From assembly GCA_026415395.1 (NCBI GenBank), contig JAOAHD010000010.1, positions 124,001-188,000 on the forward strand: a stretch of DNA of 64,000 bases, read 5' to 3'. Of this stretch, positions 1 to 64,000 are shown piece by piece (within the stretch, counting starts at the first letter, position 1; the number at the start of each line of letters is the position of its first letter). The position numbers were made by a program, and so were the translations under genes. This DNA comes from Candidatus Binatia bacterium. Its GTDB lineage: Bacteria; Desulfobacterota; Binatia; HRBIN30. Below the pieces are notes generated by a model. That model worked only from the letters and a program-made list of their open reading frames with translations, was not told the origin of the DNA and did not search any database.

Positions 1-498
1 AACGCGTTCCGACAGTCCGACCGTCCCCTCTCCCAATCCCGGCAAGGCACGTTGCAACCCCGCAGGAGTCTCCAAAAGCCCATCCATTGCTTCCAGTGCC
101 TTACGCGTCAGCGCTCGGGCTTCGTCGACCACTGCGTTCCGCTCGCGGCGCGCTAGGTCCGCTCCGCGCCGCGCTGCCAAGTACTCCCGCCCACCGCGTG
201 CACGGAGACCCTGAGCGGTGCGCTCCAACCAAACGGTGCGCCGCTCCGCACGCACCGCGTCGGCAATTTTTTGCGCGGCGCGCTCCGCCAGGCGGGCAGC
301 GCGCTCCGCCGCCAAAGCTTGGCGCTGGGCGGCCAGCAGTTGTTCCGCGATCGGTACCACCGGCTGCGCAAATGCGTGGGGCGCCGCCAAAAAACCTGCG
401 ACCACACTGATCGCAAACAGCAGAGCGACCGACCGCTTGCGTCTACCCGACACCCACCACACCAAAAGCCAACTCCCGAACCGCGCCTCTTTTGGCAT
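1..498 (-). CDS. Secreted helical/coiled-coil protein, C-terminus cut by window edge
   Basis: I do not recognise the family. An open frame starts at an ATG (496-498) and stays open for 166 codons to the window edge, so the stop lies outside. Residues 1-23 are polar to mixed and contain a basic stretch (GRRKR). A hydrophobic segment (VALLFAISVVAGFLAA) follows, ending in an AFA-Q type signal peptidase site. The rest is Ala/Arg/Glu-rich helix (AAQRQALAAERAARLAERAAQ), which looks like a periplasmic coiled coil. A start further in (GTG before SGRRKRS) would give a more normal signal peptide. The gene is divergent from the HupE-like gene, with 82 bp between starts. It is easily missed because it has no stop in the window. 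Confidence 0.6.
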   Translation of the reverse strand, partial: MPKEARFGSWLLVWWVSGRRKRSVALLFAISVVAGFLAAPHAFAQPVVPIAEQLLAAQRQALAAERAARLAERAAQKIADAVRAERRTVWLERTAQGLRARGGREYLAARRGADLARRERNAVVDEARALTRKALEAMDGLLETPAGLQRALPGLGEGTVGLSERV

Positions 499-580
499 GC
501 CCCCAAGCGCAAAGTCAAATGCAGCCTGCCCTCTTCTACCCAGTTGCATCACCCGCAGTTTGCGACCAGAGAGAAACATC

Positions 581-1621
581 ATGCGCTGGTTCTGCCGGTT
601 GGCTCTGCACGTCGGGCCGCTCAGCCGCCTCCTCCGACTGTTTCAGCGTGCCGCCGGCCTAGGCTTTACCTTGGCGATTGTTGGCCTCCTCCGAATGTCG
701 CCAGCGGAAGCGCATCCGCTCGAGCCGACAATCGTCGAGCTCCGGCAGCTCGACCCGCGCAACTGGGAGGCAGCATCGTGGAAATTTTCTGGAGCGGCGC
801 CAGCGGCGCTCGCGCTTCAACTCCCCGCGAATTGTACGCCCGGAGAAATCCGGATTGCCCCATCGGCATCGTTCGTGTGCGACTCCGACGCCCTCGCAAA
901 CCAAACCATTGGGGTTACAGGCGACGGGAGCCTCGAGAGGGATGTTTGGCTGCGCATCCGCTTTCTCGACGGGATTGAAGTGGCGGGGAGTGCGGACCCG
1001 GAGACGGGCCACTTTCTTGTGATCCGGCCTGATCTGTTGCCGCTCGTCTCGGTGTTGCGCACCTACTTTGCCCGCGGCGTTGAACACGTCGTAACCGGAG
1101 CGGATCACCTCCTGTTCCTCCTTGGGCTGGTGTGGCTGTGCTCTGGCCTACGCCAACTAGTCGCCACGGTCACCATGTTCACGCTCGGACACACGGTTGC
1201 CCTCGTGCTTGCGGCTGGGCAGTGGTGGCACCTACAACAAAGCGCCGTCGAGGTCCTGATTGGTGGAAGCATTGTGCTGGTTGCCCGCGAACTCTGGCGC
1301 CACCGACTTGCGTCCTCCGCCAGTGCCGCTTGGTATTTCGGCTTCCCTTTCGGGCTGCTGCACGGAGCGGGTTTTGCAAGCGCGCTCGAAGATCTCGGCG
1401 TCAAGCTGCTGCCCGCAATTGCCGCGTTCAACATCGGGGTCGAGTGCGGGCAGCTCCTGTGGGTCGCGTCACTCACCGTCGTCGTCTTACTAATCCGGCA
1501 GCGCCCACGGATGCACGTGTTCGCTGCAAGGAGCACTGCCGCCGCCGTAGGTCTTGCGGGCGCGTGGATTACGTTGGAACGAGTGCTCTTTCTGCTGAGC
1601 CCACCGGTAGATTGGCCTTGA
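581..1621 (+). CDS. HupE/UreJ-like membrane protein
   Basis: A 346-residue protein. An N-terminal signal segment ends near AEA-HP. An extracytoplasmic domain of about 150 residues follows, then five to six membrane helices. The membrane part carries the HupE/UreJ family signatures GADHLLFLLGL, FTLGHTVAL, FGLLHGAGFASAL and FNIGVECGQL. The conserved His and Asp residues in these helices are thought to bind nickel or cobalt in the family. The long exported N-domain is typical of the HupE/UreJ_2 branch, which is often not linked to hydrogenase or urease, and neither is present here. Upstream in-frame starts exist, but 581 is the one giving a signal peptide. The next gene begins 49 bp downstream. 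The transported metal is not determinable. Confidence 0.75.
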   Translation: MRWFCRLALHVGPLSRLLRLFQRAAGLGFTLAIVGLLRMSPAEAHPLEPTIVELRQLDPRNWEAASWKFSGAAPAALALQLPANCTPGEIRIAPSASFVCDSDALANQTIGVTGDGSLERDVWLRIRFLDGIEVAGSADPETGHFLVIRPDLLPLVSVLRTYFARGVEHVVTGADHLLFLLGLVWLCSGLRQLVATVTMFTLGHTVALVLAAGQWWHLQQSAVEVLIGGSIVLVARELWRHRLASSASAAWYFGFPFGLLHGAGFASALEDLGVKLLPAIAAFNIGVECGQLLWVASLTVVVLLIRQRPRMHVFAARSTAAAVGLAGAWITLERVLFLLSPPVDWP

Positions 1622-1670
1622 TTTGTTTCGCACTTCGAGAGTAGGCGAAGGCAAACGGTGGAGGAGAGCG

Positions 1671-3821
1671 ATGCAGGCTTCGTTTGCGCGGTGGTTGGTC
1701 GCGGCACAACTTCTGAGCGCTGGGTTTGCCGTTGCGACGGCGACTCGCAGCGAGGCGCGTTGCGTCGGCGACTGTGACAACTCAGGCGTCATTACAGTCA
1801 ACGAAGTCGTGCGCATGGTCAACGTTGCTCTCGGCCATCAGCCGACGAGCGCCTGCCCCGCCGGGGACCGCGATGGGGATGGCTCGATCACGGTGGATGA
1901 AATCGTGGCCGCAGTCGACGCGTTGCTGACCGGCTGCCCCTCCGCCGAGACACCCACGCCGCCGGCACCCACCCCCACCCCGTCGGCTCCCGTTCCCCAG
2001 TGCAGCGGTTACACGGAGGAACGGCAGGTGTTTTTCGGGGATTTACACGTCCACACGGCCAACTCTTTCGACGCCTATACGTGGGACGTGCGCACCTCTC
2101 CTGCCGATGCCTATCGATTTGCCCGCGGAACACCGATCGCGCTTCCACCGTTGGATGCGAATGGTCAGGGCACGCGCCTGGCACGCATCGACCGGCCGTT
2201 GGACTTTGCTGCCGTGACGGACCACTCCGAGTTCCTCGGCGAGGTCTCCTTGTGCTCCACTCCAGGATCGCCAGCGTACGAAACGCTGACCTGTCAGAAC
2301 TTTCGCCGCGGCTTCGCTGAGTCGCAGTTGGACTTCGGGGCACGTCTCTCCGTACGGCGGCCGCAGCGGGCAGCCGACGTTTGTGGCACGGACTTGCAGC
2401 GTTGCATCCAAACAGCCGGCGATGTTTGGGAGCGAATCCGTGGTGCTGCCGCGCAGGCGTACGAGCCTTGTCGCTTCACGACCTTCATCGCCTACGAATA
2501 CACCAACGCCCTTGCGGGCAGCACGTTGCACCGCAACGTGGTGTTCGCCAACGATCGGGTGCCACCGCCTGTCAGTGTGTTCGAGCAAAGCACCCCACAA
2601 GGGCTCTGGCGCGAACTCGAGCGGGTATGCAAGCAGCAGATCCCAGGGTGCGATGTCATTGCCATCCCCCATAACTCCAACGAAAGCACCGGGCGCATGT
2701 TTACCGTCGAGTATCCGGGGACTTCGTCTTTCGACCAACAGCGCGAACAGGCAGCGTTGCGCGCCCGCATGGAGCCGTTGGTGGAAATCTTCCAGCACAA
2801 GGGCTCGAGCGAGTGCTTTGCCGGTTTGCCGAGTGTGCTCGGCGTGCCGGACGAAGCTTGTAATTTCGAACCAAGACGGCGCGACAACAATTTAGAAGAC
2901 TGCGGCGAAGGCGTGGGGCAGCTCGGCGCCACCGGGCGCGGCTGCATTTCGAAGCGCGACTACGTGCGCAACGTGCTGGGAATGGGCCTGCAAGAGTTCT
3001 TGCGTCTCGGTGTGAACCCGTTTGCCTTTGGCTTCATCGGTAGCACGGACACTCACAATGGAACGCCGGGTCGAGTGGCCGAGTACGAATTTCAGGGACA
3101 TCGCGGTTCCGCCGAAGCAACGCCTTCCGGTTTGATGGGCTTCGATGAACTCGGGGATACTCCCATCCTGTTCAACCCGGGCGGACTGGCGGCGGTGTGG
3201 GCCGAAGAAAACACACGCGAAGCCATTTTCGCGGCGTTGAAGCGGAAGGAAACATTTGCCACAAGCGGCTCTCGGATCGTGGTTCGCCTGTTCGCGGGTT
3301 GGAGTCTACCAGACAACTGGTGCGATCGTGCCGACCGCATCGCAGTCGGGTACGCACAGGGGGTGCCCATGGGCGGTGATTTGCGCGCGCTACCTGCACC
3401 CGCGGGCCCGCCCAAACTCGCGATTGCCGCGGAGTACGACCCAGGCACTCCCGAGCATCCTGGCACGCTCCTGCAGCGCATCCAGGTGATCAAAGGATGG
3501 ATTGCGAACGGCGCACCGCAGTTGCGAATTTACGACGTTGCCGGGAGTGCAGATACGGGCGCGACCGTGGACTTGCGCACCTGCGCCACATCCGGACCAG
3601 GTTTCCAAAGCTTGTGCAGCGTATGGACCGACCCGGATTTCGATCCCGCGAGTCCGGCGTTTTACTACGTGCGCGTTCTCGAGAATCCTTCTTGCCGCTG
3701 GCACGTTTACGCGTGCAATCAGTTGCCGCCTGACCAGCGTCCGCCCGCGTGTACCGACCCCTCGGTGCCGCAAACGATTCAAGAGCGGGCGTGGACATCA
3801 CCCATTTGGTACCTTCCTTAA
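1671..3821 (+). CDS. DUF3604 (PHP-like metallohydrolase) with N-terminal dockerin-like EF-hand pair
   Basis: A 716-residue exported protein. The start at 1671 has a strong GGTGGAGGAGAG ribosome site. A signal peptide is followed by two EF-hand/dockerin-like repeats (GDCDNSGVITVNEVV and GDRDGDGSITVDEIV). A Pro/Thr linker then leads to a large DUF3604 domain. Metal-site signatures are visible: GDLHVHTANSFDA, AVTDHSEFLGE, IPHNSNES and FIGSTDTHNGTPG, the last being typical of the PHP-like fold. DUF3604 proteins have no settled substrate. The repeat pair plus linker looks like a calcium-binding surface-display or docking module. It lies just behind the HupE-like gene and probably shares its transcript. 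Confidence 0.8.
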   Translation: MQASFARWLVAAQLLSAGFAVATATRSEARCVGDCDNSGVITVNEVVRMVNVALGHQPTSACPAGDRDGDGSITVDEIVAAVDALLTGCPSAETPTPPAPTPTPSAPVPQCSGYTEERQVFFGDLHVHTANSFDAYTWDVRTSPADAYRFARGTPIALPPLDANGQGTRLARIDRPLDFAAVTDHSEFLGEVSLCSTPGSPAYETLTCQNFRRGFAESQLDFGARLSVRRPQRAADVCGTDLQRCIQTAGDVWERIRGAAAQAYEPCRFTTFIAYEYTNALAGSTLHRNVVFANDRVPPPVSVFEQSTPQGLWRELERVCKQQIPGCDVIAIPHNSNESTGRMFTVEYPGTSSFDQQREQAALRARMEPLVEIFQHKGSSECFAGLPSVLGVPDEACNFEPRRRDNNLEDCGEGVGQLGATGRGCISKRDYVRNVLGMGLQEFLRLGVNPFAFGFIGSTDTHNGTPGRVAEYEFQGHRGSAEATPSGLMGFDELGDTPILFNPGGLAAVWAEENTREAIFAALKRKETFATSGSRIVVRLFAGWSLPDNWCDRADRIAVGYAQGVPMGGDLRALPAPAGPPKLAIAAEYDPGTPEHPGTLLQRIQVIKGWIANGAPQLRIYDVAGSADTGATVDLRTCATSGPGFQSLCSVWTDPDFDPASPAFYYVRVLENPSCRWHVYACNQLPPDQRPPACTDPSVPQTIQERAWTSPIWYLP

Positions 3822-3871
3822 CCGAGCGCGGCTGATGTCACCCGGGCGGCACTATCCTTCGCGTAGGCGAT

Positions 3872-3902
3872 GTGGGGTCGGCCAAGTTGAAGCCGGCCCC
3901 AC
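3872..3902. terminator. Hairpin between convergent genes
   Basis: An 11-bp stem (GTGGGGTCGGC with GCCGGCCCCAC, one T-G wobble) closes a 9-nt loop between the convergent stops of the DUF3604 and MaoC genes. There is no long T-run on either side, so it is a probable bidirectional or Rho-assisted terminator, not a classical one. Confidence 0.55.
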
Positions 3903-3914
3903 GATCCGTTCGGG

Positions 3915-4769
3915 TTAGCGCAATTGGATAGCAGAATTGCTGATTACGGGTGTGTCGCGTTCTTTGGTTTTTGCGGCAATGACGATTTTGCCATCCTCTT
4001 TCCACATCGAGGTGACGATGGTCTCCCCCGGGTACACCACACCCGAGAAGCGAGCCGCGTACGATGCCACTTTATCCACCGCACCATCGAGCAGCGTATC
4101 CACCACCGCCTTACATACGATTCCAAACGAGCAGAGCCCGTGTAGGATGGGCTTCTCAAAGCCGGCAAGCTTGGCGAACTCCGGGTCGCAGTGGAGCGGG
4201 TTTTTATCCCCGGAGAGCCGATAGAGCAGCGCCTGGTGGGGCATCGTGGGCGACTCGGTCACAGCGTCGGGCTGACGGCTTGGCATCTCGTGCTGAGCTT
4301 TGGGCCCAGGGTCGCCACCAAAGCCGCCCTCGCCGCGGGCAAAAATCGTAAACCGGTTGGTGAACAGCGGCGCCCCGCCCTTTTCTTTCGTGTTCACTTC
4401 CAACACAATGAGCGCTGCCTTGCCCTTGTCGTAAATGCCGGCCACGCGGGCCGTGTTTTCGATTTCGGCCGATACTGGCAGCGGCCGATGGAGCACAATC
4501 TCCTGTTCGCCGTGGAGCACCATTGCGAGATTGATGCTGATGCCGGGGATGTTGTTCATCCCGCCGAGCGCGCCAAACACCGGAATCACCGCAAAGCTGG
4601 GCAGAACCTTGAGATAGCGCTCGTAAGTGTATTCGAGCTCCTTCGCGTCTGTGGGTTTGTTCATCCCAGCCCCGATCCCCAAGTGGTAAAGGATCACTTG
4701 GTCTGGATTCCACGCGCCCGTCGTGGCGGGGAGCTGCGCCCCCATTGCTTTTTGCACGTCAATCGGCAT
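3915..4769 (-). CDS. MaoC-family 2-enoyl-CoA hydratase (double hot-dog)
   Basis: A 284-residue protein resembling the hydratase-2 domain of peroxisomal multifunctional enzyme 2. These enzymes hydrate trans-2-enoyl-CoA to (3R)-hydroxyacyl-CoA. The hydratase-2 signature LYRLSGDKNPLHCDP, with the catalytic Asp and His, lies in the C-terminal hot-dog and is followed by PILHGLCSFG. The N-terminal half is the degenerate hot-dog that binds the acyl chain. The start at 4769 is set by a strong GGAGGAG site; the frame upstream is open but not protein-like. It stands alone, divergent from the primase gene, and probably belongs to the same acyl-CoA metabolism as the 13-20 kb cluster. Confidence 0.85.
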   Translation of the reverse strand: MPIDVQKAMGAQLPATTGAWNPDQVILYHLGIGAGMNKPTDAKELEYTYERYLKVLPSFAVIPVFGALGGMNNIPGISINLAMVLHGEQEIVLHRPLPVSAEIENTARVAGIYDKGKAALIVLEVNTKEKGGAPLFTNRFTIFARGEGGFGGDPGPKAQHEMPSRQPDAVTESPTMPHQALLYRLSGDKNPLHCDPEFAKLAGFEKPILHGLCSFGIVCKAVVDTLLDGAVDKVASYAARFSGVVYPGETIVTSMWKEDGKIVIAAKTKERDTPVISNSAIQLR

Positions 4770-4873
4770 GGCTTCTCCTCCTTTCTGATTCTCGGCAGAG
4801 TGTTGCCACCGAGGCAGATGCTCTGGCGTTGCCACGCTGCCCTTGTTTGCGCAAGGGTAGGTGCGCCAGGAAG

Positions 4874-6061
4874 ATGACCGATGCCAACCGACAACGCGAA
4901 CCCGACGCTCGCCAGCCACAGTCGTGGAGGCGCCGCTACCGCTTTGTGGACTGTGCGGCCGCAAAGGCCCCGGGTTTCCGGAATCACCTGTTGCCTGTGG
5001 AGCAAGTGGGGGAATTCGTGTCTCGGTTTGGACCGGACGAATGCTTCGCCACAATCTTCTTCTTTTCAGAAGAAGCCCTGCTCTACCTCGCCGAGCACCG
5101 CGTCGACGGTCATCCCTCCATCGCCGGCTTCGATGGCAAGGTATGGGCCTCGTTTCTCCCAATCGATGTCGACGCCGAAGCTTCCTTGGCCGGGCTCGGC
5201 GAGGCCCTTCGGCTGACACAGCACACCTACGCCTTCCTCCGGAAGTCATGGCAAATTCCGGACACAGCGATGCATGTCTACTTCAGCGGCCACAAGGGCT
5301 TCCACCTGCTGGTAGACACCCGCGTGTTCGGCCGCGTTGCGCCGGCCACGGATCTGCACCGAGTCTTCTCGCTGTTCCGCCTCCGCCTTTGGCAAGCGTT
5401 GCGCGCTCCCGCGACCGCAGCCCGCTTCGATCTCGCGATCGGCGACAAAGTGCGTTTGCTGCGGCTTGCCAACACGCGCCACAATCGAAGTGAACTCTAC
5501 AAGATTCCTCTTTCTCCTGAAGAGCTGTTCACACTTTCACCACCGGACATTGTGCAGCTGGCTCGCGCACCACGTGCTCTCAGCCGAACACAATGCCAGG
5601 GGCTGCTTCCGCTCGAGCCGGTGCACTCGGTTGTATCGGCGCAACAGGTGTTCGCACAGGCCCGGCGCATGGTGCGCCGCGGCCGCGTGCACCCCTATCG
5701 CTTTCCGGCACCCCCCGCGGATGTCGAAACAGCCTTGTGCCCAGCACGGCAACTCATGCTCGAGCAGGACATCCCCGAAGGCTTTCGGAACAATGTAGCT
5801 ATTCGGCTTGCTTCTGCCTTGCGGCGCGCGGGCTACAGCGAGCTTCATACCAGGAACATCCTGCGCGCTTGGAATCAGCGACTCACCCGCCCGCTAAAAG
5901 AGCGCGAACTGCAAAGCGTGATTCGCTCGGCGTACGCCCGCCCGTTCCCCTACGCCTACGGCTGTCACGACGAAGTGATGCGCCGTTTCTGTCCGTTCCG
6001 CGATCACCTGTTGGCGTGCGACCTCTACCGGCAGCAGCACCCGCAACGGCACGCGGAATAA
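4874..6061 (+). CDS. Stand-alone archaeo-eukaryotic-type (AEP) primase with C-terminal cysteine cluster
   Basis: A 395-residue protein. AEP motif I is FLPIDVDAE (Asp98, Asp100), motif II is SGHKGFHLLV (His144), and a basic motif III region is GDKVRLLRLANTRHNR. The C-terminal part has a helical PriCT-like segment (RNNVAIRLASALRRAGY...) and four cysteines (Cys289, 364, 373, 382). Their spacing recalls the Fe-S domain of the PriL large primase subunit. The start at 4874 follows AGGAAG. No helicase, ligase, Ku or phage gene is near, so a LigD-type end-joining role is not supported. A DNA primase or primase-polymerase in repair or damage tolerance is my inference. The function of the cysteine cluster (Fe-S or zinc) is open. 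Confidence 0.7.
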   Translation: MTDANRQREPDARQPQSWRRRYRFVDCAAAKAPGFRNHLLPVEQVGEFVSRFGPDECFATIFFFSEEALLYLAEHRVDGHPSIAGFDGKVWASFLPIDVDAEASLAGLGEALRLTQHTYAFLRKSWQIPDTAMHVYFSGHKGFHLLVDTRVFGRVAPATDLHRVFSLFRLRLWQALRAPATAARFDLAIGDKVRLLRLANTRHNRSELYKIPLSPEELFTLSPPDIVQLARAPRALSRTQCQGLLPLEPVHSVVSAQQVFAQARRMVRRGRVHPYRFPAPPADVETALCPARQLMLEQDIPEGFRNNVAIRLASALRRAGYSELHTRNILRAWNQRLTRPLKERELQSVIRSAYARPFPYAYGCHDEVMRRFCPFRDHLLACDLYRQQHPQRHAE

Positions 6062-6111
6062 CCCACGGGTCCTCGGGCAGACTGAGGGTTGCTCGCCTCG
6101 AATCGCAAGCT

Positions 6112-6139
6112 CGCAGGCTGCTCACGCCCAAAGCCTGCG
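6112..6139 (+). terminator. Possible weak terminator hairpin
   Basis: An 8-bp perfect stem (CGCAGGCT / AGCCTGCG) with a 12-nt loop lies 50 bp after the primase stop and 50 bp before the next start. It is not followed by a T-run, so its role is uncertain. Confidence 0.3.
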
Positions 6140-6188
6140 GGTTTGCGGGGCTTGTCGCCACGCTCAGCACGATCCATGATGGGGCCTC

Positions 6189-7589
6189 ATGCCCGAGTTC
6201 AGATACGAGTCGACGATCCCGGTTGACGCCTCCATTGCCTATGCATGGCACGCGCGCCCCGGTGCCTTCGAACGCCTCACCCCACCTTGGATTCGTGTGG
6301 ACGTGGAGCGACGCAGCGGAACCCTTGAACAAGGCGACGTCTTCCTAGTGTTCCACGCGGGTCCACTTCGGCTGCGCTGGCATGCTCGTCATCTCGACGG
6401 CAAGCCCGGAGTGGAGTTTCGCGATCGCATGCTTAGCGGTCCGTTTGCCGCGTGGGATCACATGCATCGCTTCGTATCCTTAGGGAAAGAGCAGTTTCGA
6501 ATGGAGGACGAGGTGCACTATCGGATCCTGCGGCGCCCGGAGTTTCTCGATCCGTTGCTCGACGCTGCCGTGGTGCGCAGCGAGCTCAAGCGAACTTTTG
6601 CCTACCGCCACCGGGTACTCGCTCATGACTTGAGCTGGCACCGCGAGCTTTCCGCGAAACCGCTGCGGTTCCTTGTAACCGGCGCCAGTGGCCTAATCGG
6701 CTCCACGCTCTGCCCATTTCTCAGCGCTGGCGGACACACGGTCATCACCGCGGTGCGCGGGCGGCCACGCTCGGAATCGCAGGTCCGCTGGAATCCATCC
6801 ACCGGAGAGATTGCCCCGCCATCGAGCGGCTCCGTCGATGTGGTCGTGCACCTTGCCGGTGCCAACGTCGGCGAAGGTCGGTGGACGCCGGAGCGCAAGA
6901 CGGAGATCCGTAATAGTCGAGTCGCGGCCACCGCCAAGTTGGCGGAGCAACTGGCACGGTGGAAAAAGCGTCCGCAGGTGCTCATTGCTGCCTCCGCCAT
7001 TGGGTTTTATGGGAACCGTGGCGACGCCTGGATGGAAGAAACCAGCTCTCCCGGAGAGGGGTTCCTCGCCTCCGTTTGCCAAGAATGGGAGGCTGCCGTT
7101 CAACCAGCCGAACAAGCGGGCATTCGGGTGGTACGCTTGCGGATTGGCGTGGTTCTGAGTCCACGCGGCGGCGCGCTCAAACGACTCCTCTGGCCCTTTT
7201 GGCTCGGGTTCGGCGGCCCGACCGGAAGCGGCGATCAGTTCATGAGTTGGATCACGCCCGACGACCTCGCGGCGGCGATTCTGTTTTGCGCCCACAACCA
7301 AGAGTTAGAAGGACCGGTAAACGCAGTGGCCCCGAACCCAGTTACCAACCGAGCGTTTGCTGGTGCACTCGGCCGCGCCCTTCGCCGCCCAGCGCTCGTC
7401 CCCTTCCCCGCTGCGGCCGTACGCCTCGTATTCGGTGAAATGGGTGAGGAGCTCATTCTCTCCAGCACCCGCGTCCGCCCCGCCCGGCTACTCCAGGCGG
7501 GGTTTCGCTTCCGTTACGACACGATCGATCAAGCCCTGAGTCACGTTCTCGGCGCTCGAAATGCAGGGAGAGTTTCCAACGGCAAGTAA
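6189..7589 (+). CDS. TIGR01777-family epimerase with N-terminal SRPBCC domain
   Basis: A 466-residue fusion. Residues 1-150 form an SRPBCC/polyketide-cyclase-like ligand-binding domain (FRYESTIPVDASIAYAWHARPGAF is its opening strand-helix). The rest is a short-chain NAD(P)-dependent epimerase of the YfcH/SulA family, with the Rossmann motif VTGASGLIGSTLC, VDVVVHLAGANVGEGRW and ASAIGFYG. The C-terminal DUF1731 part includes NAVAPNPVTNRAFAGALG. The SRPBCC-TIGR01777 fusion is known in this family; the substrate is unknown. The ribosome site before the ATG is weak. The gene is flanked by short gaps and is probably monocistronic. Confidence 0.8.
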   Translation: MPEFRYESTIPVDASIAYAWHARPGAFERLTPPWIRVDVERRSGTLEQGDVFLVFHAGPLRLRWHARHLDGKPGVEFRDRMLSGPFAAWDHMHRFVSLGKEQFRMEDEVHYRILRRPEFLDPLLDAAVVRSELKRTFAYRHRVLAHDLSWHRELSAKPLRFLVTGASGLIGSTLCPFLSAGGHTVITAVRGRPRSESQVRWNPSTGEIAPPSSGSVDVVVHLAGANVGEGRWTPERKTEIRNSRVAATAKLAEQLARWKKRPQVLIAASAIGFYGNRGDAWMEETSSPGEGFLASVCQEWEAAVQPAEQAGIRVVRLRIGVVLSPRGGALKRLLWPFWLGFGGPTGSGDQFMSWITPDDLAAAILFCAHNQELEGPVNAVAPNPVTNRAFAGALGRALRRPALVPFPAAAVRLVFGEMGEELILSSTRVRPARLLQAGFRFRYDTIDQALSHVLGARNAGRVSNGK

Positions 7590-7800
7590 CGTTCTTCGCC
7601 CAATCTCCAGCCGAGCGAGGTCATGGCAAAGCTCTTTTCCAAAGCAATCGAGAGGTGTATGTTCGATGCCGGTCGAGAGAGCGGTGCTGAATGTGAAGTG
7701 CGCCGATCGGCAATCACTCGGGCGGAAACGGCGGCATGTTCCGGCGGTGCCTTTTCTGCTCGCTTTGGTTGCAGCTTTGGCATTCAAGGGAGGACAGGCC

Positions 7801-8280
7801 ATGGCACTCAAAATCGAGTCGCCAGCATTTTCGCACAATGGCGCGATTCCCGCGAAGTACACTTGCGACGGCGACGACATATCGCCGCCGCTGCGCTGGT
7901 CTGACGTACCTCAAGGGGCGAAGAGTCTGGTGCTGATCGTCGACGACCCCGATGCTCCCGACCCGGCGGCGCCACGCATGACGTGGGTTCACTGGGTACT
8001 TTACAACTTGCCTCCCGACGCAACCGCCTTGCCCGAGGGAGTCAGTCGGCAACAGCTTCCGCCTGGCACCAAAGAGGGGCTCAACGATTGGAAGCGCACG
8101 GGCTACGGGGGGCCCTGCCCGCCTATCGGACGCCATCGTTACTTTTTCAAGCTGTACGCTCTCGACACAACGCTTCCCGACCTCGGTCCGGCTACAAAAG
8201 CGCAGGTCGAGCAAGCAATAAAAGGCCACGTACTCGAGCACGCCGAGCTCGTGGGTACGTACCAAAAAGCTCGGCGCTAG
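7801..8280 (+). CDS. YbhB/YbcL-family Raf-kinase-inhibitor-like (PEBP) protein
   Basis: A 159-residue PEBP-fold protein with the family signatures LVLIVDDPDAPDP, WVHWVLYNLP and GRHRYFFKLYALD. Bacterial members bind small anionic ligands, and their physiological role is unsettled. The chosen ATG has GGGAGGACAGGCC upstream. An in-frame ATG at 7666 would add 45 residues containing a hydrophobic run (VPFLLALVAALAF) that could be an export signal, so the protein may be periplasmic. Its TAG stop shares the four bases CTAG with the stop of the opposing glycosyltransferase gene. Confidence 0.85.
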   Translation: MALKIESPAFSHNGAIPAKYTCDGDDISPPLRWSDVPQGAKSLVLIVDDPDAPDPAAPRMTWVHWVLYNLPPDATALPEGVSRQQLPPGTKEGLNDWKRTGYGGPCPPIGRHRYFFKLYALDTTLPDLGPATKAQVEQAIKGHVLEHAELVGTYQKARR

Positions 8281-9638
8281 CCGCGAGCTGCGCCGCCGGG
8301 CCTTGTCTGCGCCGCCGATTGCGGCGCCTCCCCGCTTGGCGGCACGAGGTACGGATAGGCGCAGATCAACGCAGCGAGCAACGCGAGTCCGACCAACGTA
8401 GGTACGCAGGCCATCTCCAGGCGTGCTGCCAGGTTGCGCCCCAGAATTCCGGGTGACAACAAATTCGTCACTGCGCTCGCGATCAGGCCGGTTGCGGCTG
8501 CGCGACCGAGCACGCTCGAAGGTGCGGCGTTCCACCAAGCCGCGAACAACAGCATGTTCGGCAACAAGGAAACAGCGAGATACGCCTTCCACGTCACCGG
8601 CGAGAACAGCGCCGTGCCAACAAACACCAAGCTCCACTCGCACAACGATTGCCAACTTGTGGGTGCTGTACGGCAGGCTCGCCACCACAACGCGCCAGCA
8701 AACACGAGGAGCGTGCCTGCTACCGCCACTGGCACCCAAGGAGAGCCAGAGGAAGGGATGTCGTGGGCGCCCGGGGTCACCAATGGAACCATGCCGTGGC
8801 CGAGCCAGCGGTCCCACATCGCCCACACCGATTGATTCAACCGGCCAACGCCCCATCCAGATTCCACCCGCTCCCGCCAACCAGCGAAGTAATCCCAGAA
8901 CCGTGACCAACCCCAGATTAGCATCGGGCTAAGCGAGAGCGCCACGAACGTGCCTGCGGTACTGAAGAACACCTTCCAACGCCGTCGCCACGCGAAGTAT
9001 CCGAGAAACGTCAGCGGGAGGAGTTTGATGGCGGCCGCCAAACCGATGAGGGAGCCGCCCCACAGCCATCGGCCCTCGGCCTGCATCTTGAGCCCACTCA
9101 ACACGAGGGCGAACAAGAGGATGTTGATTTGCACGTGGTCGAAGTTGCTACTCACGTACCGTTCGCTCAGCAACAATGGCACCAGCACCCACGGGCTGCT
9201 GATCGAGAGCCCCCATGGGTCGCGCCAGGTCATGCGCCTCCCGTAAACGAGCTCCGCGCTCATCGCCGCCACCCACCAAAGTGCGGTAAAGTTCAACACG
9301 AACCACACACAGCGAGCCAGGTACGCGGTTGGCCGGGCAAGCACAGCCAGCGGCACACAAAGTACGCTGAAAAACGGCGGCCAGGTGTTGTTCACTCCAG
9401 TCGAGCGGTAGGGATCTTGTCCGGCGAGCACGAGCTCGCCGGCGCGAAGGTAACCCGCGAAATCGCCCTCGTGGTGGATACGCACGATAAAGACGGCGAG
9501 CACATAGACAACGATGGCGCGGCGAACCCACACCTGAGCCGCAGCGGACTCCGCCACTTTGGCGCACCAGCGGCGAACTATGGACGGAGGTTCCTCACCA
9601 TGTTGCCGGGTCACGAGCGCCTGCTCCCTGCTGTTCAT
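8277..9638 (-). CDS. GT87-type (DUF2029) polyprenyl-linked mannosyltransferase-like membrane protein
   Basis: A 453-residue polytopic membrane protein with about nine to ten hydrophobic helices. It carries the GT87/DUF2029 features of an early acidic extracytoplasmic loop (HHEGDFAGYLRAG) followed by GQDPYRSTGVNNTWPPFFS, and the AAAIKLLPLTFLGYFAWRRR region. Known members such as mycobacterial PimE-like enzymes transfer mannose from polyprenyl phosphate to cell-envelope lipids; the acceptor here is unknown. The start codon overlaps the stop of the upstream ROK gene by 4 bp (ATGA), so the two are translationally coupled. Confidence 0.75.
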   Translation of the reverse strand: MNSREQALVTRQHGEEPPSIVRRWCAKVAESAAAQVWVRRAIVVYVLAVFIVRIHHEGDFAGYLRAGELVLAGQDPYRSTGVNNTWPPFFSVLCVPLAVLARPTAYLARCVWFVLNFTALWWVAAMSAELVYGRRMTWRDPWGLSISSPWVLVPLLLSERYVSSNFDHVQINILLFALVLSGLKMQAEGRWLWGGSLIGLAAAIKLLPLTFLGYFAWRRRWKVFFSTAGTFVALSLSPMLIWGWSRFWDYFAGWRERVESGWGVGRLNQSVWAMWDRWLGHGMVPLVTPGAHDIPSSGSPWVPVAVAGTLLVFAGALWWRACRTAPTSWQSLCEWSLVFVGTALFSPVTWKAYLAVSLLPNMLLFAAWWNAAPSSVLGRAAATGLIASAVTNLLSPGILGRNLAARLEMACVPTLVGLALLAALICAYPYLVPPSGEAPQSAAQTRPGGAARG

Positions 9639-10534
9639 CCGCCGCGCTCGCGTTCCGCAGCCAGTAGCGCTGCGCCAATCACACCCGCCGAGTCACCCAG
9701 TTCGTGCCGGAGAATGGGCGTGGCGAAGTCCCGCCCGAAAACGTGGCGCGCCACCGCCTCGCGGCCCAGAGTGTAAAGCTCCTCGATGTTCGACACGCCG
9801 CCACCCAGCACAATGCAACTTGGGTCTAAGATATTGATGACATTAGCGAGAGCTCGGCCAAAATTCTCGAAGAACCTTGCCAACACGCGCCGCGCCGCAG
9901 CCTCTCCGCTGCGCGCCGCTCTCACCACGTCGGGCAGTGGAGCCCGAACGCCTCGTTCCTTTAGCGCCTCGGCTTCCACGGCCGGCCCCGAGAGCAAGGT
10001 TTCCACGCAGCCGCGCTGCCCGCAGTAACATTCTGGCCCGTGCAGGGCGATGCGATGGTGGCCCCACTCACCAGCAAGGCGCTGCGCTCCCGACCAAATC
10101 TGCCCACGCCACACGATCCCCCCACCCACGCCGGTGCCCAAAATCACGCCAAAAACGAACTCGTAGCCACGCCCCGCACCGCACAGGGCTTCGGCCCAAG
10201 CAAACAAATTCGCATCGTTTTCCAGCAGGACCGTGGTTCCGAGCGCACGCTGCAAGTCTTCCAACAGGGGCTGGTCGTTCAAACACGTCGTGTTGCAATT
10301 CTTCATCCGGCCATCGCTCACCGACACGGCACCCGGAGTGCCGATGCCGACGAACGGCGGGATACGTCCGGCAACCTCGCAGCAGGCGCGAAACATCTCA
10401 GCAACCCGGGCAACGATGGCGGAGTAGCCAGCATCGCGGTTGGTGGGAAGCCGCTCGCGGAAACGCACACGCCGCTGCTCGTCGAGCACCGCTCCCTCGA
10501 TCTTGGTACCGCCCAAATCGATCCCGATGAACAT
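9635..10534 (-). CDS. ROK-family sugar kinase (glucokinase-like)
   Basis: A 299-residue cytoplasmic kinase. The N-terminal phosphate motif is IGIDLGGTKIEG, the second nucleotide motif is GVILGTGVGGGIV, and the ROK zinc site is CYCGQRGCVE preceded by GEWGHHRIALHG. Probable substrates are glucose, N-acetylmannosamine or a related hexose; no regulator HTH is present, so it is the kinase branch. The ATG lies 6 bp after the stop of a frame-disrupted small gene and the gene overlaps the following glycosyltransferase by 4 bp. This suggests a three-gene operon. Confidence 0.85.
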   Translation of the reverse strand: MFIGIDLGGTKIEGAVLDEQRRVRFRERLPTNRDAGYSAIVARVAEMFRACCEVAGRIPPFVGIGTPGAVSVSDGRMKNCNTTCLNDQPLLEDLQRALGTTVLLENDANLFAWAEALCGAGRGYEFVFGVILGTGVGGGIVWRGQIWSGAQRLAGEWGHHRIALHGPECYCGQRGCVETLLSGPAVEAEALKERGVRAPLPDVVRAARSGEAAARRVLARFFENFGRALANVINILDPSCIVLGGGVSNIEELYTLGREAVARHVFGRDFATPILRHELGDSAGVIGAALLAAERERGG

Positions 10535-10540
10535 CGATGC

Positions 10541-10850
10541 CTACACCTGGCGGGCGCGCAACACTAGACACCACACACGCCCGCCATGCACCACCGCCGC
10601 CTCTTCTAAGCACGACGATTGCTCAAAACCAATCCCTTCCTCCCCCATTGTGGCGGCGAAGCATTTGCACCAACCGCACACAAGCAGAGCTGCAAGCTCG
10701 TCATGGACCATGTCCGAGCGGAAGTACAAAACGCGGCGACGCTCGCCCATGCGGAAAGCGCGGATGAAATTCGGCGGAGAGGTCGAGGCGCTGCCCGGAC
10801 AGCGTGAGAACGAACAACTTCGCCTTGATCGTTGGCAATCCGCGCGGCAT
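10541..10850 (-). pseudogene. Small conserved-looking protein disrupted by a single-base frameshift
   Basis: Two overlapping frames on the minus strand join into one sensible protein of about 102 residues. The first frame begins at an ATG (10848-10850) preceded by GAGGGAGC and reads MPRGLPTIKAKLFVLTLSG up to DLSAEF. It then turns to nonsense. The second frame reads IRAFRMGERRRVLYFRSDM from the same point and ends in CLVLRARQV 6 bp before the ROK start. Removing one base near 10764-10771 restores continuity. The predicted protein has CGWCKC and a later Cys. This could be a real mutation, a programmed shift or an assembly error. The family is not recognised. Confidence 0.6.
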
Positions 10851-11000
10851 GCTCCCTCGTCGCAGGAGGCAAGCGATGCAGATCTCGATAGCACGCCCCC
10901 CAGCTTTCGGGCCCACCAGCTTAGGTTCTCCTGCGGCGAGCGGGAATTGACAGCAACAGTACGCTGTTCACTCGCGAACAGCGCATTCCTCCATGGGCTG

Positions 11001-11497
11001 TTACTCGAAGGACAGAGCATAGTCGAACACGAGGCGGAAGTTCTTGGTCAGCAGATCATTGGCCACCGCTTGCAGTTGCCGATTGGCCTACACTCCTCCC
11101 GTCGCTTCCTTGTCTGAAAACCTCCCCCCCCACTCAGCGAGAGCGTTACCATGTTGGCGGTAAGCCATTCGTCCTTGTTTGCTTCTCTCACCCTAAACGT
11201 TACCGCCAGGATCGCTTCTGGCCCGGGTGCCGGAATAATGAGCACATAATTTTCTGGCGAGGCCTGGCTTAAACCACCGATCTTGGAAGCGCTGAAGAAC
11301 AATCCCCGCGCCCCCGAGTATCGAGAACGCAGGATCTCGACGGTCTCATCGAGCTTGGATCCGAGGAAGTTGTGCACGTCCACCGCCCCGCCCGAAGCCT
11401 TGTCGGCACCTACGTGCCGTGAAAGCGCCGTACCTGTGAGCAATGATGTAAGCAGTACAGCGATAACGAAATGCAAACCAGCAGGATTACACGCCAT
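11001..11497 (-). pseudogene. Secreted protein gene, probably broken by a G-run frameshift and an in-frame stop
   Basis: An ATG at 11497 opens a frame with a signal-like segment (FVIAVLLTSLLTGTALS), followed by plausible sequence up to VTLSLSG. The gene then meets a run of eight G on the minus strand (near 11124-11131) and the frame degrades into a Lys/Arg/Cys tail that stops at 11048. In the neighbouring frame sensible sequence resumes as LQAVANDLLTKNFRLVFDYA and ends with a stop at 11001. An in-frame TAG intervenes, so at least two lesions are needed. If the tail is ignored, an intact 149-residue product (11048-11497) is possible. No family is recognised. Confidence 0.45.
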
Positions 11498-12953
11498 GAG
11501 ATGGATGCCTGACGCTCGGATTCCGCCAAATGTGAATATACTGCGGCGGTGCAAGCGGATTCGCGAACGGACCGTGGATTCCTTGAAGACACAGCGTTGG
11601 CCCCCCCACCATGGAGGCTTCGGGCCGGGATACGGTCTAAGGTTGAAGTTCGTTGCGCCGTGGGTGGGATCTATGCCGTGTTCGCGCAAGGCAAGTACTC
11701 GGGCCACGACTGAGCGAATCGACGTGAGCGTCCGCTATTCAGCTGGGCATGCATTCGATGGCAAGGACGACGACCCCGTACGTGCACACTTTGGCCGTAG
11801 ACGTTCCCAGGTTTCGTCGGCATTCATGATCGTGCTCGCCATATCAGCACGCGCGGCATCGATTCCTCGTCCCGACAATGAGCGCCTTTCTTTGAAGCCG
11901 ATGTTGACCAACTGCCGATCGTTAAGCGGACTTGCCTCAACCGTTTCCAGCTCCGAGTGAGCCCAGCACGTTTCGTCCGAGATGCCCTCCTCCCCTTGCC
12001 CTGCGGCTGGCTGACCCATGCGCGAGCGCCTGGAGAACGACGCGTACGCACTGGTGGCCAGTTGTAGCGCGCTGGCGGCGGGGGTGGGTCAAGTGGGAAG
12101 TTCGGACGGCAGCCATTGATGCTACTCTCCCGCGGCGATGCGGACTGGAGGCAACGCGCGCGTGGTGTTGGACTGGCGTGACGACGCAGCGGCCGCATGC
12201 GCGAGCACGAGGCAACACCGCGAGCCCGCGGCACGCGCTGCTGCGACCGTGCCCGTGAGGATTCTCGCCCAGTCACCGTCCAGCACCCACGGCGTCGCTC
12301 TATGCCCGGAGCTGGATTGGTTGTCCATCGCTAAACCGCGCGGGGGCCCTGCTGGACCCGACCGCAGCGTTACCACTCCCCATCTGCACCACGGGTTCGC
12401 ATGTCCGCCGCTCACATGCCCCTACTCGTTGGCGTGTGGTTCCTCGACCACCTCCACGGACGGGCCGGGGGCTTTGCAACGGATGTGTGCGGGCGGTGTA
12501 AATAAGGTGTGGGAGGCACGGCGCGAGGCGGCAGGGAACCTAACTGAGCTGTGTAGCGCCGCGGCTGGGGGCGTCGTCCGGGATGAACACACAGCACACT
12601 GAGCTGTCGTTCAGGACTCCCGGAGCGACGCAGGTGTTCGCTTGCGCTACTCTCAGGGATTTTGGGGGCCTTCTCGCGCTGCCTTCCGACGCAACGAGGC
12701 CTCCCACCTGGAGGCGACCCTAGCGGCTGTGGCGCGCAAACCCTCTCAAGGCCATGCCGAAGCGGACTGGTGGCCCTTCGGGCCGAGGGCAACCGCAGGG
12801 CGTACACGTACGAGTGCCAGAGCGGCCCTGTAGCGCCCTTTGCGCCACAACGACTCTCGGGCGGCGGCCGAGCGCCCGCCGACGCGACCGCTATCGGTAA
12901 CCCGACCGCACCAGTGGTCCCAGGCGAGTTGCCACCTTCTTTGCGGCGGCTGC
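11498..12953. other. Gene-poor segment of about 1.4 kb
   Basis: No frame here combines a credible start, ribosome site and protein-like composition. Frames on both strands are Arg/Pro/Ser/Ala-rich, as expected for out-of-frame GC-rich DNA. A minus-strand frame at 11735-12019 (ending ADETWERLRPKCARTG) is the least implausible and may be a remnant. I also looked for tmRNA, RNase P RNA and tRNA signatures and saw none. It adjoins two frame-disrupted genes, which fits a decayed region. Confidence 0.5.
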
Positions 12954-14270
12954 CTACGCTTTTGTCTCGCTCCGCGAGCTCCGAGCTCGAGATGGGAGGC
13001 CGAGGTGTTGCCGTGCTGCCTCGAGCTGTGTGGGTAAAAATTCAGGCGGCCACGGACCCGGGTACGGCTTGTGTTGCTTAAGAACTTGGCGGGCAACCGT
13101 CAGTTTGTGCACTTCCGTCGGCCCATCGGCAATGCCCATCACCGGCACCGCAACCCACCAACGCATCAACGGCAGCTCGTTCGAGCACCCGAGCGCACCG
13201 TGGAGCTGCACCGCTCTACGGATGACGTCGTGCAAGACCTCAGCCATCTGAATTTTTGCCGCAGCAATGTACAGCCGAGCCTGCTCGCGGTGGCCTTGAT
13301 CGATGTGCCAGGCGGCGTATAGGACGAGTAGCCGAAACTGTTCGAGTTGCACGAACGAATCGGCAATCATTTGTTGCACCAACTGCTTGCTGGCCAGCGG
13401 CTCTCCCTGTACCTGGCGGCTAAGGGCCCGCTCGCACATCATTTGGAGCGCCTTTTTAGCCATGGCCACAGTGCGCATGGCGTGATGAATACGCCCGCCG
13501 CCCAGCCGCGTCTGGGCAATGGCGAAGCCCTCTCCTTCCGGCCCCAGCAAGTGGTCGGCAGGTACCCGACAGTCTTCGAAGTGAATGAGACAATGGTGAC
13601 CGGCGCCGAGGGTTTCGGTCCCTAGTCCGATGCGACGCACAATGTTCAACCCGGGGGTGTCGCGCGGTACCAAAAACATGGAGGCGCCGCGGTGCACGGG
13701 CACGTCCGGATTAGTGATCGCCATCACGATCAAGAACTCCGCAAGGTCGGCGTGCGAGGCAAAGTACTTCTCGCCACTCAGGACCCAGTGGTCGCCGTCA
13801 CGGAACGCCCGGCAACGAAAGCCTCTCGGATCGCTTCCGCCCTGGGGTTCCGTCATGGCGAAACAGGATACGATGTCGCCCGCCAGTAGCGGTTCCAAGT
13901 AGCGGCGCTTTTGCGCCTCGGTGCCGTAGGCCGCCAAGATTTCCGCGTTGCCCGAATCCGGCGCTTGGCAACCAAAAATGGTCGGTGCCCACTGCGAGCG
14001 CCCGAGGATTTCGTTCATCAGCGCAAGCTTTACCTGCCCGTAACCCGGTCCACCAAGTTCCGGCCCCAAGTGGCACGCCCACAGCCCTTGGCGTTTGACC
14101 TCCTCTTTCATTGGCTGCGTCAGCGCTCGCAACGTGGGATCCCGCCGGTCGTAGGGGGCGGCCGGGTCGGGAAACGCTACATCGAGCGGCTCCACGCGCT
14201 CGCGCACAAAGGCATCCATCCAATCCAACTTCTGCTGGAATTCCGGCTCCGTGCAAAAGTCCCAAGCCAT
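12954..14270 (-). CDS. Acyl-CoA dehydrogenase (ACAD10/11-like branch)
   Basis: A 438-residue FAD enzyme oxidising an acyl-CoA to the 2-enoyl-CoA. Visible are GPELGGPGYGQVKLALMNEILG in the N-domain, FAMTEPQGGSDPRGF (FAD/substrate strand), the middle-domain WVLSGEKYFASHA, and a C-terminal AVQLHGALGCSNELPLMRWW with GIADGPTEVHK, the last typical of the ACAD10/11 branch. It is divergently transcribed from the second acyl-CoA dehydrogenase at 14396, with a gap of 125 bp that should hold promoters for both. The substrate chain length is not readable from the sequence. Confidence 0.85.
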   Translation of the reverse strand: MAWDFCTEPEFQQKLDWMDAFVRERVEPLDVAFPDPAAPYDRRDPTLRALTQPMKEEVKRQGLWACHLGPELGGPGYGQVKLALMNEILGRSQWAPTIFGCQAPDSGNAEILAAYGTEAQKRRYLEPLLAGDIVSCFAMTEPQGGSDPRGFRCRAFRDGDHWVLSGEKYFASHADLAEFLIVMAITNPDVPVHRGASMFLVPRDTPGLNIVRRIGLGTETLGAGHHCLIHFEDCRVPADHLLGPEGEGFAIAQTRLGGGRIHHAMRTVAMAKKALQMMCERALSRQVQGEPLASKQLVQQMIADSFVQLEQFRLLVLYAAWHIDQGHREQARLYIAAAKIQMAEVLHDVIRRAVQLHGALGCSNELPLMRWWVAVPVMGIADGPTEVHKLTVARQVLKQHKPYPGPWPPEFLPTQLEAARQHLGLPSRARSSRSETKA

Positions 14271-14395
14271 GGGCGAAGACCTCCTCGGCTGGGGCGTTCC
14301 TCAGGGGCCACGGAAAGTCAATGCAGGCGAAGCCTGAGGAGTGTTTCCCAAACGTTGGCGCTTCGTTAGAAGGTCACGCCACGGAGGTGACGACC

Positions 14396-15553
14396 GTGAC
14401 ATACGAACCAGGGGAAGACATCTACGGCAGCCCAGAGCATCGCGCGTTCCGGGAGACCGTGCGCCGCTTCGTACAAACGGAACTCGTCCCCCGCGCCCGC
14501 GAATTCGACAAGATGGGGCGGATTGACAAGTCCCTCTACCGCAAAATGGGCGAGTTGGGTTTTCTCGGAATCCGCTACGATCCGCGCTACGGTGGGCTCG
14601 GCCTCGACTATTCTTACCAGGCCATCTTTCTCGAAGAGATCGCTCTGTGCGACAACGCTGGGGTAGCCATGGGCATCTCGGTGCAAACGGACATGGCCAC
14701 CCCGGCACTGCACCGCTTTGGCAGCGAAGAACTCAAGCAAAAGTACCTCGTGCCGGCGATCCGCGGAGAGATGGTGGCCGCCATCGCGGTTACGGAACCA
14801 GGCGCGGGTTCCGACGTTGCGCGCATCCAAACCCGTGCGGTGCGTGACGGCGATTATTGGGTCATCAATGGCTCCAAGATGTACATCACCAACGCCGCCA
14901 CGGCCGATTGGCTCTGCGTGCTTGCCGTGACCGACCCGGAAGCCAAATACAACGGCTTTACCCAAATTATCGTGCCCACGGATACGCCCGGCTTTAGCTA
15001 CAAGCTGCTCGACAAGATCGGGAACATCGGCTCGGATACAGGCCTGCTCTTCTTCGACGACGTGCGGGTTCCGATCACGAACACCATTGGCGACCCGCAG
15101 CGCGGGTTCCAGCAACAGATGATGCAATTTCAGGACGAGCGCATGGTCCCTGTGGTCATGGCGCCGGTGCAAGCGAAGCAGTTGTGGGAGATCACCCTAC
15201 AGCATTGCCAGGAACGCGTGGTGTTCGGAAAGCCGCTCGCCAAGCATCAAGTGAACCAGCACAAATTTGTCGACATGCTTATCCAAATCACCGCCGCGCA
15301 GGAGTTTTCGCACCGCTGCATTCGCCTCATGATGCGCGGCGTCGATGCCACGCGCGACATCTCCATGGCGAAGGTGTTCAACAGCAACATGCTGCAGTAC
15401 GTGGCCACCACCTGCGTGCAGCTTTTCGGAGGCGCGGGATATTGTTGGGAAAACCCTGCGGCGCGGGCGTTCGTGGACTCTCGCTTGCTCACGATCGGTG
15501 GTGGGGCCGACGAGGTCATGAAACAAATCGTGGCCAAAATGCTGCAAATCTGA
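14396..15553 (+). CDS. Acyl-CoA dehydrogenase (isovaleryl/short-branched type candidate)
   Basis: A 385-residue protein starting at a GTG with GGAGGTGA eight bases upstream; longer open sequence before it is not protein-like. Signatures are [36 protein letters not shown], the middle-domain [14 protein letters not shown], and C-terminal [15 protein letters not shown] with [16 protein letters not shown]. It is 11 bp before a carboxyltransferase gene. The order dehydrogenase, carboxylase beta, carboxylase alpha, hydratase matches leucine/isovalerate (Liu) degradation, so isovaleryl-CoA is the best guess. Citronellyl- or another branched acyl-CoA is the alternative. Confidence 0.85.
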
Positions 15554-15564
15554 GTCCGAGTGCC

Positions 15565-17160
15565 ATGCCAGTGCTGTCGACGCGGATCGACCCAAAGTCC
15601 GCCACCTTTCGCGCTAATTACGAGGCGATGCTGGAGCAGGTTCGCTACCTGCAAGAGCAGCTTGCGCTCGCTCGTGCGGGTGGCGGTGACAAGTACGTTG
15701 CCCGCCATCGGGAACGGGGCAAGCTCCTGCCGCGCGAGCGCATCGAGTTGCTGCTCGATCCTGACGCTCCGTTTCTCGAGCTTTCGCCGCTGGCCGCGTG
15801 GGGCACGGAATATACCGTGGGCGGCGGCGTCGTCACGGGCGTCGGGGTCGTGCAGGGAGTCGAGTGCGTGATTGTCGCAAACGACCCCACCGTGAAGGGT
15901 GGCGCGGTGAACCCGTACGGCCTGGAGAAGAGTTTGCGGGCTTTAGAAATCTCGGCGAAGAACCGCCTGCCCTTGATTCACCTCACCGAGTCCGCTGGGG
16001 CTGACTTGCCCGTGCAGTCAAAGATTTTCGTGCCCGGCGGAAAAACCTTCCGAGAAATCACCCGCCGTTCGGCAGAGCGCGTGCCGACCATTTGCATTGT
16101 GTTCGGTAGTTCCACTGCGGGTGGAGCTTATGTCCCAGGCATGTCCGACTATGTGGTGATGGTCAAAGGCCAAGCCAAGGTGTTTCTCGGCGGGCCGCCG
16201 CTCGTGAAAATGGCAACCAACGAAGATGCAGATGAGGAAAGCCTCGGAGGTGCGGAGATGCATAGCCGCGTCTCCGGAGTGTCCGACTACCTCGCCGAAG
16301 ACGAACGCGATGCGATTCGCATCGCCCGTGAAATTGTGGCGCACCTGAACTGGCGGAAACTCGGGCAGGCGCGCACGCGAGCGGTGGAAGAGCCGCGGTA
16401 CGATCCGGAAGAACTTTTGGGCATTCCTTCTGTGGACTTACGGAAGCCGTTCGAGGTCCGCGAAGTCATCGCTCGGATCGTCGATGGCTCTTACTTCGAG
16501 GAGTTCAAGACCAACTACGGCACCACACTTGTGTGTGGGTGGGCGCACTTGCACGGCTACCCATTAGGAATTCTTGCCAACAACGGGATCCTCTTCTCCG
16601 ACTCGTCGCAAAAGGCTGCCCAGTTCATCCAACTCTGCAACAAAATCGACGTGCCGATTTTGTTCTTGCAAAACATCACCGGCTACATGGTCGGGGTGCA
16701 GTACGAGCAAGGCGGAATCATCAAAGACGGCGCCAAGATGATCAACGCCGTGGCCAACTCGACGGTGCCGATGTTCACGGTCATGATCGGCAGCTCGTAC
16801 GGAGCGGGCAATTACGGAATGTGCGGGCGAGCGTACGATCCGCGCTTTTTGTTTACCTGGCCCAACCACCGGATCGCAGTCATGGGACCGGAACAGCTCG
16901 CTGGTGTGATGTCCATCGTCCGCCGGCAAGCCGCTGAGCGCGCCGGGCAGCCCTACAACGAGGAGCAGGATCGCACAATCCGGCAAATGGTTGTGCAACA
17001 AATCGAGCAGGAGTCGCACGCCTTTTACGCCACGGCGCGTTTGTGGGACGATGGCATTATCGACCCGCGAGAAACCCGCACCGTGCTCGGCATTGCCATC
17101 AGCGCCGCGTTCAACAACGTGGTCAAAGGAAGCGACTCCTTCGGGGTCTTTCGCATGTAA
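15565..17160 (+). CDS. Biotin-dependent acyl-CoA carboxylase, carboxyltransferase (beta) subunit
   Basis: A 531-residue crotonase-fold carboxyltransferase. It would transfer the carboxyl group from carboxybiotin to an acyl-CoA. The N-domain has [18 protein letters not shown] and a first oxyanion region ESAGADLP, followed by [17 protein letters not shown]. The C-domain has [20 protein letters not shown], then [18 protein letters not shown] and a C-terminal PEQLAGVMS. Length and order fit methylcrotonyl-CoA carboxylase beta, but propionyl- or geranyl-CoA carboxylases are close relatives. It starts 11 bp after the dehydrogenase stop and ends 15 bp before the alpha-subunit GTG, so it is one operon. 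Confidence 0.85.
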
Positions 17161-17175
17161 GTGGGGAGGTTGAGA

Positions 17176-19164
17176 GTGTCTCGATTTCATAAGGTTCTGG
17201 TTGCGAACCGTGGCGAAATTGCCCGGCGGATTTTTCGCGCTTGCCGCGAGCTCGGGCTGCAAACGGTTGCTTTGTATGCCGACCCCGATCGCGAAGCTCC
17301 GTTCGTCCGCGAGGCCGACGAGGCGGTTGCGCTAGGCGCCCCGGTGACTGGGCAAGGCTTCTTAGCAATCGAGTCGATCATTGCTGCGGCTCGTCGCACC
17401 GGTGCAGATGCGGTGCACCCGGGGTACGGGTTCCTGGCGGAGAACGCTGACTTTGCCCAGGCGTGTCAAGATGCTGGGCTGGTCTTCGTCGGGCCCCCGC
17501 CCGCGGCCATACGTGCGATGGGCACCAAGGTCGAGGCCAAGCAAATTGCCGTCGACGTCGGTGTTCCCGTGATTCCCGGGTTCGCTACTCGGGGACTCAG
17601 TGAGCAAGAAATTTTGCACCGTGCCCGCGACATCGGTTTCCCGATTCTGGTGAAGGCCTCGGCCGGCGGCGGGGGGAAGGGCATGCGTCTGGTCGAGCGG
17701 CCGGAAGATCTCGAGTCCTCGCTAGCGGCGGCCAGCCGCGAAGCACGAAGCGCGTTTGGTGACCCTGCCCTGCTGGTTGAGCGCTACATCGAAAATCCGC
17801 GCCACATCGAGATCCAGGTGCTCGCCGACGAGCACGGCAATGTCGTGCACTTGTTCGAGCGCGAGTGCTCCATTCAACGTCGTTACCAGAAGATTTTCGA
17901 GGAAGCGCCGTCGCCCTTCGTCAACGATGTGCTGCGCGAACGCATGGGGCACGCGGCGGTGACACTGGCCAAGGCCATTGGTTACGTCAATGCGGGCACG
18001 GTGGAATTTGTCGTCGACCCCCATGGTGCCTTTTATTTCCTCGAGATGAACACACGCCTGCAGGTGGAACATCCGGTGACCGAAGAAGTCACCGGGCTCG
18101 ATCTGGTGCGCCTGCAATTGGAGATCGCCCAAGGCCTCCCCTTGCCGTTTGCCCAGGAAGACCTCGGCTTGCACGGCCATGCGATTGAAGCACGGCTCTA
18201 TGCAGAAGACCCCTGGCACGATTTTCTCCCCTCCACGGGCACGATCGCCTGCTGGGAGCCCGCGCCCATTCCCGGCGTTCGTTACGAAAGCGGGGTGGAG
18301 ACGGGGTCGGCAGTGACGATTTTCTACGACCCGATGCTCGCCAAAATCATTGCTCGCGGTTCGAGCCGCGCCGAAGCGATCCGACGCCTGCAGCGGGCTC
18401 TCGAACAACTGCGGGTTCATGGCGTGGCGTCCAACCGGGAGTTCCTCCTTCGTGTGCTGCGGCACGCGGAATTTCAGGCCGGCCGGTTCGATACGCATTT
18501 TATCGCCCGCCACCCCGAACTGCTGAGTCCGCCCGACTGGAAACAAGTCGGCACCGTTCACGCGCTAGCCGCCGCACTTTGGGACCAGCACCGCCGCCGG
18601 CGCGAGGCCTCGGTGCTCCCCTCGATTCCCTCCGGCTGGCGCAACAATCCGAGCCAGCGGCAGTGGTCGGAGTACCGCTGTGGAGACGACGTATTCCGGG
18701 TGGAGTACCGCTTTGTCAAGGGCGACCAATTCGAGGGCATGGTAAATGGCGAAACCCATAAAGGCCATTTGTTGGCCGCGGACGAGAACGGCATGGCTGT
18801 GGAGATCGACGGTATCCGCCGCCGCTATCGCCTCACCGCGGCAGGAAGCATGCGCTACGTCGACAGTGTGTTGGGGAGTTCGGCATTGGAAGAGCTACCG
18901 CGTTTCCCATTGCCCGAAGCGGAGACCCTGCGCGGGGGTTGCACGGCACCGATGCCGGGGCGGATCGTCGCCGTGCGTGTCGAGCCGGGCCAACATGTCG
19001 AACGCGGCCAAGTGCTGGTTGTGCTCGAGGCCATGAAGATGGAGCACGAAGTCGTCGCCCCGTATCCCGGACGCGTCGAGGAGGTTCGCGTGGAGGCCGG
19101 GCAACAAGTGGAGGCTGGAGCTGTGCTCGTGGTGATCGAGGAACAAGAGACGAGCGGCCAGTAA
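17176..19164 (+). CDS. Biotin-dependent acyl-CoA carboxylase, biotin carboxylase/BCCP (alpha) subunit
   Basis: A 662-residue fusion. Residues 1-450 are biotin carboxylase: the N-terminal strand KVLVANRGEIARRIF, AVHPGYGFLAENADFA, the ATP-grasp Gly-rich loop KASAGGGGKGMRLV, RDCSIQRR-like ECSIQRRYQK and EMNTRLQVEHPVTE. A BT-type linker domain follows. The biotinyl domain ends the protein with LEAMKMEHEV, where Lys621 is the biotin site. The GTG at 17176 is preferred because GGGAGG lies seven bases upstream; another GTG at 17161 would add five residues. It pairs with the beta subunit directly upstream. Methylcrotonyl-CoA is the likeliest substrate by context. Confidence 0.88.
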   Translation: MSRFHKVLVANRGEIARRIFRACRELGLQTVALYADPDREAPFVREADEAVALGAPVTGQGFLAIESIIAAARRTGADAVHPGYGFLAENADFAQACQDAGLVFVGPPPAAIRAMGTKVEAKQIAVDVGVPVIPGFATRGLSEQEILHRARDIGFPILVKASAGGGGKGMRLVERPEDLESSLAAASREARSAFGDPALLVERYIENPRHIEIQVLADEHGNVVHLFERECSIQRRYQKIFEEAPSPFVNDVLRERMGHAAVTLAKAIGYVNAGTVEFVVDPHGAFYFLEMNTRLQVEHPVTEEVTGLDLVRLQLEIAQGLPLPFAQEDLGLHGHAIEARLYAEDPWHDFLPSTGTIACWEPAPIPGVRYESGVETGSAVTIFYDPMLAKIIARGSSRAEAIRRLQRALEQLRVHGVASNREFLLRVLRHAEFQAGRFDTHFIARHPELLSPPDWKQVGTVHALAAALWDQHRRRREASVLPSIPSGWRNNPSQRQWSEYRCGDDVFRVEYRFVKGDQFEGMVNGETHKGHLLAADENGMAVEIDGIRRRYRLTAAGSMRYVDSVLGSSALEELPRFPLPEAETLRGGCTAPMPGRIVAVRVEPGQHVERGQVLVVLEAMKMEHEVVAPYPGRVEEVRVEAGQQVEAGAVLVVIEEQETSGQ

Positions 19165-19186
19165 GCCGCAGCGAAGGGGACCAAAA

Positions 19187-19942
19187 ATGGAGCCGGTAAA
19201 CTACACCGCAACCCAAGGTGTGGCGAGGATTACCCTACAGCGCCCCGAGCGACGGAACGCGTTGAACGAGGAGATGATCGAGGGGTTGTTGGCGGCGTTT
19301 CGTCGAGCAATCGACGATGCGGCGGTGCGCATGATCGTTCTTGGCGCGGCTGGGGATACGTTTTGTGCTGGAGCAGATCTCAAAAGCGGTGGCGTCCAAC
19401 AGCGCGCCGGAGAACAGCCTTTCGTAACGTTGCTGCGCACCATGTGGCACTGCCCGAAACCCATCGTCGGACAAATCGCGGGATCTGCCTATGGGGGTGG
19501 CCTAGGCCTGATTGCGGCTTGCGACCTCACCGTTGCCGCGCGCGAGGCGCAATTTGCCTTTAGCGAGGTGCGGGTAGGAGTCGTTCCGGCGATGATCTCT
19601 GTGGTTGTCCTGCCCAAGATCGGCATTCAAAACGCGATGTGGCTGTTCCTCACTGCGGAGCGCTTCTCAGCCGAGCACGCTTGCGAAATCGGCTTGATTC
19701 ATCGCGTGCGCCCGCGCGGCGAGCTCGAGGCTGCGGTGGAAGAGATTTTGGAGGCACTTCGCCTGGCCGGCCCGCAAGCGTTGCAGCATGCGAAGGAGTT
19801 GGTCCGCCAGGTACCCCACATGTCGATGGATGAAGCCTTCCGCTTCACCAGCGAGCTGATCGGCCAATTGTTCTCTTCTGCAGAAGCGTTGGAAGGCATG
19901 CGGGCGTTCGCGGAGAAGCGGAAGCCAAGCTGGGCCTTGTGA
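19187..19942 (+). CDS. Enoyl-CoA hydratase/isomerase family (methylglutaconyl-CoA hydratase candidate)
   Basis: A 251-residue crotonase. The oxyanion-hole segments are FCAGADLKSGG and GSAYGGGLGLIAACDL. The region SEVRVGVVPAMIS contains the Glu position used by hydratases of the LiuC/AUH type, and the following PKIG stretch is also LiuC-like. It is the fourth gene of the cluster, 22 bp behind the carboxylase alpha subunit, and would complete isovaleryl-CoA to HMG-CoA. No HMG-CoA lyase is present in the window, so the last step must be encoded elsewhere. A short GC stem (19970-19986) lies after the stop. Confidence 0.8.
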   Translation: MEPVNYTATQGVARITLQRPERRNALNEEMIEGLLAAFRRAIDDAAVRMIVLGAAGDTFCAGADLKSGGVQQRAGEQPFVTLLRTMWHCPKPIVGQIAGSAYGGGLGLIAACDLTVAAREAQFAFSEVRVGVVPAMISVVVLPKIGIQNAMWLFLTAERFSAEHACEIGLIHRVRPRGELEAAVEEILEALRLAGPQALQHAKELVRQVPHMSMDEAFRFTSELIGQLFSSAEALEGMRAFAEKRKPSWAL

Positions 19943-20066
19943 TGCGAGCCGGACGGCAAACTCGGCGAACCCGCGACACGCGCGGGGGCGAAGTTGCCGC
20001 TGTCATGGCAGCGGCCGCGCCTCCCTTGCGGCTGCCGAGCCTGCACGACTGAGGTTCAAGCAACGG

Positions 20067-21401
20067 ATGGTGGGCGTGTGCTCTCGCAGGTGGGCGGTGG
20101 CTACGCTCAGCGGCGTTCTCTGCTTCGGCATGCCAGGCTCGAGCGACGCGGAGGAAACGGACCAGCGCTGGCAGGTTCATGCCCAGACCACCTACATTTT
20201 CCAAGCCAAACCCGGTTTCTCCGCATCGTACTCCGGGCCGAACAGTTTATCGCCGCGGTACGAGGACAGTTACTCTTGGACCATCACCGCCATGCTTGGC
20301 CTCAGGCTCTGGCAAGGGGCTGCTCTGTACTTCAATCCCGAAGCTGCCCAAGGTGTGCCCCTCTCACGCCTAACCGGGCTCGGCGGTTTTACCAATGGGG
20401 AGATTTCTCGGACTGCGGGGCCGCGGCTGACACTGTATCGAGCGCGCCTCTATATGCAGCAATACATCGCTTTAGACCGCAGCAGCGAAACGGTAGAGGA
20501 AACCGAAAACCAATTGCGGCTCGGGACTGCTTCGCGTCGCCTTGTGCTGACGGCCGGCAACCTCTCGCTGCTCGACCTCTTCGACAACAATAGCGTGGCC
20601 CACGACCCGCGCACCGACTTTCTCAACTGGGCATTCATGACGTACGCCGCTTATGACTACGCGGCGGACGCCCGCGGCTATTCCTGGGGTGCCGTTGCAG
20701 AACTGTACTGGGACAACTGGGCGGTTCGACTGGGTCGGTTCGCGCAACCGAAGCAACCCAACCAGCTTCCGTTAGATTCGCGCATTTTTCGCCACTTTGG
20801 GGATCAACTCGAGATCGAGCGTAGATACACGCTCGCCAACTATGGTGGGGCTTTACGGTTGCTCGCGATGCGAAATCGCGCTCGTATGGCGCGCTATCTC
20901 GATGCGTTGCGGGCAGCCGAACGCGACGGCGGGACGCCGTCCCTAGACCGTGTGCGGACTGATACACACGACAAGCTCGGCGTGGGGCTCTCCCTCGAGC
21001 AAACACTTCCCGCCGACCTTCGCCTATTTGCACGCGGATTTTGGGCGGATGGGGCAACGGAAACCTATGCATTCACAGAGGCCGATCGGAGTCTCGCGGC
21101 TGGCCTCGTTATGTCGGGTTCCTGGTGGGGGCGAAGCCTCGACCGAATCGGCTACGCCGCCGGGGTCAATTGGCTGTCCCCTTCGCACCGCCGTTATCTG
21201 GAAAGAGGCGGGCGGGGTTTTTTCCTGGGTGACGGGGGGCTCGACTATCGGCCAGAAGCCATCACCGAGGTGTTTTATGCCGTGCCGCTTCTTCCAATCC
21301 TGGAACTCACGCTCGACTTCCAGCACATCTGGAATCCGGGCTACAACGCGGCGCGTGGCCCCGTGCAAGTGTGGTCTACCCGCGTGCACGTTCTTCTGTG
21401 A
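20067..21401 (+). CDS. OprB-family carbohydrate-selective porin-like protein
   Basis: A 444-residue outer-membrane beta-barrel. A short signal peptide precedes residue ~28 (SSDAEETDQ). The mature part has amphipathic strands and OprB-like motifs: LSLLDLFDNNSVAHDPRTDF, then LNWAFMTYAAYDYAADARGY with WGAVAELYWDNWAVRLGRF. The protein ends with a strand (WSTRVHVLL). OprB proteins admit sugars or other small solutes. Position between the acyl-CoA cluster and an AurF-like oxygenase suggests uptake of a hydrophobic or acidic nutrient, but that is inference. Confidence 0.75.
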   Translation: MVGVCSRRWAVATLSGVLCFGMPGSSDAEETDQRWQVHAQTTYIFQAKPGFSASYSGPNSLSPRYEDSYSWTITAMLGLRLWQGAALYFNPEAAQGVPLSRLTGLGGFTNGEISRTAGPRLTLYRARLYMQQYIALDRSSETVEETENQLRLGTASRRLVLTAGNLSLLDLFDNNSVAHDPRTDFLNWAFMTYAAYDYAADARGYSWGAVAELYWDNWAVRLGRFAQPKQPNQLPLDSRIFRHFGDQLEIERRYTLANYGGALRLLAMRNRARMARYLDALRAAERDGGTPSLDRVRTDTHDKLGVGLSLEQTLPADLRLFARGFWADGATETYAFTEADRSLAAGLVMSGSWWGRSLDRIGYAAGVNWLSPSHRRYLERGGRGFFLGDGGLDYRPEAITEVFYAVPLLPILELTLDFQHIWNPGYNAARGPVQVWSTRVHVLL

Positions 21402-21502
21402 CAAAGGGGGGCGCTTCCCGGCCCACGAGAACTGGCCGGACCGCGGCGTGGCCACCCGCGCAGCGATCGGTAGCCAAGGACGCGGAGCTCTTACCGGCTC
21501 GC

Positions 21503-21542
21503 TTGACGGTTTGTCTTGCCTCCTATATGACGCCGTGCGTCA
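21503..21542 (+). promoter_or_regulatory. Sigma-70-like promoter overlapping a perfect palindrome
   Basis: TTGACG (21503-21508) and TATGAC (21526-21531) are separated by 17 bp. The perfect inverted repeat TGACGC-CGT-GCGTCA (21528-21542) overlaps the -10 box and the expected start point, as repressor operators often do. It lies 31 bp upstream of the AurF-like gene's ATG. No regulator gene is adjacent. Confidence 0.5.
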
Positions 21543-21573
21543 CGTTAGCGCCACAAGTGCAAGGAGGGCAACC

Positions 21574-22542
21574 ATGCAAAGGGCTTACGCACAGTCCGTC
21601 CAAGCCACCAAGCGCGAGAGCAACGAGCAGGCCTTTGCCGTACTGGTCGACCGCCTGGCGCGCCAATCGGTTGCGAAACACTACGACGCGTTCACGGACG
21701 TGCCCTGGGATGACCAGGAGTATGCCATCCGAGATGACGACCCGCGGTGGTCTCTGAACCCGATGGAGCCGCTCGGAGCCACTTCGTGGTACCGCAGCTT
21801 ACCTGTGGAGGTCCGGGCTCGGATTGGCCTCCATCACTATGCATCGCTGATGAAGATCGGCATCGAATTCGAGAACGTGCTGCAGCGGGGCCTACTCGAG
21901 TTCGCCCTGACTCTGCCTCCAAGGGCCCCGGAGTTCCGCTACCTGCACCATGAAGTAATCGAAGAATCGCAGCACTCGCTCATGTTCCACGAGTTCATTC
22001 GTCGCACGGGTCTGCCGGTCCAAGGTATGCCCAAGCCGCTGCTGTTGGCCTCGCGGTTCGTGGTGCGGCTGGCACGCCGGTTTCCCGAGCTCTTCTTCTT
22101 TTTCGTGCTGGGCGGCGAAGAGCCCATTGACTACGTACAACGGGCCTTGCTGCGGGAGGCCGACGCCGTCCATCCTTTGCTCCGCCGGATCATGCAAATC
22201 CACGTCACCGAGGAAGCGCGGCATGTGTGCTTTGCCCGTGCCTTCTTGCGCTTGCACGTGCCGCAACTGCCGTACCACCGCCGGGTGCTGCTTTCCTTAC
22301 GCGTACCGCTCCTGCTGGGACAAATGGCGCAACTGATGCTGCAGCCTTCGCGACAACTGGCACTCACATACGGGATCCCACGTCAGGTCCTGCGAGAAGC
22401 TTACTGGGACAACCCCGTGCATCGCGCTCGTTTGGCTGCGTCCGTAAAAAAGGTGCACGACCTTTGCGCCGAGTTGGGCTTATTGAATCCCAGCTCGAGC
22501 TGGTTGTGGGCCAAGGTCGGCATTGGCGGAGCAGTGGTTTAG
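21574..22542 (+). CDS. AurF-like diiron oxygenase
   Basis: A 322-residue helical protein. The start at 21574 follows an excellent AAGGAGGG site; the upstream frame is not protein-like. Diiron ligands of the AurF/p-aminobenzoate N-oxygenase family are visible as a Glu near residue 100 (KIGIEFEN), EVIEESQHSLMFHEF (Glu130/131, His134, Glu near 140), and HVTEEARHVCFARAF. AurF oxidises aryl amines to nitro compounds; relatives act on other substrates. Here it appears to be a single transcription unit with its own promoter and palindrome. The substrate is unknown. Confidence 0.78.
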   Translation: MQRAYAQSVQATKRESNEQAFAVLVDRLARQSVAKHYDAFTDVPWDDQEYAIRDDDPRWSLNPMEPLGATSWYRSLPVEVRARIGLHHYASLMKIGIEFENVLQRGLLEFALTLPPRAPEFRYLHHEVIEESQHSLMFHEFIRRTGLPVQGMPKPLLLASRFVVRLARRFPELFFFFVLGGEEPIDYVQRALLREADAVHPLLRRIMQIHVTEEARHVCFARAFLRLHVPQLPYHRRVLLSLRVPLLLGQMAQLMLQPSRQLALTYGIPRQVLREAYWDNPVHRARLAASVKKVHDLCAELGLLNPSSSWLWAKVGIGGAVV

Positions 22543-22660
22543 CGGAAATCGTCTGAACCCGGTGAGCGTCCCCTTCACGAGGCAGACATCACTGGCGGTT
22601 GGCGAAAACCCACCGGCGGCGCAGCGCGAGGTATGGGACAGCCCTCGCGGCCAAGCGGCG

Positions 22661-23218
22661 TCACTGACGCGGCGGGTACTTGCGCAATTTGCGTTGTAGG
22701 GAGCGGCGATGGATTCCCAAGCGGCGGGCAGCCTCGGAGATGTTGCCACCGCAGTCGGTCAACACCCGGTTGATATGCTCCCACTCTGCACGAGCCAGCG
22801 AAGGCGCAGTATACTCGGGGCTGACCTCCAATGGCGGCGCCTCCGCCCGGGCGAAAGCCGCCAGGATGTCGTCAGCGTCAGCAGGTTTGCTCACGTAATA
22901 CGCCGCGCCTAAGCGCACCGCCTCGATCGCCGTTGCGATGCTGCCATAGCCGGTCAGCACGAGGATACGGATCGTCGGGTCGAGCGCGTGGAGGTCGCGC
23001 GTGAGTTCCAACCCCGAGCGCCCAGGCATCTTGAGATCCACCACCGCCATGTCCGGCCCTTCCTGTCGAGCCACTGCCATAGCCTCGTCGTAGTTTGCAG
23101 CAGTGATCACCTCGTATCCACGCTGCCGAAATGCTCGTGCCAAGCGCTCGCGAAAAACCTCGTCGTCATCGACAATCAGTAGTGCTCTGCGTTCCGTGGT
23201 CGGCTCCGAAGCAGTCAT
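22661..23218 (-). CDS. regA: RegA/PrrA/ActR-type redox response regulator
   Basis: A 185-residue regulator. The receiver domain has DDDE at its acidic pocket, phospho-acceptor Asp61 in VVDLKMPG, and a Lys in YVSKPAD. A Fis-type helix-turn-helix closes the protein (ISEAARRLGIHRRSLQRKL), as in RegA/PrrA. RegA proteins switch genes for respiration, CO2 and nitrogen metabolism according to redox state. The ATG overlaps the stop of the sensor gene by 4 bp, so the two are coupled. Confidence 0.88.
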   Translation of the reverse strand: MTASEPTTERRALLIVDDDEVFRERLARAFRQRGYEVITAANYDEAMAVARQEGPDMAVVDLKMPGRSGLELTRDLHALDPTIRILVLTGYGSIATAIEAVRLGAAYYVSKPADADDILAAFARAEAPPLEVSPEYTAPSLARAEWEHINRVLTDCGGNISEAARRLGIHRRSLQRKLRKYPPRQ

Positions 23219-24567
23219 GCCGTTTCCCTCGCATGCAAGCCCTGCCCCTTTGCTGGCGGATCGTTGCGCATTTGCAAGGCGGCTTTTTGTCGCACCCCGA
23301 CAGGCACCAAGATGCGCGCAGTCGTACCCCGGCCCTCCTCTGACTCCAGTTCCAATTGTCCGCCCATCTGCTCGACCAACGTGCGGGTGAGGAACAAGCC
23401 AAGGCCGATCCCTTCACCGGGCGGCTTCGTCGTGAAAAACGGCTCCCCTGCCCGCGCGAGTACCTCAGCGGGCATCCCATGACCGTGATCGCGCACCTCG
23501 ATCCGGAGCAAACCGTCGACCGTGTGGATCCGCACCTGGATCGGGCAACCCTCGCGGGATGCTTGCCGCGCATTGCGCAGCAAGTTCGCAATGGCCCGGG
23601 ACAATGCTTGCCGGGCAATGGGGATCCGCTGCGCCGTGTCCGCGCCGTGAACCTCCACTGCGATCTTCGCTCCTTGAGTCGCTCCACCTTCTTCAATCGC
23701 GGCAGCGAACTCGGCAAGGGATACCATCTCCATGTTCTCGCCAAAGCCCTGTCCCGCCTCGCTGGCCATTTGTTGAAGAATGGTCTGGCAACGCCGCACC
23801 TGCTGTCGGATCAAGCGGATGTCCGCAGCAGCCTCCTCGGGTGCATCCCGCAATGCCTTCTCCAGCTCGCGCGCTGCCACCGCAATTGTGGAGAGAGGAG
23901 TTCCCAATTCGTGAGCCGCGCCCGCCGCCATCGTTGCAAGCGCCGCAAACCGCGCCTGGCGTGCGGCAAGATCGCGGGCTGCGGCCAACTCGCGCTCTCG
24001 CTGCGCTAAGGCTTCACGAACACGTTGCACGAAGTAGACGATGAATACTGCGCTGATCCCGAAGGCAACGTACATGCCTTGCAAGTGGAGCCACAAGTGG
24101 TCGTGGTGAGCTGCGGGTGGAGTGAAACCTGGCCAGGGCGGGAGGACAAACAAGAGGCCGAAGCCGATGAGCCCCAGTGCGGTCAATCCCCAAGCGGCAA
24201 GTTGCCGTAAGGTCACGGCCGCAAGCGCAATGTGAACCAAATACAGAAAGCTAAACGGGTTTACCGGCCCACCCGTCATGTGCAAGAGCGCGGTCAGTAA
24301 GACCATATCAACCGCGAGCACGCTGACGAGCCACCACTCGTTGACCGGCCGGCGTCTCGCAAACCAGGTACACAAGAGGTTACTTGCTGCTTCCACTCCA
24401 AAGACGATGCCGAGCGCCACCCAGGGCAGTGCCATCGACAACAGTGCCTCGATTCCGGTGACCACCAGCAATTGCCCCGTAAGGGCCAACCAGCGGAGGC
24501 GAGCCAACCACAAAAGCTGAATATTTTCCGGCCCCAATGCCGGTGTCCCTCCAAACTCAGACCTCAT
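23215..24567 (-). CDS. regB: RegB/PrrB/ActS-type membrane redox sensor kinase
   Basis: A 450-residue histidine kinase with six N-terminal membrane helices. It has the RegB ubiquinone-binding motif GGxxNPF (GGPVNPFSFLYLVHIAL). The H-box is AHELGTPLSTIAV. A cysteine lies 41 residues after the His (RRCQTIL), matching the redox-active Cys of Rhodobacter RegB. The ATP-binding domain shows NLLRNARQAS, VRDHGHGMP and GIGLGLFL. The kinase should respond to the quinone pool or to disulfide formation. It is divergent from an outer-membrane protein gene whose first possible ATG overlaps the regB start codon. Confidence 0.9.
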   Translation of the reverse strand: MRSEFGGTPALGPENIQLLWLARLRWLALTGQLLVVTGIEALLSMALPWVALGIVFGVEAASNLLCTWFARRRPVNEWWLVSVLAVDMVLLTALLHMTGGPVNPFSFLYLVHIALAAVTLRQLAAWGLTALGLIGFGLLFVLPPWPGFTPPAAHHDHLWLHLQGMYVAFGISAVFIVYFVQRVREALAQRERELAAARDLAARQARFAALATMAAGAAHELGTPLSTIAVAARELEKALRDAPEEAAADIRLIRQQVRRCQTILQQMASEAGQGFGENMEMVSLAEFAAAIEEGGATQGAKIAVEVHGADTAQRIPIARQALSRAIANLLRNARQASREGCPIQVRIHTVDGLLRIEVRDHGHGMPAEVLARAGEPFFTTKPPGEGIGLGLFLTRTLVEQMGGQLELESEEGRGTTARILVPVGVRQKAALQMRNDPPAKGQGLHARETA

Positions 24568-24661
24568 GGACCCTGATACACTAACCTTAGCGATTCAAGC
24601 CGGCGAGATTCCCGATCCGTTGGCGACAATTCGCCGCATCGACGCGCGAGCAGCCCTTGCT

Positions 24662-25717
24662 ATGGCAACACTCGCAATGTCACACCACGCGTTGTCTTTC
24701 GGGCGCGCGATCTGCGCTCTATGCCCTCTGCTCCTCGCAACCCTCAACCCGCCTGCTCCGAGCCAAGCTTGTGACATTTGCGCAATTTATACGGCAACCG
24801 AACTGCAAGAAGGTCGGACAGGCCCCCGCATCGGGGTTGCCGAGCAATTCACTCACTTTGGCACCCTGCAACAGGATGGAGAACGCATCCCGAATCCTAA
24901 CGAGGAGTGTCTGGATAGCTCCATCACCCAACTGCTGGTAAGTTTTGGCTGGACATCCCGGTTCCTGTTGCAGCTCAACACACCAGTTATCCATCGTGGC
25001 TTCCAGCGCGGCACTGAGGCGGGGACGGAACGGGGCACCGAAAGCGGTGTCGGCGACATATCCGTGCACGCGATTGCTACAGTGTTCCACACTGTCAATG
25101 AAACCAGCGTGCATCGACTTTCCTGCTCGCTCGGCGTCAAGCTGCCCACGGGAAGTCCCGAGCGGTTAAAGGAGGAGCTCGCCGACACACCCGACCATGT
25201 GGAGCCCGAGGTTCCACCTGTCTTTCGGTCAGTGACACTCCGTCCCCGGCACAGCACCACAGGCGCGCTCAGCGGGATCCACGGCCACGATCTTGCATTG
25301 GGGACAGGGTCCACGGACGTCATCCTCGGCGCACAGTGGCTGGGAACCTATCGACGTTTTTACGGCACGGCGTCGCTCCAATACTTTATCCGCACCGTTG
25401 GGTCATACGGGTACAGGTATTCGAACGAAACCATTCTCTCCGGAGGTCCAGGTCTCTTCCTCCTCACGCGCCACGACACCACCCTTGGTTTCCAATCGTT
25501 GTTGACGCTGGACACGAAAGGCACCGACTCTCTCAACGGAGAGCGGGTGGGCGATACGGGCGCAACGTTCCTCTACGCGGGGCCTGCGCTACACTGGACT
25601 TGGAGGAGTTCCTTGAGTGCGGATTTCGCACTCGACATTCCCGCGGTACGGAACAACACGGCGGTACAAATCGTCCCTGATTTCCGCTTGCGTGGAGGGG
25701 TCGTGTGGCGCTTCTGA
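24662..25717 (+). CDS. Predicted outer-membrane protein with N-terminal CDIC motif
   Basis: I do not recognise a named family. From the ATG at 24662 a signal peptide (ICALCPLLLATLNPPAPSQA) leads to CDICAIYTATELQ. About 300 residues of alternating strands follow, and the protein ends in Phe (LRGGVVWRF), as outer-membrane barrels do. A start at 24566 would add 32 residues ahead of the signal and overlap the regB start, so 24662 or the ATG at 24677 is preferred. The CxxC at the mature N-terminus could bind a metal or haem, or be a lipidation or redox site. It overlaps the next gene (TlpA-like) by 13 bp and is divergent from regBA. Confidence 0.6.
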   Translation: MATLAMSHHALSFGRAICALCPLLLATLNPPAPSQACDICAIYTATELQEGRTGPRIGVAEQFTHFGTLQQDGERIPNPNEECLDSSITQLLVSFGWTSRFLLQLNTPVIHRGFQRGTEAGTERGTESGVGDISVHAIATVFHTVNETSVHRLSCSLGVKLPTGSPERLKEELADTPDHVEPEVPPVFRSVTLRPRHSTTGALSGIHGHDLALGTGSTDVILGAQWLGTYRRFYGTASLQYFIRTVGSYGYRYSNETILSGGPGLFLLTRHDTTLGFQSLLTLDTKGTDSLNGERVGDTGATFLYAGPALHWTWRSSLSADFALDIPAVRNNTAVQIVPDFRLRGGVVWRF

Positions 25718-26262
25718 ACACTAGGGCCAAATTCAGACATGGGCGGGCACTCATCCTGCTTCTTTGCCTCTCGCTTGGCTCCTGCCCGGCACGCGCCACC
25801 GGTATCAGCGCAGGGACGCCCTTTCCCAAGGTCACGTTGCTCGACGCCGCCGGGCAACGCTCCTCACTGGAACTTCCGCGACCTGGCGTGGCCTTGATTC
25901 AAGTTTGGGCGACGTGGTGCGCTCCCTGCCACGAATCGATCCCGACTCTGCTCCGGAGCCTGGGATCGGACCCCGACGTGTCGAAGGTTAAAATAATCCT
26001 ATGGAATATCGACAGCGACACCGCTCGGGCACGCGCGTTTCTTGAGGAACGGGTGGGCGACCTGACAAAAGTAGAGTTGCGATTCGATCCAGGGGGAGAG
26101 CAGTTCCTCCGCCTCGCCGCACCAGGAATGCCTGTCATATTTATAGTGGCTGACGGCGTCGTGCGCGCGGCCTTCTCCGGATATCAGCCAGGCACTGCCG
26201 CTGAAGTCATGCCTGCACTCAAGCAAGCGTTAGAACAAGCTGCCGGGATACCTTCTCGCTAG
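25705..26262 (+). CDS. TlpA/ResA-like periplasmic thioredoxin
   Basis: A 185-residue exported thioredoxin-fold protein. The GTG start at 25705 has GGAGGGG upstream and lies inside the 3' end of the previous gene. A signal peptide (LILLLCLSLGSCPARA) precedes a TlpA-type domain with WCAPC (Cys72, Cys75) and the cis-Pro loop APGMPVIF. Family members reduce apocytochrome or copper-site cysteines in the periplasm. Coupling with the CDIC outer-membrane protein suggests this protein keeps those cysteines reduced. Its TAG stop interleaves with that of the opposing CBS-domain gene (CTAG at 26259-26262). Confidence 0.82.
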   Translation: MALLNTRAKFRHGRALILLLCLSLGSCPARATGISAGTPFPKVTLLDAAGQRSSLELPRPGVALIQVWATWCAPCHESIPTLLRSLGSDPDVSKVKIILWNIDSDTARARAFLEERVGDLTKVELRFDPGGEQFLRLAAPGMPVIFIVADGVVRAAFSGYQPGTAAEVMPALKQALEQAAGIPSR

Positions 26263-27365
26263 CTTGCCGTTCGCGAGGTACTGCTTGTGCCCGCAGCGCG
26301 CTGCGGCGGGTACACGAGCACCGTGACGATCCGCCGTCCTTGCACGCGCTCGACCACGAACCGAACTCCCTCGAGCTCGACGGATGTTCCCACTTCTGGG
26401 ATCCGCCCTGCCAAACCGAACACCAGGCCTCCGACGGTGTTCCAACTCGCATGCGGTAGTTCGACTCCGAGGAGTTCGTTGAGATCCACAATCGGCAGGC
26501 TCGCCTGGACCCGATACGACCCATCCGGCAGCGGTACGATTTCCGGAGCCTCGTGGTCGAACTCGTCGGCGATCTGACCTACGAGTTCCTCGATCAAGTC
26601 TTCCAAGCTGACCACACCGCTCACCGATCCATACTCGTCGCTCACGACTGCCAAGTGAAACCCGCCTTGCTGCATTTCCTGCAAAAGCTCAGACAGCGGC
26701 TTGGTCTCGGGAACGAACTGTGCTGGGCGGGCGATCTCTTTCACCGGTCGATCACCTTCGCCGCGCATGAGCGCGGCGAGTAGGTCCTTCACATGAACGA
26801 CGCCCTCGGTCCCGTCCAAATCCCACTCAAAAACCGGCGCACGAGACACTCCGTGCTCGAGCATGATCGTCGCCGCACGAGATATCGAGGCATCGGCTGG
26901 TACACCAATGACGTCGGGTCGCGGAACCATGACCTCGCGGACCACCCGGTGAGACAAGCGTGGGGGAGGGTTGGGAAATTTCGCGTCGACCGCAGTTGCA
27001 GCTCTTTCCCCGTCGCTTTGTTCTGCCGCGCCCGTCGCGGTCGGAAACACACTGGGAACGAGCCGCATCCACAGGTGGCCCACGGATGCGAGCAACTTCG
27101 GCTCGTCCGCATTGCCCGTTTCGGCGAGTAAAGCGAGCAGCCGCAGCGCCAGGAGTGGGCTTAGGAGCAACAGCAGGAGGCTGCCGAGCAAGCTGAACAC
27201 CCAGTTTTCAACCCAAGCCTGCAGAATGACTGCCGCGGCCACCGCTAGGGTTCCACACGCAAAGCCAAGCGCTGCCGCCGCACCGACGTGCCAATAAAAG
27301 CGCTGTCCGGTGTTCGTCAATGCTGTTCGTTCCGTGGCCACCTCGTTCCCAACTTCGTGGGCCAT
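26259..27365 (-). CDS. CorC/HlyC-like CBS-domain protein with two N-terminal membrane helices
   Basis: A 368-residue protein. Two hydrophobic helices lie near residues 28-50 and 56-80. These are fewer than in a full CNNM/DUF21 domain. VVREVMVPRPDVIGVPAD then opens a CBS pair with HGVSRAPVFEWDLDGTEGVVHVKDLLAAL and FHLAVVSDEYGSVSGVVSLEDLIEELVG. The C-terminal CorC/HlyC transporter-associated domain contains the GGLVFGLAGRIP loop. Relatives are linked to magnesium or cobalt efflux and bind nucleotides. The gene is 66 bp downstream of the DUF3365 gene and may share its transcript. Confidence 0.8.
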   Translation of the reverse strand: MAHEVGNEVATERTALTNTGQRFYWHVGAAAALGFACGTLAVAAAVILQAWVENWVFSLLGSLLLLLLSPLLALRLLALLAETGNADEPKLLASVGHLWMRLVPSVFPTATGAAEQSDGERAATAVDAKFPNPPPRLSHRVVREVMVPRPDVIGVPADASISRAATIMLEHGVSRAPVFEWDLDGTEGVVHVKDLLAALMRGEGDRPVKEIARPAQFVPETKPLSELLQEMQQGGFHLAVVSDEYGSVSGVVSLEDLIEELVGQIADEFDHEAPEIVPLPDGSYRVQASLPIVDLNELLGVELPHASWNTVGGLVFGLAGRIPEVGTSVELEGVRFVVERVQGRRIVTVLVYPPQRAAGTSSTSRTAS

Positions 27366-27431
27366 CGGCAGCTTCGATTCCTTTCTCGCGACGGACCCGC
27401 CCTCCCATGGTCGGCTGCGGGCACGTACTCC

Positions 27432-28028
27432 TTATTTTGCCTTCTTGACCTCGGCCCACATGAATCCGCGAAACTCGCCCTCGCGAAAACCGACGGCGCG
27501 ATCCTGAGGGTACAACTCCGCCAAAGTCTCTCGCAATTCGGGAGTGAATGCTCGAGGATCACCGTGGCACACGAGACACATGCCGCCGGTCGCAATCGGT
27601 CGCAACACCCCGATCTTGTCCCCCATGTCGACCACCGCCCCTTGCACCTCACTTGCTGGCTTTCCGGCGGCTTTTTCCAAGTAGGGGACGATCCAAGCAC
27701 GCGGGGCGTTGACCGGATTGCGCAGGCGGTGACTCGTGCGCCCCAACTCGATGTTCTGTTCGCGCGCAACGGTATCCGTGATCTCTTGCGCAGCAGCCCG
27801 ACACACCCTTACCGCGCCAACCGCTCCTCCCTCCTGGAGGGCGGCGAGCAGACGGGTTTGTAGGTTTTGCTGCAGCAAGTTCATCGCCCGCTCCGCCGTG
27901 CGTACTTCGGGCCGGATGTCTCGAACGCCATTCGCCTGCGCGCGAGCGAGCTGCCAGGCATCGCCAATAGGGACAACCGCAGCTACGACCGCCAGGGCCC
28001 ACATTGCTCCTGCAAGTGTTTTCCTCAT
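27432..28028 (-). CDS. DUF3365 (Tll0287-like) haem-binding periplasmic protein
   Basis: A 198-residue exported protein. The ATG at 28028 is set by AAGGAGAAG; the frame opens further upstream but without signal character. A signal peptide (ALAVVAAVVPIGDAW) is followed by a helical Tll0287-like sensor domain. A CLVCHG motif (CxxCH, c-type haem attachment) sits about 50 residues from the end. Such domains occur alone or in sensor kinases and are proposed to sense redox or gas. Its position between the RegBA/TlpA group and the metal operon fits a redox theme, but no partner is shown. Confidence 0.78.
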   Translation of the reverse strand: MRKTLAGAMWALAVVAAVVPIGDAWQLARAQANGVRDIRPEVRTAERAMNLLQQNLQTRLLAALQEGGAVGAVRVCRAAAQEITDTVAREQNIELGRTSHRLRNPVNAPRAWIVPYLEKAAGKPASEVQGAVVDMGDKIGVLRPIATGGMCLVCHGDPRAFTPELRETLAELYPQDRAVGFREGEFRGFMWAEVKKAK

Positions 28029-28171
28029 CCTTACTTCTCCTTTGAAATTCCTTGACTTGGTAGCCCGCGACCTGTCGTGCACAACCACGGAGCCGGTGCG
28101 ATCGTTTTCGCCAATATTTTTGAAGCACCGGCAATCACAGGCGTCTTAAGCTGCACTGTCTGGAGGTGCCA

Positions 28172-28609
28172 ATGGAACGAGTGCTGGTGCTGGTGGATGA
28201 CAACGTCAACGCGCGCGTCGTCTGTGAGGTGCTGCTGGACTCCAGGGGCGAAACATGCAGGACTTGCGGTTGCGACCATCTGCGGGACTGCTGCTTTCTC
28301 TTCCAGCACGGTCGAGTTGTCCTGCTGGATGTGAAGCTCGAAGATGAAGCAGCGCGCGACAACTTGCACGACGCGATCCAAGACCTCATTCGCGCCGCGG
28401 CTGACCCGATCCGTGTGGTCGTAGTCACTGAAGAAACATCGCGGCTAGTGCGCTCCGGCTTGAGTGAGGTTGCGGATGTGGTTTTGCACCCGGCAAATGT
28501 CGGTGCCCAACTCCTCACGAAGCTAGACAACCTGCAAAACCAACGAAGCGCTTGGCCATTCACCAACCAAGTCTTCACCCCAACCGAGGGCCGGTCCAGA
28601 GCGACATAG
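28172..28609 (+). CDS. Degenerate receiver-like protein with a cysteine cluster
   Basis: A 145-residue protein. The ATG is preceded by GGAGGTG, an ideal ribosome site. The first strand (RVLVLVDDN) and LLDVKL (Asp53) resemble a response-regulator receiver, and VVVTEE could be the Thr strand. The conserved Lys is absent, since the equivalent strand reads VVLHPANVG. Between the first helix and LLDVKL is a cysteine-rich stretch (Cys29, 32, 34, 40, 41: CxxCxCxxxxxCC). This could bind zinc or be redox-active. No output domain is seen. It is divergent from the DUF3365 gene and sits 130 bp before a metal-uptake operon. A sensor role is inference. Confidence 0.6.
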   Translation: MERVLVLVDDNVNARVVCEVLLDSRGETCRTCGCDHLRDCCFLFQHGRVVLLDVKLEDEAARDNLHDAIQDLIRAAADPIRVVVVTEETSRLVRSGLSEVADVVLHPANVGAQLLTKLDNLQNQRSAWPFTNQVFTPTEGRSRAT

Positions 28610-28739
28610 GGCGTTTCCTTTTCATCTCTTCAGTCCTCCTTGGCGCTAAGCACGCGCCCGGCTCGGCCTGCGATGCGTGTGCGCGTGTGCGTGCCCGCGC
28701 CCTTGCCCGGTAGAGGTCCCGCCGCTAACCGAAGGCGCC

Positions 28740-29150
28740 ATGTCCGACCGTGCAACAGGCCATTTCAAGCTGTTGCGGTTTCCCTCGTACCGAAAGCGGT
28801 TGGGCTTGTTTCTAGCAGCTGTCTTTACCTTGCAAGCACTATCGCTGCTGTTCCACGGGCTGGTGCACACTAAAAGAGGTTGCGGGAAATCGCCGGCAGC
28901 AGACGAAGTGTGGGCAGCAAGCTGCGGCAGCACGAGCAACACTAGCCAGGTTTCGCACGACCCGTTTAGCTGCGCCGCATGCCGTGCCGCACAAGATTCG
29001 GGGCGCTCCAGTTTCGGGCCGATCGTTCTCGTTTCCCTGCCAAATGCGGAGAGGTCTTCCGCGGTCGACGCGACAACCGCACCAGCGGCGCCTGAGCCCC
29101 CCCGGCTTGCAGCGCCCCGAGCTCCTCCGTTGCGAGCTGATCTCGCGTAA
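28740..29150 (+). CDS. Small single-pass membrane protein (DUF2946-like)
   Basis: A 136-residue protein starting at an ATG at 28740. One membrane helix (LGLFLAAVFTLQALSLLFHGLVH) is followed by an exported tail with a HDPFSCAACRAAQDS motif and a Pro/Ala-rich end. The layout of helix, then His and a CxxC in the tail, is that of DUF2946-type proteins, which are often linked to metal uptake. It is the first gene of the apparent operon leading to the outer-membrane and ABC transporter genes. The exact family is uncertain. Confidence 0.55.
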   Translation: MSDRATGHFKLLRFPSYRKRLGLFLAAVFTLQALSLLFHGLVHTKRGCGKSPAADEVWAASCGSTSNTSQVSHDPFSCAACRAAQDSGRSSFGPIVLVSLPNAERSSAVDATTAPAAPEPPRLAAPRAPPLRADLA

Positions 29151-29242
29151 GTTCTGAGAACCGAGGTCAGTGCAGGCCCTCGTCGCTTCTTGGATCAAGA
29201 GGCGATGGGGGGCTGTCTAATCGCTCACAATAGGAGGTCAGT

Positions 29243-30799
29243 ATGCAATGCGGGTCCTTATCCAAACGCCCGCGGTTTGCTCTTGCGAAGGCGTATTTGG
29301 TCACGGCCACCCTAAGCGTAGCTTGGGGGCTCGGCGCACCAGGCATCGCACAGAGCCAAGATCGAGTCCTCGAACGCCTGCAGCGCGAGACCGAGCAGTT
29401 GCGGCAAGGACACGAAGAGCAGGCGAAACGGCTCAAGGCACTCGAGCAGGAACTGCGTGGTTTGCAAGAAAATCAGAGGGCTACGACGAAGGACGCAGCC
29501 GCGCAGGCATTAGACCGAGCTCTCAGCGAAACAGCACCATCGTCTCCCTTGCCAGGCGCGGGGGCCACCTCGGTTTGGTCGACGACGATCGGTGGAACAC
29601 CGTTGCGGCTGCTCGACCTGTCGCTCGACGCCATGGTAGCCGCAGGGGCATCCACCGCGACCGATGCAGAACTCGAAGGTGGGCTGCAAGCTGGGGGGCA
29701 TGACCCGATCCGCAGGGGTTTTACACTGCAACAGGCAGAGCTGTCGCTGATCGGCGCCGTCGACCCATATTTCGTTGGCGAAGCCCACGTGCTGTTCTCG
29801 AGCCACGGTGCAGAACTCGAAGAAGCATTTCTCACCACCACGAGCCTCCCTTGGGGTCTCCAGGTCGAGGCTGGTCACATGTTGACCGAATATGGTCTCC
29901 TGAATCCGCTCCACCCCCATGCGTGGGACTGGATCGATCAACCCGTCATTTTGTCACGCCTGCTCGGTCCCGAAGGTTTACGCTCGCCCGGGGTTCGAGT
30001 CGGCTGGTTAAGTCCTCTGCCCTGGTTTTCCGAGGTGCATCTCGGGGCACAAAATGCCAACGAAGGTGAAACTACGGCCAGTTTCCTCACATCGGAGCCC
30101 GTCGGGGGAAGGCCTGCCACGCGGCTGAGCACTCGTTCGTTGGCAGACCTACTTTACCTTGTGCGCTGGCAAAACTTCTGGAACGTCACCCCGTCGGGCG
30201 GGTTGCTGTTGGGTGCCAACATCCTCCATGGGCCAAACTCCACGGGAAGTGATGGCACCACCTGGATCTACGGGGCCGACTTCAAATACCGCTGGCGTGC
30301 GGAAAACAATTTTCGCGGGTGGCCTTTCTTCTTGCTTCAGGGGGAAGTTCACAAACGAGACTTCACTGCAGCCTACTACTTGCCAGCGAGCGAAGCTGGG
30401 GCACACACCGTAGCCCTTCACGGCTTTGTTCCTCGCCACAGCGATGGGAGCGCGGACATCCCGACCCCGCTCCCCGAAGTCCCGTTACCCGGAGCAATCC
30501 TTCGCGACGTAGGTTTTTACGCCCAAGGCCTTTACGGATTTCGTTATGGATGGGCCGCGGGGCTCCGCTTAGAGTTTGCCAGCGGCAAAGGGCAAAGCCT
30601 TGCCGGACGCGCCTTGGACCCTTTGAGGAGTGACCGCTGGCGTCTTTCGCCGTTACTTGTGTGGCTCCCCACGGAGTACTCGCGCCTGCGGCTCCAGTAC
30701 AACTACGACCGAGCCCAGTTTCTGCCGGACCGTGACGCCCATACCGTCTGGCTCAGTGCCGAAATTCTCTACGGCCGCCATCCTACGCATAAGTACTGA
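29243..30799 (+). CDS. Outer-membrane protein with N-terminal coiled coil, in metal-uptake operon
   Basis: A 518-residue protein with a strong TAGGAGG site. A signal peptide ends near IAQSQ. A coiled coil follows (RLQRETEQLRQGHEEQAKRL...LQENQ, residues ~42-80), as in trimeric or peptidoglycan-tethered porins. The remaining ~400 residues are beta-barrel-like, with many aromatic-ended strands and a C-terminal ILYGRHPTHKY. No TonB box or plug domain is seen. It stands 12 bp before the metal-binding protein gene, which implies a role in letting the metal or a metal complex across the outer membrane. The family is not a named one that I can identify. Confidence 0.65.
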   Translation: MQCGSLSKRPRFALAKAYLVTATLSVAWGLGAPGIAQSQDRVLERLQRETEQLRQGHEEQAKRLKALEQELRGLQENQRATTKDAAAQALDRALSETAPSSPLPGAGATSVWSTTIGGTPLRLLDLSLDAMVAAGASTATDAELEGGLQAGGHDPIRRGFTLQQAELSLIGAVDPYFVGEAHVLFSSHGAELEEAFLTTTSLPWGLQVEAGHMLTEYGLLNPLHPHAWDWIDQPVILSRLLGPEGLRSPGVRVGWLSPLPWFSEVHLGAQNANEGETTASFLTSEPVGGRPATRLSTRSLADLLYLVRWQNFWNVTPSGGLLLGANILHGPNSTGSDGTTWIYGADFKYRWRAENNFRGWPFFLLQGEVHKRDFTAAYYLPASEAGAHTVALHGFVPRHSDGSADIPTPLPEVPLPGAILRDVGFYAQGLYGFRYGWAAGLRLEFASGKGQSLAGRALDPLRSDRWRLSPLLVWLPTEYSRLRLQYNYDRAQFLPDRDAHTVWLSAEILYGRHPTHKY

Positions 30800-30811
30800 A
30801 AGGAGTTCGCC

Positions 30812-31936
30812 ATGGTCGTGTTCAACGATTTGCCAACCACAGAGGTTGCCAGTCCACCATCGCCAAACCGTGGGTTCTCCGTGGGTGTGCCTGGGCAACT
30901 CCTCGCCCTGGGGTTACTGCTGTGTGCTGCGGCCGCACAATCTTTGGCGCAAGAGAGCCTCAAGGTCGTGACCTCGCTTTCCGACTTTGCAAGCATCGCC
31001 CGCCACGTGGGAGGACCATCCGTGGAAGTTTCCTCGCTTACAAAAGGCGGTGAGGATCCGCACTTTGTCGAGGCGAAGCCAAGTTTCGTCAAACTCTTAG
31101 CCGCTGCCGACATCCTGGTCGTTGCAGGCATGGATTTGGAAGTGGGCTATCTACCGTTGCTGCTGAACAACGCGCGCAACGCTCGTGTCCTCCCTGGTCA
31201 AGCCGGCTACGTCGACTGCTCCGTCAACATCGAAAAACTTGAGGTGCCAGCTGGTCCAGTAGATCGCTCCATGGGAGATGTTCATCCCTACGGGAATCCC
31301 CATTACTGGCTGGACCCCATCAACGGCGTCCACATCGCCTGGCGGCTTGCTGCAGTGTTCGCGCAGTTACGGCCGGAGCAGCGCTCGCTGTTCGAGCAAA
31401 ATGCCGCTCAGTTCCAGCAGCAAATTTACACACACTTGGCCGGAGAGGTGCTGGCATCGAAATACGACGTGGGCAAACTCGCACTGCTGCAACATCGCGG
31501 ACAACTTCTTTCCTTTCTCGACACCCAGGGCGACCGTGAGTTTCTGGCCGGTTGGTGGGGCATGCTGCTCCCAAACGCACCGATCCGAGCGGTGGACGAT
31601 CACAATCTTTGGCCCTACTTTGCTCGCCGTTTTGGCATCGCCATCATCGGTCACATGGAGCCGAAGCCGGGGATTCCCCCGACCACCACGCAACTTCAGC
31701 TGTTGGTAACGCTGATGCACCGGGAACACGTCCGCTTGATCTTTTCAGCACCTTACTACGATCCGCGCCACGCGCGGTTTCTCGCCGAGGCAACCGGAGC
31801 AACGATTGTTCCCCTGGCGCATCTGACTGGTAGCCGTCCCGGAACTGAGGACTACATCGAGATGATCGAGTACAACGTGAGGGCGGTGAAAACTGCCTTT
31901 GAAGCGGCGGCGAAAACTCCCGGAGACTCGCGGTGA
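30812..31936 (+). CDS. znuA: ABC metal (Zn/Mn) substrate-binding protein, ZnuA-type
   Basis: A 374-residue periplasmic cluster A-I (cluster 9) binding protein. It starts after AAGGAG. A signal-like segment (LLALGLLLCAAAAQSLA) follows 30 polar residues. Candidate ligands are the His of GGEDPHFVEAKPS, the His of GDVHPYGNPHYWLDP, the His of VDDHNLWPYF and a C-terminal Asp in APYYDPRH. No long His-rich loop, as in classical ZnuA, is present, so zinc versus manganese is not certain. GTGA overlap couples it to the ATPase. Confidence 0.82.
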   Translation: MVVFNDLPTTEVASPPSPNRGFSVGVPGQLLALGLLLCAAAAQSLAQESLKVVTSLSDFASIARHVGGPSVEVSSLTKGGEDPHFVEAKPSFVKLLAAADILVVAGMDLEVGYLPLLLNNARNARVLPGQAGYVDCSVNIEKLEVPAGPVDRSMGDVHPYGNPHYWLDPINGVHIAWRLAAVFAQLRPEQRSLFEQNAAQFQQQIYTHLAGEVLASKYDVGKLALLQHRGQLLSFLDTQGDREFLAGWWGMLLPNAPIRAVDDHNLWPYFARRFGIAIIGHMEPKPGIPPTTTQLQLLVTLMHREHVRLIFSAPYYDPRHARFLAEATGATIVPLAHLTGSRPGTEDYIEMIEYNVRAVKTAFEAAAKTPGDSR

Positions 31937-32694
31937 GAGAATCGGCAAACTCGCTCCCTCCTGCACTCCTCAGCTTGGTCGGAGTCACGGTCGGGTACGG
32001 ACGAGAGCCCGTGCTTCGCGAGGTGAGTTTCACAATCCGGCAGGGAGAGTTCTGGTTCTTCCTCGGTGGAAACGGCGCGGGTAAAACTACTTTAGTGCGG
32101 TCCTTGCTGGGACTACTTGCTCCGCTGGCCGGCCGCATACAGACGCAGTCGAATGGCCCGATTTTTAAGACCGTGGGTTTCGTCCCTCAGCGGTGCGACC
32201 TAAATCAAAGCTTGCCCACCACCGTGCGCGAGTTCGTCGTTCTTGGCCTCGTTGGCCTCAACGTTCGGCGTCAAGAGCGTGCGCGTCGGCTCGCTTGGGC
32301 TCTCGAAACCATCGGTCTCCAAGGTCTCGAGCAGAAGAGCTACTGGGCCTTATCCGGTGGACAACGCCAACGTTGCCTGATCGCTCGGGCGCTTGTACGC
32401 AAGCCTCGCTTACTGATTTTGGACGAGCCCACAACCGGACTGGACCCCCGCGCCGAGCACGCCCTGTTTGAGACCTTGCGGCGGTTACACCAGCAGGAAG
32501 AGCGCACGATTGTCGTAGTGACCCATGACCTCGGCCTTGCCCTCCGCTACGCGACTCACGTTGCCCTTCTACACAACGGGCGTGTCGAAGCGGGACCTGT
32601 CGAGGCAGTGCTCACCCGCGAGCGGCTGCAAGACGTTTTTGGGGCCACGGCTGCGGCAGGATATTTCCGGCCGACGTTAGGACGCCACCCGTGA
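31933..32694 (+). CDS. znuC: ABC metal transporter ATP-binding protein, ZnuC-type
   Basis: A 253-residue ABC ATPase. Walker A is GGNGAGKTTL, the Q-loop region is FVPQRCDL, the signature is LSGGQRQRCLIARAL, Walker B is LLILDEPTTGLD, and the switch is VTHD. It starts at a GTG inside the stop of the binding-protein gene and its own stop overlaps the permease GTG (GTGA), so the three genes are strictly coupled. Confidence 0.87.
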   Translation: MRESANSLPPALLSLVGVTVGYGREPVLREVSFTIRQGEFWFFLGGNGAGKTTLVRSLLGLLAPLAGRIQTQSNGPIFKTVGFVPQRCDLNQSLPTTVREFVVLGLVGLNVRRQERARRLAWALETIGLQGLEQKSYWALSGGQRQRCLIARALVRKPRLLILDEPTTGLDPRAEHALFETLRRLHQQEERTIVVVTHDLGLALRYATHVALLHNGRVEAGPVEAVLTRERLQDVFGATAAAGYFRPTLGRHP

Positions 32695-33536
32695 TCCAAT
32701 CGTTTATCGATTCTTGGCCTCTGTTCCAGAATACGTACATCACCGGCTGGTGCCTTGCTGGGCTCCTCGCCTTGGTTGGCGTGGCGATCGTGGCTCGAGA
32801 TCAAATATTCCTAGGTCTGGCGGTTTCCCAGGCATCTCTTCTCGGAGTTGCCTTCGGCATGTGGCTCCTCGCAACCTGGCCGCATCTGCTCACCGTTGTC
32901 GCGGACGGGGAGTGGTGGCTCTCCCTGAGTGGCATGGCGTTCGCGATGCTCGCAGCCTTGGCCACAAGCCGCGCTCGCCGCCCAGGAAGGGACAGCCCTG
33001 AGGCCATCACCGGCTGGATTTACGCGTTCGCTGGCGGTCTTGCTGTGCTGGTTCTCTCCCGCAGCCCCCACGGTCTGGAGGAGATCCATCGACTGCTGTC
33101 GAGCACCATCATCGGAGCAACGCCGTCCGATGTGCTCGTCTTTGCGGCTCTGCTGGCCGCCACCGCGCTTGCAGCGGTGCGGTGGTACGAACCCATCACG
33201 CTGCTGGTCATGGATGCTGAAATGGCCGGCGCCGTCGGCATTTCCGTCCGCCGCTGGAACATTTGTCTTGCCCTGTGGGGGGCAATCATCATTGGACTGG
33301 CCATGCGTGTTTCGGGCCTGCTCTTCACGTTCGGCTGTCTCATCCTTCCGCCCCTCGTTGCCAAGAACAGTGTGCGCGAAGTTCGGTCGATGTTTTGGGT
33401 CGCACCACTCGTCGCCGTAGTCACGACCTTCTGCGCCTTCATTATCGCTAACCGTTACGATTTTCCTCCAGGACAAGTGGCGGTGGCGCTTCAAGGAGGG
33501 CTGCTTACCCTGAAGTGGGTCTTTCGCCGCGGCTAG
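32691..33536 (+). CDS. znuB: ABC metal transporter permease, ZnuB-type
   Basis: A 281-residue polytopic inner-membrane protein with about eight helices. It matches the ABC-3 family: an early GLLALVGVAIVARDQIFLGLAVSQASLLGVAFGMWL segment (split here over several helices), a cytoplasmic EEIHRLLSSTIIGATPSDV loop and a C-terminal TFGCLILPPLVAKN. It is the last gene of the run and ends before a 197-bp gap with convergent groEL. Confidence 0.85.
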   Translation: MIQSFIDSWPLFQNTYITGWCLAGLLALVGVAIVARDQIFLGLAVSQASLLGVAFGMWLLATWPHLLTVVADGEWWLSLSGMAFAMLAALATSRARRPGRDSPEAITGWIYAFAGGLAVLVLSRSPHGLEEIHRLLSSTIIGATPSDVLVFAALLAATALAAVRWYEPITLLVMDAEMAGAVGISVRRWNICLALWGAIIIGLAMRVSGLLFTFGCLILPPLVAKNSVREVRSMFWVAPLVAVVTTFCAFIIANRYDFPPGQVAVALQGGLLTLKWVFRRG

Positions 33537-33671
33537 GATGCCCTTGTCCGAATCAAAGCAACACGAACCTTTCTCGGGATGTTATCCTGACAAACCTTCA
33601 GTCGGCAGGGCAAACGGGGAGTGCCCGCTCCTTTAAAGCACGCCACCAGCCGAGGTCCTGGGCCCTGGATG

Positions 33672-33704
33672 AAAAAACGGGGCACGCTTTACGAAGCGTG
33701 CCCC
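33672..33704 (-). terminator. Intrinsic terminator of groESL
   Basis: A perfect 11-bp stem (GGGGCACGCTT / AAGCGTGCCCC) with a 4-nt loop lies 30 bp after the groEL stop. On the minus strand it is followed within two bases by a run of six T. This is a textbook Rho-independent terminator for transcripts from groES/groEL. Confidence 0.9.
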
Positions 33705-33733
33705 GTCGAGCGCAGGATCGATCGCCACCCGGA

Positions 33734-35383
<1,650 letters not shown>

Positions 35384-35388
35384 TCAAA

Positions 35389-35682
35389 TTATCCCTCGAT
35401 AACGCCGAGCACGTCGTCCTCCCGAAGGATGAGGTGCTCTTCACCATCCAGCTTGATTTCCGTTCCCGCGTACTTCCCGAAGAGGATCCGATCCCCTGGC
35501 TTGACGCTCACGGGGATCGTCTTCCCGTCCTCCATCCGGCCAGGGCCTACCGCCACTACCTTTCCCTCCTGCGGCTTCTCTTTGGCGGTATCCGGGATGA
35601 TAATTCCGCCCTTGGTCTTTTCCTCTTCCGTGATCCGCTTCACCAAAATACGGTCGTGTAGTGGACGAATCTTCACTGCCAT
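35389..35682 (-). CDS. groS: Co-chaperonin GroES (10 kDa)
   Basis: A 97-residue protein of normal size with [11 protein letters not shown] at the start, a mobile-loop region [18 protein letters not shown], and the C-terminal [19 protein letters not shown]. It caps the GroEL ring. GGAAGGAGGAG precedes its ATG. A perfect hairpin lies in the leader 33-52 bases upstream of the start. Confidence 0.97.
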
Positions 35683-35714
35683 TCTCTCCTCCTTCCAGCC
35701 TTTGCTTTCAGCGC

Positions 35715-35734
35715 TTGGCCGCTTGCGCGGCCAA
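35715..35734 (-). promoter_or_regulatory. Perfect hairpin in the groES leader
   Basis: TTGGCCGC-TTGC-GCGGCCAA on the plus strand folds to an 8-bp stem with a 4-nt loop. It lies just upstream of the groES ribosome site. It is not a CIRCE element (TTAGCACTC-N9-GAGTGCTAA), which I did not find. It might be an operator or an mRNA structure in the leader. Confidence 0.45.
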
Positions 35735-35806
35735 TTTGTTGCATTTGCTTCGTACTAGGCAAAATCTCCTAAACCCGCGAAATCTGACTTCGACTGGGTG
35801 AACACC

Positions 35807-35833
35807 AGCGCGCTCGGCACTGCCGAGCGCGCT
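35807..35833. terminator. Hairpin downstream of hsp20
   Basis: An 11-bp perfect stem (AGCGCGCTCGG / CCGAGCGCGCT) with a 5-nt loop lies 32 bp after the hsp20 stop. No T-run follows on the minus strand, so it may act as a weak terminator or processing hairpin that separates hsp20 from groESL. Confidence 0.6.
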
Positions 35834-35864
35834 TTACTATCCCACAGCGACCTGACCTAGCCGC

Positions 35865-36317
35865 TCAGTGGATCGTGATGGGAACCCGTTTGCTCACCAG
35901 CTCCCGCGGCGCCTTCATGGTGATTTCAAGCACCCCGTTGTGGTAGGTCGCTCGGACAGAATCTGCATCCACACCTGGGGGCAACGTTAAACTCCGTTCG
36001 AACCGCCCATACCGAACCTCGCGATAGAACCGGGTCGAACCGTTGCCTTCACGCATCTCCTTGCGCTCGCCCCGGATCGTCAGGCGGTCCCCCTCGACGC
36101 TCACCTCCACGTCCTTCGGGTCAACCCCAGGGAGGTCAGCACGGACGACGTACTCATCCCCTCGGACGAACGACTCTACCGCCGGCGCGAGCGGGCGCTC
36201 AAACGGCCGAACCCACCAGCGATCCTCCTCGCCGAAGAAACGGGCAAACAAATCATCAATCTCGTTGTGCAAGGCTGTCAGTTCGGCAAAGGGACGCCAA
36301 GGAGCTAAGGCCGTCAT
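35865..36317 (-). CDS. Small heat-shock protein Hsp20 (alpha-crystallin family)
   Basis: A 150-residue protein. The ATG at 36317 has GGAGGTGA seven bases upstream. The alpha-crystallin domain runs from about residue 45 (ESFVRGDEYVVRADLPGVDP) to the end, with SVEGDRLTIRGERK and the closing GVLEITMKAP. The C-terminal VPITIH carries the I/V-x-I oligomerisation motif. It holds unfolding proteins for refolding by chaperones such as GroESL, its neighbour. A possible promoter lies upstream with TTGAAA. Confidence 0.95.
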   Translation of the reverse strand: MTALAPWRPFAELTALHNEIDDLFARFFGEEDRWWVRPFERPLAPAVESFVRGDEYVVRADLPGVDPKDVEVSVEGDRLTIRGERKEMREGNGSTRFYREVRYGRFERSLTLPPGVDADSVRATYHNGVLEITMKAPRELVSKRVPITIH

Positions 36318-36368
36318 CGTCGCTTCACCTCCTTTCTGAAAAGGATTAGCCGCAACGCGGCGACCGCC

Positions 36369-36396
36369 CAAATAATCACGCTCTTTGAAGTTTCAA
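36369..36396 (-). promoter_or_regulatory. Candidate hsp20 promoter
   Basis: On the minus strand TTGAAA (36391-36396) and TATTTG (36369-36374) are 16 bp apart, about 52 bp upstream of the hsp20 ATG. The -35 part (CTTGAAA) equals the sigma-32 consensus, but the -10 is not of the CCCCAT type. TTGAA-GT-TTCAA is also a small inverted repeat. Confidence 0.35.
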
Positions 36397-36464
36397 GGGG
36401 CCATCCTGCAAGATTTTTGCTTCCCGCCCGAGCTTGCTCCCAGGCGAGCAGGACGGACCCGCGC

Positions 36465-39400
36465 TCACATGCGCGCATTGATCGCTGGGGCCGCCAGCTT
36501 AAGCACAGTAACCGGGAGCGCGGACGTGAACTCGTATTGGGCGGCCTCCGGTCCCGGAACAGAAGCGGTCACTACGCCAAAGAATCTATCGTCGATAAAA
36601 AACAAAAACGTTGCCGTACGGCTCACCGCCTTTGCCGAAATCACGCCCCCGCCCTTGCGAAAGGTCTTGTAACGATTGTCCCCAGATCCGGTCTTACCCC
36701 CGACTAAGGCCGGCGTCCCATCACGATGCACAAAAACTCCTCGCAACCGCCGCGCCGTGCCCTGTTCGACGACCTCGGCCAGCGACTGTCGTAGCAAGCG
36801 GGCAACCACCGGGCTCAGTACTCGCTCACCGTTTCCAGACGCTGGTAGCAGCACCGTCTCGTACGGGGTGTCGGCGGCAAAGTGGAGTCGGCTGACCCGC
36901 AGCAGTGGCCTTCGCACGCCGTCGTTGACCAAAATCCCAACAAAGTCGGCCAAAGCAATCGGCCGATCCGAAGAGCTGCCGATCGCGGTTGCTAGGCTGG
37001 GAACCAGTTTCCCAAAGGGGAACCCGAGTCGCTGCCAGTAGGGCGTCATGCGGGCGAAGGCGTCCTGCTCGATGCGAATCCGCAGGCGCAAGTCCTGCGC
37101 ACGGCGATTCTTGGGCCGCAGTAGCCAGCTTGACACGAGATTCCGAACGGCCGTGCTTCGCTCCACCACCACGTCCCACGGCATCGTGGGCTCGCGAAAC
37201 AGCTCCCCGGCGAGCCAAACATCAACCGGGTGTCGGCCTAGAAGATAACCGAAGTCAGCCAGGTTCAGCCGCGGGTTCCTATAGGCTCGAAACAGTCGTC
37301 CAACATCAACACCCTCGGGGAACGCACCGCGACGTTGCAGCCAGCGCTCAAGCTCCGGCTCTGTCGAACCGATGTTCCACGCAAAGAACAACACGGCTAG
37401 GTGCCTCGGGCTTTGCGATTTCGAGCCCAGCAGCCGGTGAACCACATCACCCTCGCCGTGACGGCGGAAACGCCAATACGACCGGCGCAAGTGCTGCAAG
37501 GCCTCGCCCTCGGCAATCTCCTGCAGCATGCGCTGGCGCACAGGGTGCCGGGGGTCCGTCAGCACGGCCTGCACGTTGTAATTCAGCCGAGCCTGGTGAT
37601 ACCGCACCAGGTCGCGCATCAGTCGGATGAACACCAAGTTCGTGGATCGGCGCAGCGCTTCCCGCACTGACAAAATGCGCGAATCGTCGGACCGGTCAAA
37701 GTTGCTAAAGGTGTGCACACCGCCGCCAGTAAAAAACACCTCTCCAGGACTGGCGGAATACCTGCGCTCCAGTGCCCGATTCAGGATGCCCTCCAAGTCG
37801 ATCGTTGGCTCCCTAGAAAGCTCTCCTGCTACCCATTGGGTTAGGGGGTCAGGTCCAAGTTTGGCGAGCTCGATGAGCTGCGCCGGTTCGCGGCCATGCA
37901 GGTCCTTATAGAGCTCCTCAACGATCTCTAGGTAGTGCGCGAGGGTCCGGGCTTTGGCCGTACTTCCGAGTTCGAGCTTCACACCGTCATTGATGTCGAA
38001 CGGCTGGTCCAAATTGTCGGCGTGAACGCGGGCAACATTCCCCTGCGGAGTTCGTTCGAACAACAGTAAGCTATAAGTCACGCGACTCGGGTCGCCGGAG
38101 CGCAGCAACCGTTCGGCCTTTAAGCCCTTGGCACTCACAAATTCCGGCGACTTCAGGTCCAACAGCAGTTGCGTCACCTGCTGCTGAAGCTCGGTATCCA
38201 CAGTGCTGTCCGCGGTCAAGTGCAGTTGGTGAAGGTCATAAACGTTGGAAATCCCCAACAGACGCATCAGGTGGGTTCGTAGCGCGTTCACGCCTTTCCG
38301 CTCGATCAGTGGTGGAGGTTCCGCGGGCTGAACTCCAGGAGAAAACTCGACCTGAACAGCACGGACACTCCTCGCAAAATCCGGATGGAGTTTCCCTTCC
38401 CGCACAAGCAACTCCAAGTAACCATGGGCACGTTCCTCGAGTTGCTGGCGATGATTCAGCAGGTAGTCCGAGGGGGCGCGCACTGCGGACAACAGCAAGA
38501 GGACTTGCTTGAACGCCTTCGCGCGCTCGATCGAGCTGTGGGGTAGGGAAAGTTGCTGCAGCACATCCTCAAGCTCGACACCGAACCATGCGCGCAAACC
38601 CTCTCCCAAGCCGTTCACCTCGCCGACACCCGGTACAGCCGCCAACGGCAACGTGTTCAAATAGTCGAGGATAATTTGACGGCGCGATAGCGTGGTATCC
38701 TCCCCGAGACGGTAAGCTTTAAGCGACGCCGCCACAATCTGCCGCAGTTTCTCACCTGCCCCGGCGGTTCGGCCCTCTGGAGAGTGGCGAAACTTTTCCA
38801 ACTGCACCGCGAGAGTGCTGCCCCCCTGCAAATCCAGCCTAAACCCCAAACGACGACCGATATAGGACACCGTCGCATGGGCCAGGCGATCCCACTCGAC
38901 CGCAGGGTTGCTCCGCGGGTCTCTAGGATTGAGGAGCTCACGGTTCTCAATAAACAGCAGCGCTTCGATCACGTCGCGCGGAATTTCCTCGAAGGCCTGA
39001 AACACTCCGCGCCGGCTGGTCGCGTCGAGCAGCACAGTACCGTCCGAGGCCCGCAAAACGAGCCCCGCAACCGCTGGTTCCTGGTACGGAGGCGCGATAC
39101 CGTTTCGGACGAGCCAGGCTAGCTGCGGAGACTGGCGAGCTTGCGCTGTAATCCGGTATCCGGCCTCATAAAGCCGGGCGATGAATTCGGGGATGCGGAC
39201 ATATCCTCGGCGAGCATCGAAAGGGCCGTCGACAGGGAAAGCAACCGAATCACTAATCCCCGGGGCCACGGCGAACGTTGCCTTCTTTGCGAAATCGCTG
39301 AATACGCGCGCTTGGATGGCCGAGGTTTCAAATTCGTACGCCAAAATCGCCCCGCACAAAGCGCCACACAGGAACTCGAACACCCAAGTCGCAACGAATG

Positions 39401-39494
39401 CTGCCGACTTGAGCCGCTTCTGACGCTCCCGCCGTGGGGAAGTCGGGCTCAGTTCAACTGTTTCCGCTAAGGGAGGCGCCGTCGTTTCCACCAC
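36465..39494 (-). CDS. Class A penicillin-binding protein (PBP1-like), divergent
   Basis: A 1009-residue bifunctional peptidoglycan synthase. One N-terminal membrane helix (near residues 32-52) is followed by a GT51 domain with Glu183 in IENRELL and GGSTLAVQLEK at 224. The usual EDxxFxxHxG pattern is degenerate. The transpeptidase has Ser511-Lys514 (GSTAK), STN at 617-619 and KTGS at 934-937. The STN to KTG distance is 317 residues, about 190 longer than in E. coli PBP1b, so a large insertion is present. The start GTG is weakly supported. It is divergent from the Cys-rich protein gene. Confidence 0.85.
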   Translation of the reverse strand: MVETTAPPLAETVELSPTSPRRERQKRLKSAAFVATWVFEFLCGALCGAILAYEFETSAIQARVFSDFAKKATFAVAPGISDSVAFPVDGPFDARRGYVRIPEFIARLYEAGYRITAQARQSPQLAWLVRNGIAPPYQEPAVAGLVLRASDGTVLLDATSRRGVFQAFEEIPRDVIEALLFIENRELLNPRDPRSNPAVEWDRLAHATVSYIGRRLGFRLDLQGGSTLAVQLEKFRHSPEGRTAGAGEKLRQIVAASLKAYRLGEDTTLSRRQIILDYLNTLPLAAVPGVGEVNGLGEGLRAWFGVELEDVLQQLSLPHSSIERAKAFKQVLLLLSAVRAPSDYLLNHRQQLEERAHGYLELLVREGKLHPDFARSVRAVQVEFSPGVQPAEPPPLIERKGVNALRTHLMRLLGISNVYDLHQLHLTADSTVDTELQQQVTQLLLDLKSPEFVSAKGLKAERLLRSGDPSRVTYSLLLFERTPQGNVARVHADNLDQPFDINDGVKLELGSTAKARTLAHYLEIVEELYKDLHGREPAQLIELAKLGPDPLTQWVAGELSREPTIDLEGILNRALERRYSASPGEVFFTGGGVHTFSNFDRSDDSRILSVREALRRSTNLVFIRLMRDLVRYHQARLNYNVQAVLTDPRHPVRQRMLQEIAEGEALQHLRRSYWRFRRHGEGDVVHRLLGSKSQSPRHLAVLFFAWNIGSTEPELERWLQRRGAFPEGVDVGRLFRAYRNPRLNLADFGYLLGRHPVDVWLAGELFREPTMPWDVVVERSTAVRNLVSSWLLRPKNRRAQDLRLRIRIEQDAFARMTPYWQRLGFPFGKLVPSLATAIGSSSDRPIALADFVGILVNDGVRRPLLRVSRLHFAADTPYETVLLPASGNGERVLSPVVARLLRQSLAEVVEQGTARRLRGVFVHRDGTPALVGGKTGSGDNRYKTFRKGGGVISAKAVSRTATFLFFIDDRFFGVVTASVPGPEAAQYEFTSALPVTVLKLAAPAINARM

Positions 39495-39717
39495 CCACCC
39501 ACGCTGTAGCTTGTCTGCAGCTTACTACACCGTGCCTGTTTGTACTAGCGGAACTCTCCGCCACGCTTCCAGACAGGCCCTCGGACGTGGCAGGCGACTT
39601 GGGACGAACAACGAAGACGCAAACTCACATCTTGACTCTGGGTGAGACATCGGAGTAGGCGAGCACAGTGTTCGGAGTGCACCCAGACACGACGAAACGA
39701 CGTTGAGTGGGGACACG

Positions 39718-40593
39718 GTGAGAGATCAATACATCGAGCAACCAGACAGAGGATGGGGTTTTAAGGACCAGTTTCTACGATGGCTCGGTTTCCGCGCCAT
39801 CTTTTCTGCCCTAATTCTCTCGTCGCTGCTCGCTACTTCCGAAGGACGAGCAGAAATAGGCTGTTGTCAGTTCCTAACCAACACGAACCAGCCTGGGCTT
39901 CGCTGCGCCACACTCACACGCGAGCAGTGTAACGCGCTTCGGCCTGCAGCCACGTTCTTCCGCGGGCAACGATGTGACAGGATCCGGCAACGGTGCGTTT
40001 TTCAACTGCTGCCGACCACACCCCCATCACCGATAGCGACCAAGACTCCGGTGCCAACGGCCACACCTACCGCCACGGCAGAACCCGGCGGGTGTTGCGA
40101 GGTAGCAGCCAGTCGGGCTGTCCCCTTTGGATTCTGTGGGAACGACATAACCGCCACAGATTGCTTCGGAACGTTTGGCTTTCGTGCATCCTTTTGCCCG
40201 GAATGCCGCTGCTCCAGTCATGACGGCCCAGGGTTTCAGGTAGCTCCCGGCGGATGCATCTCGCCGACCCCAACCGTGGAGCGCAGGCCAACGCCCACGC
40301 CGACTCGCATGCCATCAGTCCGCACGAAACCGCGAGCCACTCACACCCCGACTGCGACTGCCACCCCTGCGAGCGGTTGCTGTGAAATCCCGGTGAGCGC
40401 GAGCAACCCCGGCTCTTCCTTCTGTGGCAATGACATTCCACGCGCAATTTGCCTGCAGGCGTTCCCCGGGGCAACGTTTTGCCCCTCCTGCCGTTGCTCA
40501 TCTCACAGTGAGACGGGATTCGGGACAAAACCTGGGCGATGTGTTCCCCAACGGCCACCGCGGGCTCCCCGACCTCCCAGGCCGCCCCGTTGA
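39718..40593 (+). CDS. Secreted cysteine-rich repeat protein with Pro/Thr linkers
   Basis: About 291 residues. The GTG at 39718 (behind GGGGA) is preferred to an in-frame TTG at 39703. A hydrophobic segment (FSALILSSLLATSEGRA) is an export signal. The mature protein is built from three Cys-rich modules separated by PTPT-type linkers. The second and third share a pattern GCCE-(x)n-FCGNDI-(x)n-FCPxCRCSSH-(x)n-PGxC. The first is more divergent (IGCCQFL ... CDRIRQRCVF). It ends in a Pro/Arg tail. I know no family for it. A surface or extracellular, disulfide-rich protein is inferred. The stop lies 12 bp before convergent carB. Confidence 0.6.
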   Translation: MRDQYIEQPDRGWGFKDQFLRWLGFRAIFSALILSSLLATSEGRAEIGCCQFLTNTNQPGLRCATLTREQCNALRPAATFFRGQRCDRIRQRCVFQLLPTTPPSPIATKTPVPTATPTATAEPGGCCEVAASRAVPFGFCGNDITATDCFGTFGFRASFCPECRCSSHDGPGFQVAPGGCISPTPTVERRPTPTPTRMPSVRTKPRATHTPTATATPASGCCEIPVSASNPGSSFCGNDIPRAICLQAFPGATFCPSCRCSSHSETGFGTKPGRCVPQRPPRAPRPPRPPR

Positions 40594-40605
40594 CCGCCTG
40601 CTGCC

Positions 40606-43600
40606 CTAACCAGCCGTGCGCACATCAATCACGTTGGCGTGGAGGTAATGGTCCTGTAGGGGCTTTACCGTTAGCGTTTGCCGGCGCAGAATTTCCACCG
40701 CCTCAACAGCCGCCTCGGCACCCGCAATCGTAGTAAAGTAAGCAACCCGGCACTCTAAGGCAGACCGACGAATGGAGAACGAGTCGAGCTGCGGACCATA
40801 CCCTTGCGGGGTGTTGATCACCATCTGCACCTGACCAGCGCGAATTGCGTCGACACAGTGCGGATGGCCTTCGGGCACCTTGTTTACGAGTTCCGCCGCA
40901 ATCCCCTGGGCGCGCAAAAACGCCGCAGTACCGCGGGTTGCCAACAAACGAAATCCAAGGCGCTGCAGGCGACGCGCTATCCCCAGGGTAGCGAGTTTGT
41001 CTTCGTCGCGTACGCTGATGAACACCGTCCCCTCCATGGGCAGGGGGTTACCAGCGGCCATTTGCGCCTTCGCAAACGCGGCACCAAAGGTCATGTCGAT
41101 GCCCATGACCTCTCCGGTGGACTTCATTTCGGGTCCCAACAAGGTGTCGACGCCAGGGAACTTCGAAAATGGGAATACGGACTCCTTTACCGACACGTGG
41201 GGCGGCACGATCTCATGCGAAATCCCGAGCTCGTCCAGAGTTTTTCCCACCATCACCCGCGCGGCCACTTTCGCGAGCGGTAGACCAATTGCCTTGCTCA
41301 CAAAAGGGACGGTCCGCGAGGCCCGGGGGTTCACCTCCAACACGTACACCTCGTCACCTTTCACCGCATACTGCACGTTCATCAACCCAACCACGCCAAG
41401 TTCGAGCGCCAATTGCTCCGTTTGCCGGCGGATTTTTTCGATCACGCGGGCTGAAAGCGACATCGTCGGGAGAACACAAGCGCTGTCCCCGGAATGTACC
41501 CCGGCGCGCTCGATATGCTCCATGATGCCGCCAATCACGACGCGCTTGCTGTCGCAGAGCGCATCCACATCAAGCTCGATTGCGTCTTCCAAAAACTTAT
41601 CGATCAGAATCGTTCGCCCTGGAGCGGCGTCCAGCGCCTTCTCCATGTAGCGACGCAGTCCGACGTCGTCGTACACGATCTCCATCGCCCGACCACCTAA
41701 GACATAGGACGGGCGGACCAGCACGGGATAACCGATCTCGTGCGCGATGGATAAAGCCTCGTCGACCTGCAACGCAGTGCCGTTTGGTGGTTGGCGCAAA
41801 CCCAGCTTGTGGAGCATCGCGGCAAAACGCTGTCGGTCCTCGGCACGATCGATCGCATCTGGTGGCGTCCCTAAAATCTTCACCCCAGCACGTTCGAGCG
41901 GGACGGCAAGCTTCAGGGGCGTCTGTCCGCCGAATTGCACAATCACTCCGACTGGCTTTTCTCGTTGCACAATGGCGAGCACATCCTCGATCGTCAGCGG
42001 CTCGAAATACAACCGGTCGGAAGTATCGTAGTCGGTGCTCACGGTCTCGGGGTTGCAGTTCACCATGATGGTTTCGAAACCATCTTCTTTCAGAGCGAAA
42101 GCTGCGTGAACGCAGCAGTAATCAAACTCGATCCCTTGCCCGATCCGGTTCGGCCCGCCACCCAGGATCACCACCTTGGGCCGACTCGAGGGCAGCGCTT
42201 CATCCTCTCGTTCGTAAGTGGAGTAAAGGTAAGGCGTGTAAGCTGGAAACTCCGCCCCGCAGGTGTCGACCATCTTGTATACGGGCTGGATATTTTCCTC
42301 GCTCCGCCACTGACGCACCTCCTCCTCGGAAACACCGCTCAGTTGCCCGATGCGCACGTCGGAAAAGCCGAGTTCTTTTGCCCTCCGCAGGGTTGTCGCG
42401 GACAGTCGCCCGTTGCCTCGGCCCTCTACCTTAATACGCTCCTCTGCATCCACGATTTGCTTCACGTTGGCGAGAAACCAAGGATCAATGCGGCTCAGCG
42501 CATGAACCTGCTCAACACTCATCCCAGCACGAAACGCTTCGGCCAGGTACCAAAGCCTCCGGGCGTTTGGTCGTCGCAATTTCTGCTCGAGTTCCGCTTG
42601 ATTAGCCGCCGCGGGCCCGCGCCCCCGCGCATCAAACCCGTACGAGTCGATCTCTAACGAGCGGATGGCCTTTTGGAGCGATTCCTTGAAGGTTCGCCCG
42701 ATCGCCATGACCTCACCCACGGACTTCATCTGGGGGCCGAGTTCGTCTTTAGCCGATGGGAATTTCTCGAAAGTGAATCGGGGAATTTTGGTGACAACGT
42801 AGTCGATCGTCGGCTCGAAGCTCGCGGGTGTTTCCCGTGTAATTTCGTTGCGGATTTCGTCGAGCGTATATCCGACGGCCAGTTTCGCGGCGATTTTCGC
42901 GATCGGGAAGCCCGTCGCCTTACTGGCCAGAGCCGAACTGCGGGAGACCCGCGGATTCATTTCGATCACTACCATCCGGCCATCTTTCGGATTGACGGCA
43001 AACTGGATGTTCGACCCACCGGTGTCCACACCGATCTCGCGGATGATGCGGATCGCGGCATCCCGCATCAGTTGATACTCTTTGTCGGTCAACGTCTGCG
43101 CCGGGGCAACAGTGATACTGTCGCCAGTATGAACGCCCATGGGATCGAAGTTCTCGATGGAGCAGATGATGACAACGTTGTCCTTCCCGTCGCGCATCAC
43201 CTCCAGCTCATATTCCTTCCACCCGGCGATTGACTCCTCCAGCAGCACCTCATGCACTGGCGATGCAGACAATCCCCACTTGACCTGATCGAGGAACTCT
43301 TCCTCGGTTTCGACGAGACTGCCGCCCGTCCCCCCCAAGGTGCGCGAAGGGCGAATGATGAGCGGGAGCCCAATCTCCCTGCGGATGGCCTCCGCCTCGT
43401 CAAGACTGCGAGCATAACCCGATCGGGGCAGGTCTAACCCGATCCGTAGCATCGCCGCTTTAAAAAGGTGGCGATCTTCGGCCTTCTTGATCGCCTCGAC
43501 TTTCGCGCCGATGAGCTCCACCCCATACCGGTCGAGCACTCCGGACTCTGCCAGCTCCAGGGCGATGTTCAGTCCCGTCTGTCCACCGACGGTGGGCAAC

Positions 43601-43857
43601 AGCGCGTCCGGCCGCTCTGCAGCAATGATTTTTTCTACCATCTCCGCGGTGAGGGGCTCGACATAAGTGCGGTCGGCAAACCCCGGGTCGGTCATGATCG
43701 TGGCCGGATTGGAATTCACTAAAATCACGCGGTAGCCGTTCTCGCGTAAAGCCTTGCACGCCTGGGTTCCGGAGTAGTCGAACTCACAGGCTTGGCCGAT
43801 CACTATCGGGCCAGAACCGATCAACAAGATGCTGTGGATGTCCGTCCGCTTCGGCAT
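40606..43857 (-). CDS. carB: Carbamoyl-phosphate synthase large subunit
   Basis: A 1083-residue enzyme of standard length making carbamoyl phosphate from ammonia, bicarbonate and two ATP. Two homologous ATP-grasp halves are clear: [20 protein letters not shown] and, halfway, [45 protein letters not shown] and [22 protein letters not shown]-terminal MGS-like allosteric domain with [14 protein letters not shown] ends the protein. It is the last gene of the pyr operon, 12 bp after carA. Confidence 0.97.
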
Positions 43858-43869
43858 GAACTCGCTCTC

Positions 43870-44994
43870 CTACACGACAGGTTGACGATGGCGCATGACG
43901 TTGAGGAAGCGCTCGAACAGGTACGTTGCGTCGTGAGGCCCTGGTGAAGCCTCAGGGTGGTACTGAACGGAGAACAATGGCAAGCGCGCGTGCGCCAGGC
44001 CCTCCACCGTCTGGTCGTTCAGGTTCACATGGGTGAGCTCCGCGATTCCGGAAAGCGAATCGACGTCCACAGCGAAGCCGTGGTTTTGCGCCGTGATCTC
44101 GACCTTGCCCGTGGTTAGGTCCTTCACCGGCTGGTTGCCACCATGATGGCCGAACTTGAGCTTGTACGTCCGGCCACCGAGCGCGAGGGCGAGGACCTGG
44201 TGTCCCAGACAGATGCCGAAAATTGGCTTTTCCCCGATCAACTCCCGCACAATGCGCGCGTATGGACCAACATCCGGATCACCCGGGCCGTTGGACAAAA
44301 AGATACCGTCCGGGTTCCAAGAGAGGACTTGCCGCGCACTGGTTGTAGCGGGAACCACCTTCACCCGACAACCGAGCCGCACAAGATGGCGCAGGATGTT
44401 TCGTTTCACTCCATAGTCATACGCCACCACGAAGGGGCCTTGGGGATCCACCCTTTCCTCGTAGCCACCGTCAAGGCGCCAAGTTGACTGATGCCAGTCG
44501 TAGGGCGTGGTACAGCTCACTCGCTGCACTAAGTCCTGCCCGACCATGGGCCGCACTTGTCGAGCCTTTTCCACGACTTTGCGCGGGTCGCTCTCCACTG
44601 TCGACAGTACCGCCGACTGGGCGCCGCGATCGCGGATGTGACGCACAAGTTCCCGCGTATCGATGCCTTGAATTCCGGGAATTCCGTGGCGGCGCAAGTA
44701 AGCCGCAAGCGATTTCTTTGCGCGCCAATTGCTCGGCTCTTCCCAGTACTCGCGCACAATAAAGCCCTCGACCCACGGCCGGTTGGACTCGACATCCTCC
44801 TCGTTGACACCAACATTGCCAATTTCAGGGTACGTCATGCAGACCAACTGCCCGCAGTAGGAGGGGTCGGTCAAAATCTCCTGATATCCCGTCATCGAGG
44901 TGTTGAACACGATCTCGCCTGCTGCCTCGCCTTCAGCGCCGAAGGATTCCCCCTCGAATACAGTGCCATCAGCCAATCCTAAAATTGCCTTCAC
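43870..44994 (-). CDS. carA: Carbamoyl-phosphate synthase small subunit (glutaminase)
   Basis: A 374-residue amidotransferase. The GTG start at 44994 overlaps the pyrC stop (GTGA), which fixes it. The N-terminal CPSase domain has [16 protein letters not shown] and [21 protein letters not shown]. The class I glutaminase has the nucleophile in [16 protein letters not shown] and the catalytic His/Glu in [13 protein letters not shown]. It supplies ammonia to CarB through a tunnel. An apparent longer frame upstream lies inside pyrC and is not credible. Confidence 0.95.
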
Positions 44995-46298
44995 TGTCGC
45001 TCTCCGTTGAGCGGCTCCCCAAGCCGCCATTTGATCTCGCCATTCACAACGGTCATGACCGCCCGCCCCCGCAATTCCCAACCGAGAAATGGGGTGTTGC
45101 GAGAGCGTGAACGCAGGTCTTCCGCCTCTACACACCAAACCAAATCGGGATCGATCACCGTGACATCTGCCGGGGCCCCCACTTCAAGGGCTCCACCCGG
45201 GATGCGTAAAATGCGCGCCGGGTTGGTGCTCAGCGCGGCGATCATTTGCTTGCGGCTCCAGCCGGTTTCTCGAGCCATCGCCAACGTCAATGCCAGGGCA
45301 GTCTCCAAGCCGATGATGCCGTTGGCCGCTCGGTCGAACTCGCATAGTTTTTCGTCTTCGTGGTGCGGGGCGTGATCGGTCGCAACGCAGTCGATCGTGC
45401 CGTCAAGCAATCCTTCACGAACCGCCTGCACATCTGCTTCGGTGCGCAGCGGCGGGTTCATTTTTGCCTGCGCGTTGTATTCTGCCACCGCACGTTCCGT
45501 GAGAGAGAAATGGTGCGGCGCGGCTTCGGCAGTGACTGGCAATCCCCGACGTTTGGCTGCCCGAATGAGTTCCACAGCTCCCGCGGTACTCACGTGGGCG
45601 ACGTGCAAGTGCCCGCCACTCCGCTCTAAAATTGCCAAGTCCCGCGCGAGCATGGCCTCTTCCGCAGCATTTGGAATTCCCGGCAGCCCCAGCCGAAAGG
45701 ACCATTCGCCTTCGTTCATCACCCCGCCCGCCGAGAGACTCCGATCTTCTTCGTGCGCAATCACCGGAAGCCCAAACATCGACGCGTATTCCAAGGCCCG
45801 TCGCATGAGCAACCCGTCTTGCACGGGATGCCCATCATCCGAAACTGCAACAATTCCAGCCCGACGCATTTCCCCGATTTCTGCGAGTTCTTGTCCAGCA
45901 AGCCCCTTGCTCACAGCGCCGATCGGGTACACGCGGGCCGTTCCGGCAAGGCGCGCACGCTCCAGGATAAACTCGGTTACTGCAGCCGAATCGTTGACCG
46001 GCATGGTATTCGCCATACAGGCCACTGCGGTAAAACCGCCAGCAACGGCAGCCGCACATCCCGTGGCTATCGTTTCCTTGTACTCGTAGCCGGGCTCGCG
46101 CAAATGCACATGCATGTCGATGAGACCAGGGACAACCCAGAGGCCTGTGGCATCGATGACCAAGTCAGTCTTCTCCGGTTCCACGGCTCCAGCTGGAACC
46201 AACGCGGCAATTCTTCCGTTTACAATGTGAAGATCCGCCACCTTTTCGAGATCGTTAGCTGGGTCGATCACCAAGCCCCCGCGAATCCACAGACTCAT
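44991..46298 (-). CDS. pyrC: Dihydroorotase
   Basis: A 435-residue class I dihydroorotase, cyclising carbamoyl aspartate. Metal ligands are in [13 protein letters not shown], followed by a Lys-region KETIATG, the HVAHVST metal strand and ATDHAPHH with the catalytic Asp. The start codon overlaps the pyrB stop (ATGA). It resembles the larger, TIM-barrel amidohydrolase form used with an independent aspartate carbamoyltransferase. Confidence 0.95.
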
Positions 46299-47284
46299 TG
46301 CGTCGCCCTCCGCTCCGCGCGTCCGAGGACTGTGATCTGTTGGACGGAGCGCTTCGCCTCCCCCTCGCGGGCACCGGTGCCCAACAAGTACAGCACGGCC
46401 ATGCGCACCGCGACACCGTTGCTGACCTGGTCCAAGATCACCGAGTACGGCCCATCGGCAACTTCACTCGAGATTTCGATCCCCCGGTTCAACGGGCCTG
46501 GGTGCATGACAATCACATCAGGCTTCGCCACTGCCAGATGCCGCTCGCTCAAGCAGTAATAGCGAGCGTACTCCTCAACCGACGGAATGAAATGCCCTAC
46601 TTGCCGCTCACGCTGCAGCCGGAGAAGCATGATCACGTCGGCGTTGTGTACCGCCTCGCGCAAGTCCGTCGTCGTATGGGCGTAGGCCGCGCACTCGGGC
46701 GGGAGCAGTGTTCTCGGCCCCGCAAGTCGCACTTCGGCTCCAAGGGCACGCAAGGCATAGAGGTTCGACCGCGCTACACGACTGTGCAGAATGTCGCCAA
46801 TAATCGCAACAGTTAAGCCATCAAGTCGCTCTTTTCGCTCGCGAATCGTCACTAGGTCCAACAAAGCCTGCGTGGGATGCTCGTGGGCTCCATCCCCTGC
46901 GTTAATCACCGCACAATCGACGTACTTCGCTAACAGGTGAGCCGCACCCGCGCTGGGATGCCGCAAAACCAATACGTCGGGGCGCATCGCTCCGAGATTG
47001 CGCGCTGTGTCCAGCAGGCTCTCCCCTTTTGCAGCACTGCTCCCAGTTCCACCGAGACTGATAAAATCGGCGCTCATTCGCTTGGCAGCGATTTCAAAGG
47101 AGACACGCGTGCGGGTGCTCGGCTCGAAGAACGCGCCAATGACCGTCTTGCCACGCAACGTCGGCACCTTTTTTATCTCGCGTTCGGAGATTTCCTTAAA
47201 TGAAGCGGCGGTATCCAAGAGAAAGAGAATTTCCTCGCGCGTGAGCCCTTCGAGCCCGAGCAAGTGACGCCTCAGGAAAGCCAT
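46295..47284 (-). CDS. pyrB: Aspartate carbamoyltransferase catalytic subunit
   Basis: A 329-residue transferase. The carbamoyl-phosphate motif is [19 protein letters not shown], followed by [12 protein letters not shown], and the HPTQALLDL motif lies at mid-protein. The aspartate loop shows [12 protein letters not shown] and [11 protein letters not shown]. The ATG is one base after the pyrR stop (TGAAATG), so translation is coupled. No pyrI regulatory subunit is adjacent. Confidence 0.96.
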
Positions 47285-47285
47285 T

Positions 47286-47949
<664 letters not shown>

Positions 47950-47968
47950 ACCGCGTCAACGCTTAGAC

Positions 47969-47997
47969 CTTGTATCTGCGGCGCCGAGCAGTGTCAA
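47969..47997 (-). promoter_or_regulatory. Sigma-70-like promoter of the pyr operon
   Basis: TTGACA (47992-47997, minus) and TACAAG (47969-47974) are separated by 17 bp. The -35 box overlaps the pth stop codon. Transcription would begin about 10 bases before the PyrR hairpin. The -10 match is four of six. Confidence 0.55.
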
Positions 47998-48587
47998 CTG
48001 GCAGAGCGCGCGTTGAATCGGTTCATTGCAACTTCGACGCCTTGAGAGAGCACGGTCTCGACAGCGTCCGCCGCCCGCTCAATCGCCTCGTCAATCACGG
48101 GCCTCTCCGCCCGGCTGAATGGGCTCAGCACGAATTCCACGATATCTCCATGCTTGGGCTGGCCAATCCCGACTCGAATTCGGGGCACCAACTCGCTCCC
48201 GACCGAGGCCAGGACGGAGCGCAACCCCTTATGACCACCGTCGGACCCCTGTTTTCTCACCCGAATCTTTCCGAGCGGGAGCGCAACATCGTCGAGCACG
48301 ACCAGGAGCTGCTCAGGACGGAGCATCCACCGTTTCAGCCCTTCACGGGCTGCAACCCCAGAGCGGTTCATGAACGTTCGGGGCTTACCCAAAATGACCT
48401 CTTGGCCAACGATTCGCCCCTGTCCGTAAAGCAAGGATGGAAGGCGCTGGCGCAACACAATCCCATGCCTTCGACACAACGCGTCGACGACTTCGAAGCC
48501 CACGTTGTGCCGCGTACCAACGTATTCCTCCCCCGGGTTCCCCAAGCCCAGGACCAGCCACTGTGCTCCCGCCGGCCCTTCAATCAC
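47994..48587 (-). CDS. pth: Peptidyl-tRNA hydrolase
   Basis: A 197-residue enzyme of usual length that frees tRNA from stalled peptidyl-tRNA. It has WLVLGLGNPGEEYVGTRHNVGF (catalytic His in RHN), LGKPRTFMNRSG, VLDDVALPLGKIRVRKQGS and GGHKGLRSV. The GTG at 48587 is preceded by GGAGGAAAT; longer readings are not protein-like. Its end overlaps the pyr promoter. An upstream ATG frame that ends on the same GTG is probably a shadow. Confidence 0.95.
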   Translation of the reverse strand: MIEGPAGAQWLVLGLGNPGEEYVGTRHNVGFEVVDALCRRHGIVLRQRLPSLLYGQGRIVGQEVILGKPRTFMNRSGVAAREGLKRWMLRPEQLLVVLDDVALPLGKIRVRKQGSDGGHKGLRSVLASVGSELVPRIRVGIGQPKHGDIVEFVLSPFSRAERPVIDEAIERAADAVETVLSQGVEVAMNRFNARSAS

Positions 48588-48688
48588 ATTTCCTCCAACG
48601 AGGTGTTTTGCATCTCGCCGTGAATATTTTCTGGCGCACTGCGTCGACTGTCCGTGCAGCCGAAGCGGATCCCCCTCCGCGAGCTGCT

Positions 48689-48769
48689 GAGCTGGTGGGT
48701 GCCTCCCCCCGCCCACCAGCTCGCCCCTCCCCTCCTCGCAACCCCCGGGGCCGAGCAACCGGCCCCGGG
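48689..48769 (-). terminator. Two tandem GC-rich hairpins
   Basis: Two perfect stems lie in the 200-bp gap between the 48790 gene stop and pth: 11 bp GAGCTGGTGGG (48689-48722, 12-nt loop) and 10 bp CCCGGGGCCG (48744-48769, 6-nt loop). There is no T-run. They probably end or separate the transcript of the upstream gene. Confidence 0.5.
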
Positions 48770-48789
48770 CCTCTCCCGCAAACCGCTGC

Positions 48790-49482
48790 TCATCTGGCTT
48801 CCCTCTGCGGGCTCAAAATCGTTCCCGCAAACGGCACCAGCCAACTGACCCGTTGCCGCGCTTTCCAGCGCGAAAGTCGCTGCTGCCATGCCCGCCAGCC
48901 TTCAACTGCTTCCCTCTCTTCCCACCAGTGGCAAAGCGAGGCAAAGTCCGGGGCGCTCCAGAGGATGAGCGCCTCTCCTGGCCGCATTGGCACCGAGTAG
49001 GCGCCGACAAGCGAGATCGATCGCAATTGAAAAAGGGGGCGCAAAACGAACTCGACCTCTTCGAAAAACTGGGGCAAGGAGCCCGGAGGCAGAACATATA
49101 TCTGCTGCTCCGTTACCCAGCCTCTCACTTCTCTTGCTAGGATGTCAGAGCGAGTTGGGCAGAACGCGGCCGGCGCCAAAATCCGGTCGAACCCGCCGCG
49201 TCGATAGCGGACCATCGCCGACCACCACGGCCGCAAGTGCGTATCCTGCAGCGAGGGGTCAAACTGCCGTGCCAGCGACTGCGCCCAGTGGCCCCAACCG
49301 TCTATCTCCCACAAGTTCACCACCCGCGGCCAACGAGATGTGCTTCCGATCACCTGCCAGGTACATACCAAACGAGATACTTTGTTCTCCTCGGAATAAC
49401 GAGCTCGCTCCAATACTGCGGCCATGTACGGTCTCGCGCCGTCACCCCGAATTTCGATGGTTTCGTGCAGGTAAATCATCAC
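48790..49482 (-). CDS. NIPSNAP-like / hypothetical protein
   Basis: A 230-residue soluble protein. The first half (IYLHETIEIRGDGARPYMAAVLERA ... VNLWEIDGWGHWAQSL) resembles a NIPSNAP/ABM-fold ferredoxin-like domain, and a second half (WVTEQQIYVLPPGSLPQFF ... EALILWSAPDFASLCHWWEERE) looks like a repeat of the same fold. Trp and Arg are abundant. NIPSNAP-like proteins have no settled role in bacteria. The start (ATG-ATG) lacks a clear ribosome site. It is divergent from the ClpP-like gene. Confidence 0.6.
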   Translation of the reverse strand: MMIYLHETIEIRGDGARPYMAAVLERARYSEENKVSRLVCTWQVIGSTSRWPRVVNLWEIDGWGHWAQSLARQFDPSLQDTHLRPWWSAMVRYRRGGFDRILAPAAFCPTRSDILAREVRGWVTEQQIYVLPPGSLPQFFEEVEFVLRPLFQLRSISLVGAYSVPMRPGEALILWSAPDFASLCHWWEEREAVEGWRAWQQRLSRWKARQRVSWLVPFAGTILSPQREAR

Positions 49483-49733
49483 GCCGGGTAAGCCGAACCA
49501 CAGAATCTTTCCGAGGGCAACTCACCATCGTCGAAATCGGCACTCCCAGGTGGCGACCTCAGTCCAGGAGTCCGCCTGCGCTCGAGCCACCCGCGGCACG
49601 ACCACCGAGCGAACGAACCACTGCATTCATTGCTCACGCGCACCCTTTTTGGCCGGAGCACTCGGGGAGTGCTTCGGATGGCGTAAGGGGCAATCTCAAA
49701 GTCTTGGTTGCTGAACACCAAGCCCTGCTCTAC

Positions 49734-50369
49734 ATGCGGCGCATGAGCCAAGGCAGTGAACAGAGCCTACCGTTCGACACCTTTGCCGCCGCGCTCCCAC
49801 TCGAGGCACGCGGAGTGGCTAAGGCGATTGGTCAAAAGCTTTTCGAAACCCGCACCATTATCATCTGCGGAGAAATCACCATGCCGCTTGCCCATGCGAT
49901 TACCGCACAGGCTTTGGCGTTGGCGGCAGTCTCCGATGATGACATTACTGTGATCGTTCATTCGCCCGGCGGGCACGTAGAGTCAGCGGACACGATTTTC
50001 GATATCCTTACCTTCATTCGTCCGCGGGTGCGGATGATCGGCACCGGCTGGGTGGCCAGCGCTGGTGCGCACATCTTCCTAGCCGCGGACAAACCCGATC
50101 GCTTTTGCCTGCCCAATACTCGCTTCCTCTTGCACCAACCCGCGGGCACAGCTGGCGGAAGGGCAACCGACCTGGAAATCGAGGCGCAGGAAATCCTCAA
50201 GATGCGGGCTCGGCTGAGTCGGATTATCGCGGAGAAGACCGGGCAGCCCCTCAAACGGGTGGAGCGAGACACCGAACGGAACTTCTGGATGTCCGCGGAG
50301 GAAGCGCTCGAGTACGGGCTGGTAAGCAAAATTATTCGCTCGATCGACGAACTGACCCCCAAAAAGTGA
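49734..50369 (+). CDS. ClpP-family serine protease (ClpP-like)
   Basis: A 211-residue ClpP/crotonase-fold protease. The catalytic triad is visible as Ser109 in GTGWVASAGAHI (ClpP usually has ASMGA), His134 in FLLHQPAGTAGG and Asp179 in VERDTERNFWMSAEEALEYGLVSKI. The oxyanion region VIVHSPGGHVESA is conserved. The N-terminal 30 residues are not like the processed ClpP leader. No clpX or trigger factor gene is adjacent, so it may be an accessory ClpP2-like protein. Start ATG at 49734; a second at 49743. A CPBP protease gene follows at 10 bp. Confidence 0.8.
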   Translation: MRRMSQGSEQSLPFDTFAAALPLEARGVAKAIGQKLFETRTIIICGEITMPLAHAITAQALALAAVSDDDITVIVHSPGGHVESADTIFDILTFIRPRVRMIGTGWVASAGAHIFLAADKPDRFCLPNTRFLLHQPAGTAGGRATDLEIEAQEILKMRARLSRIIAEKTGQPLKRVERDTERNFWMSAEEALEYGLVSKIIRSIDELTPKK

Positions 50370-50379
50370 CGGCTGTTCC

Positions 50380-51174
50380 ATGCCAGCGGGGCTTGGAGCG
50401 CTCCTGGCGAGCCTGGCTTTCGTCCTTCTCCTGCGCCTAAAAGGTATCGCCCCCTACGAAACAGAATTCTCGTCCCGCCTCCGCCAGGCAGCAGCGTTTT
50501 GCCTGTGGGTTTCTGTACTCGCACTTGTCGTCTTTTGGCCGGTCTTTTCCTTTCAAGAACACGACATTTCGCTGATCGATCACGGAGCGTTCCCTCTGCT
50601 ATTCCTGAACCACTTTGTTCTCGCGCTTTTTTTGCTCCTTTGGTGGGGGTTCCGCAGAGATGAAACGCGCTCATTCGAGACACTCGCCGCCTTTTTATTT
50701 TTGCGCTGGGACCGGTCCCTACTCCGCACGCGTGTCCTTGTAGGCCTCTTCGGTGGATTCGTTGCTTGGGTTGCGACTCTTGCCGCGGTGGGGGTGTTCG
50801 CCGGAATCTGGCTGGAAACCACGAAGACACCGCCCCCAGAGGTTCCTGAAGTGTTCGTGTGGATTGTAGGCCTCTCCTACAGCCAGAAGGCGGCCATCAT
50901 TTTGATCGCCATGACCATTGAAGAGGCTTTTTTTCGCGCCTTTCTGCAGCCGCGCCTCGGGCTTTTGATGTCGAGCCTCTGCTTTGCCCTAAGCCACTTT
51001 AGTTACGGATTGCCTTTAGCGGTGTTCGGCGTATTCGTCGTCTCCCTCCTTTTTGGCTTGCTGTTTCGTTGGGCAAAACACTTGCTGCCGAGCATTATGG
51101 CCCACGGCGTCTTCGACGCTGTACAACTCTTCCTTGTGCTACCCTGGGCGCTTGAACACAGCGGCTATCTTTGA
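50380..51174 (+). CDS. CPBP-family intramembrane metalloprotease (CAAX/Abi)
   Basis: A 264-residue polytopic membrane protein with about seven helices. The Abi/CPBP motifs are IEEAFFRAFLQPRLG (EExxxR), the middle ALSHFSYG (H) and the C-terminal MAHGVFDAVQ (HxxxN/D). Bacterial members cleave membrane or prenylated substrates or give bacteriocin self-immunity. The gene starts 10 bp after the ClpP-like gene, so the two form a protease pair. Confidence 0.8.
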   Translation: MPAGLGALLASLAFVLLLRLKGIAPYETEFSSRLRQAAAFCLWVSVLALVVFWPVFSFQEHDISLIDHGAFPLLFLNHFVLALFLLLWWGFRRDETRSFETLAAFLFLRWDRSLLRTRVLVGLFGGFVAWVATLAAVGVFAGIWLETTKTPPPEVPEVFVWIVGLSYSQKAAIILIAMTIEEAFFRAFLQPRLGLLMSSLCFALSHFSYGLPLAVFGVFVVSLLFGLLFRWAKHLLPSIMAHGVFDAVQLFLVLPWALEHSGYL

Positions 51175-51254
51175 CCCAGGGACACACTCTCCGGCGCGAT
51201 TCGCAAGACACAACGGGGCTTGGCAGGGCTGCGGTTATGAGGAAGGACTACGCC

Positions 51255-54200
51255 ATGACCAAAGCCACCCAATCGATAGCAACCATGGACGGCAACGAGG
51301 CCGTTGCCTCCGTTGCCTACCGGCTTAGCGAGGTGATCGCAATTTATCCGATCACGCCCGCCTCGCCCATGGGCGAGTGGGCAGACGAGTGGGCAGCCAA
51401 AGGCCGAACAAATCTTTGGGGTGCCGTGCCGCGCGTGATCGAGCTGCAATCCGAGGCTGGGGCAATCGCGGCGATTCACGGGGCAATCCAAACCGGGACG
51501 TTGGCCACAAGTTTCACAGCTTCACAGGGGTTGCTGCTGATGATCCCGGACATGTTCAAAATAGCGGGAGAACTGACTCCCTTTTGCCTGCATGTCGCTG
51601 CGCGCACCGTCGCCACCCACGCTCTTTCGATCTTTGGTGATCACTCAGACGTGATGGCTTGCCGCGCAACCGGGTTTGCCTTGCTGTGTAGCTCCTCGGT
51701 ACAGGAAGCGCAGGATCTGGCCTGCATCGCCCATTGCGCCACCTTAGAGAGCCGGATTCCGTTCCTCCACTTTTTTGATGGCTTTCGCACTTCCCATGAA
51801 ATCGCCAAAATTTATGTGCTGAGCGACGACGACCTGCGGGCACTGGTCCCAGACGGTGCCATCGCAGCCCACCGAGCTCGCGCCCTAACGCCCGACCGAC
51901 CTGTACTTCGCGGCTCCGCGCACAACCCCGACACGTACTTTCAGGCCCGCGAAGCCGTGAACCCATTCTACGACGGCCTGCCCAACGTGCTGGAAAGCGT
52001 GATGGCCCGATTCGCGGCCCGAACTGGCCGCAACTACAGGTTGTATGACTATTACGGGCACCCGGAGGCAGAGCGCGTGATCGTGGCCATGGGCTCTGCC
52101 TGCGAAACAGCTTCAGAGGTTGTCGACCGATTCACCGCGAGGGGGGAACGCGTGGGTCTAATGCGCGTGCGCCTCTTTCGACCTTTTTCCGCCCTGGCGT
52201 TTTTGCGCTCCCTGCCGAAGACTGTGCGCGCGATCGCCGTACTCGATCGCACAAAGGAGCCCGGCGCCGGCGGCGAGCCCCTGTACCAAGAAGTTGCCAC
52301 CGCACTGGTGGACCACTGGACGACCGAGTTTCCTTCGCAGCCGCTCCCTTCGCTGACGGGGGGACGATACGGGCTTGCGTCCAAAGAGTTTACGCCAGAG
52401 ATGGTCCAGTCCGTCTTCGCCGAGATGCGCCAGGAGCCACATCGGAAACGCTTCACCGTGGGGATCGTGGACGACGTCACCCATCTTTCCCTGCCCGTGA
52501 GCGAACAGCCGGAGCCGGAGCCCCAACACGTCTGGCGCGGCGTGTTTTACGGCCTCGGGTCGGATGGAACCGTAAGCGCCAACAAGAATTCGGTGAAAAT
52601 CATCGGCGAACGAACGCCGCTCTTCGTGCAAGCCTACTTCGTTTATGACTCAAAAAAGGCTGGCTCGGTTACGGTTTCGCATTTGCGTTTCTCGCCACAA
52701 CCAATTCGCTCGGCCTACCTAATCCGTGAAGCCAACTTTGTTGCCTGCCATCGTTTTTCTCTGCTCGATCGCCAAAACCTTCTCGAAGTTGCCGCGCCGG
52801 GCGCCACGGTATTGTTAAACGCGCCCTTTCGGCCTGACGAGGTGTGGAACGAGCTCCCTCGGGAAGTTCAGGACATCGTACTGGAACGCCAACTACGAGT
52901 TTTCACTGTCGACGCCCAGGCACTCGCGAACCGCTTCGGACTTGGGGGGCGTATCAACACGATCATGCAAATTTGTTTCTTCAAATTGACGAACCTGCTT
53001 ACTTTTGAAGAGGCATTCGAGGCCATACAGCAGGCAATCTTCGAAACCTATGGCCGCTTCGGCGACAGCATCGCCACACGCAACGTGAGCGCGGTCCGTG
53101 CAGCCGTGGATCAATTGCATGCAGTTCCCGTCGGCGAGGAGAATAGTAAGCGCCGTTGCCAAGCACCGAACGTGGAGGACCCCCGGCCATTTGTCCGGCG
53201 TGTTACTGCTGCCCTCCTTGCCGGCTTGGGGAATCGGTTGCCCGTTAGCGCATTTCCGGTCGACGGCACTTGGCCCACGGGTACAGCGAAATGGGAGAAG
53301 CGGAACATCGCGCTTGAAATTCCGGCTTGGGACCCGCAGGTCTGCATTCAATGCAACAAATGCGCGTTGGCTTGCCCGCACGCGGCAATTCGCGCCAAGG
53401 TCTATCCGAGCGAGGCCCTCGAAAAAGCGCCGCCCAGCTTCCTGTCCGTGCCTTACAAGGGGCACGATTTCCCGGGGTGGCACTATACGATTCAAGTTGC
53501 ACCCGAAGACTGCACAGGTTGCCGACTTTGCTATGCAATCTGTCCCGCGAAAGATCGCAGCAACCCGCGGCACAAGGCATTGGAAATGGTGCCGCAGCTC
53601 AGCCGCCATGCGGAAGAACGCAACAACTACGACTTCTTCTTGTCCCTGCCCGATCCTGACCGCACCACACTGCAGATCGATATCAAAACTTCACAGTTTT
53701 TAGAGCCCCTGTTCGAGTATTCTGGCGCCTGTGCGGGTTGCGGAGAAACGCCGTACATCAAGCTTCTCACCCAGCTTTTTGGCGATCGCCTCCTGATTGC
53801 CAATGCAACAGGTTGCTCCTCCATTTACGGCGGCAACCTCCCAACCACCCCGTACACCGTCAACCCCGACGGCAGAGGCCCAGCATGGTCAAACTCGCTG
53901 TTCGAAGACAACGCCGAGTTCGCGCTCGGCATGCGGCTTGCGCTCGACCACCTGGCCGACTACGCACGCCTGCTCTTGCGCCAACTCGCCACGGCCGTTG
54001 GGCACGAGCTCGCCGACGCGATCTTACACGCCAAACAGAGCACCGAGGCAGACATTGCAGAGCAAAGGTTTCGGGTGAGCGAACTTCGTCGCCGATTGGC
54101 GCAGCGCCCGGAACCTGCAGCCAAGACTCTCAGCGAGCTTGCCGACTATCTGGTGCGAAAAACGGTCTGGGCCGTTGGCGGTGACGGCTGGGCATACGAC

Positions 54201-54845
54201 ATCGGCTTTGGCGGCCTGGACCACGTGCTCGCATCGGGCGCTGATGTGAACATCCTGGTTCTCGACACCGAAGTATATTCAAATACCGGCGGGCAGCAAT
54301 CCAAAGCCACCCCGCTCGGCGCCGCAGCGAAATTTGCCATCGCGGGCAAGTCGACCCCTAAGAAGGACCTCGGAATGATCGCTATGGCGTACGGCCATGT
54401 GTACGTCGCGCGCCTGGCATTCGCCGCGCGGGATCAGCACACCCTGCGCGCGTTTTTAGAAGCCGAATCGTACGCGGGCCCCTCATTGCTCATCGCATAC
54501 AGTCACTGCATTGCTCATGGCTACGACCTGGCCTACGCCGGCGAGCAGCAGCGTCGTGCTGTGCAATCCGGATACTGGCCCATTTACCGGTTCGACCCCC
54601 GCCGCATCCCCCGCGGGGAAAACCCACTGCAGATCGACATGCCGGAGCCGCGCCTCCCCCTGCACGAATTTACCTACCAGGAGACGCGCTTCCGCATGGT
54701 CGAGCAACTCGACCGCGAGCGCTTCCGCAATCTCCTACAGCGTGAGCAAGAAGAAATTATGCAACGCTTCCGACTCTACGAGCAAATCGCCCGAATCAAG
54801 GTGCCGCAATTCAACGCTCAGGAGCCTACAGGAGGGCATTCATGA
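51255..54845 (+). CDS. nifJ: Pyruvate:ferredoxin (flavodoxin) oxidoreductase
   Basis: A 1196-residue PFOR of normal fused length. The ATG at 51255 has AGGAAGGA. The N-terminal pyrimidine domain shows YPITPASPMGEWADEW. Two 4Fe-4S sites lie near residues 695-765 (CIQCNKCALACPHAAI and CTGCRLCYAICPAK). A third cluster and the TPP domain follow (CAGCGETPYIKL near 823, GCSSIYGG, and GGDGWAYDIGFGGLDH). It oxidises pyruvate with CoA to acetyl-CoA, CO2 and reduced ferredoxin. The next gene overlaps by 4 bp. Confidence 0.95.
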   Translation: MTKATQSIATMDGNEAVASVAYRLSEVIAIYPITPASPMGEWADEWAAKGRTNLWGAVPRVIELQSEAGAIAAIHGAIQTGTLATSFTASQGLLLMIPDMFKIAGELTPFCLHVAARTVATHALSIFGDHSDVMACRATGFALLCSSSVQEAQDLACIAHCATLESRIPFLHFFDGFRTSHEIAKIYVLSDDDLRALVPDGAIAAHRARALTPDRPVLRGSAHNPDTYFQAREAVNPFYDGLPNVLESVMARFAARTGRNYRLYDYYGHPEAERVIVAMGSACETASEVVDRFTARGERVGLMRVRLFRPFSALAFLRSLPKTVRAIAVLDRTKEPGAGGEPLYQEVATALVDHWTTEFPSQPLPSLTGGRYGLASKEFTPEMVQSVFAEMRQEPHRKRFTVGIVDDVTHLSLPVSEQPEPEPQHVWRGVFYGLGSDGTVSANKNSVKIIGERTPLFVQAYFVYDSKKAGSVTVSHLRFSPQPIRSAYLIREANFVACHRFSLLDRQNLLEVAAPGATVLLNAPFRPDEVWNELPREVQDIVLERQLRVFTVDAQALANRFGLGGRINTIMQICFFKLTNLLTFEEAFEAIQQAIFETYGRFGDSIATRNVSAVRAAVDQLHAVPVGEENSKRRCQAPNVEDPRPFVRRVTAALLAGLGNRLPVSAFPVDGTWPTGTAKWEKRNIALEIPAWDPQVCIQCNKCALACPHAAIRAKVYPSEALEKAPPSFLSVPYKGHDFPGWHYTIQVAPEDCTGCRLCYAICPAKDRSNPRHKALEMVPQLSRHAEERNNYDFFLSLPDPDRTTLQIDIKTSQFLEPLFEYSGACAGCGETPYIKLLTQLFGDRLLIANATGCSSIYGGNLPTTPYTVNPDGRGPAWSNSLFEDNAEFALGMRLALDHLADYARLLLRQLATAVGHELADAILHAKQSTEADIAEQRFRVSELRRRLAQRPEPAAKTLSELADYLVRKTVWAVGGDGWAYDIGFGGLDHVLASGADVNILVLDTEVYSNTGGQQSKATPLGAAAKFAIAGKSTPKKDLGMIAMAYGHVYVARLAFAARDQHTLRAFLEAESYAGPSLLIAYSHCIAHGYDLAYAGEQQRRAVQSGYWPIYRFDPRRIPRGENPLQIDMPEPRLPLHEFTYQETRFRMVEQLDRERFRNLLQREQEEIMQRFRLYEQIARIKVPQFNAQEPTGGHS

Positions 54846-55837
54846 TCGAGCTACGTACGAACTACTTAGGGATCTCCCTCGAACACCCGATTATGCCAGG
54901 CGCGTCCCCGTTGGTGGACGATCTCGACACCGTTCGCCGACTCGAGGATGCTGGTGCAGCCGCAATCGTGATGCATTCGCTATTCGAGGAACAGATCGAG
55001 CTCGAGGAGCAAGGTACCGTGTGGAGCATGGAAGGTCACGCGGAGGCTTATGCGGAAGCGTTGTCTTACTTTCCGCGTCCTGACGTGTTTGCCCTAGGCC
55101 CCGACCAGTACCTCGAACAAATCCGCCGCATTAAGGCAGCCGTGAACATCCCGGTGATTGCCTCGCTCAACGGTGTCACGCCAGCGGGCTGGTTGCGGTA
55201 CGGCGAACTGATCGAGCAGGCGGGGGCAGACGCCCTGGAACTCAACATTTACCACGTGCCCACCGATCCAATGGAGACGGCCGAAGCCGTGGAGCGCCGC
55301 GTGCTCGATGTGCTCCACGCGCTACGGCAGCGCACGAGAATCCCAATCGCGGTGAAACTCTCCCCCTTTTACTCTGCGCTAGCCTCGTTCGCGAATCGGC
55401 TAGCCCAGTCTGGTGCACAGGGACTCGTGCTGTTCAATCGCTTTTACGAACCGGACTTTGACATCGAAGCACTGGAGGTCGTGCCGCGACTACGCCTCTC
55501 GGAGCCAGGGGAGTTGCTCTTACGTCTGCACTGGCTGGCGATTTTACGACCCCAGATCCATGTCTCCCTCGCCGCGACCGGAGGAGTCCACTCGGCTACC
55601 GACGCAATCAAGGCCCTGATGGCCGGCGCCGATGTTGTCCAACTCGTCTCCTGCCTCCTGCAATTCGGGCCGCAGTATTTGACCAAGATCCTGCGCGATG
55701 TGCAGCGCTGGATGCAGGAACATGGCTACTCGTCCGTTGGCGAACTGCGGGGCTGCCTCAGTTTGGCGCGCTGTCCAAACCCTTCTGCGTTCGAGCGCGG
55801 CAACTACATGCGGCTCCTGCAAACGTGGTCCTACTAG
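54842..55837 (+). CDS. Dihydroorotate dehydrogenase-like FMN protein coupled to PFOR
   Basis: A 331-residue TIM-barrel protein of the DHODH family (NYLGISLEHPIMPGASPLVDD at the start, ALELNIYHVP, AVKLSPFYSALASFANRLAQ, and ATGGVHSATDAIKALMAGADVVQLVS near the end). The FMN-binding Lys and Gly-rich segments are kept, but the canonical DHOD active-site Cys/Ser loop is not obvious, so orotate may not be its product. It overlaps nifJ by 4 bp (ATGA). This pairing occurs in other genomes. A role linked to PFOR electron flow is inferred. Confidence 0.7.
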   Translation: MIELRTNYLGISLEHPIMPGASPLVDDLDTVRRLEDAGAAAIVMHSLFEEQIELEEQGTVWSMEGHAEAYAEALSYFPRPDVFALGPDQYLEQIRRIKAAVNIPVIASLNGVTPAGWLRYGELIEQAGADALELNIYHVPTDPMETAEAVERRVLDVLHALRQRTRIPIAVKLSPFYSALASFANRLAQSGAQGLVLFNRFYEPDFDIEALEVVPRLRLSEPGELLLRLHWLAILRPQIHVSLAATGGVHSATDAIKALMAGADVVQLVSCLLQFGPQYLTKILRDVQRWMQEHGYSSVGELRGCLSLARCPNPSAFERGNYMRLLQTWSY

Positions 55838-55868
55838 AGGCTGTGTTCCAACTCCTGGATCTGTCCGG

Positions 55869-57998
55869 TTATTTCTCGTCGAGCTCCGTGATTGCCGCCC
55901 ACTCGCGCGGGCGGTTTTGCAGCAATGCCCGGCAGCGGAGCAAAAAGAATCGGGCCGCTGGATCGCTCGTAGGCCCATTGGCCAGCAGGGCGAACTCCTC
56001 TGCGGCTCGCTGGAACTCGCCCCGCCGGTAGGCGCTCAACGCAAGCTCGAATTGACGGCAAGCCGCACGCTTTCCCTCGTCCAAGGCCGCCTCACCTTCG
56101 GCCATGAGCTCGAAGATACGAACCGGTTGTTCGCGCCCTTTAACGCGAACGGTGTCGATTTCGCGAATCAGAAACTGATCTCCTAGAGCCTGTGCTGTCG
56201 CCTCCGTGAGGAGGATGCGCGTCCCGTAGATCTTGTTCAGCCCTTCCAGTCGTGCAGCGAGGTTGACGTTATCTCCGACTACCGTGAGGCTCAAATGCTC
56301 CGTGGAACCCATGTTTCCGAACACCACCGGTCCAGAGTTGATGCCGATCCGCACCTGTAGCTCGGGCCAGCCCTTTGATCGCCACTTCGCACGCAGGTGT
56401 TGCACGCGATCCTGCATCGCCAATGCGGCGCGGCAGGCCTTGGCGGCGTGGTCGAGTTGCGGGAGCGGCACACCCCAAACGGCCATGACCCCATCCCCTA
56501 TGTACTTGTCGAGCATGCCCTCGTGGGCAAATACAACGTCGGTCATTGCGCCGAGATAGGAGTTCAGCAACACAACGAGCACCTCTGGTGCTAGTTGCTC
56601 CGACAGGGACGTGAAGTCCTTCACGTCGGAGAACAGCACCGAGCACTCGACCTTTTCTCCTCCCAGTTTCAAACGCTCCGGATGCTCGCTCACCAACTGC
56701 GCGGCCGCAGGACTCAAATACAACTCCAGTGCGCGGCGGATTTTACGCCGCTCTCGCTCTTCCCAAAGATACCGGTGTACAGTTCCAGAGATCAGTGCGA
56801 GCACGGCCGCGAGCGTGGGCCAGAGCACCGGCACCACCAAGCCGTGTCGGCGCAAAAGCACCTCGCAACCCAGCCCGTAAAGGCCAACGATCGACACCGC
56901 GGTGAGCGCCCCCGTCAAGCCGCGCAGACGCACCACGAGCCATCCAATCATCGAAGCGAGCGCCAACCACGCCAGGGCCTCCGCCAATCCGCCCCACCAG
57001 GGGTCGATCAGAAAACGATTTTGGAGAACGTTGTCGATGACATTGGCGTGGATCTCCACGCCAGGAAACGCGGGGTCGAAGGGCGTGACCCTCTGGTCGT
57101 ATACTCCCGTGGCAGTCACCCCGACGAGCACGATTTTGTCCCGAAGCCCGTCAGGCGCCACTCGGTCCCGCAGCAAGTCGGCTGCGGAAATATGCGGAAA
57201 GGTTTGCCCCGCACCCCGAAAATCGATTCGTAACGCCCCCATCCGATCCACAGGCAAGCGTTGATTTCCAAGCGCCAGCTCCGCCACACCGGTGCCATTC
57301 ACCTGCACACGCGCACGGCGGCCGGTTGCTTGCCGAAGCGCGGCAATCGAGAGCGGTGGCACAAGCTGATCCCCATAACGGACAACCAAAGCGGCACGCC
57401 GGATCGTGCCGTCTCCGTCAGGGATCAGATTGAAGTAACCAAGATCCTTGGCTGTACGAGTCAAGGGTAGGAGGTTCGGGGTGAGCGTTGGTATTTGCAC
57501 GCCGCGCGGGGGCAAGCGTTCTAAGCCTAATGGGCTCTGCACCCGAACGAAATCATAGGGGCGAACCAACTCAGAAAGTGCCGAAGGGGCGGGCCGTTCG
57601 AAGTCAAAGAAGTAACCGAGCACAAACAGCGGCGATTCCGCCAGTGCTTGAACCAACGCGCCGTCCTCTGCCTCACCGCCGGGATGCAGCGAAGGTTCCG
57701 ACTGCACAATGTCGATAGCCACGACCCGCGGATTGGCTGCAGCAATTTTTCGGAGCAATGTTGCCACAACGTTCCGTGGCCATGGCCATCGCCCTAACTG
57801 CTCGATGCTGGCATCATCGATGGCAACAATGCGGATATCCGGGTGGGGCGGGCCTCCGCCTCCGCGGGCATTCAGGCGGTAGTCGGTAATTCTCTCTTCG
57901 AGCAAACCGAGCTGCCCGCATCCAGCGATTCTCACTGCCGCCAGCGCTAAGGCTGTCAAGAGACTTGCCCAAAAAGCACCGAACTTTCCTCGCAACAT
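55869..57998 (-). CDS. CHASE2-domain adenylate/guanylate cyclase
   Basis: A 709-residue membrane receptor (GTG at 58001 is one codon further out). An N-terminal helix precedes a CHASE2 extracytoplasmic domain (DIRIVAIDDASIEQLGRWPWPR) with residues up to about 330. Three helices follow. The class III cyclase domain from about residue 440 shows VLFSDVKDFTSLSEQL (metal Asp), LDKYIGDGVMAVWG and GPVVFGNMGSTEHLSLTVVGDNVNLAARLEG. A short Ala/Arg-rich tail ends the protein. It lies six to nine bases after fumC and should sense an external signal and make cyclic nucleotide. Confidence 0.88.
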   Translation of the reverse strand: MLRGKFGAFWASLLTALALAAVRIAGCGQLGLLEERITDYRLNARGGGGPPHPDIRIVAIDDASIEQLGRWPWPRNVVATLLRKIAAANPRVVAIDIVQSEPSLHPGGEAEDGALVQALAESPLFVLGYFFDFERPAPSALSELVRPYDFVRVQSPLGLERLPPRGVQIPTLTPNLLPLTRTAKDLGYFNLIPDGDGTIRRAALVVRYGDQLVPPLSIAALRQATGRRARVQVNGTGVAELALGNQRLPVDRMGALRIDFRGAGQTFPHISAADLLRDRVAPDGLRDKIVLVGVTATGVYDQRVTPFDPAFPGVEIHANVIDNVLQNRFLIDPWWGGLAEALAWLALASMIGWLVVRLRGLTGALTAVSIVGLYGLGCEVLLRRHGLVVPVLWPTLAAVLALISGTVHRYLWEERERRKIRRALELYLSPAAAQLVSEHPERLKLGGEKVECSVLFSDVKDFTSLSEQLAPEVLVVLLNSYLGAMTDVVFAHEGMLDKYIGDGVMAVWGVPLPQLDHAAKACRAALAMQDRVQHLRAKWRSKGWPELQVRIGINSGPVVFGNMGSTEHLSLTVVGDNVNLAARLEGLNKIYGTRILLTEATAQALGDQFLIREIDTVRVKGREQPVRIFELMAEGEAALDEGKRAACRQFELALSAYRRGEFQRAAEEFALLANGPTSDPAARFFLLRCRALLQNRPREWAAITELDEK

Positions 57999-58007
57999 CA
58001 CCGACCG

Positions 58008-59405
58008 TCACAGCCGGCCGCCGCGGGTCATCCGCTCCAAGTCTAGGAGTTCGTCCACTTCAGCCGAGCTCAGCTTGCCCTCCGCCAACAAGACCTCGCG
58101 AATCGACGCATTACGCTCCAGGGCGATCTTGTACAGGCGCGCCGCCTCGTCGTACCCAATGCGCGGCGCAATCACAGTGATGAGAGCCAGCGACTGCTCT
58201 GCATGCTCGTGGCAACGCCCGCGGTTTGCCTGGATGCCGCGCACACACTTCTCGGCAAGCAACGCTGCTGCGTTCCCGAGAAGTTCCAAACTTTCGAGCA
58301 GGGCATACGCAATGATTGGCATCATTGTGTTCAGTTCGAGATTGCCGTTCACCCCAGACACCGCAATCGTCACATCGTTCCCAAGTAGCCGCGCGCACAC
58401 CATGTTCACCGCCTCCGGAATGACGGGGTTGACCTTGCCCGGCATGATACTCGAGCCAGGCTGAATCGCGGGCAGCTCGATTTCCGCGAGGCCCGTGCGT
58501 GGTCCGGAGGCGAGCAGGCGCAGGTCGTTGCAAATCTTCATGAGTCCCACCGCCACCGTGCGAATTGCCCCTGAAAGCTCCACCGCCGCGTCGCGCTGCT
58601 GCAAAGCCTCGAACGGGTTCTTCGCCTCGGAGAACATCAGCCCTGTAAGCTGCCGCAGTTCGGTGATAACTCGCCGCCGAAACTCGGGATGAGCATTGAG
58701 ACCCGTGCCTACTGCAGTGCCCCCGATGGCAAGCTCGGCAATGTGTGGCCGCGTATTTTCCAAGCGGCCGATCCCGTGGCGGATTGTGCTTGCGTAACCG
58801 GAAAACTCCTGCCCGAGGGTCAAGGGCACCGCGTCTTGCAAATGGGTGCGTCCCGCCTTGACCACGGAGGCAAACTCCTCCGCCTTTTGCTCGAATGCAG
58901 CGGCTAATTCACGCAAGGCTGGTAGGGTGTGGCGCTCGAGCGCATCCAAGGCCGCCACGTGGATCGCTGTTGGAAACACGTCGTTGGAACTCTGGCAAAG
59001 GTTCACGTGGTCGTTCGGATGCACTGCCTCGCGATCTGCGCGGCTGCGCCCCAAGAGCTCGCGGGCACGCGTAGCAATCACCTCATTCGCGTTCATGTGA
59101 GTGGAAGTTCCCGAGCCCGTTTGAAAAACATCGAGAACAAATTCCTTATCCAGCTTGCCCTCGGCGACTTCCAGGGCCGCGCGTTCGATGGCTTCGCCTA
59201 GGGGGCGGGGAAGCAGTTGGAGGCTGGTATTCACGCGCGCGGCTGCTGCCTTGATTAGGCCAAGCGCCCAAATGAAGCGGCGGGGAAAACGCAACGCAGA
59301 GATCTGAAACGCCTGCCGAGCACGCTCCGTCGAGGCGCCGTAGTAGGCGTCCTCGGGAACCGTAACTTCTCCCATGGAGTCGCGTTCCCTACGCACGTCT
59401 GCCAT
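58008..59405 (-). CDS. fumC: Class II fumarate hydratase
   Basis: A 465-residue fumarase-C type enzyme without iron-sulfur cluster. It has GSGTSTHMNANEVIA, an internal QSSNDVFPTAIHVAA, and the superfamily signature GSSIMPGKVNPVIPE near residue 320. Hydration of fumarate to malate in the TCA cycle. It follows apt by 17 bp and precedes the cyclase gene. Aspartase is a close relative, but sequence and length fit FumC. Confidence 0.93.
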   Translation of the reverse strand: MADVRRERDSMGEVTVPEDAYYGASTERARQAFQISALRFPRRFIWALGLIKAAAARVNTSLQLLPRPLGEAIERAALEVAEGKLDKEFVLDVFQTGSGTSTHMNANEVIATRARELLGRSRADREAVHPNDHVNLCQSSNDVFPTAIHVAALDALERHTLPALRELAAAFEQKAEEFASVVKAGRTHLQDAVPLTLGQEFSGYASTIRHGIGRLENTRPHIAELAIGGTAVGTGLNAHPEFRRRVITELRQLTGLMFSEAKNPFEALQQRDAAVELSGAIRTVAVGLMKICNDLRLLASGPRTGLAEIELPAIQPGSSIMPGKVNPVIPEAVNMVCARLLGNDVTIAVSGVNGNLELNTMMPIIAYALLESLELLGNAAALLAEKCVRGIQANRGRCHEHAEQSLALITVIAPRIGYDEAARLYKIALERNASIREVLLAEGKLSSAEVDELLDLERMTRGGRL

Positions 59406-59422
59406 CGCTTTCAGCCCGCCGT

Positions 59423-59953
59423 TCAGTACTGGATCAACGACAACACCCTGCGGGGAGCCAATCGCTCACGGCCACCGAGTGCCGTCAGCTCGATCACAAA
59501 TGCACATGCGACCACTTCACCACCAAGGCGCTCCACCAACTCGCAAGCCGCACTCGCCGTGCCGCCAGTGGCCAACAAGTCATCCACGATCAACACCCGC
59601 GTCGGGCTGCCAAACGCATCCCGATGGATCTCAAGGGCGTCCGTCCCGTATTCCAGCTCGTAGGCGGCGCGGATTTTCTCAGCCGGAAGCTTGCCCGGCT
59701 TTCTTACCACCGCCAGTCCAGCACGCAAAGCGTACGCCACGGCGGCGCCAAAAATAAACCCTCGCGACTCGATCCCGAGCACCATGTCCACCGCCCCGGC
59801 GTAAGGGGCGGCGAGACAGTCCACCGCCGTGTGGAAAGCAGGCCCGTGAGCCAGCAGCGGCGTCACATCGCGGAAGATGATGCCAGGCTTGGGAAAGTTT
59901 GGAACGTCACGAATCCACTTGCGGAGGTCCGCAACAGTGAGTTCACCGGTCAT
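59423..59953 (-). CDS. apt: Adenine phosphoribosyltransferase
   Basis: A 176-residue salvage enzyme turning adenine plus PRPP into AMP. The FPKPGIIFRDVTPLL N-terminal motif, GIESRGFIFGAAVAYAL and the PRPP motif VLIVDDLLATGGTASAA are present. It lies 47 bp after the LysM/M23 gene and 17 bp before fumC, apparently in the same transcript. Confidence 0.95.
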   Translation of the reverse strand: MTGELTVADLRKWIRDVPNFPKPGIIFRDVTPLLAHGPAFHTAVDCLAAPYAGAVDMVLGIESRGFIFGAAVAYALRAGLAVVRKPGKLPAEKIRAAYELEYGTDALEIHRDAFGSPTRVLIVDDLLATGGTASAACELVERLGGEVVACAFVIELTALGGRERLAPRRVLSLIQY

Positions 59954-60000
59954 ATGGAATCGTCTCTACCAGAACGCATTCCATGCCAACAAGCACGCGG

Positions 60001-60753
60001 CTAACCGCCCCATGCCTGCGTGCGCCGAGGTTCTACTAAAGGTGCTCGAGGCAAGAGTAGCAACGGGTCGAGAAGAGCGTTGTCGTGCCGAACCTCGAAG
60101 TGCAAATTCGGGCCGGTGGCCTTTCCGGTCTCTCCCACCAGGGCAATCGTTTGTCCCTTGCGGACCTTTTGCCCCTCTCGCACCAGGTGCGCCTGGTTAT
60201 GCGCGTAGAGCGTCACCAAACCGCCCTTGTGCGCGAGCATGATTGTCTTCCCATAACCGCGCAACTCGCCCGCAAAGATGACTTCCCCATCGGCCGCAGC
60301 CAACACCGGGCTTCCTGCCGGAGCGTGAATGTCCACGCCGGCATGGAACCCACTCTCCCGTTGGCCGTAGTACGAGGACAGCACCCCGTTCGGTACAGGC
60401 CAACGCAATTGCCCCTGCCAGCGTGCAAGCACCCAGCGAGCCGCAGCCTTCGGCAGAGGAGTTGCCAATCGACCGTTTGCCAGCCCGGCAGCGGAGGAAG
60501 AAACTCTCTTAGGGATTCGCAACTCTTGGCCCGCTTGAATGCAGTTCGGGTCGTCTAATCCGTTCACTCGAGCGAGCTCTGCAACGGACACGCCAAAGCG
60601 TGCCGAGATCGAAGACAACGTGTCTCCCGGCCGCACTCGATAAACAAGACTGGCGCCACTGCACCCGCAGGAGACCATCACTGCTACGACCAAGAGGCGA
60701 GCCGCCTTCGGATTCTTTACCGCTTCCACCCACGCACCAACACGGAACGCCAT
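60001..60753 (-). CDS. nlpD: NlpD-like LysM/M23 peptidase lipoprotein
   Basis: A 250-residue exported protein; the ATG at 60753 follows AGGACG. A lipobox-like VMVSCGC is at residue ~27. The LysM domain (YRVRPGDTLSSISARFGVSVAEL) is followed by a Pro/Ala linker and an M23 domain (GFHAGVDIHAPAGSPVLAA, HLVREGQKVRKGQTIALVGETG, LHFEVRHDN). In NlpD the M23 site is degenerate and the protein activates amidases; here the HxxxD and HFE/HxH parts look intact. The surE-nlpD neighbourhood is conserved in proteobacteria. Confidence 0.85.
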   Translation of the reverse strand: MAFRVGAWVEAVKNPKAARLLVVAVMVSCGCSGASLVYRVRPGDTLSSISARFGVSVAELARVNGLDDPNCIQAGQELRIPKRVSSSAAGLANGRLATPLPKAAARWVLARWQGQLRWPVPNGVLSSYYGQRESGFHAGVDIHAPAGSPVLAAADGEVIFAGELRGYGKTIMLAHKGGLVTLYAHNQAHLVREGQKVRKGQTIALVGETGKATGPNLHFEVRHDNALLDPLLLLPRAPLVEPRRTQAWGG

Positions 60754-60901
60754 GGTACGTCCTAGCCGACTGTGTTCGGGGACGTACTTTGTACCTCTTT
60801 TGGGCACCCTTGTCCTGTGGAAAGTGACGGCGCCTGGGGCGGCGTCGAACGTTCGCAAGATATTGCCCGGGGCCGCTCAGCGCGTTCCGGCCACCGCCGC
60901 C

Positions 60902-61651
60902 TTACGGCCACGGCACCTGGAGGGTCGCAAGGCGCTGCAATGAAGCGTAATTCGTCAGGTCCAAGTGCAACGGCGTAATCGATATGTACCCAGCGTGGAC
61001 CGCCGCGAAGTCAGTGCCTTCGGCGGCAACGTAGTTCAGTTCACCACCCCCGATCCAGTAATACTTCTTCCCCCTGGGATCGACCTTCTCCACGATTGCA
61101 TCGCTGTAGCGCCGTTTTCCTTGGCGCGTCAGCAAGTAACCCTTAATTGATTGGGGAGGCCCCGGCGGCACGTTGACATTCAGTAGCGTGTCAGGAGGAA
61201 GGCCATGAGCCATCACCACCGCAGCCAAGGCCCGGCTAAATCCTGCGGCAGTGGTAAAATCAAAGTTGTCGTCGCCTAAAAGGGACACAGCGATCGCCGG
61301 CACGCCAAGCAACGTCGCCTCCATCGCTGCGGAAACGGTGCCCGAGTATGTCACGTCGTCACCGAGATTGGCACCGTGATTAATGCCCGACACAACTAAG
61401 CGCGGGCGTTCAGGCAGTACGGCATTCAGCGCCAGGTTAATGCAATCCGTCGGTGTTCCATCCACGCTGAACCGCCGCTCCGCCACCGGCTCGATCCGCA
61501 ACGGCCGATGCAGGGTCAGGGCATGACTCACGGCGCTTTGATTGCGGTCCGGAGCGACCACCCACACCTCATCTAAAGTTTCCAGTGCAGCCACTAAGGC
61601 CTGCAATCCCGCTGCCGCGATTCCGTCGTCATTGCTCACTAAGATCGCCAC
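60902..61651 (-). CDS. surE: 5'-nucleotidase SurE
   Basis: A 249-residue phosphatase of stationary-phase survival. The GTG start gives VAILVSNDDGIAAAGL with the metal DD. It continues with VSGINHGANLGDDVTYSGTVSAAME, a phosphate-loop Asn and Ser. It hydrolyses nucleoside monophosphates and polyphosphate. It is the first gene of the surE, nlpD-like, apt, fumC, cyclase group and lies 63 bp downstream of tRNA-Pro on the same strand. Confidence 0.95.
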   Translation of the reverse strand: MAILVSNDDGIAAAGLQALVAALETLDEVWVVAPDRNQSAVSHALTLHRPLRIEPVAERRFSVDGTPTDCINLALNAVLPERPRLVVSGINHGANLGDDVTYSGTVSAAMEATLLGVPAIAVSLLGDDNFDFTTAAGFSRALAAVVMAHGLPPDTLLNVNVPPGPPQSIKGYLLTRQGKRRYSDAIVEKVDPRGKKYYWIGGGELNYVAAEGTDFAAVHAGYISITPLHLDLTNYASLQRLATLQVPWP

Positions 61652-61714
61652 GGCCGCAAGCTAACAACCTCTTCCGGATTGGGCAAACGAACGGTCGCAA
61701 ATGCTCAGAAGGAA

Positions 61715-61788
61715 TCGGGGCGGCGGGATTTGAACCCACGACCACTCGCACCCCAAGCGAGTGCGCTACCAGGCTGCGCTACGCCCCG
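61715..61788 (-). tRNA. tRNA-Pro (anticodon GGG)
   Basis: A 74-nt cloverleaf on the minus strand. The acceptor stem is CGGGGCG/CGCCCCG with discriminator A. The anticodon arm is CTCGC-TTGGGGT-GCGAG, so the anticodon is GGG (Pro CCC/CCU). The T-arm is GTGGG-TTCAAAT-CCCGC. The genome does not encode CCA. Confidence 0.95.
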
Positions 61789-61866
61789 ATCAGCTCCACG
61801 GGCACCGATCGCTGCTTATTGTTGAGGACGCCAGCTTATAGCGAGCCGCGCCACACGTGCAAAGGC

Positions 61867-62172
61867 TCACCCAGAATTGTTTGCCAGTGATCGAGTGTCC
61901 AAGCCTCGAAATGGCAAACCTTCAGTCGCGCCCGCGAGTGCGGCAGTGCCGCGATCGGTGAGTCCCACAAGCCCCCGTTCCGAGTCGTACCAAATCCAGC
62001 GGGAACGGTAGAACACGTACAAAACTCTCCGGATTCCGGTCTCGGTTCCTGCCGTAATCTGAGTTAAGTCGCACACACGCAGTTGAGCCCGTGCTCCCCA
62101 AACAGCCCGGGCCAACAGAAGGGTTCGTGCAACCTCGCCAACCAAAGAGGCAACTGTGCGCTCATGCTCCAT
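61867..62172 (-). CDS. Small winged-helix-like DNA-binding protein
   Basis: A 101-residue protein from the ATG at 62172. A helix-turn-helix-like stretch (DLTQITAGTETGIRRVLYVFY) is followed by a possible wing (WIWYDSERGLVGLTDRGTAAL), as in small MarR- or Rrf2-type winged helices. A GTG at 62319 overlapping the ihfA stop would give 150 residues, with an Arg-rich N-tail that is less protein-like. It follows ihfA and may be cotranscribed. No closer family is seen. Confidence 0.55.
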   Translation of the reverse strand: MEHERTVASLVGEVARTLLLARAVWGARAQLRVCDLTQITAGTETGIRRVLYVFYRSRWIWYDSERGLVGLTDRGTAALAGATEGLPFRGLDTRSLANNSG

Positions 62173-62315
62173 CACGCGAAAGCTCCGTCTTTGACCTCCA
62201 GCAACGGCTGTGCCCAGTCGAGCAGCAGAGCACCCCGACACCAACTGCACGTTACGCCTTACCATGTTCGATTTTGTCAGCCCAAAGTCACGCTGTTGAC
62301 GCTTAAAGGCGCTCC

Positions 62316-62639
62316 TCACGCGTGCTCAGCGGTGCGGGAGACCCCGGCTCTCGGCTGCCGATGATTCACGGCCCGCTTGAAAACGTTGCTTGGCTTGAAG
62401 GAGAGCACTTTGCGACCGCGGATGACGATTTCTTCGCCAGTTTGGGGATTCCGTCCGCGCCGGGGCCGCTTTTCGCGCACCGTAAAGTTCCCAAAACCGG
62501 AAATCTTTACCTTCTCCCCCTTCTCCAACTGTTCCTTGATCAGCTCGAACACAGCTTCGACAAGCTGCGCCCCTTCGTTGCGGGAGCAGTGCAAGCGCGC
62601 ACAAACCCGGTCGATGATGTCCCCTTTGGTGAGGGTCAC
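62316..62639 (-). CDS. ihfA: Integration host factor subunit alpha
   Basis: A 107-residue HU/IHF protein from a GTG start. It has the dimer core (LTKGDIIDRVC...GAQLVEAVFELIKEQLEKGEKVKISGFGNFTVREK), and the DNA-arm PRRGRNPQTGEEIVIRGRKVLSFKPS with the intercalating Pro. The pheT-ihfA order is conserved in proteobacteria and supports IHF-alpha over HU. It bends DNA at specific sites. A 12-residue C-terminal extension (HRQPRAGVSRTA) is unusual. Confidence 0.93.
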   Translation of the reverse strand: MTLTKGDIIDRVCARLHCSRNEGAQLVEAVFELIKEQLEKGEKVKISGFGNFTVREKRPRRGRNPQTGEEIVIRGRKVLSFKPSNVFKRAVNHRQPRAGVSRTAEHA

Positions 62640-62669
62640 CGCTCCTCCCGCCCGCCTACGTCGTATAAC

Positions 62670-64000
62670 TTACCGCAGGCGAACGTCGAGGCTTCCGACC
62701 AGCGCCTGCGTCAGCCGCTCGTGTGCCTCGTTGACCTCGACATCGGTTAACGTTCGTTCCGGCGAACGATACCAGACAGAGTACGTGAGGCTCTTGCATC
62801 CGGCCGGAATTGGAGGACCAGAGTACGCATCCACTAGCTCTGCATGTTCGACGATACACGCCGCTGCTCTCCATTGCCGGATAAAGTCGATGACGTCGCC
62901 CGCTTGGAACCCCTCGTCGACAACGATTGCCAAATCCCGCTTCACCGCCGGGAAACGCGGCAGCGCCTGAGGTGCAAAGCGCGCGCGACGATACTGGAGG
63001 CCAGATTCCAAGTCAAGTTCGAAGGCCCAGCAGGGAGAGGCGAGCTCATATCGCCGCTCCCAACGAGGATGCAACGCCCCAACCACGCCAAGGCGCCTGC
63101 CCTCAACAACAACGAACGCTGCTTGCCCCGGGTGGAATCCCACCGCTTCCTTGGCCTTGATAAACCTCGACTGGCGAACACCAAGGAACTCTAAAATGGT
63201 TTCGACGACACCCTTGATGTCGGCAAATTCGACGCGCCTTTTTCGCCACCCCAATCCGTGTTCCGCAAACTTCGGGCACACGACGCCGCCCACGTGTAGG
63301 CGTTCCTGATAAACCTCCGGGGCCTCGCACCAAAACACCTTACCCACGGTGAACAAGGGCACTGCCTCGATGTCTTGCGAAAGGTTATGCCGCACCGCCC
63401 GCACTAAACTGGATAGCAGACTCAAGCGCATCTCCCCGTCTTCATGCGCTAGGGGATTTCGCAACGCCACCGGTCTGCGGCCAGGAAACGGCCCGGGAAA
63501 GTCGGCATTTTCCTCTGCAGAGGCGAAGGCTAACGGTACAGCCTCGTGAAACCCGAGCGCTGCGCACAAGCGCCGCACTCCGCGCTGGACCCGCTCCAAT
63601 GAACCAAGCCCCCGGCCCCCGAGCGGAGCAAGCGGCAACGTACTGGGCAAACGATCGTAGCCCAGCATTCTTGCAACTTCCTCGACAACGTCGATCTCGC
63701 GCTCCACATCCAGCCGATAGCTCGGCGGCGTAACGACAATGGTCCCGCGCGGCGCGGGAGAGACGTCAAAGCCCAGAGCCCGCAACGACGACATCACCTC
63801 TTGCCGGCTCACGGGAAGACCGAGCAGGTCCTGTACCCTGCTAACACGAACCGCAAGCGGCGCGGATTCATGGGGCCGCGGGTACACGTCGATGCGCCCG
63901 CTACTTCCCCGCGCAGAGCACAGCTCCACAAGGAGCGCTCCAGCACGGTCCGACGCCGTCGCGACGCCTTCAATATCCACTCCGCGCTCGAAACGGTATG
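62670..64000 (-). CDS. pheT: Phenylalanine-tRNA ligase beta subunit, 5' end outside the window
   Basis: 443 codons of the C-terminal part are visible and the frame stays open to the right edge. The first residues read YRFERGVDIEGVATASDRAG, which matches the PheT B3/B4 region (RFERGVDP...). Then come B5 (VSRQEVMSSLRALGF), the catalytic-like core (SLVRAVRHNLSQ) and the C-terminal anticodon-binding FDX-ACB domain (LPRFPAVKRDLAIVVDEG...). It lies 30 bp before ihfA. PheS should be upstream, outside the window. Confidence 0.95.
   Translation of the reverse strand, partial: YRFERGVDIEGVATASDRAGALLVELCSARGSSGRIDVYPRPHESAPLAVRVSRVQDLLGLPVSRQEVMSSLRALGFDVSPAPRGTIVVTPPSYRLDVEREIDVVEEVARMLGYDRLPSTLPLAPLGGRGLGSLERVQRGVRRLCAALGFHEAVPLAFASAEENADFPGPFPGRRPVALRNPLAHEDGEMRLSLLSSLVRAVRHNLSQDIEAVPLFTVGKVFWCEAPEVYQERLHVGGVVCPKFAEHGLGWRKRRVEFADIKGVVETILEFLGVRQSRFIKAKEAVGFHPGQAAFVVVEGRRLGVVGALHPRWERRYELASPCWAFELDLESGLQYRRARFAPQALPRFPAVKRDLAIVVDEGFQAGDVIDFIRQWRAAACIVEHAELVDAYSGPPIPAGCKSLTYSVWYRSPERTLTDVEVNEAHERLTQALVGSLDVRLR

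Follow-up and report, generated by a model that had tools for sequence, protein, structure and literature searches.

A five-gene operon of a Candidatus Binatia bacterium with a putative arrest leader, a predicted porin and a ZnuABC-type importer

Genes of the operon

In the 64,000-nucleotide stretch of Candidatus Binatia DNA analysed here (the window), five co-directional open reading frames occupy positions 28740-33536 of the + strand. They encode a small Cys/His protein of 136 aa (28740..29150), an outer-membrane protein of 518 aa (OMP, 29243..30799), a ZnuA-type (cluster A-I) metal-binding protein (30812..31936), a ZnuC-type ABC ATPase (31933..32694) and a ZnuB-type ABC-3 permease (32691..33536). 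Thereby, the ORF coordinates bear out the place and order of the genes given in an earlier note on this DNA. The ATPase and permease genes start with GTG, and GTGA overlaps are present at both the ZnuA/ATPase and the ATPase/permease junction, as had been stated. The "12-bp gaps" described together with them are in fact a single one, located between the OMP and ZnuA genes and containing AGGAG, whereas the gap between the small ORF and the OMP gene measures 92 bp. This first gap matters because of its regulatory look.

The binding protein, ATPase and permease proposed from the sequence were recovered by Pfam as PF01297 (2.7e-43, 148.8 bits, cut-off 29), ABC_tran PF00005 (4.6e-29, 102.2 bits, cut-off 25) and ABC-3 PF00950 (3e-26, 92.9 bits, cut-off 20.1), respectively. 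These are the families of the zinc importers ZnuABC and AztABC. Unlike those systems, the proteins stay below the NCBIfam equivalog cut-offs for AztABC (AztC 94.8/350, AztA 164.8/220, AztB 60.2/280 bits) as well as for ZnuABC (ZnuA 47.5/268, ZnuC 135/306, ZnuB 37/284 bits), a porin of their own lies ahead of them, and the ZnuA belongs to a distinct group with extra helices between residues 212 and 239, near a split in its Pfam match. At E<=0.1, Pfam gave no TonB receptor family for any of the five genes, in agreement with the earlier statement that the operon lacks a TonB-dependent receptor. Outside the operon, the same genome contains four TonB-receptor matches and four TonB_C matches.

The outer-membrane protein and its linkage to ZnuA

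The AlphaFold2 model of the OMP (pLDDT 86.1) agrees with the coiled coil and barrel that had been proposed. Behind a signal peptide it contains a coiled-coil helix (residues 35-80), which is probably periplasmic and trimer-forming, and a barrel of 16 main strands (residues 119-510). The model has no TonB plug, and neither Plug nor PF00593 matched the window protein at E<=0.1. The prediction of a 16-strand porin fold that lacks a plug supports the view that this protein is independent of TonB. In its proposed role, zinc passage across the outer membrane alongside ZnuABC, it resembles the ZnuD-type TonB-dependent receptors, but it differs from them by the missing plug, by 16 instead of 22 strands, the number typical of TonB receptors, and by the lack of any sequence match.

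In structural comparison the model was closest to OprP (Z 29.0, rmsd 2.9 over 314 aligned residues) and OprO (28.9), followed by OprB (24.5) and DcaP (24.4); ranked by Foldseek E-value, MOMP, chitoporin and DcaP came ahead of OprP. OprP and OprO are TonB-independent, substrate-specific porins with 16 strands, OprP being involved in phosphate uptake. The sequence, however, shares 13% identity with them in the aligned part, has no Porin_O_P match at E<=0.1, and carries conserved His/Asp where OprP has its arginine ladder. Judged by the model, the OMP would be a porin closest to OprP/OprO, of no named family. It had no informative Pfam or NCBIfam family match, and the PDB sequence relatives of the barrel were mostly coiled-coil matches, none below E 0.028. 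FapF (NCBIfam, 5.7e-5) was rejected, as it covered only residues 22-92 and scored far below its cut-off.

The co-occurrence of the 518-residue protein with ZnuABC had been set beforehand as a check, and it held. Among 39 genomes, including that of the window, 28 possess the OMP, and in all 28 a ZnuA gene follows it immediately, on the same contig and strand. The nine genomes without any ZnuA also lack the OMP, and two relatives (G030, G037) have a ZnuA without it. In 14 of the 28 OMP-positive genomes the operon was the only ZnuA-family system found. In a wider set consisting of the best-scoring 80 of 299 relatives, ZnuA comes next after the OMP at 77 loci. Their record titles point to about ten phyla; some of the titles (Klebsiella, Akkermansia) seem to stand for metagenome bins that were mislabelled. 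ZnuA, ZnuC and ZnuB all follow on the same strand at 64 of the 80 loci, and three (L046, L072, L102) have no ZnuA.

The linked ZnuA proteins also form a group of their own. In a quick tree, in which the placement of long-branch unlinked rows is unsure, 93 OMP-linked and 17 unlinked rows were separated by a single branch with support 100, a split equalled in none of 500 label shuffles. The tree leaves out stretches shorter than 220 aa (200 for L121-L146) as well as L001-L020, L021, L022, L025 and L036; of the last four, L021, L022 and L025 duplicate L042, L041 and L055, but L036 duplicates none, and one pair of identical sequences, L033 and L082, was retained.

Conserved residues were determined from alignments of the window proteins with those of 57 (OMP, 58 sequences) and 49 (ZnuA, 50 sequences) of the 80 loci, leaving out truncated, odd-length, near-copy or surplus ones. 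Twenty families were matched by any of the 58 OMP members at E<=0.01. Porin_O_P is absent from them, the TonB-receptor barrel PF00593 appeared as a weak match in one member (8.6e-5), and BBP2 weakly in three. The predicted constriction loop L3 (residues 215-246, 29885..29980), placed by strand order in the model and by conservation, with loop numbers assigned tentatively, contains the invariant residues H224, W228, D232 and R239, and H226 is conserved at 90% or more. Invariant His/Asp/Glu are found in L1, in L3 and near the C-terminus. With invariant His and Asp in this loop, the pore may be selective for metal. His-rich loops were dropped as a general mark of zinc, since runs of at least five His occur in few members only (L4 in 4/58, L6 in 1/58).

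The fold of the ZnuA matches the listed cluster A-I members with Z 25.8-29.9, and zinc and manganese binding proteins tie among these matches. Of its invariant His residues (H84, H158, H164, H264), H84, H164 and H264 are invariant in the 50 sequences. At the third metal position, H264, manganese-binding proteins have a Glu, and the manganese protein 5hx7 aligns a Glu there. Read from the sequence, His at the three metal positions H84, H164 and H264 suggests zinc.

The leader ORF and the gap RNA

The first ORF encodes a protein with an N-terminal hydrophobic segment (about residues 21-40, judged by eye), His and Cys residues, a CxxC (CAAC, residues 78-81, 28971..28982) as putative metal sensor and, near the C-terminus, a RAPP (residues 127-130, 29118..29129) as putative ribosome arrest motif. 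The spacing from the first Cys to the Arg is 49, the same as in L041 and L042, and no other ORF of the window shows CxxC-(45..52)-R[AGS]PP near its end. Scored with a profile of 36 such upstream leaders, taken from loci outside the genus, it ranked first among 524 window ORFs (E 9.1e-7, next 0.0094). At the relatives' loci the profile, given 10 of the loci L021-L042, picked out an ORF immediately before the OMP gene in 10/10 cases (worst E 6.4e-4); at L027 an ORF of the other strand outscored it.

Loci of other phyla show the same arrangement ahead of the OMP gene, again with structured RNA between the two. Of the 80 loci, 77 were analysed, three with less than 450 nt upstream of the OMP being dropped. 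Within the 600 nt preceding the OMP gene, 38 of these combine a CxxC, a hydrophobic segment and an R[AGSN]PP end, always with a spacing of 45-52 from the first Cys to the Arg. The end motif alone was present at 49 loci, in 50/194 upstream ORFs compared to 73/5356 elsewhere (Fisher p 2e-42), and 28 loci had no leader by the motif test. Methylomirabilota leaders have CxxH instead of CxxC.

The small protein had been described as DUF2946-like. The window protein itself gave no match to DUF2946 (Pfam) at E<=0.1, nor did anything in its genome at E<=1, but eight of 15 scanned leaders (window included) matched at E<=0.1, only L057 lying above the Pfam cut-off. As an assignment by direct profile match failed, motif geometry and the leader profile were used instead. 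A PHROGs search gave nothing useful.

The closest parallel is the CruR-bfrG-bp2921 operon of Bordetella pertussis. It, too, begins with a small gene for an exported protein, whose CxxC and C-terminal RAPP lie 49 apart, followed by a long gap and an outer-membrane metal transporter gene; the leader region is likewise C>G-rich. The differences are that CruR is an arrest leader of the DUF2946 family, whose profile the window leader does not match, and that the genes behind it, for copper, encode a TonB-dependent receptor and a protein of the PepSY type, here replaced by a porin and ZnuABC. As reported for CruR, the motif positions are C90 and R139 and the CxxC is required for the copper response (PMC9426467). 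Its arrest has been demonstrated in vitro, and RAPP/RGPP, which arrests translation, is described as being among the most avoided tetrapeptides (PMC12992588). The window leader shares the hydrophobic export-type segment, the position as first gene and a long gap of 92 nt. A second parallel is CutF-CutO of Rhodobacter capsulatus, with an exported leader, a metal motif, a proline-rich end and a stem-loop before the next gene; most CutF-type gaps are, like this one, below 100 nt. There, copper raises expression of a multicopper oxidase. The hairpin in the window does not itself cover the ribosome site. The small protein, taken in the earlier note as a structural part of the route, a role that found no support, looks like a CruR/CutF-type arrest leader rather than a transport part, one that may halt the ribosome translating it under metal scarcity.

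The gap contains a stable RNA hairpin (29172..29216) with a 16-bp uninterrupted inner stem (29177-29211) and no T run after it; the ribosome site of the OMP gene is not itself paired by it. The RNA 29091-29260 folds with -79.1 kcal/mol (z -4.03), a value as low being reached in none of 200 shuffles, and the 92-nt gap by itself has a z of -4.05. A z below -2 was found for 17/50 gaps and for 1/50 coding controls. Leader 3' ends are more C>G than the OMP gene at 38/38 loci, as expected for a Rho site; in the window the skew is weak (0.043 over the whole leader, 0.18 in the best 80-nt stretch).

Proposed function and alternatives

We consider it somewhat probable that this is a self-contained operon, in which a metal-sensing arrest leader controls a TonB-independent porin and ZnuABC, with zinc as the most likely metal. 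By analogy to CruR, the ribosome would stall at the C-terminal RAPP of the exported leader under metal scarcity, and because of the stall transcription and/or translation could proceed across the structured gap of 92 nt. Metal bound by the nascent CxxC would relieve the stall and shut off the downstream genes. Like OprP with phosphate, the porin would let the metal through the outer membrane independently of TonB; ZnuA, ZnuC and ZnuB would, by homology, pick up the ion in the periplasm and bring it into the cell. Both the arrest of translation and zinc rather than copper as the metal are what we infer. Going further, it is conceivable, at somewhat less than even confidence for the whole, that in about ten phyla a zinc-sensing nascent-chain switch replaces Zur and controls a zinc-selective porin of a new family, dedicated to this route and independent of TonB, together with ZnuABC, the CruR-type leader having been retuned from copper to zinc in CxxC, CxxH and HHC variants.

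The TonB-independent metal route of the earlier note is supported by the porin fold and the invariant His of the ZnuA-type protein; zinc is its likely metal, copper a possible one. An operon of the same architecture carrying copper (or nickel/cobalt), with an ordinary copper-sensing CruR leader and an ABC importer for copper, is in our view unlikely. Methane-type oxygenases may create a need for copper in members of Methylomirabilota and Binatota. Both CruR and CutF sense copper, and copper genes are reported to follow most CutF-like leaders of the Cys type (PMC9426467, PMC9973294). Against copper argue the ZnuA/ZnuB-type downstream genes with invariant ZnuA His, the CxxH of the Methylomirabilota leaders, and zinc-type markers (CobW/COG0523, MerC, ZIP) adjoining six loci, five of them with FUR too. 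These neighbours were identified in gene clusters by scanning one representative of each. Furthermore, the Caulobacter DUF2946 gene CC2720 is listed next to the czr RND genes and zntA in a table of a Zur study (PMC4176598), and specificity for copper is, by inference of the CutF authors, not shared by all leaders of this kind (PMC9973294).

It also seems improbable that the OMP is a non-selective or otherwise selective passenger, only ZnuABC being metal-specific and the metal entering by general diffusion. The predicted fold is that of the general 16-strand porin class and His-rich loops are rare, but against this argue the almost unfailing association with a single ZnuA group across about ten phyla, the invariant His/Asp/Glu residues of L1, L3 and the C-terminal region, and the substrate specificity of the closest folds.

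Even less likely, the small protein, being Cys/His-rich, exported by its appearance and encoded next to the OMP, would be a membrane-anchored metal chaperone for OMP-to-ZnuA handover with an incidental RAPP end. CxxC, RAPP and their 45-52 spacing persist in an otherwise diverging protein (identity to same-genus leaders 31 and 35% in the aligned part, compared to 70% for the OMP), the structured gap and C>G bias follow the leader, and RAPP/RGPP is strongly avoided and arrests translation (PMC12992588). Also very doubtful is an ordinary Zur-regulated operon with the leader features as relics: at least 9/77 loci have a FUR-family gene no more than about 5 kb from the OMP (flank lengths differ), but the leader is absent at eight of nine such loci (Fisher p 0.001, uncorrected for relatedness), neither of the two FUR-family genes of the own genome is clearly a Zur, and a simple-palindrome search of the 305 nt upstream of 28740, where a Zur box had been suggested, gave none with 7/8 arm matches (shuffle mean 1.0). 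The FUR/CobW/ZIP/MerC neighbours belong mostly to one lineage without leader.

In the literature searched, with source tables, figures and most subscription papers outside the search, we found no description of a zinc porin with ZnuABC like the one here, and within the same limits no arrest peptide linked to zinc uptake. Searches on znuA-upstream genes, operon terms and Planctomycetes ZnuA/porin yielded nothing to the point. The main text of the CutF paper contains none of the words "zinc", "ZnuA" and "porin", and that of the RAPP survey, apart from the gene classes in its Fig. 4, no "znu". MspD of Mycobacterium smegmatis is an MspA-type porin, a protein family other than that of the OMP. Described as accessory, this mycobacterial porin has a role in zinc homeostasis with ZnuABC and without TonB, and is the nearest item in the literature searched (PMC13098993).

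According to a Caulobacter study, zinc crosses the outer membrane by non-specific porins or TonB receptors (PMC4176598). The porin family described here, with its tight link to a single ZnuA group, is a direct candidate for a third route, and a testable one. Through the leader, metal sensing by nascent peptides would reach beyond copper to an importer of the zinc type, and the control of the operon in a genome without a clear Zur would be accounted for. If true, a complete, self-regulated zinc route across two membranes would be encoded in one operon.

Operon layout and genomic linkage

In the window, five ORFs run in one direction on the forward strand at 28740-33536: a small Cys/His protein of 136 aa (28740-29150), an outer-membrane protein (OMP) of 518 aa (29243-30799), a ZnuA-type binding protein (30812-31936), an ABC ATPase (31933-32694) and an ABC-3 permease (32691-33536). 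All three ABC components are supported by Pfam. The gene arrangement described in an earlier note is essentially right. The genes from OMP to permease are closely packed, with one 12-bp gap and two GTGA overlaps; the earlier mention of 12-bp gaps was overstated, as 92 bp separate the first two ORFs. For both the OMP and the small protein, Pfam and NCBIfam gave no match above cut-off.

The host genome (3.69 Mb, 25 contigs) contains one OMP copy. A second ZnuABC, of ordinary type, is encoded elsewhere without OMP; this locus (L127, C2:110000-128000) has no porin and adjoins a BmpA-type ABC cluster, neighbour families being assigned by eye. Outside the operon we detected four TonB-receptor and four TonB_C matches. 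Judged by sequence, one of the two host FUR-family genes reads as Fur-like and the other is probably PerR-like because of a rubrerythrin-like gene nearby; a clear Zur was not found among the two. Separately, the window has at 24566-26262 (+) what may be a further envelope metal or redox unit: a 383-aa protein, which contains a CDICAIY motif and matches no Pfam family at E<=0.1, precedes a TlpA-like thioredoxin.

The linkage of OMP and ZnuABC in other genomes proved far stronger than the earlier reader could know. In a comparison of 39 genomes (own included), OMP was found in 28 and ZnuA in 30. In each of the 28 OMP genomes, coordinates place a ZnuA match immediately after OMP, on the same strand of the same contig; the OMP match is partial and weak in two of them (G004, G036). 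OMP was absent from all nine genomes without ZnuA, and two genomes (G030, G037) have ZnuA without OMP. The OMP-associated system was the sole ZnuA-family system found in 14 of the 28. A scan of named genomes yielded 299 relatives; for the best 80, which were retained, record titles include Binatia, Methylomirabilota, several delta-proteobacterial groups, Planctomycetota, Verrucomicrobia, Spirochaetaceae, Nitrospirae, Neomarinimicrobiota and Proteobacteria. At these 80 loci ZnuA comes next after OMP in 77, and ZnuA, ZnuC and ZnuB all follow on the same strand in 64, some contigs ending too early for a call. At two exceptions (L046, L072) different ORFs follow and the contig stops shortly after; in the third (L102, 7938-9724) a FUR-family gene lies 23 nt downstream, so that OMP is coupled with a regulator alone. 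With the four host TonB-receptor genes as reference, similar genes occur in just 2 of the 80 loci within the flanks retrieved, more than 4 kb off. In the ZnuA tree one branch (support 100) splits 93 OMP-linked from 17 unlinked rows. Extra helices between residues 212 and 239 of the window ZnuA, near a split in its Pfam match, mark the OMP-linked group. Two loci (L056, L089) possess two tandem ZnuABC sets; in L056 a separate CxxC-48-RAPP leader immediately precedes the first set.

The predicted porin

The OMP was modelled by AlphaFold2 on 58 sequences (mean pLDDT 86.1). The model shows a signal helix and, at 35-80, a long helix; its 16 main strands lie in the region 119-510. Top Foldseek matches were only 16-strand-type porins and other barrels, with MOMP, chitoporin and DcaP ahead of OprP by E-value; a DALI-like comparison ranked OprP (Z 29.0) and OprO (28.9) before OprB (24.5) and DcaP (24.4). 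The family profile found no outstanding barrel relative among PDB sequences (best E 0.028, a keratin), and any one Pfam family matched at most 3 of the 58 members, weakly. With strands numbered from the N-terminal end, residues 215-246 would form pore loop L3; here H224, W228, D232 and R239 are invariant, and H226 is conserved at 90% or more. His-rich stretches occur in L4 of 4/58 relatives and L6 of 1/58. On this evidence the OMP would work like a porin, probably a substrate-specific one. It is porin-like, yet a member neither of Porin_O_P nor of the TonB receptors.

The putative leader preceding the porin gene

In other phyla, too, OMP is preceded by a small and often His-rich ORF that contains a hydrophobic segment and CxxC and ends in R[A/G/S]PP. 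By the strict rule this leader was present in 38 of 77 loci drawn from the best 80 of 299 relatives, against nine matches elsewhere; the scan covered 5550 ORFs altogether. The end motif alone gave 49 of 77, leaving 28 where no leader was found by this test. The 11 additional loci comprise six Methylomirabilota, four with His/Cys clusters (L114, L116, L118, L119) and one ending RPPP (L069). In the Methylomirabilota (L043, L044, L045, L046, L048, L049) CxxH replaces CxxC and the final R[AS]PP is kept, a possible change of sensed metal. Further CxxC-RAPP-type ORFs lie on the strand opposite to OMP in L073 (-939..-589 and -2169..-1849 relative to the OMP start, - strand), and the leader profile finds another in L027 (6734-7030, -); they look as if they headed divergent leader-controlled operons.

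The distance from the first Cys to the Arg is 45-52 residues in 38/38 strict loci, and 49 in the window leader and both same-genus relatives. Against a profile built from 36 leaders, with the window's genus left out, the window leader scored best among 524 ORFs (E 9.1e-7); the same profile found an ORF just upstream of OMP in 10/10 relatives' loci given. RNA folding at z < -2 was seen in 17/50 leader-OMP gaps compared to 1/50 coding controls; the window gap (z = -4.05) owes this to a stem at 29172-29216. In 38/38 loci the excess of C over G is greater at the 3' end of the leader than in the OMP gene, though only mildly so in the window.

The CruR study (DUF2946 leader of B. pertussis) places C90 and R139 at the same spacing of 49, with CxxC mediating the copper response, RAPP required for downstream expression, the spacing between both mattering, and copper leading to Rho-dependent termination in the following gap (PMC9426467). 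A later report describes CruR arrest in vitro and avoidance of RAPP/RGPP in proteomes (PMC12992588). The DUF2946-like label given earlier to the small protein is supported only indirectly: 8 of 15 leaders scanned match DUF2946 at E<=0.1, one of them above the cut-off, and the small protein itself gives no match at that level. We therefore claim by analogy a CruR-like working for the window leader and not DUF2946 membership.

Probable identity of the metal

We regard zinc as the probable metal, considering the ZnuA/ZnuB-type importer, the ZnuA histidines H84, H158, H164 and H264 (invariant in 50 sequences) and the CobW (COG0523), MerC and ZIP neighbours at six loci. The latter (L063, L065, L066, L070, L071, L082), from one Binatia-type lineage, carry CobW, a MerC-domain gene between ZnuA and ZnuC, a ZIP gene downstream and, at five of six, an upstream FUR-family gene, all called from protein clusters with one representative of each scanned. 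Lacking a leader, they form an extended zinc-type island. FUR neighbours and leaders tend to be mutually exclusive over the 77 loci (both 1, FUR only 8, leader only 48, neither 20; p 0.001 by a statistic that ignores relatedness).

Copper is the alternative, since the studied leaders of the CruR/CutF sort sense it; the CutF paper infers that some CutF-type leaders are not copper-specific (PMC9973294). As to manganese, the window ZnuA model (pLDDT 91.3) scored equally against Zn-type and Mn-type proteins. H264 aligns with a Glu of a manganese protein, and His or Glu at this position is taken as a sign of zinc or manganese, respectively; zinc is therefore favoured over manganese.

Each part of the operon is of a known kind. 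Two things appear undescribed in the literature searched: the porin family, and an arrest leader combined with a porin and ZnuABC. The nearest match found there was the mycobacterial zinc-linked porin MspD. The trans-envelope metal route proposed in the earlier note is partly supported: OMP and ZnuA are linked, but the first gene of the operon is most likely a switch and not a carrier.
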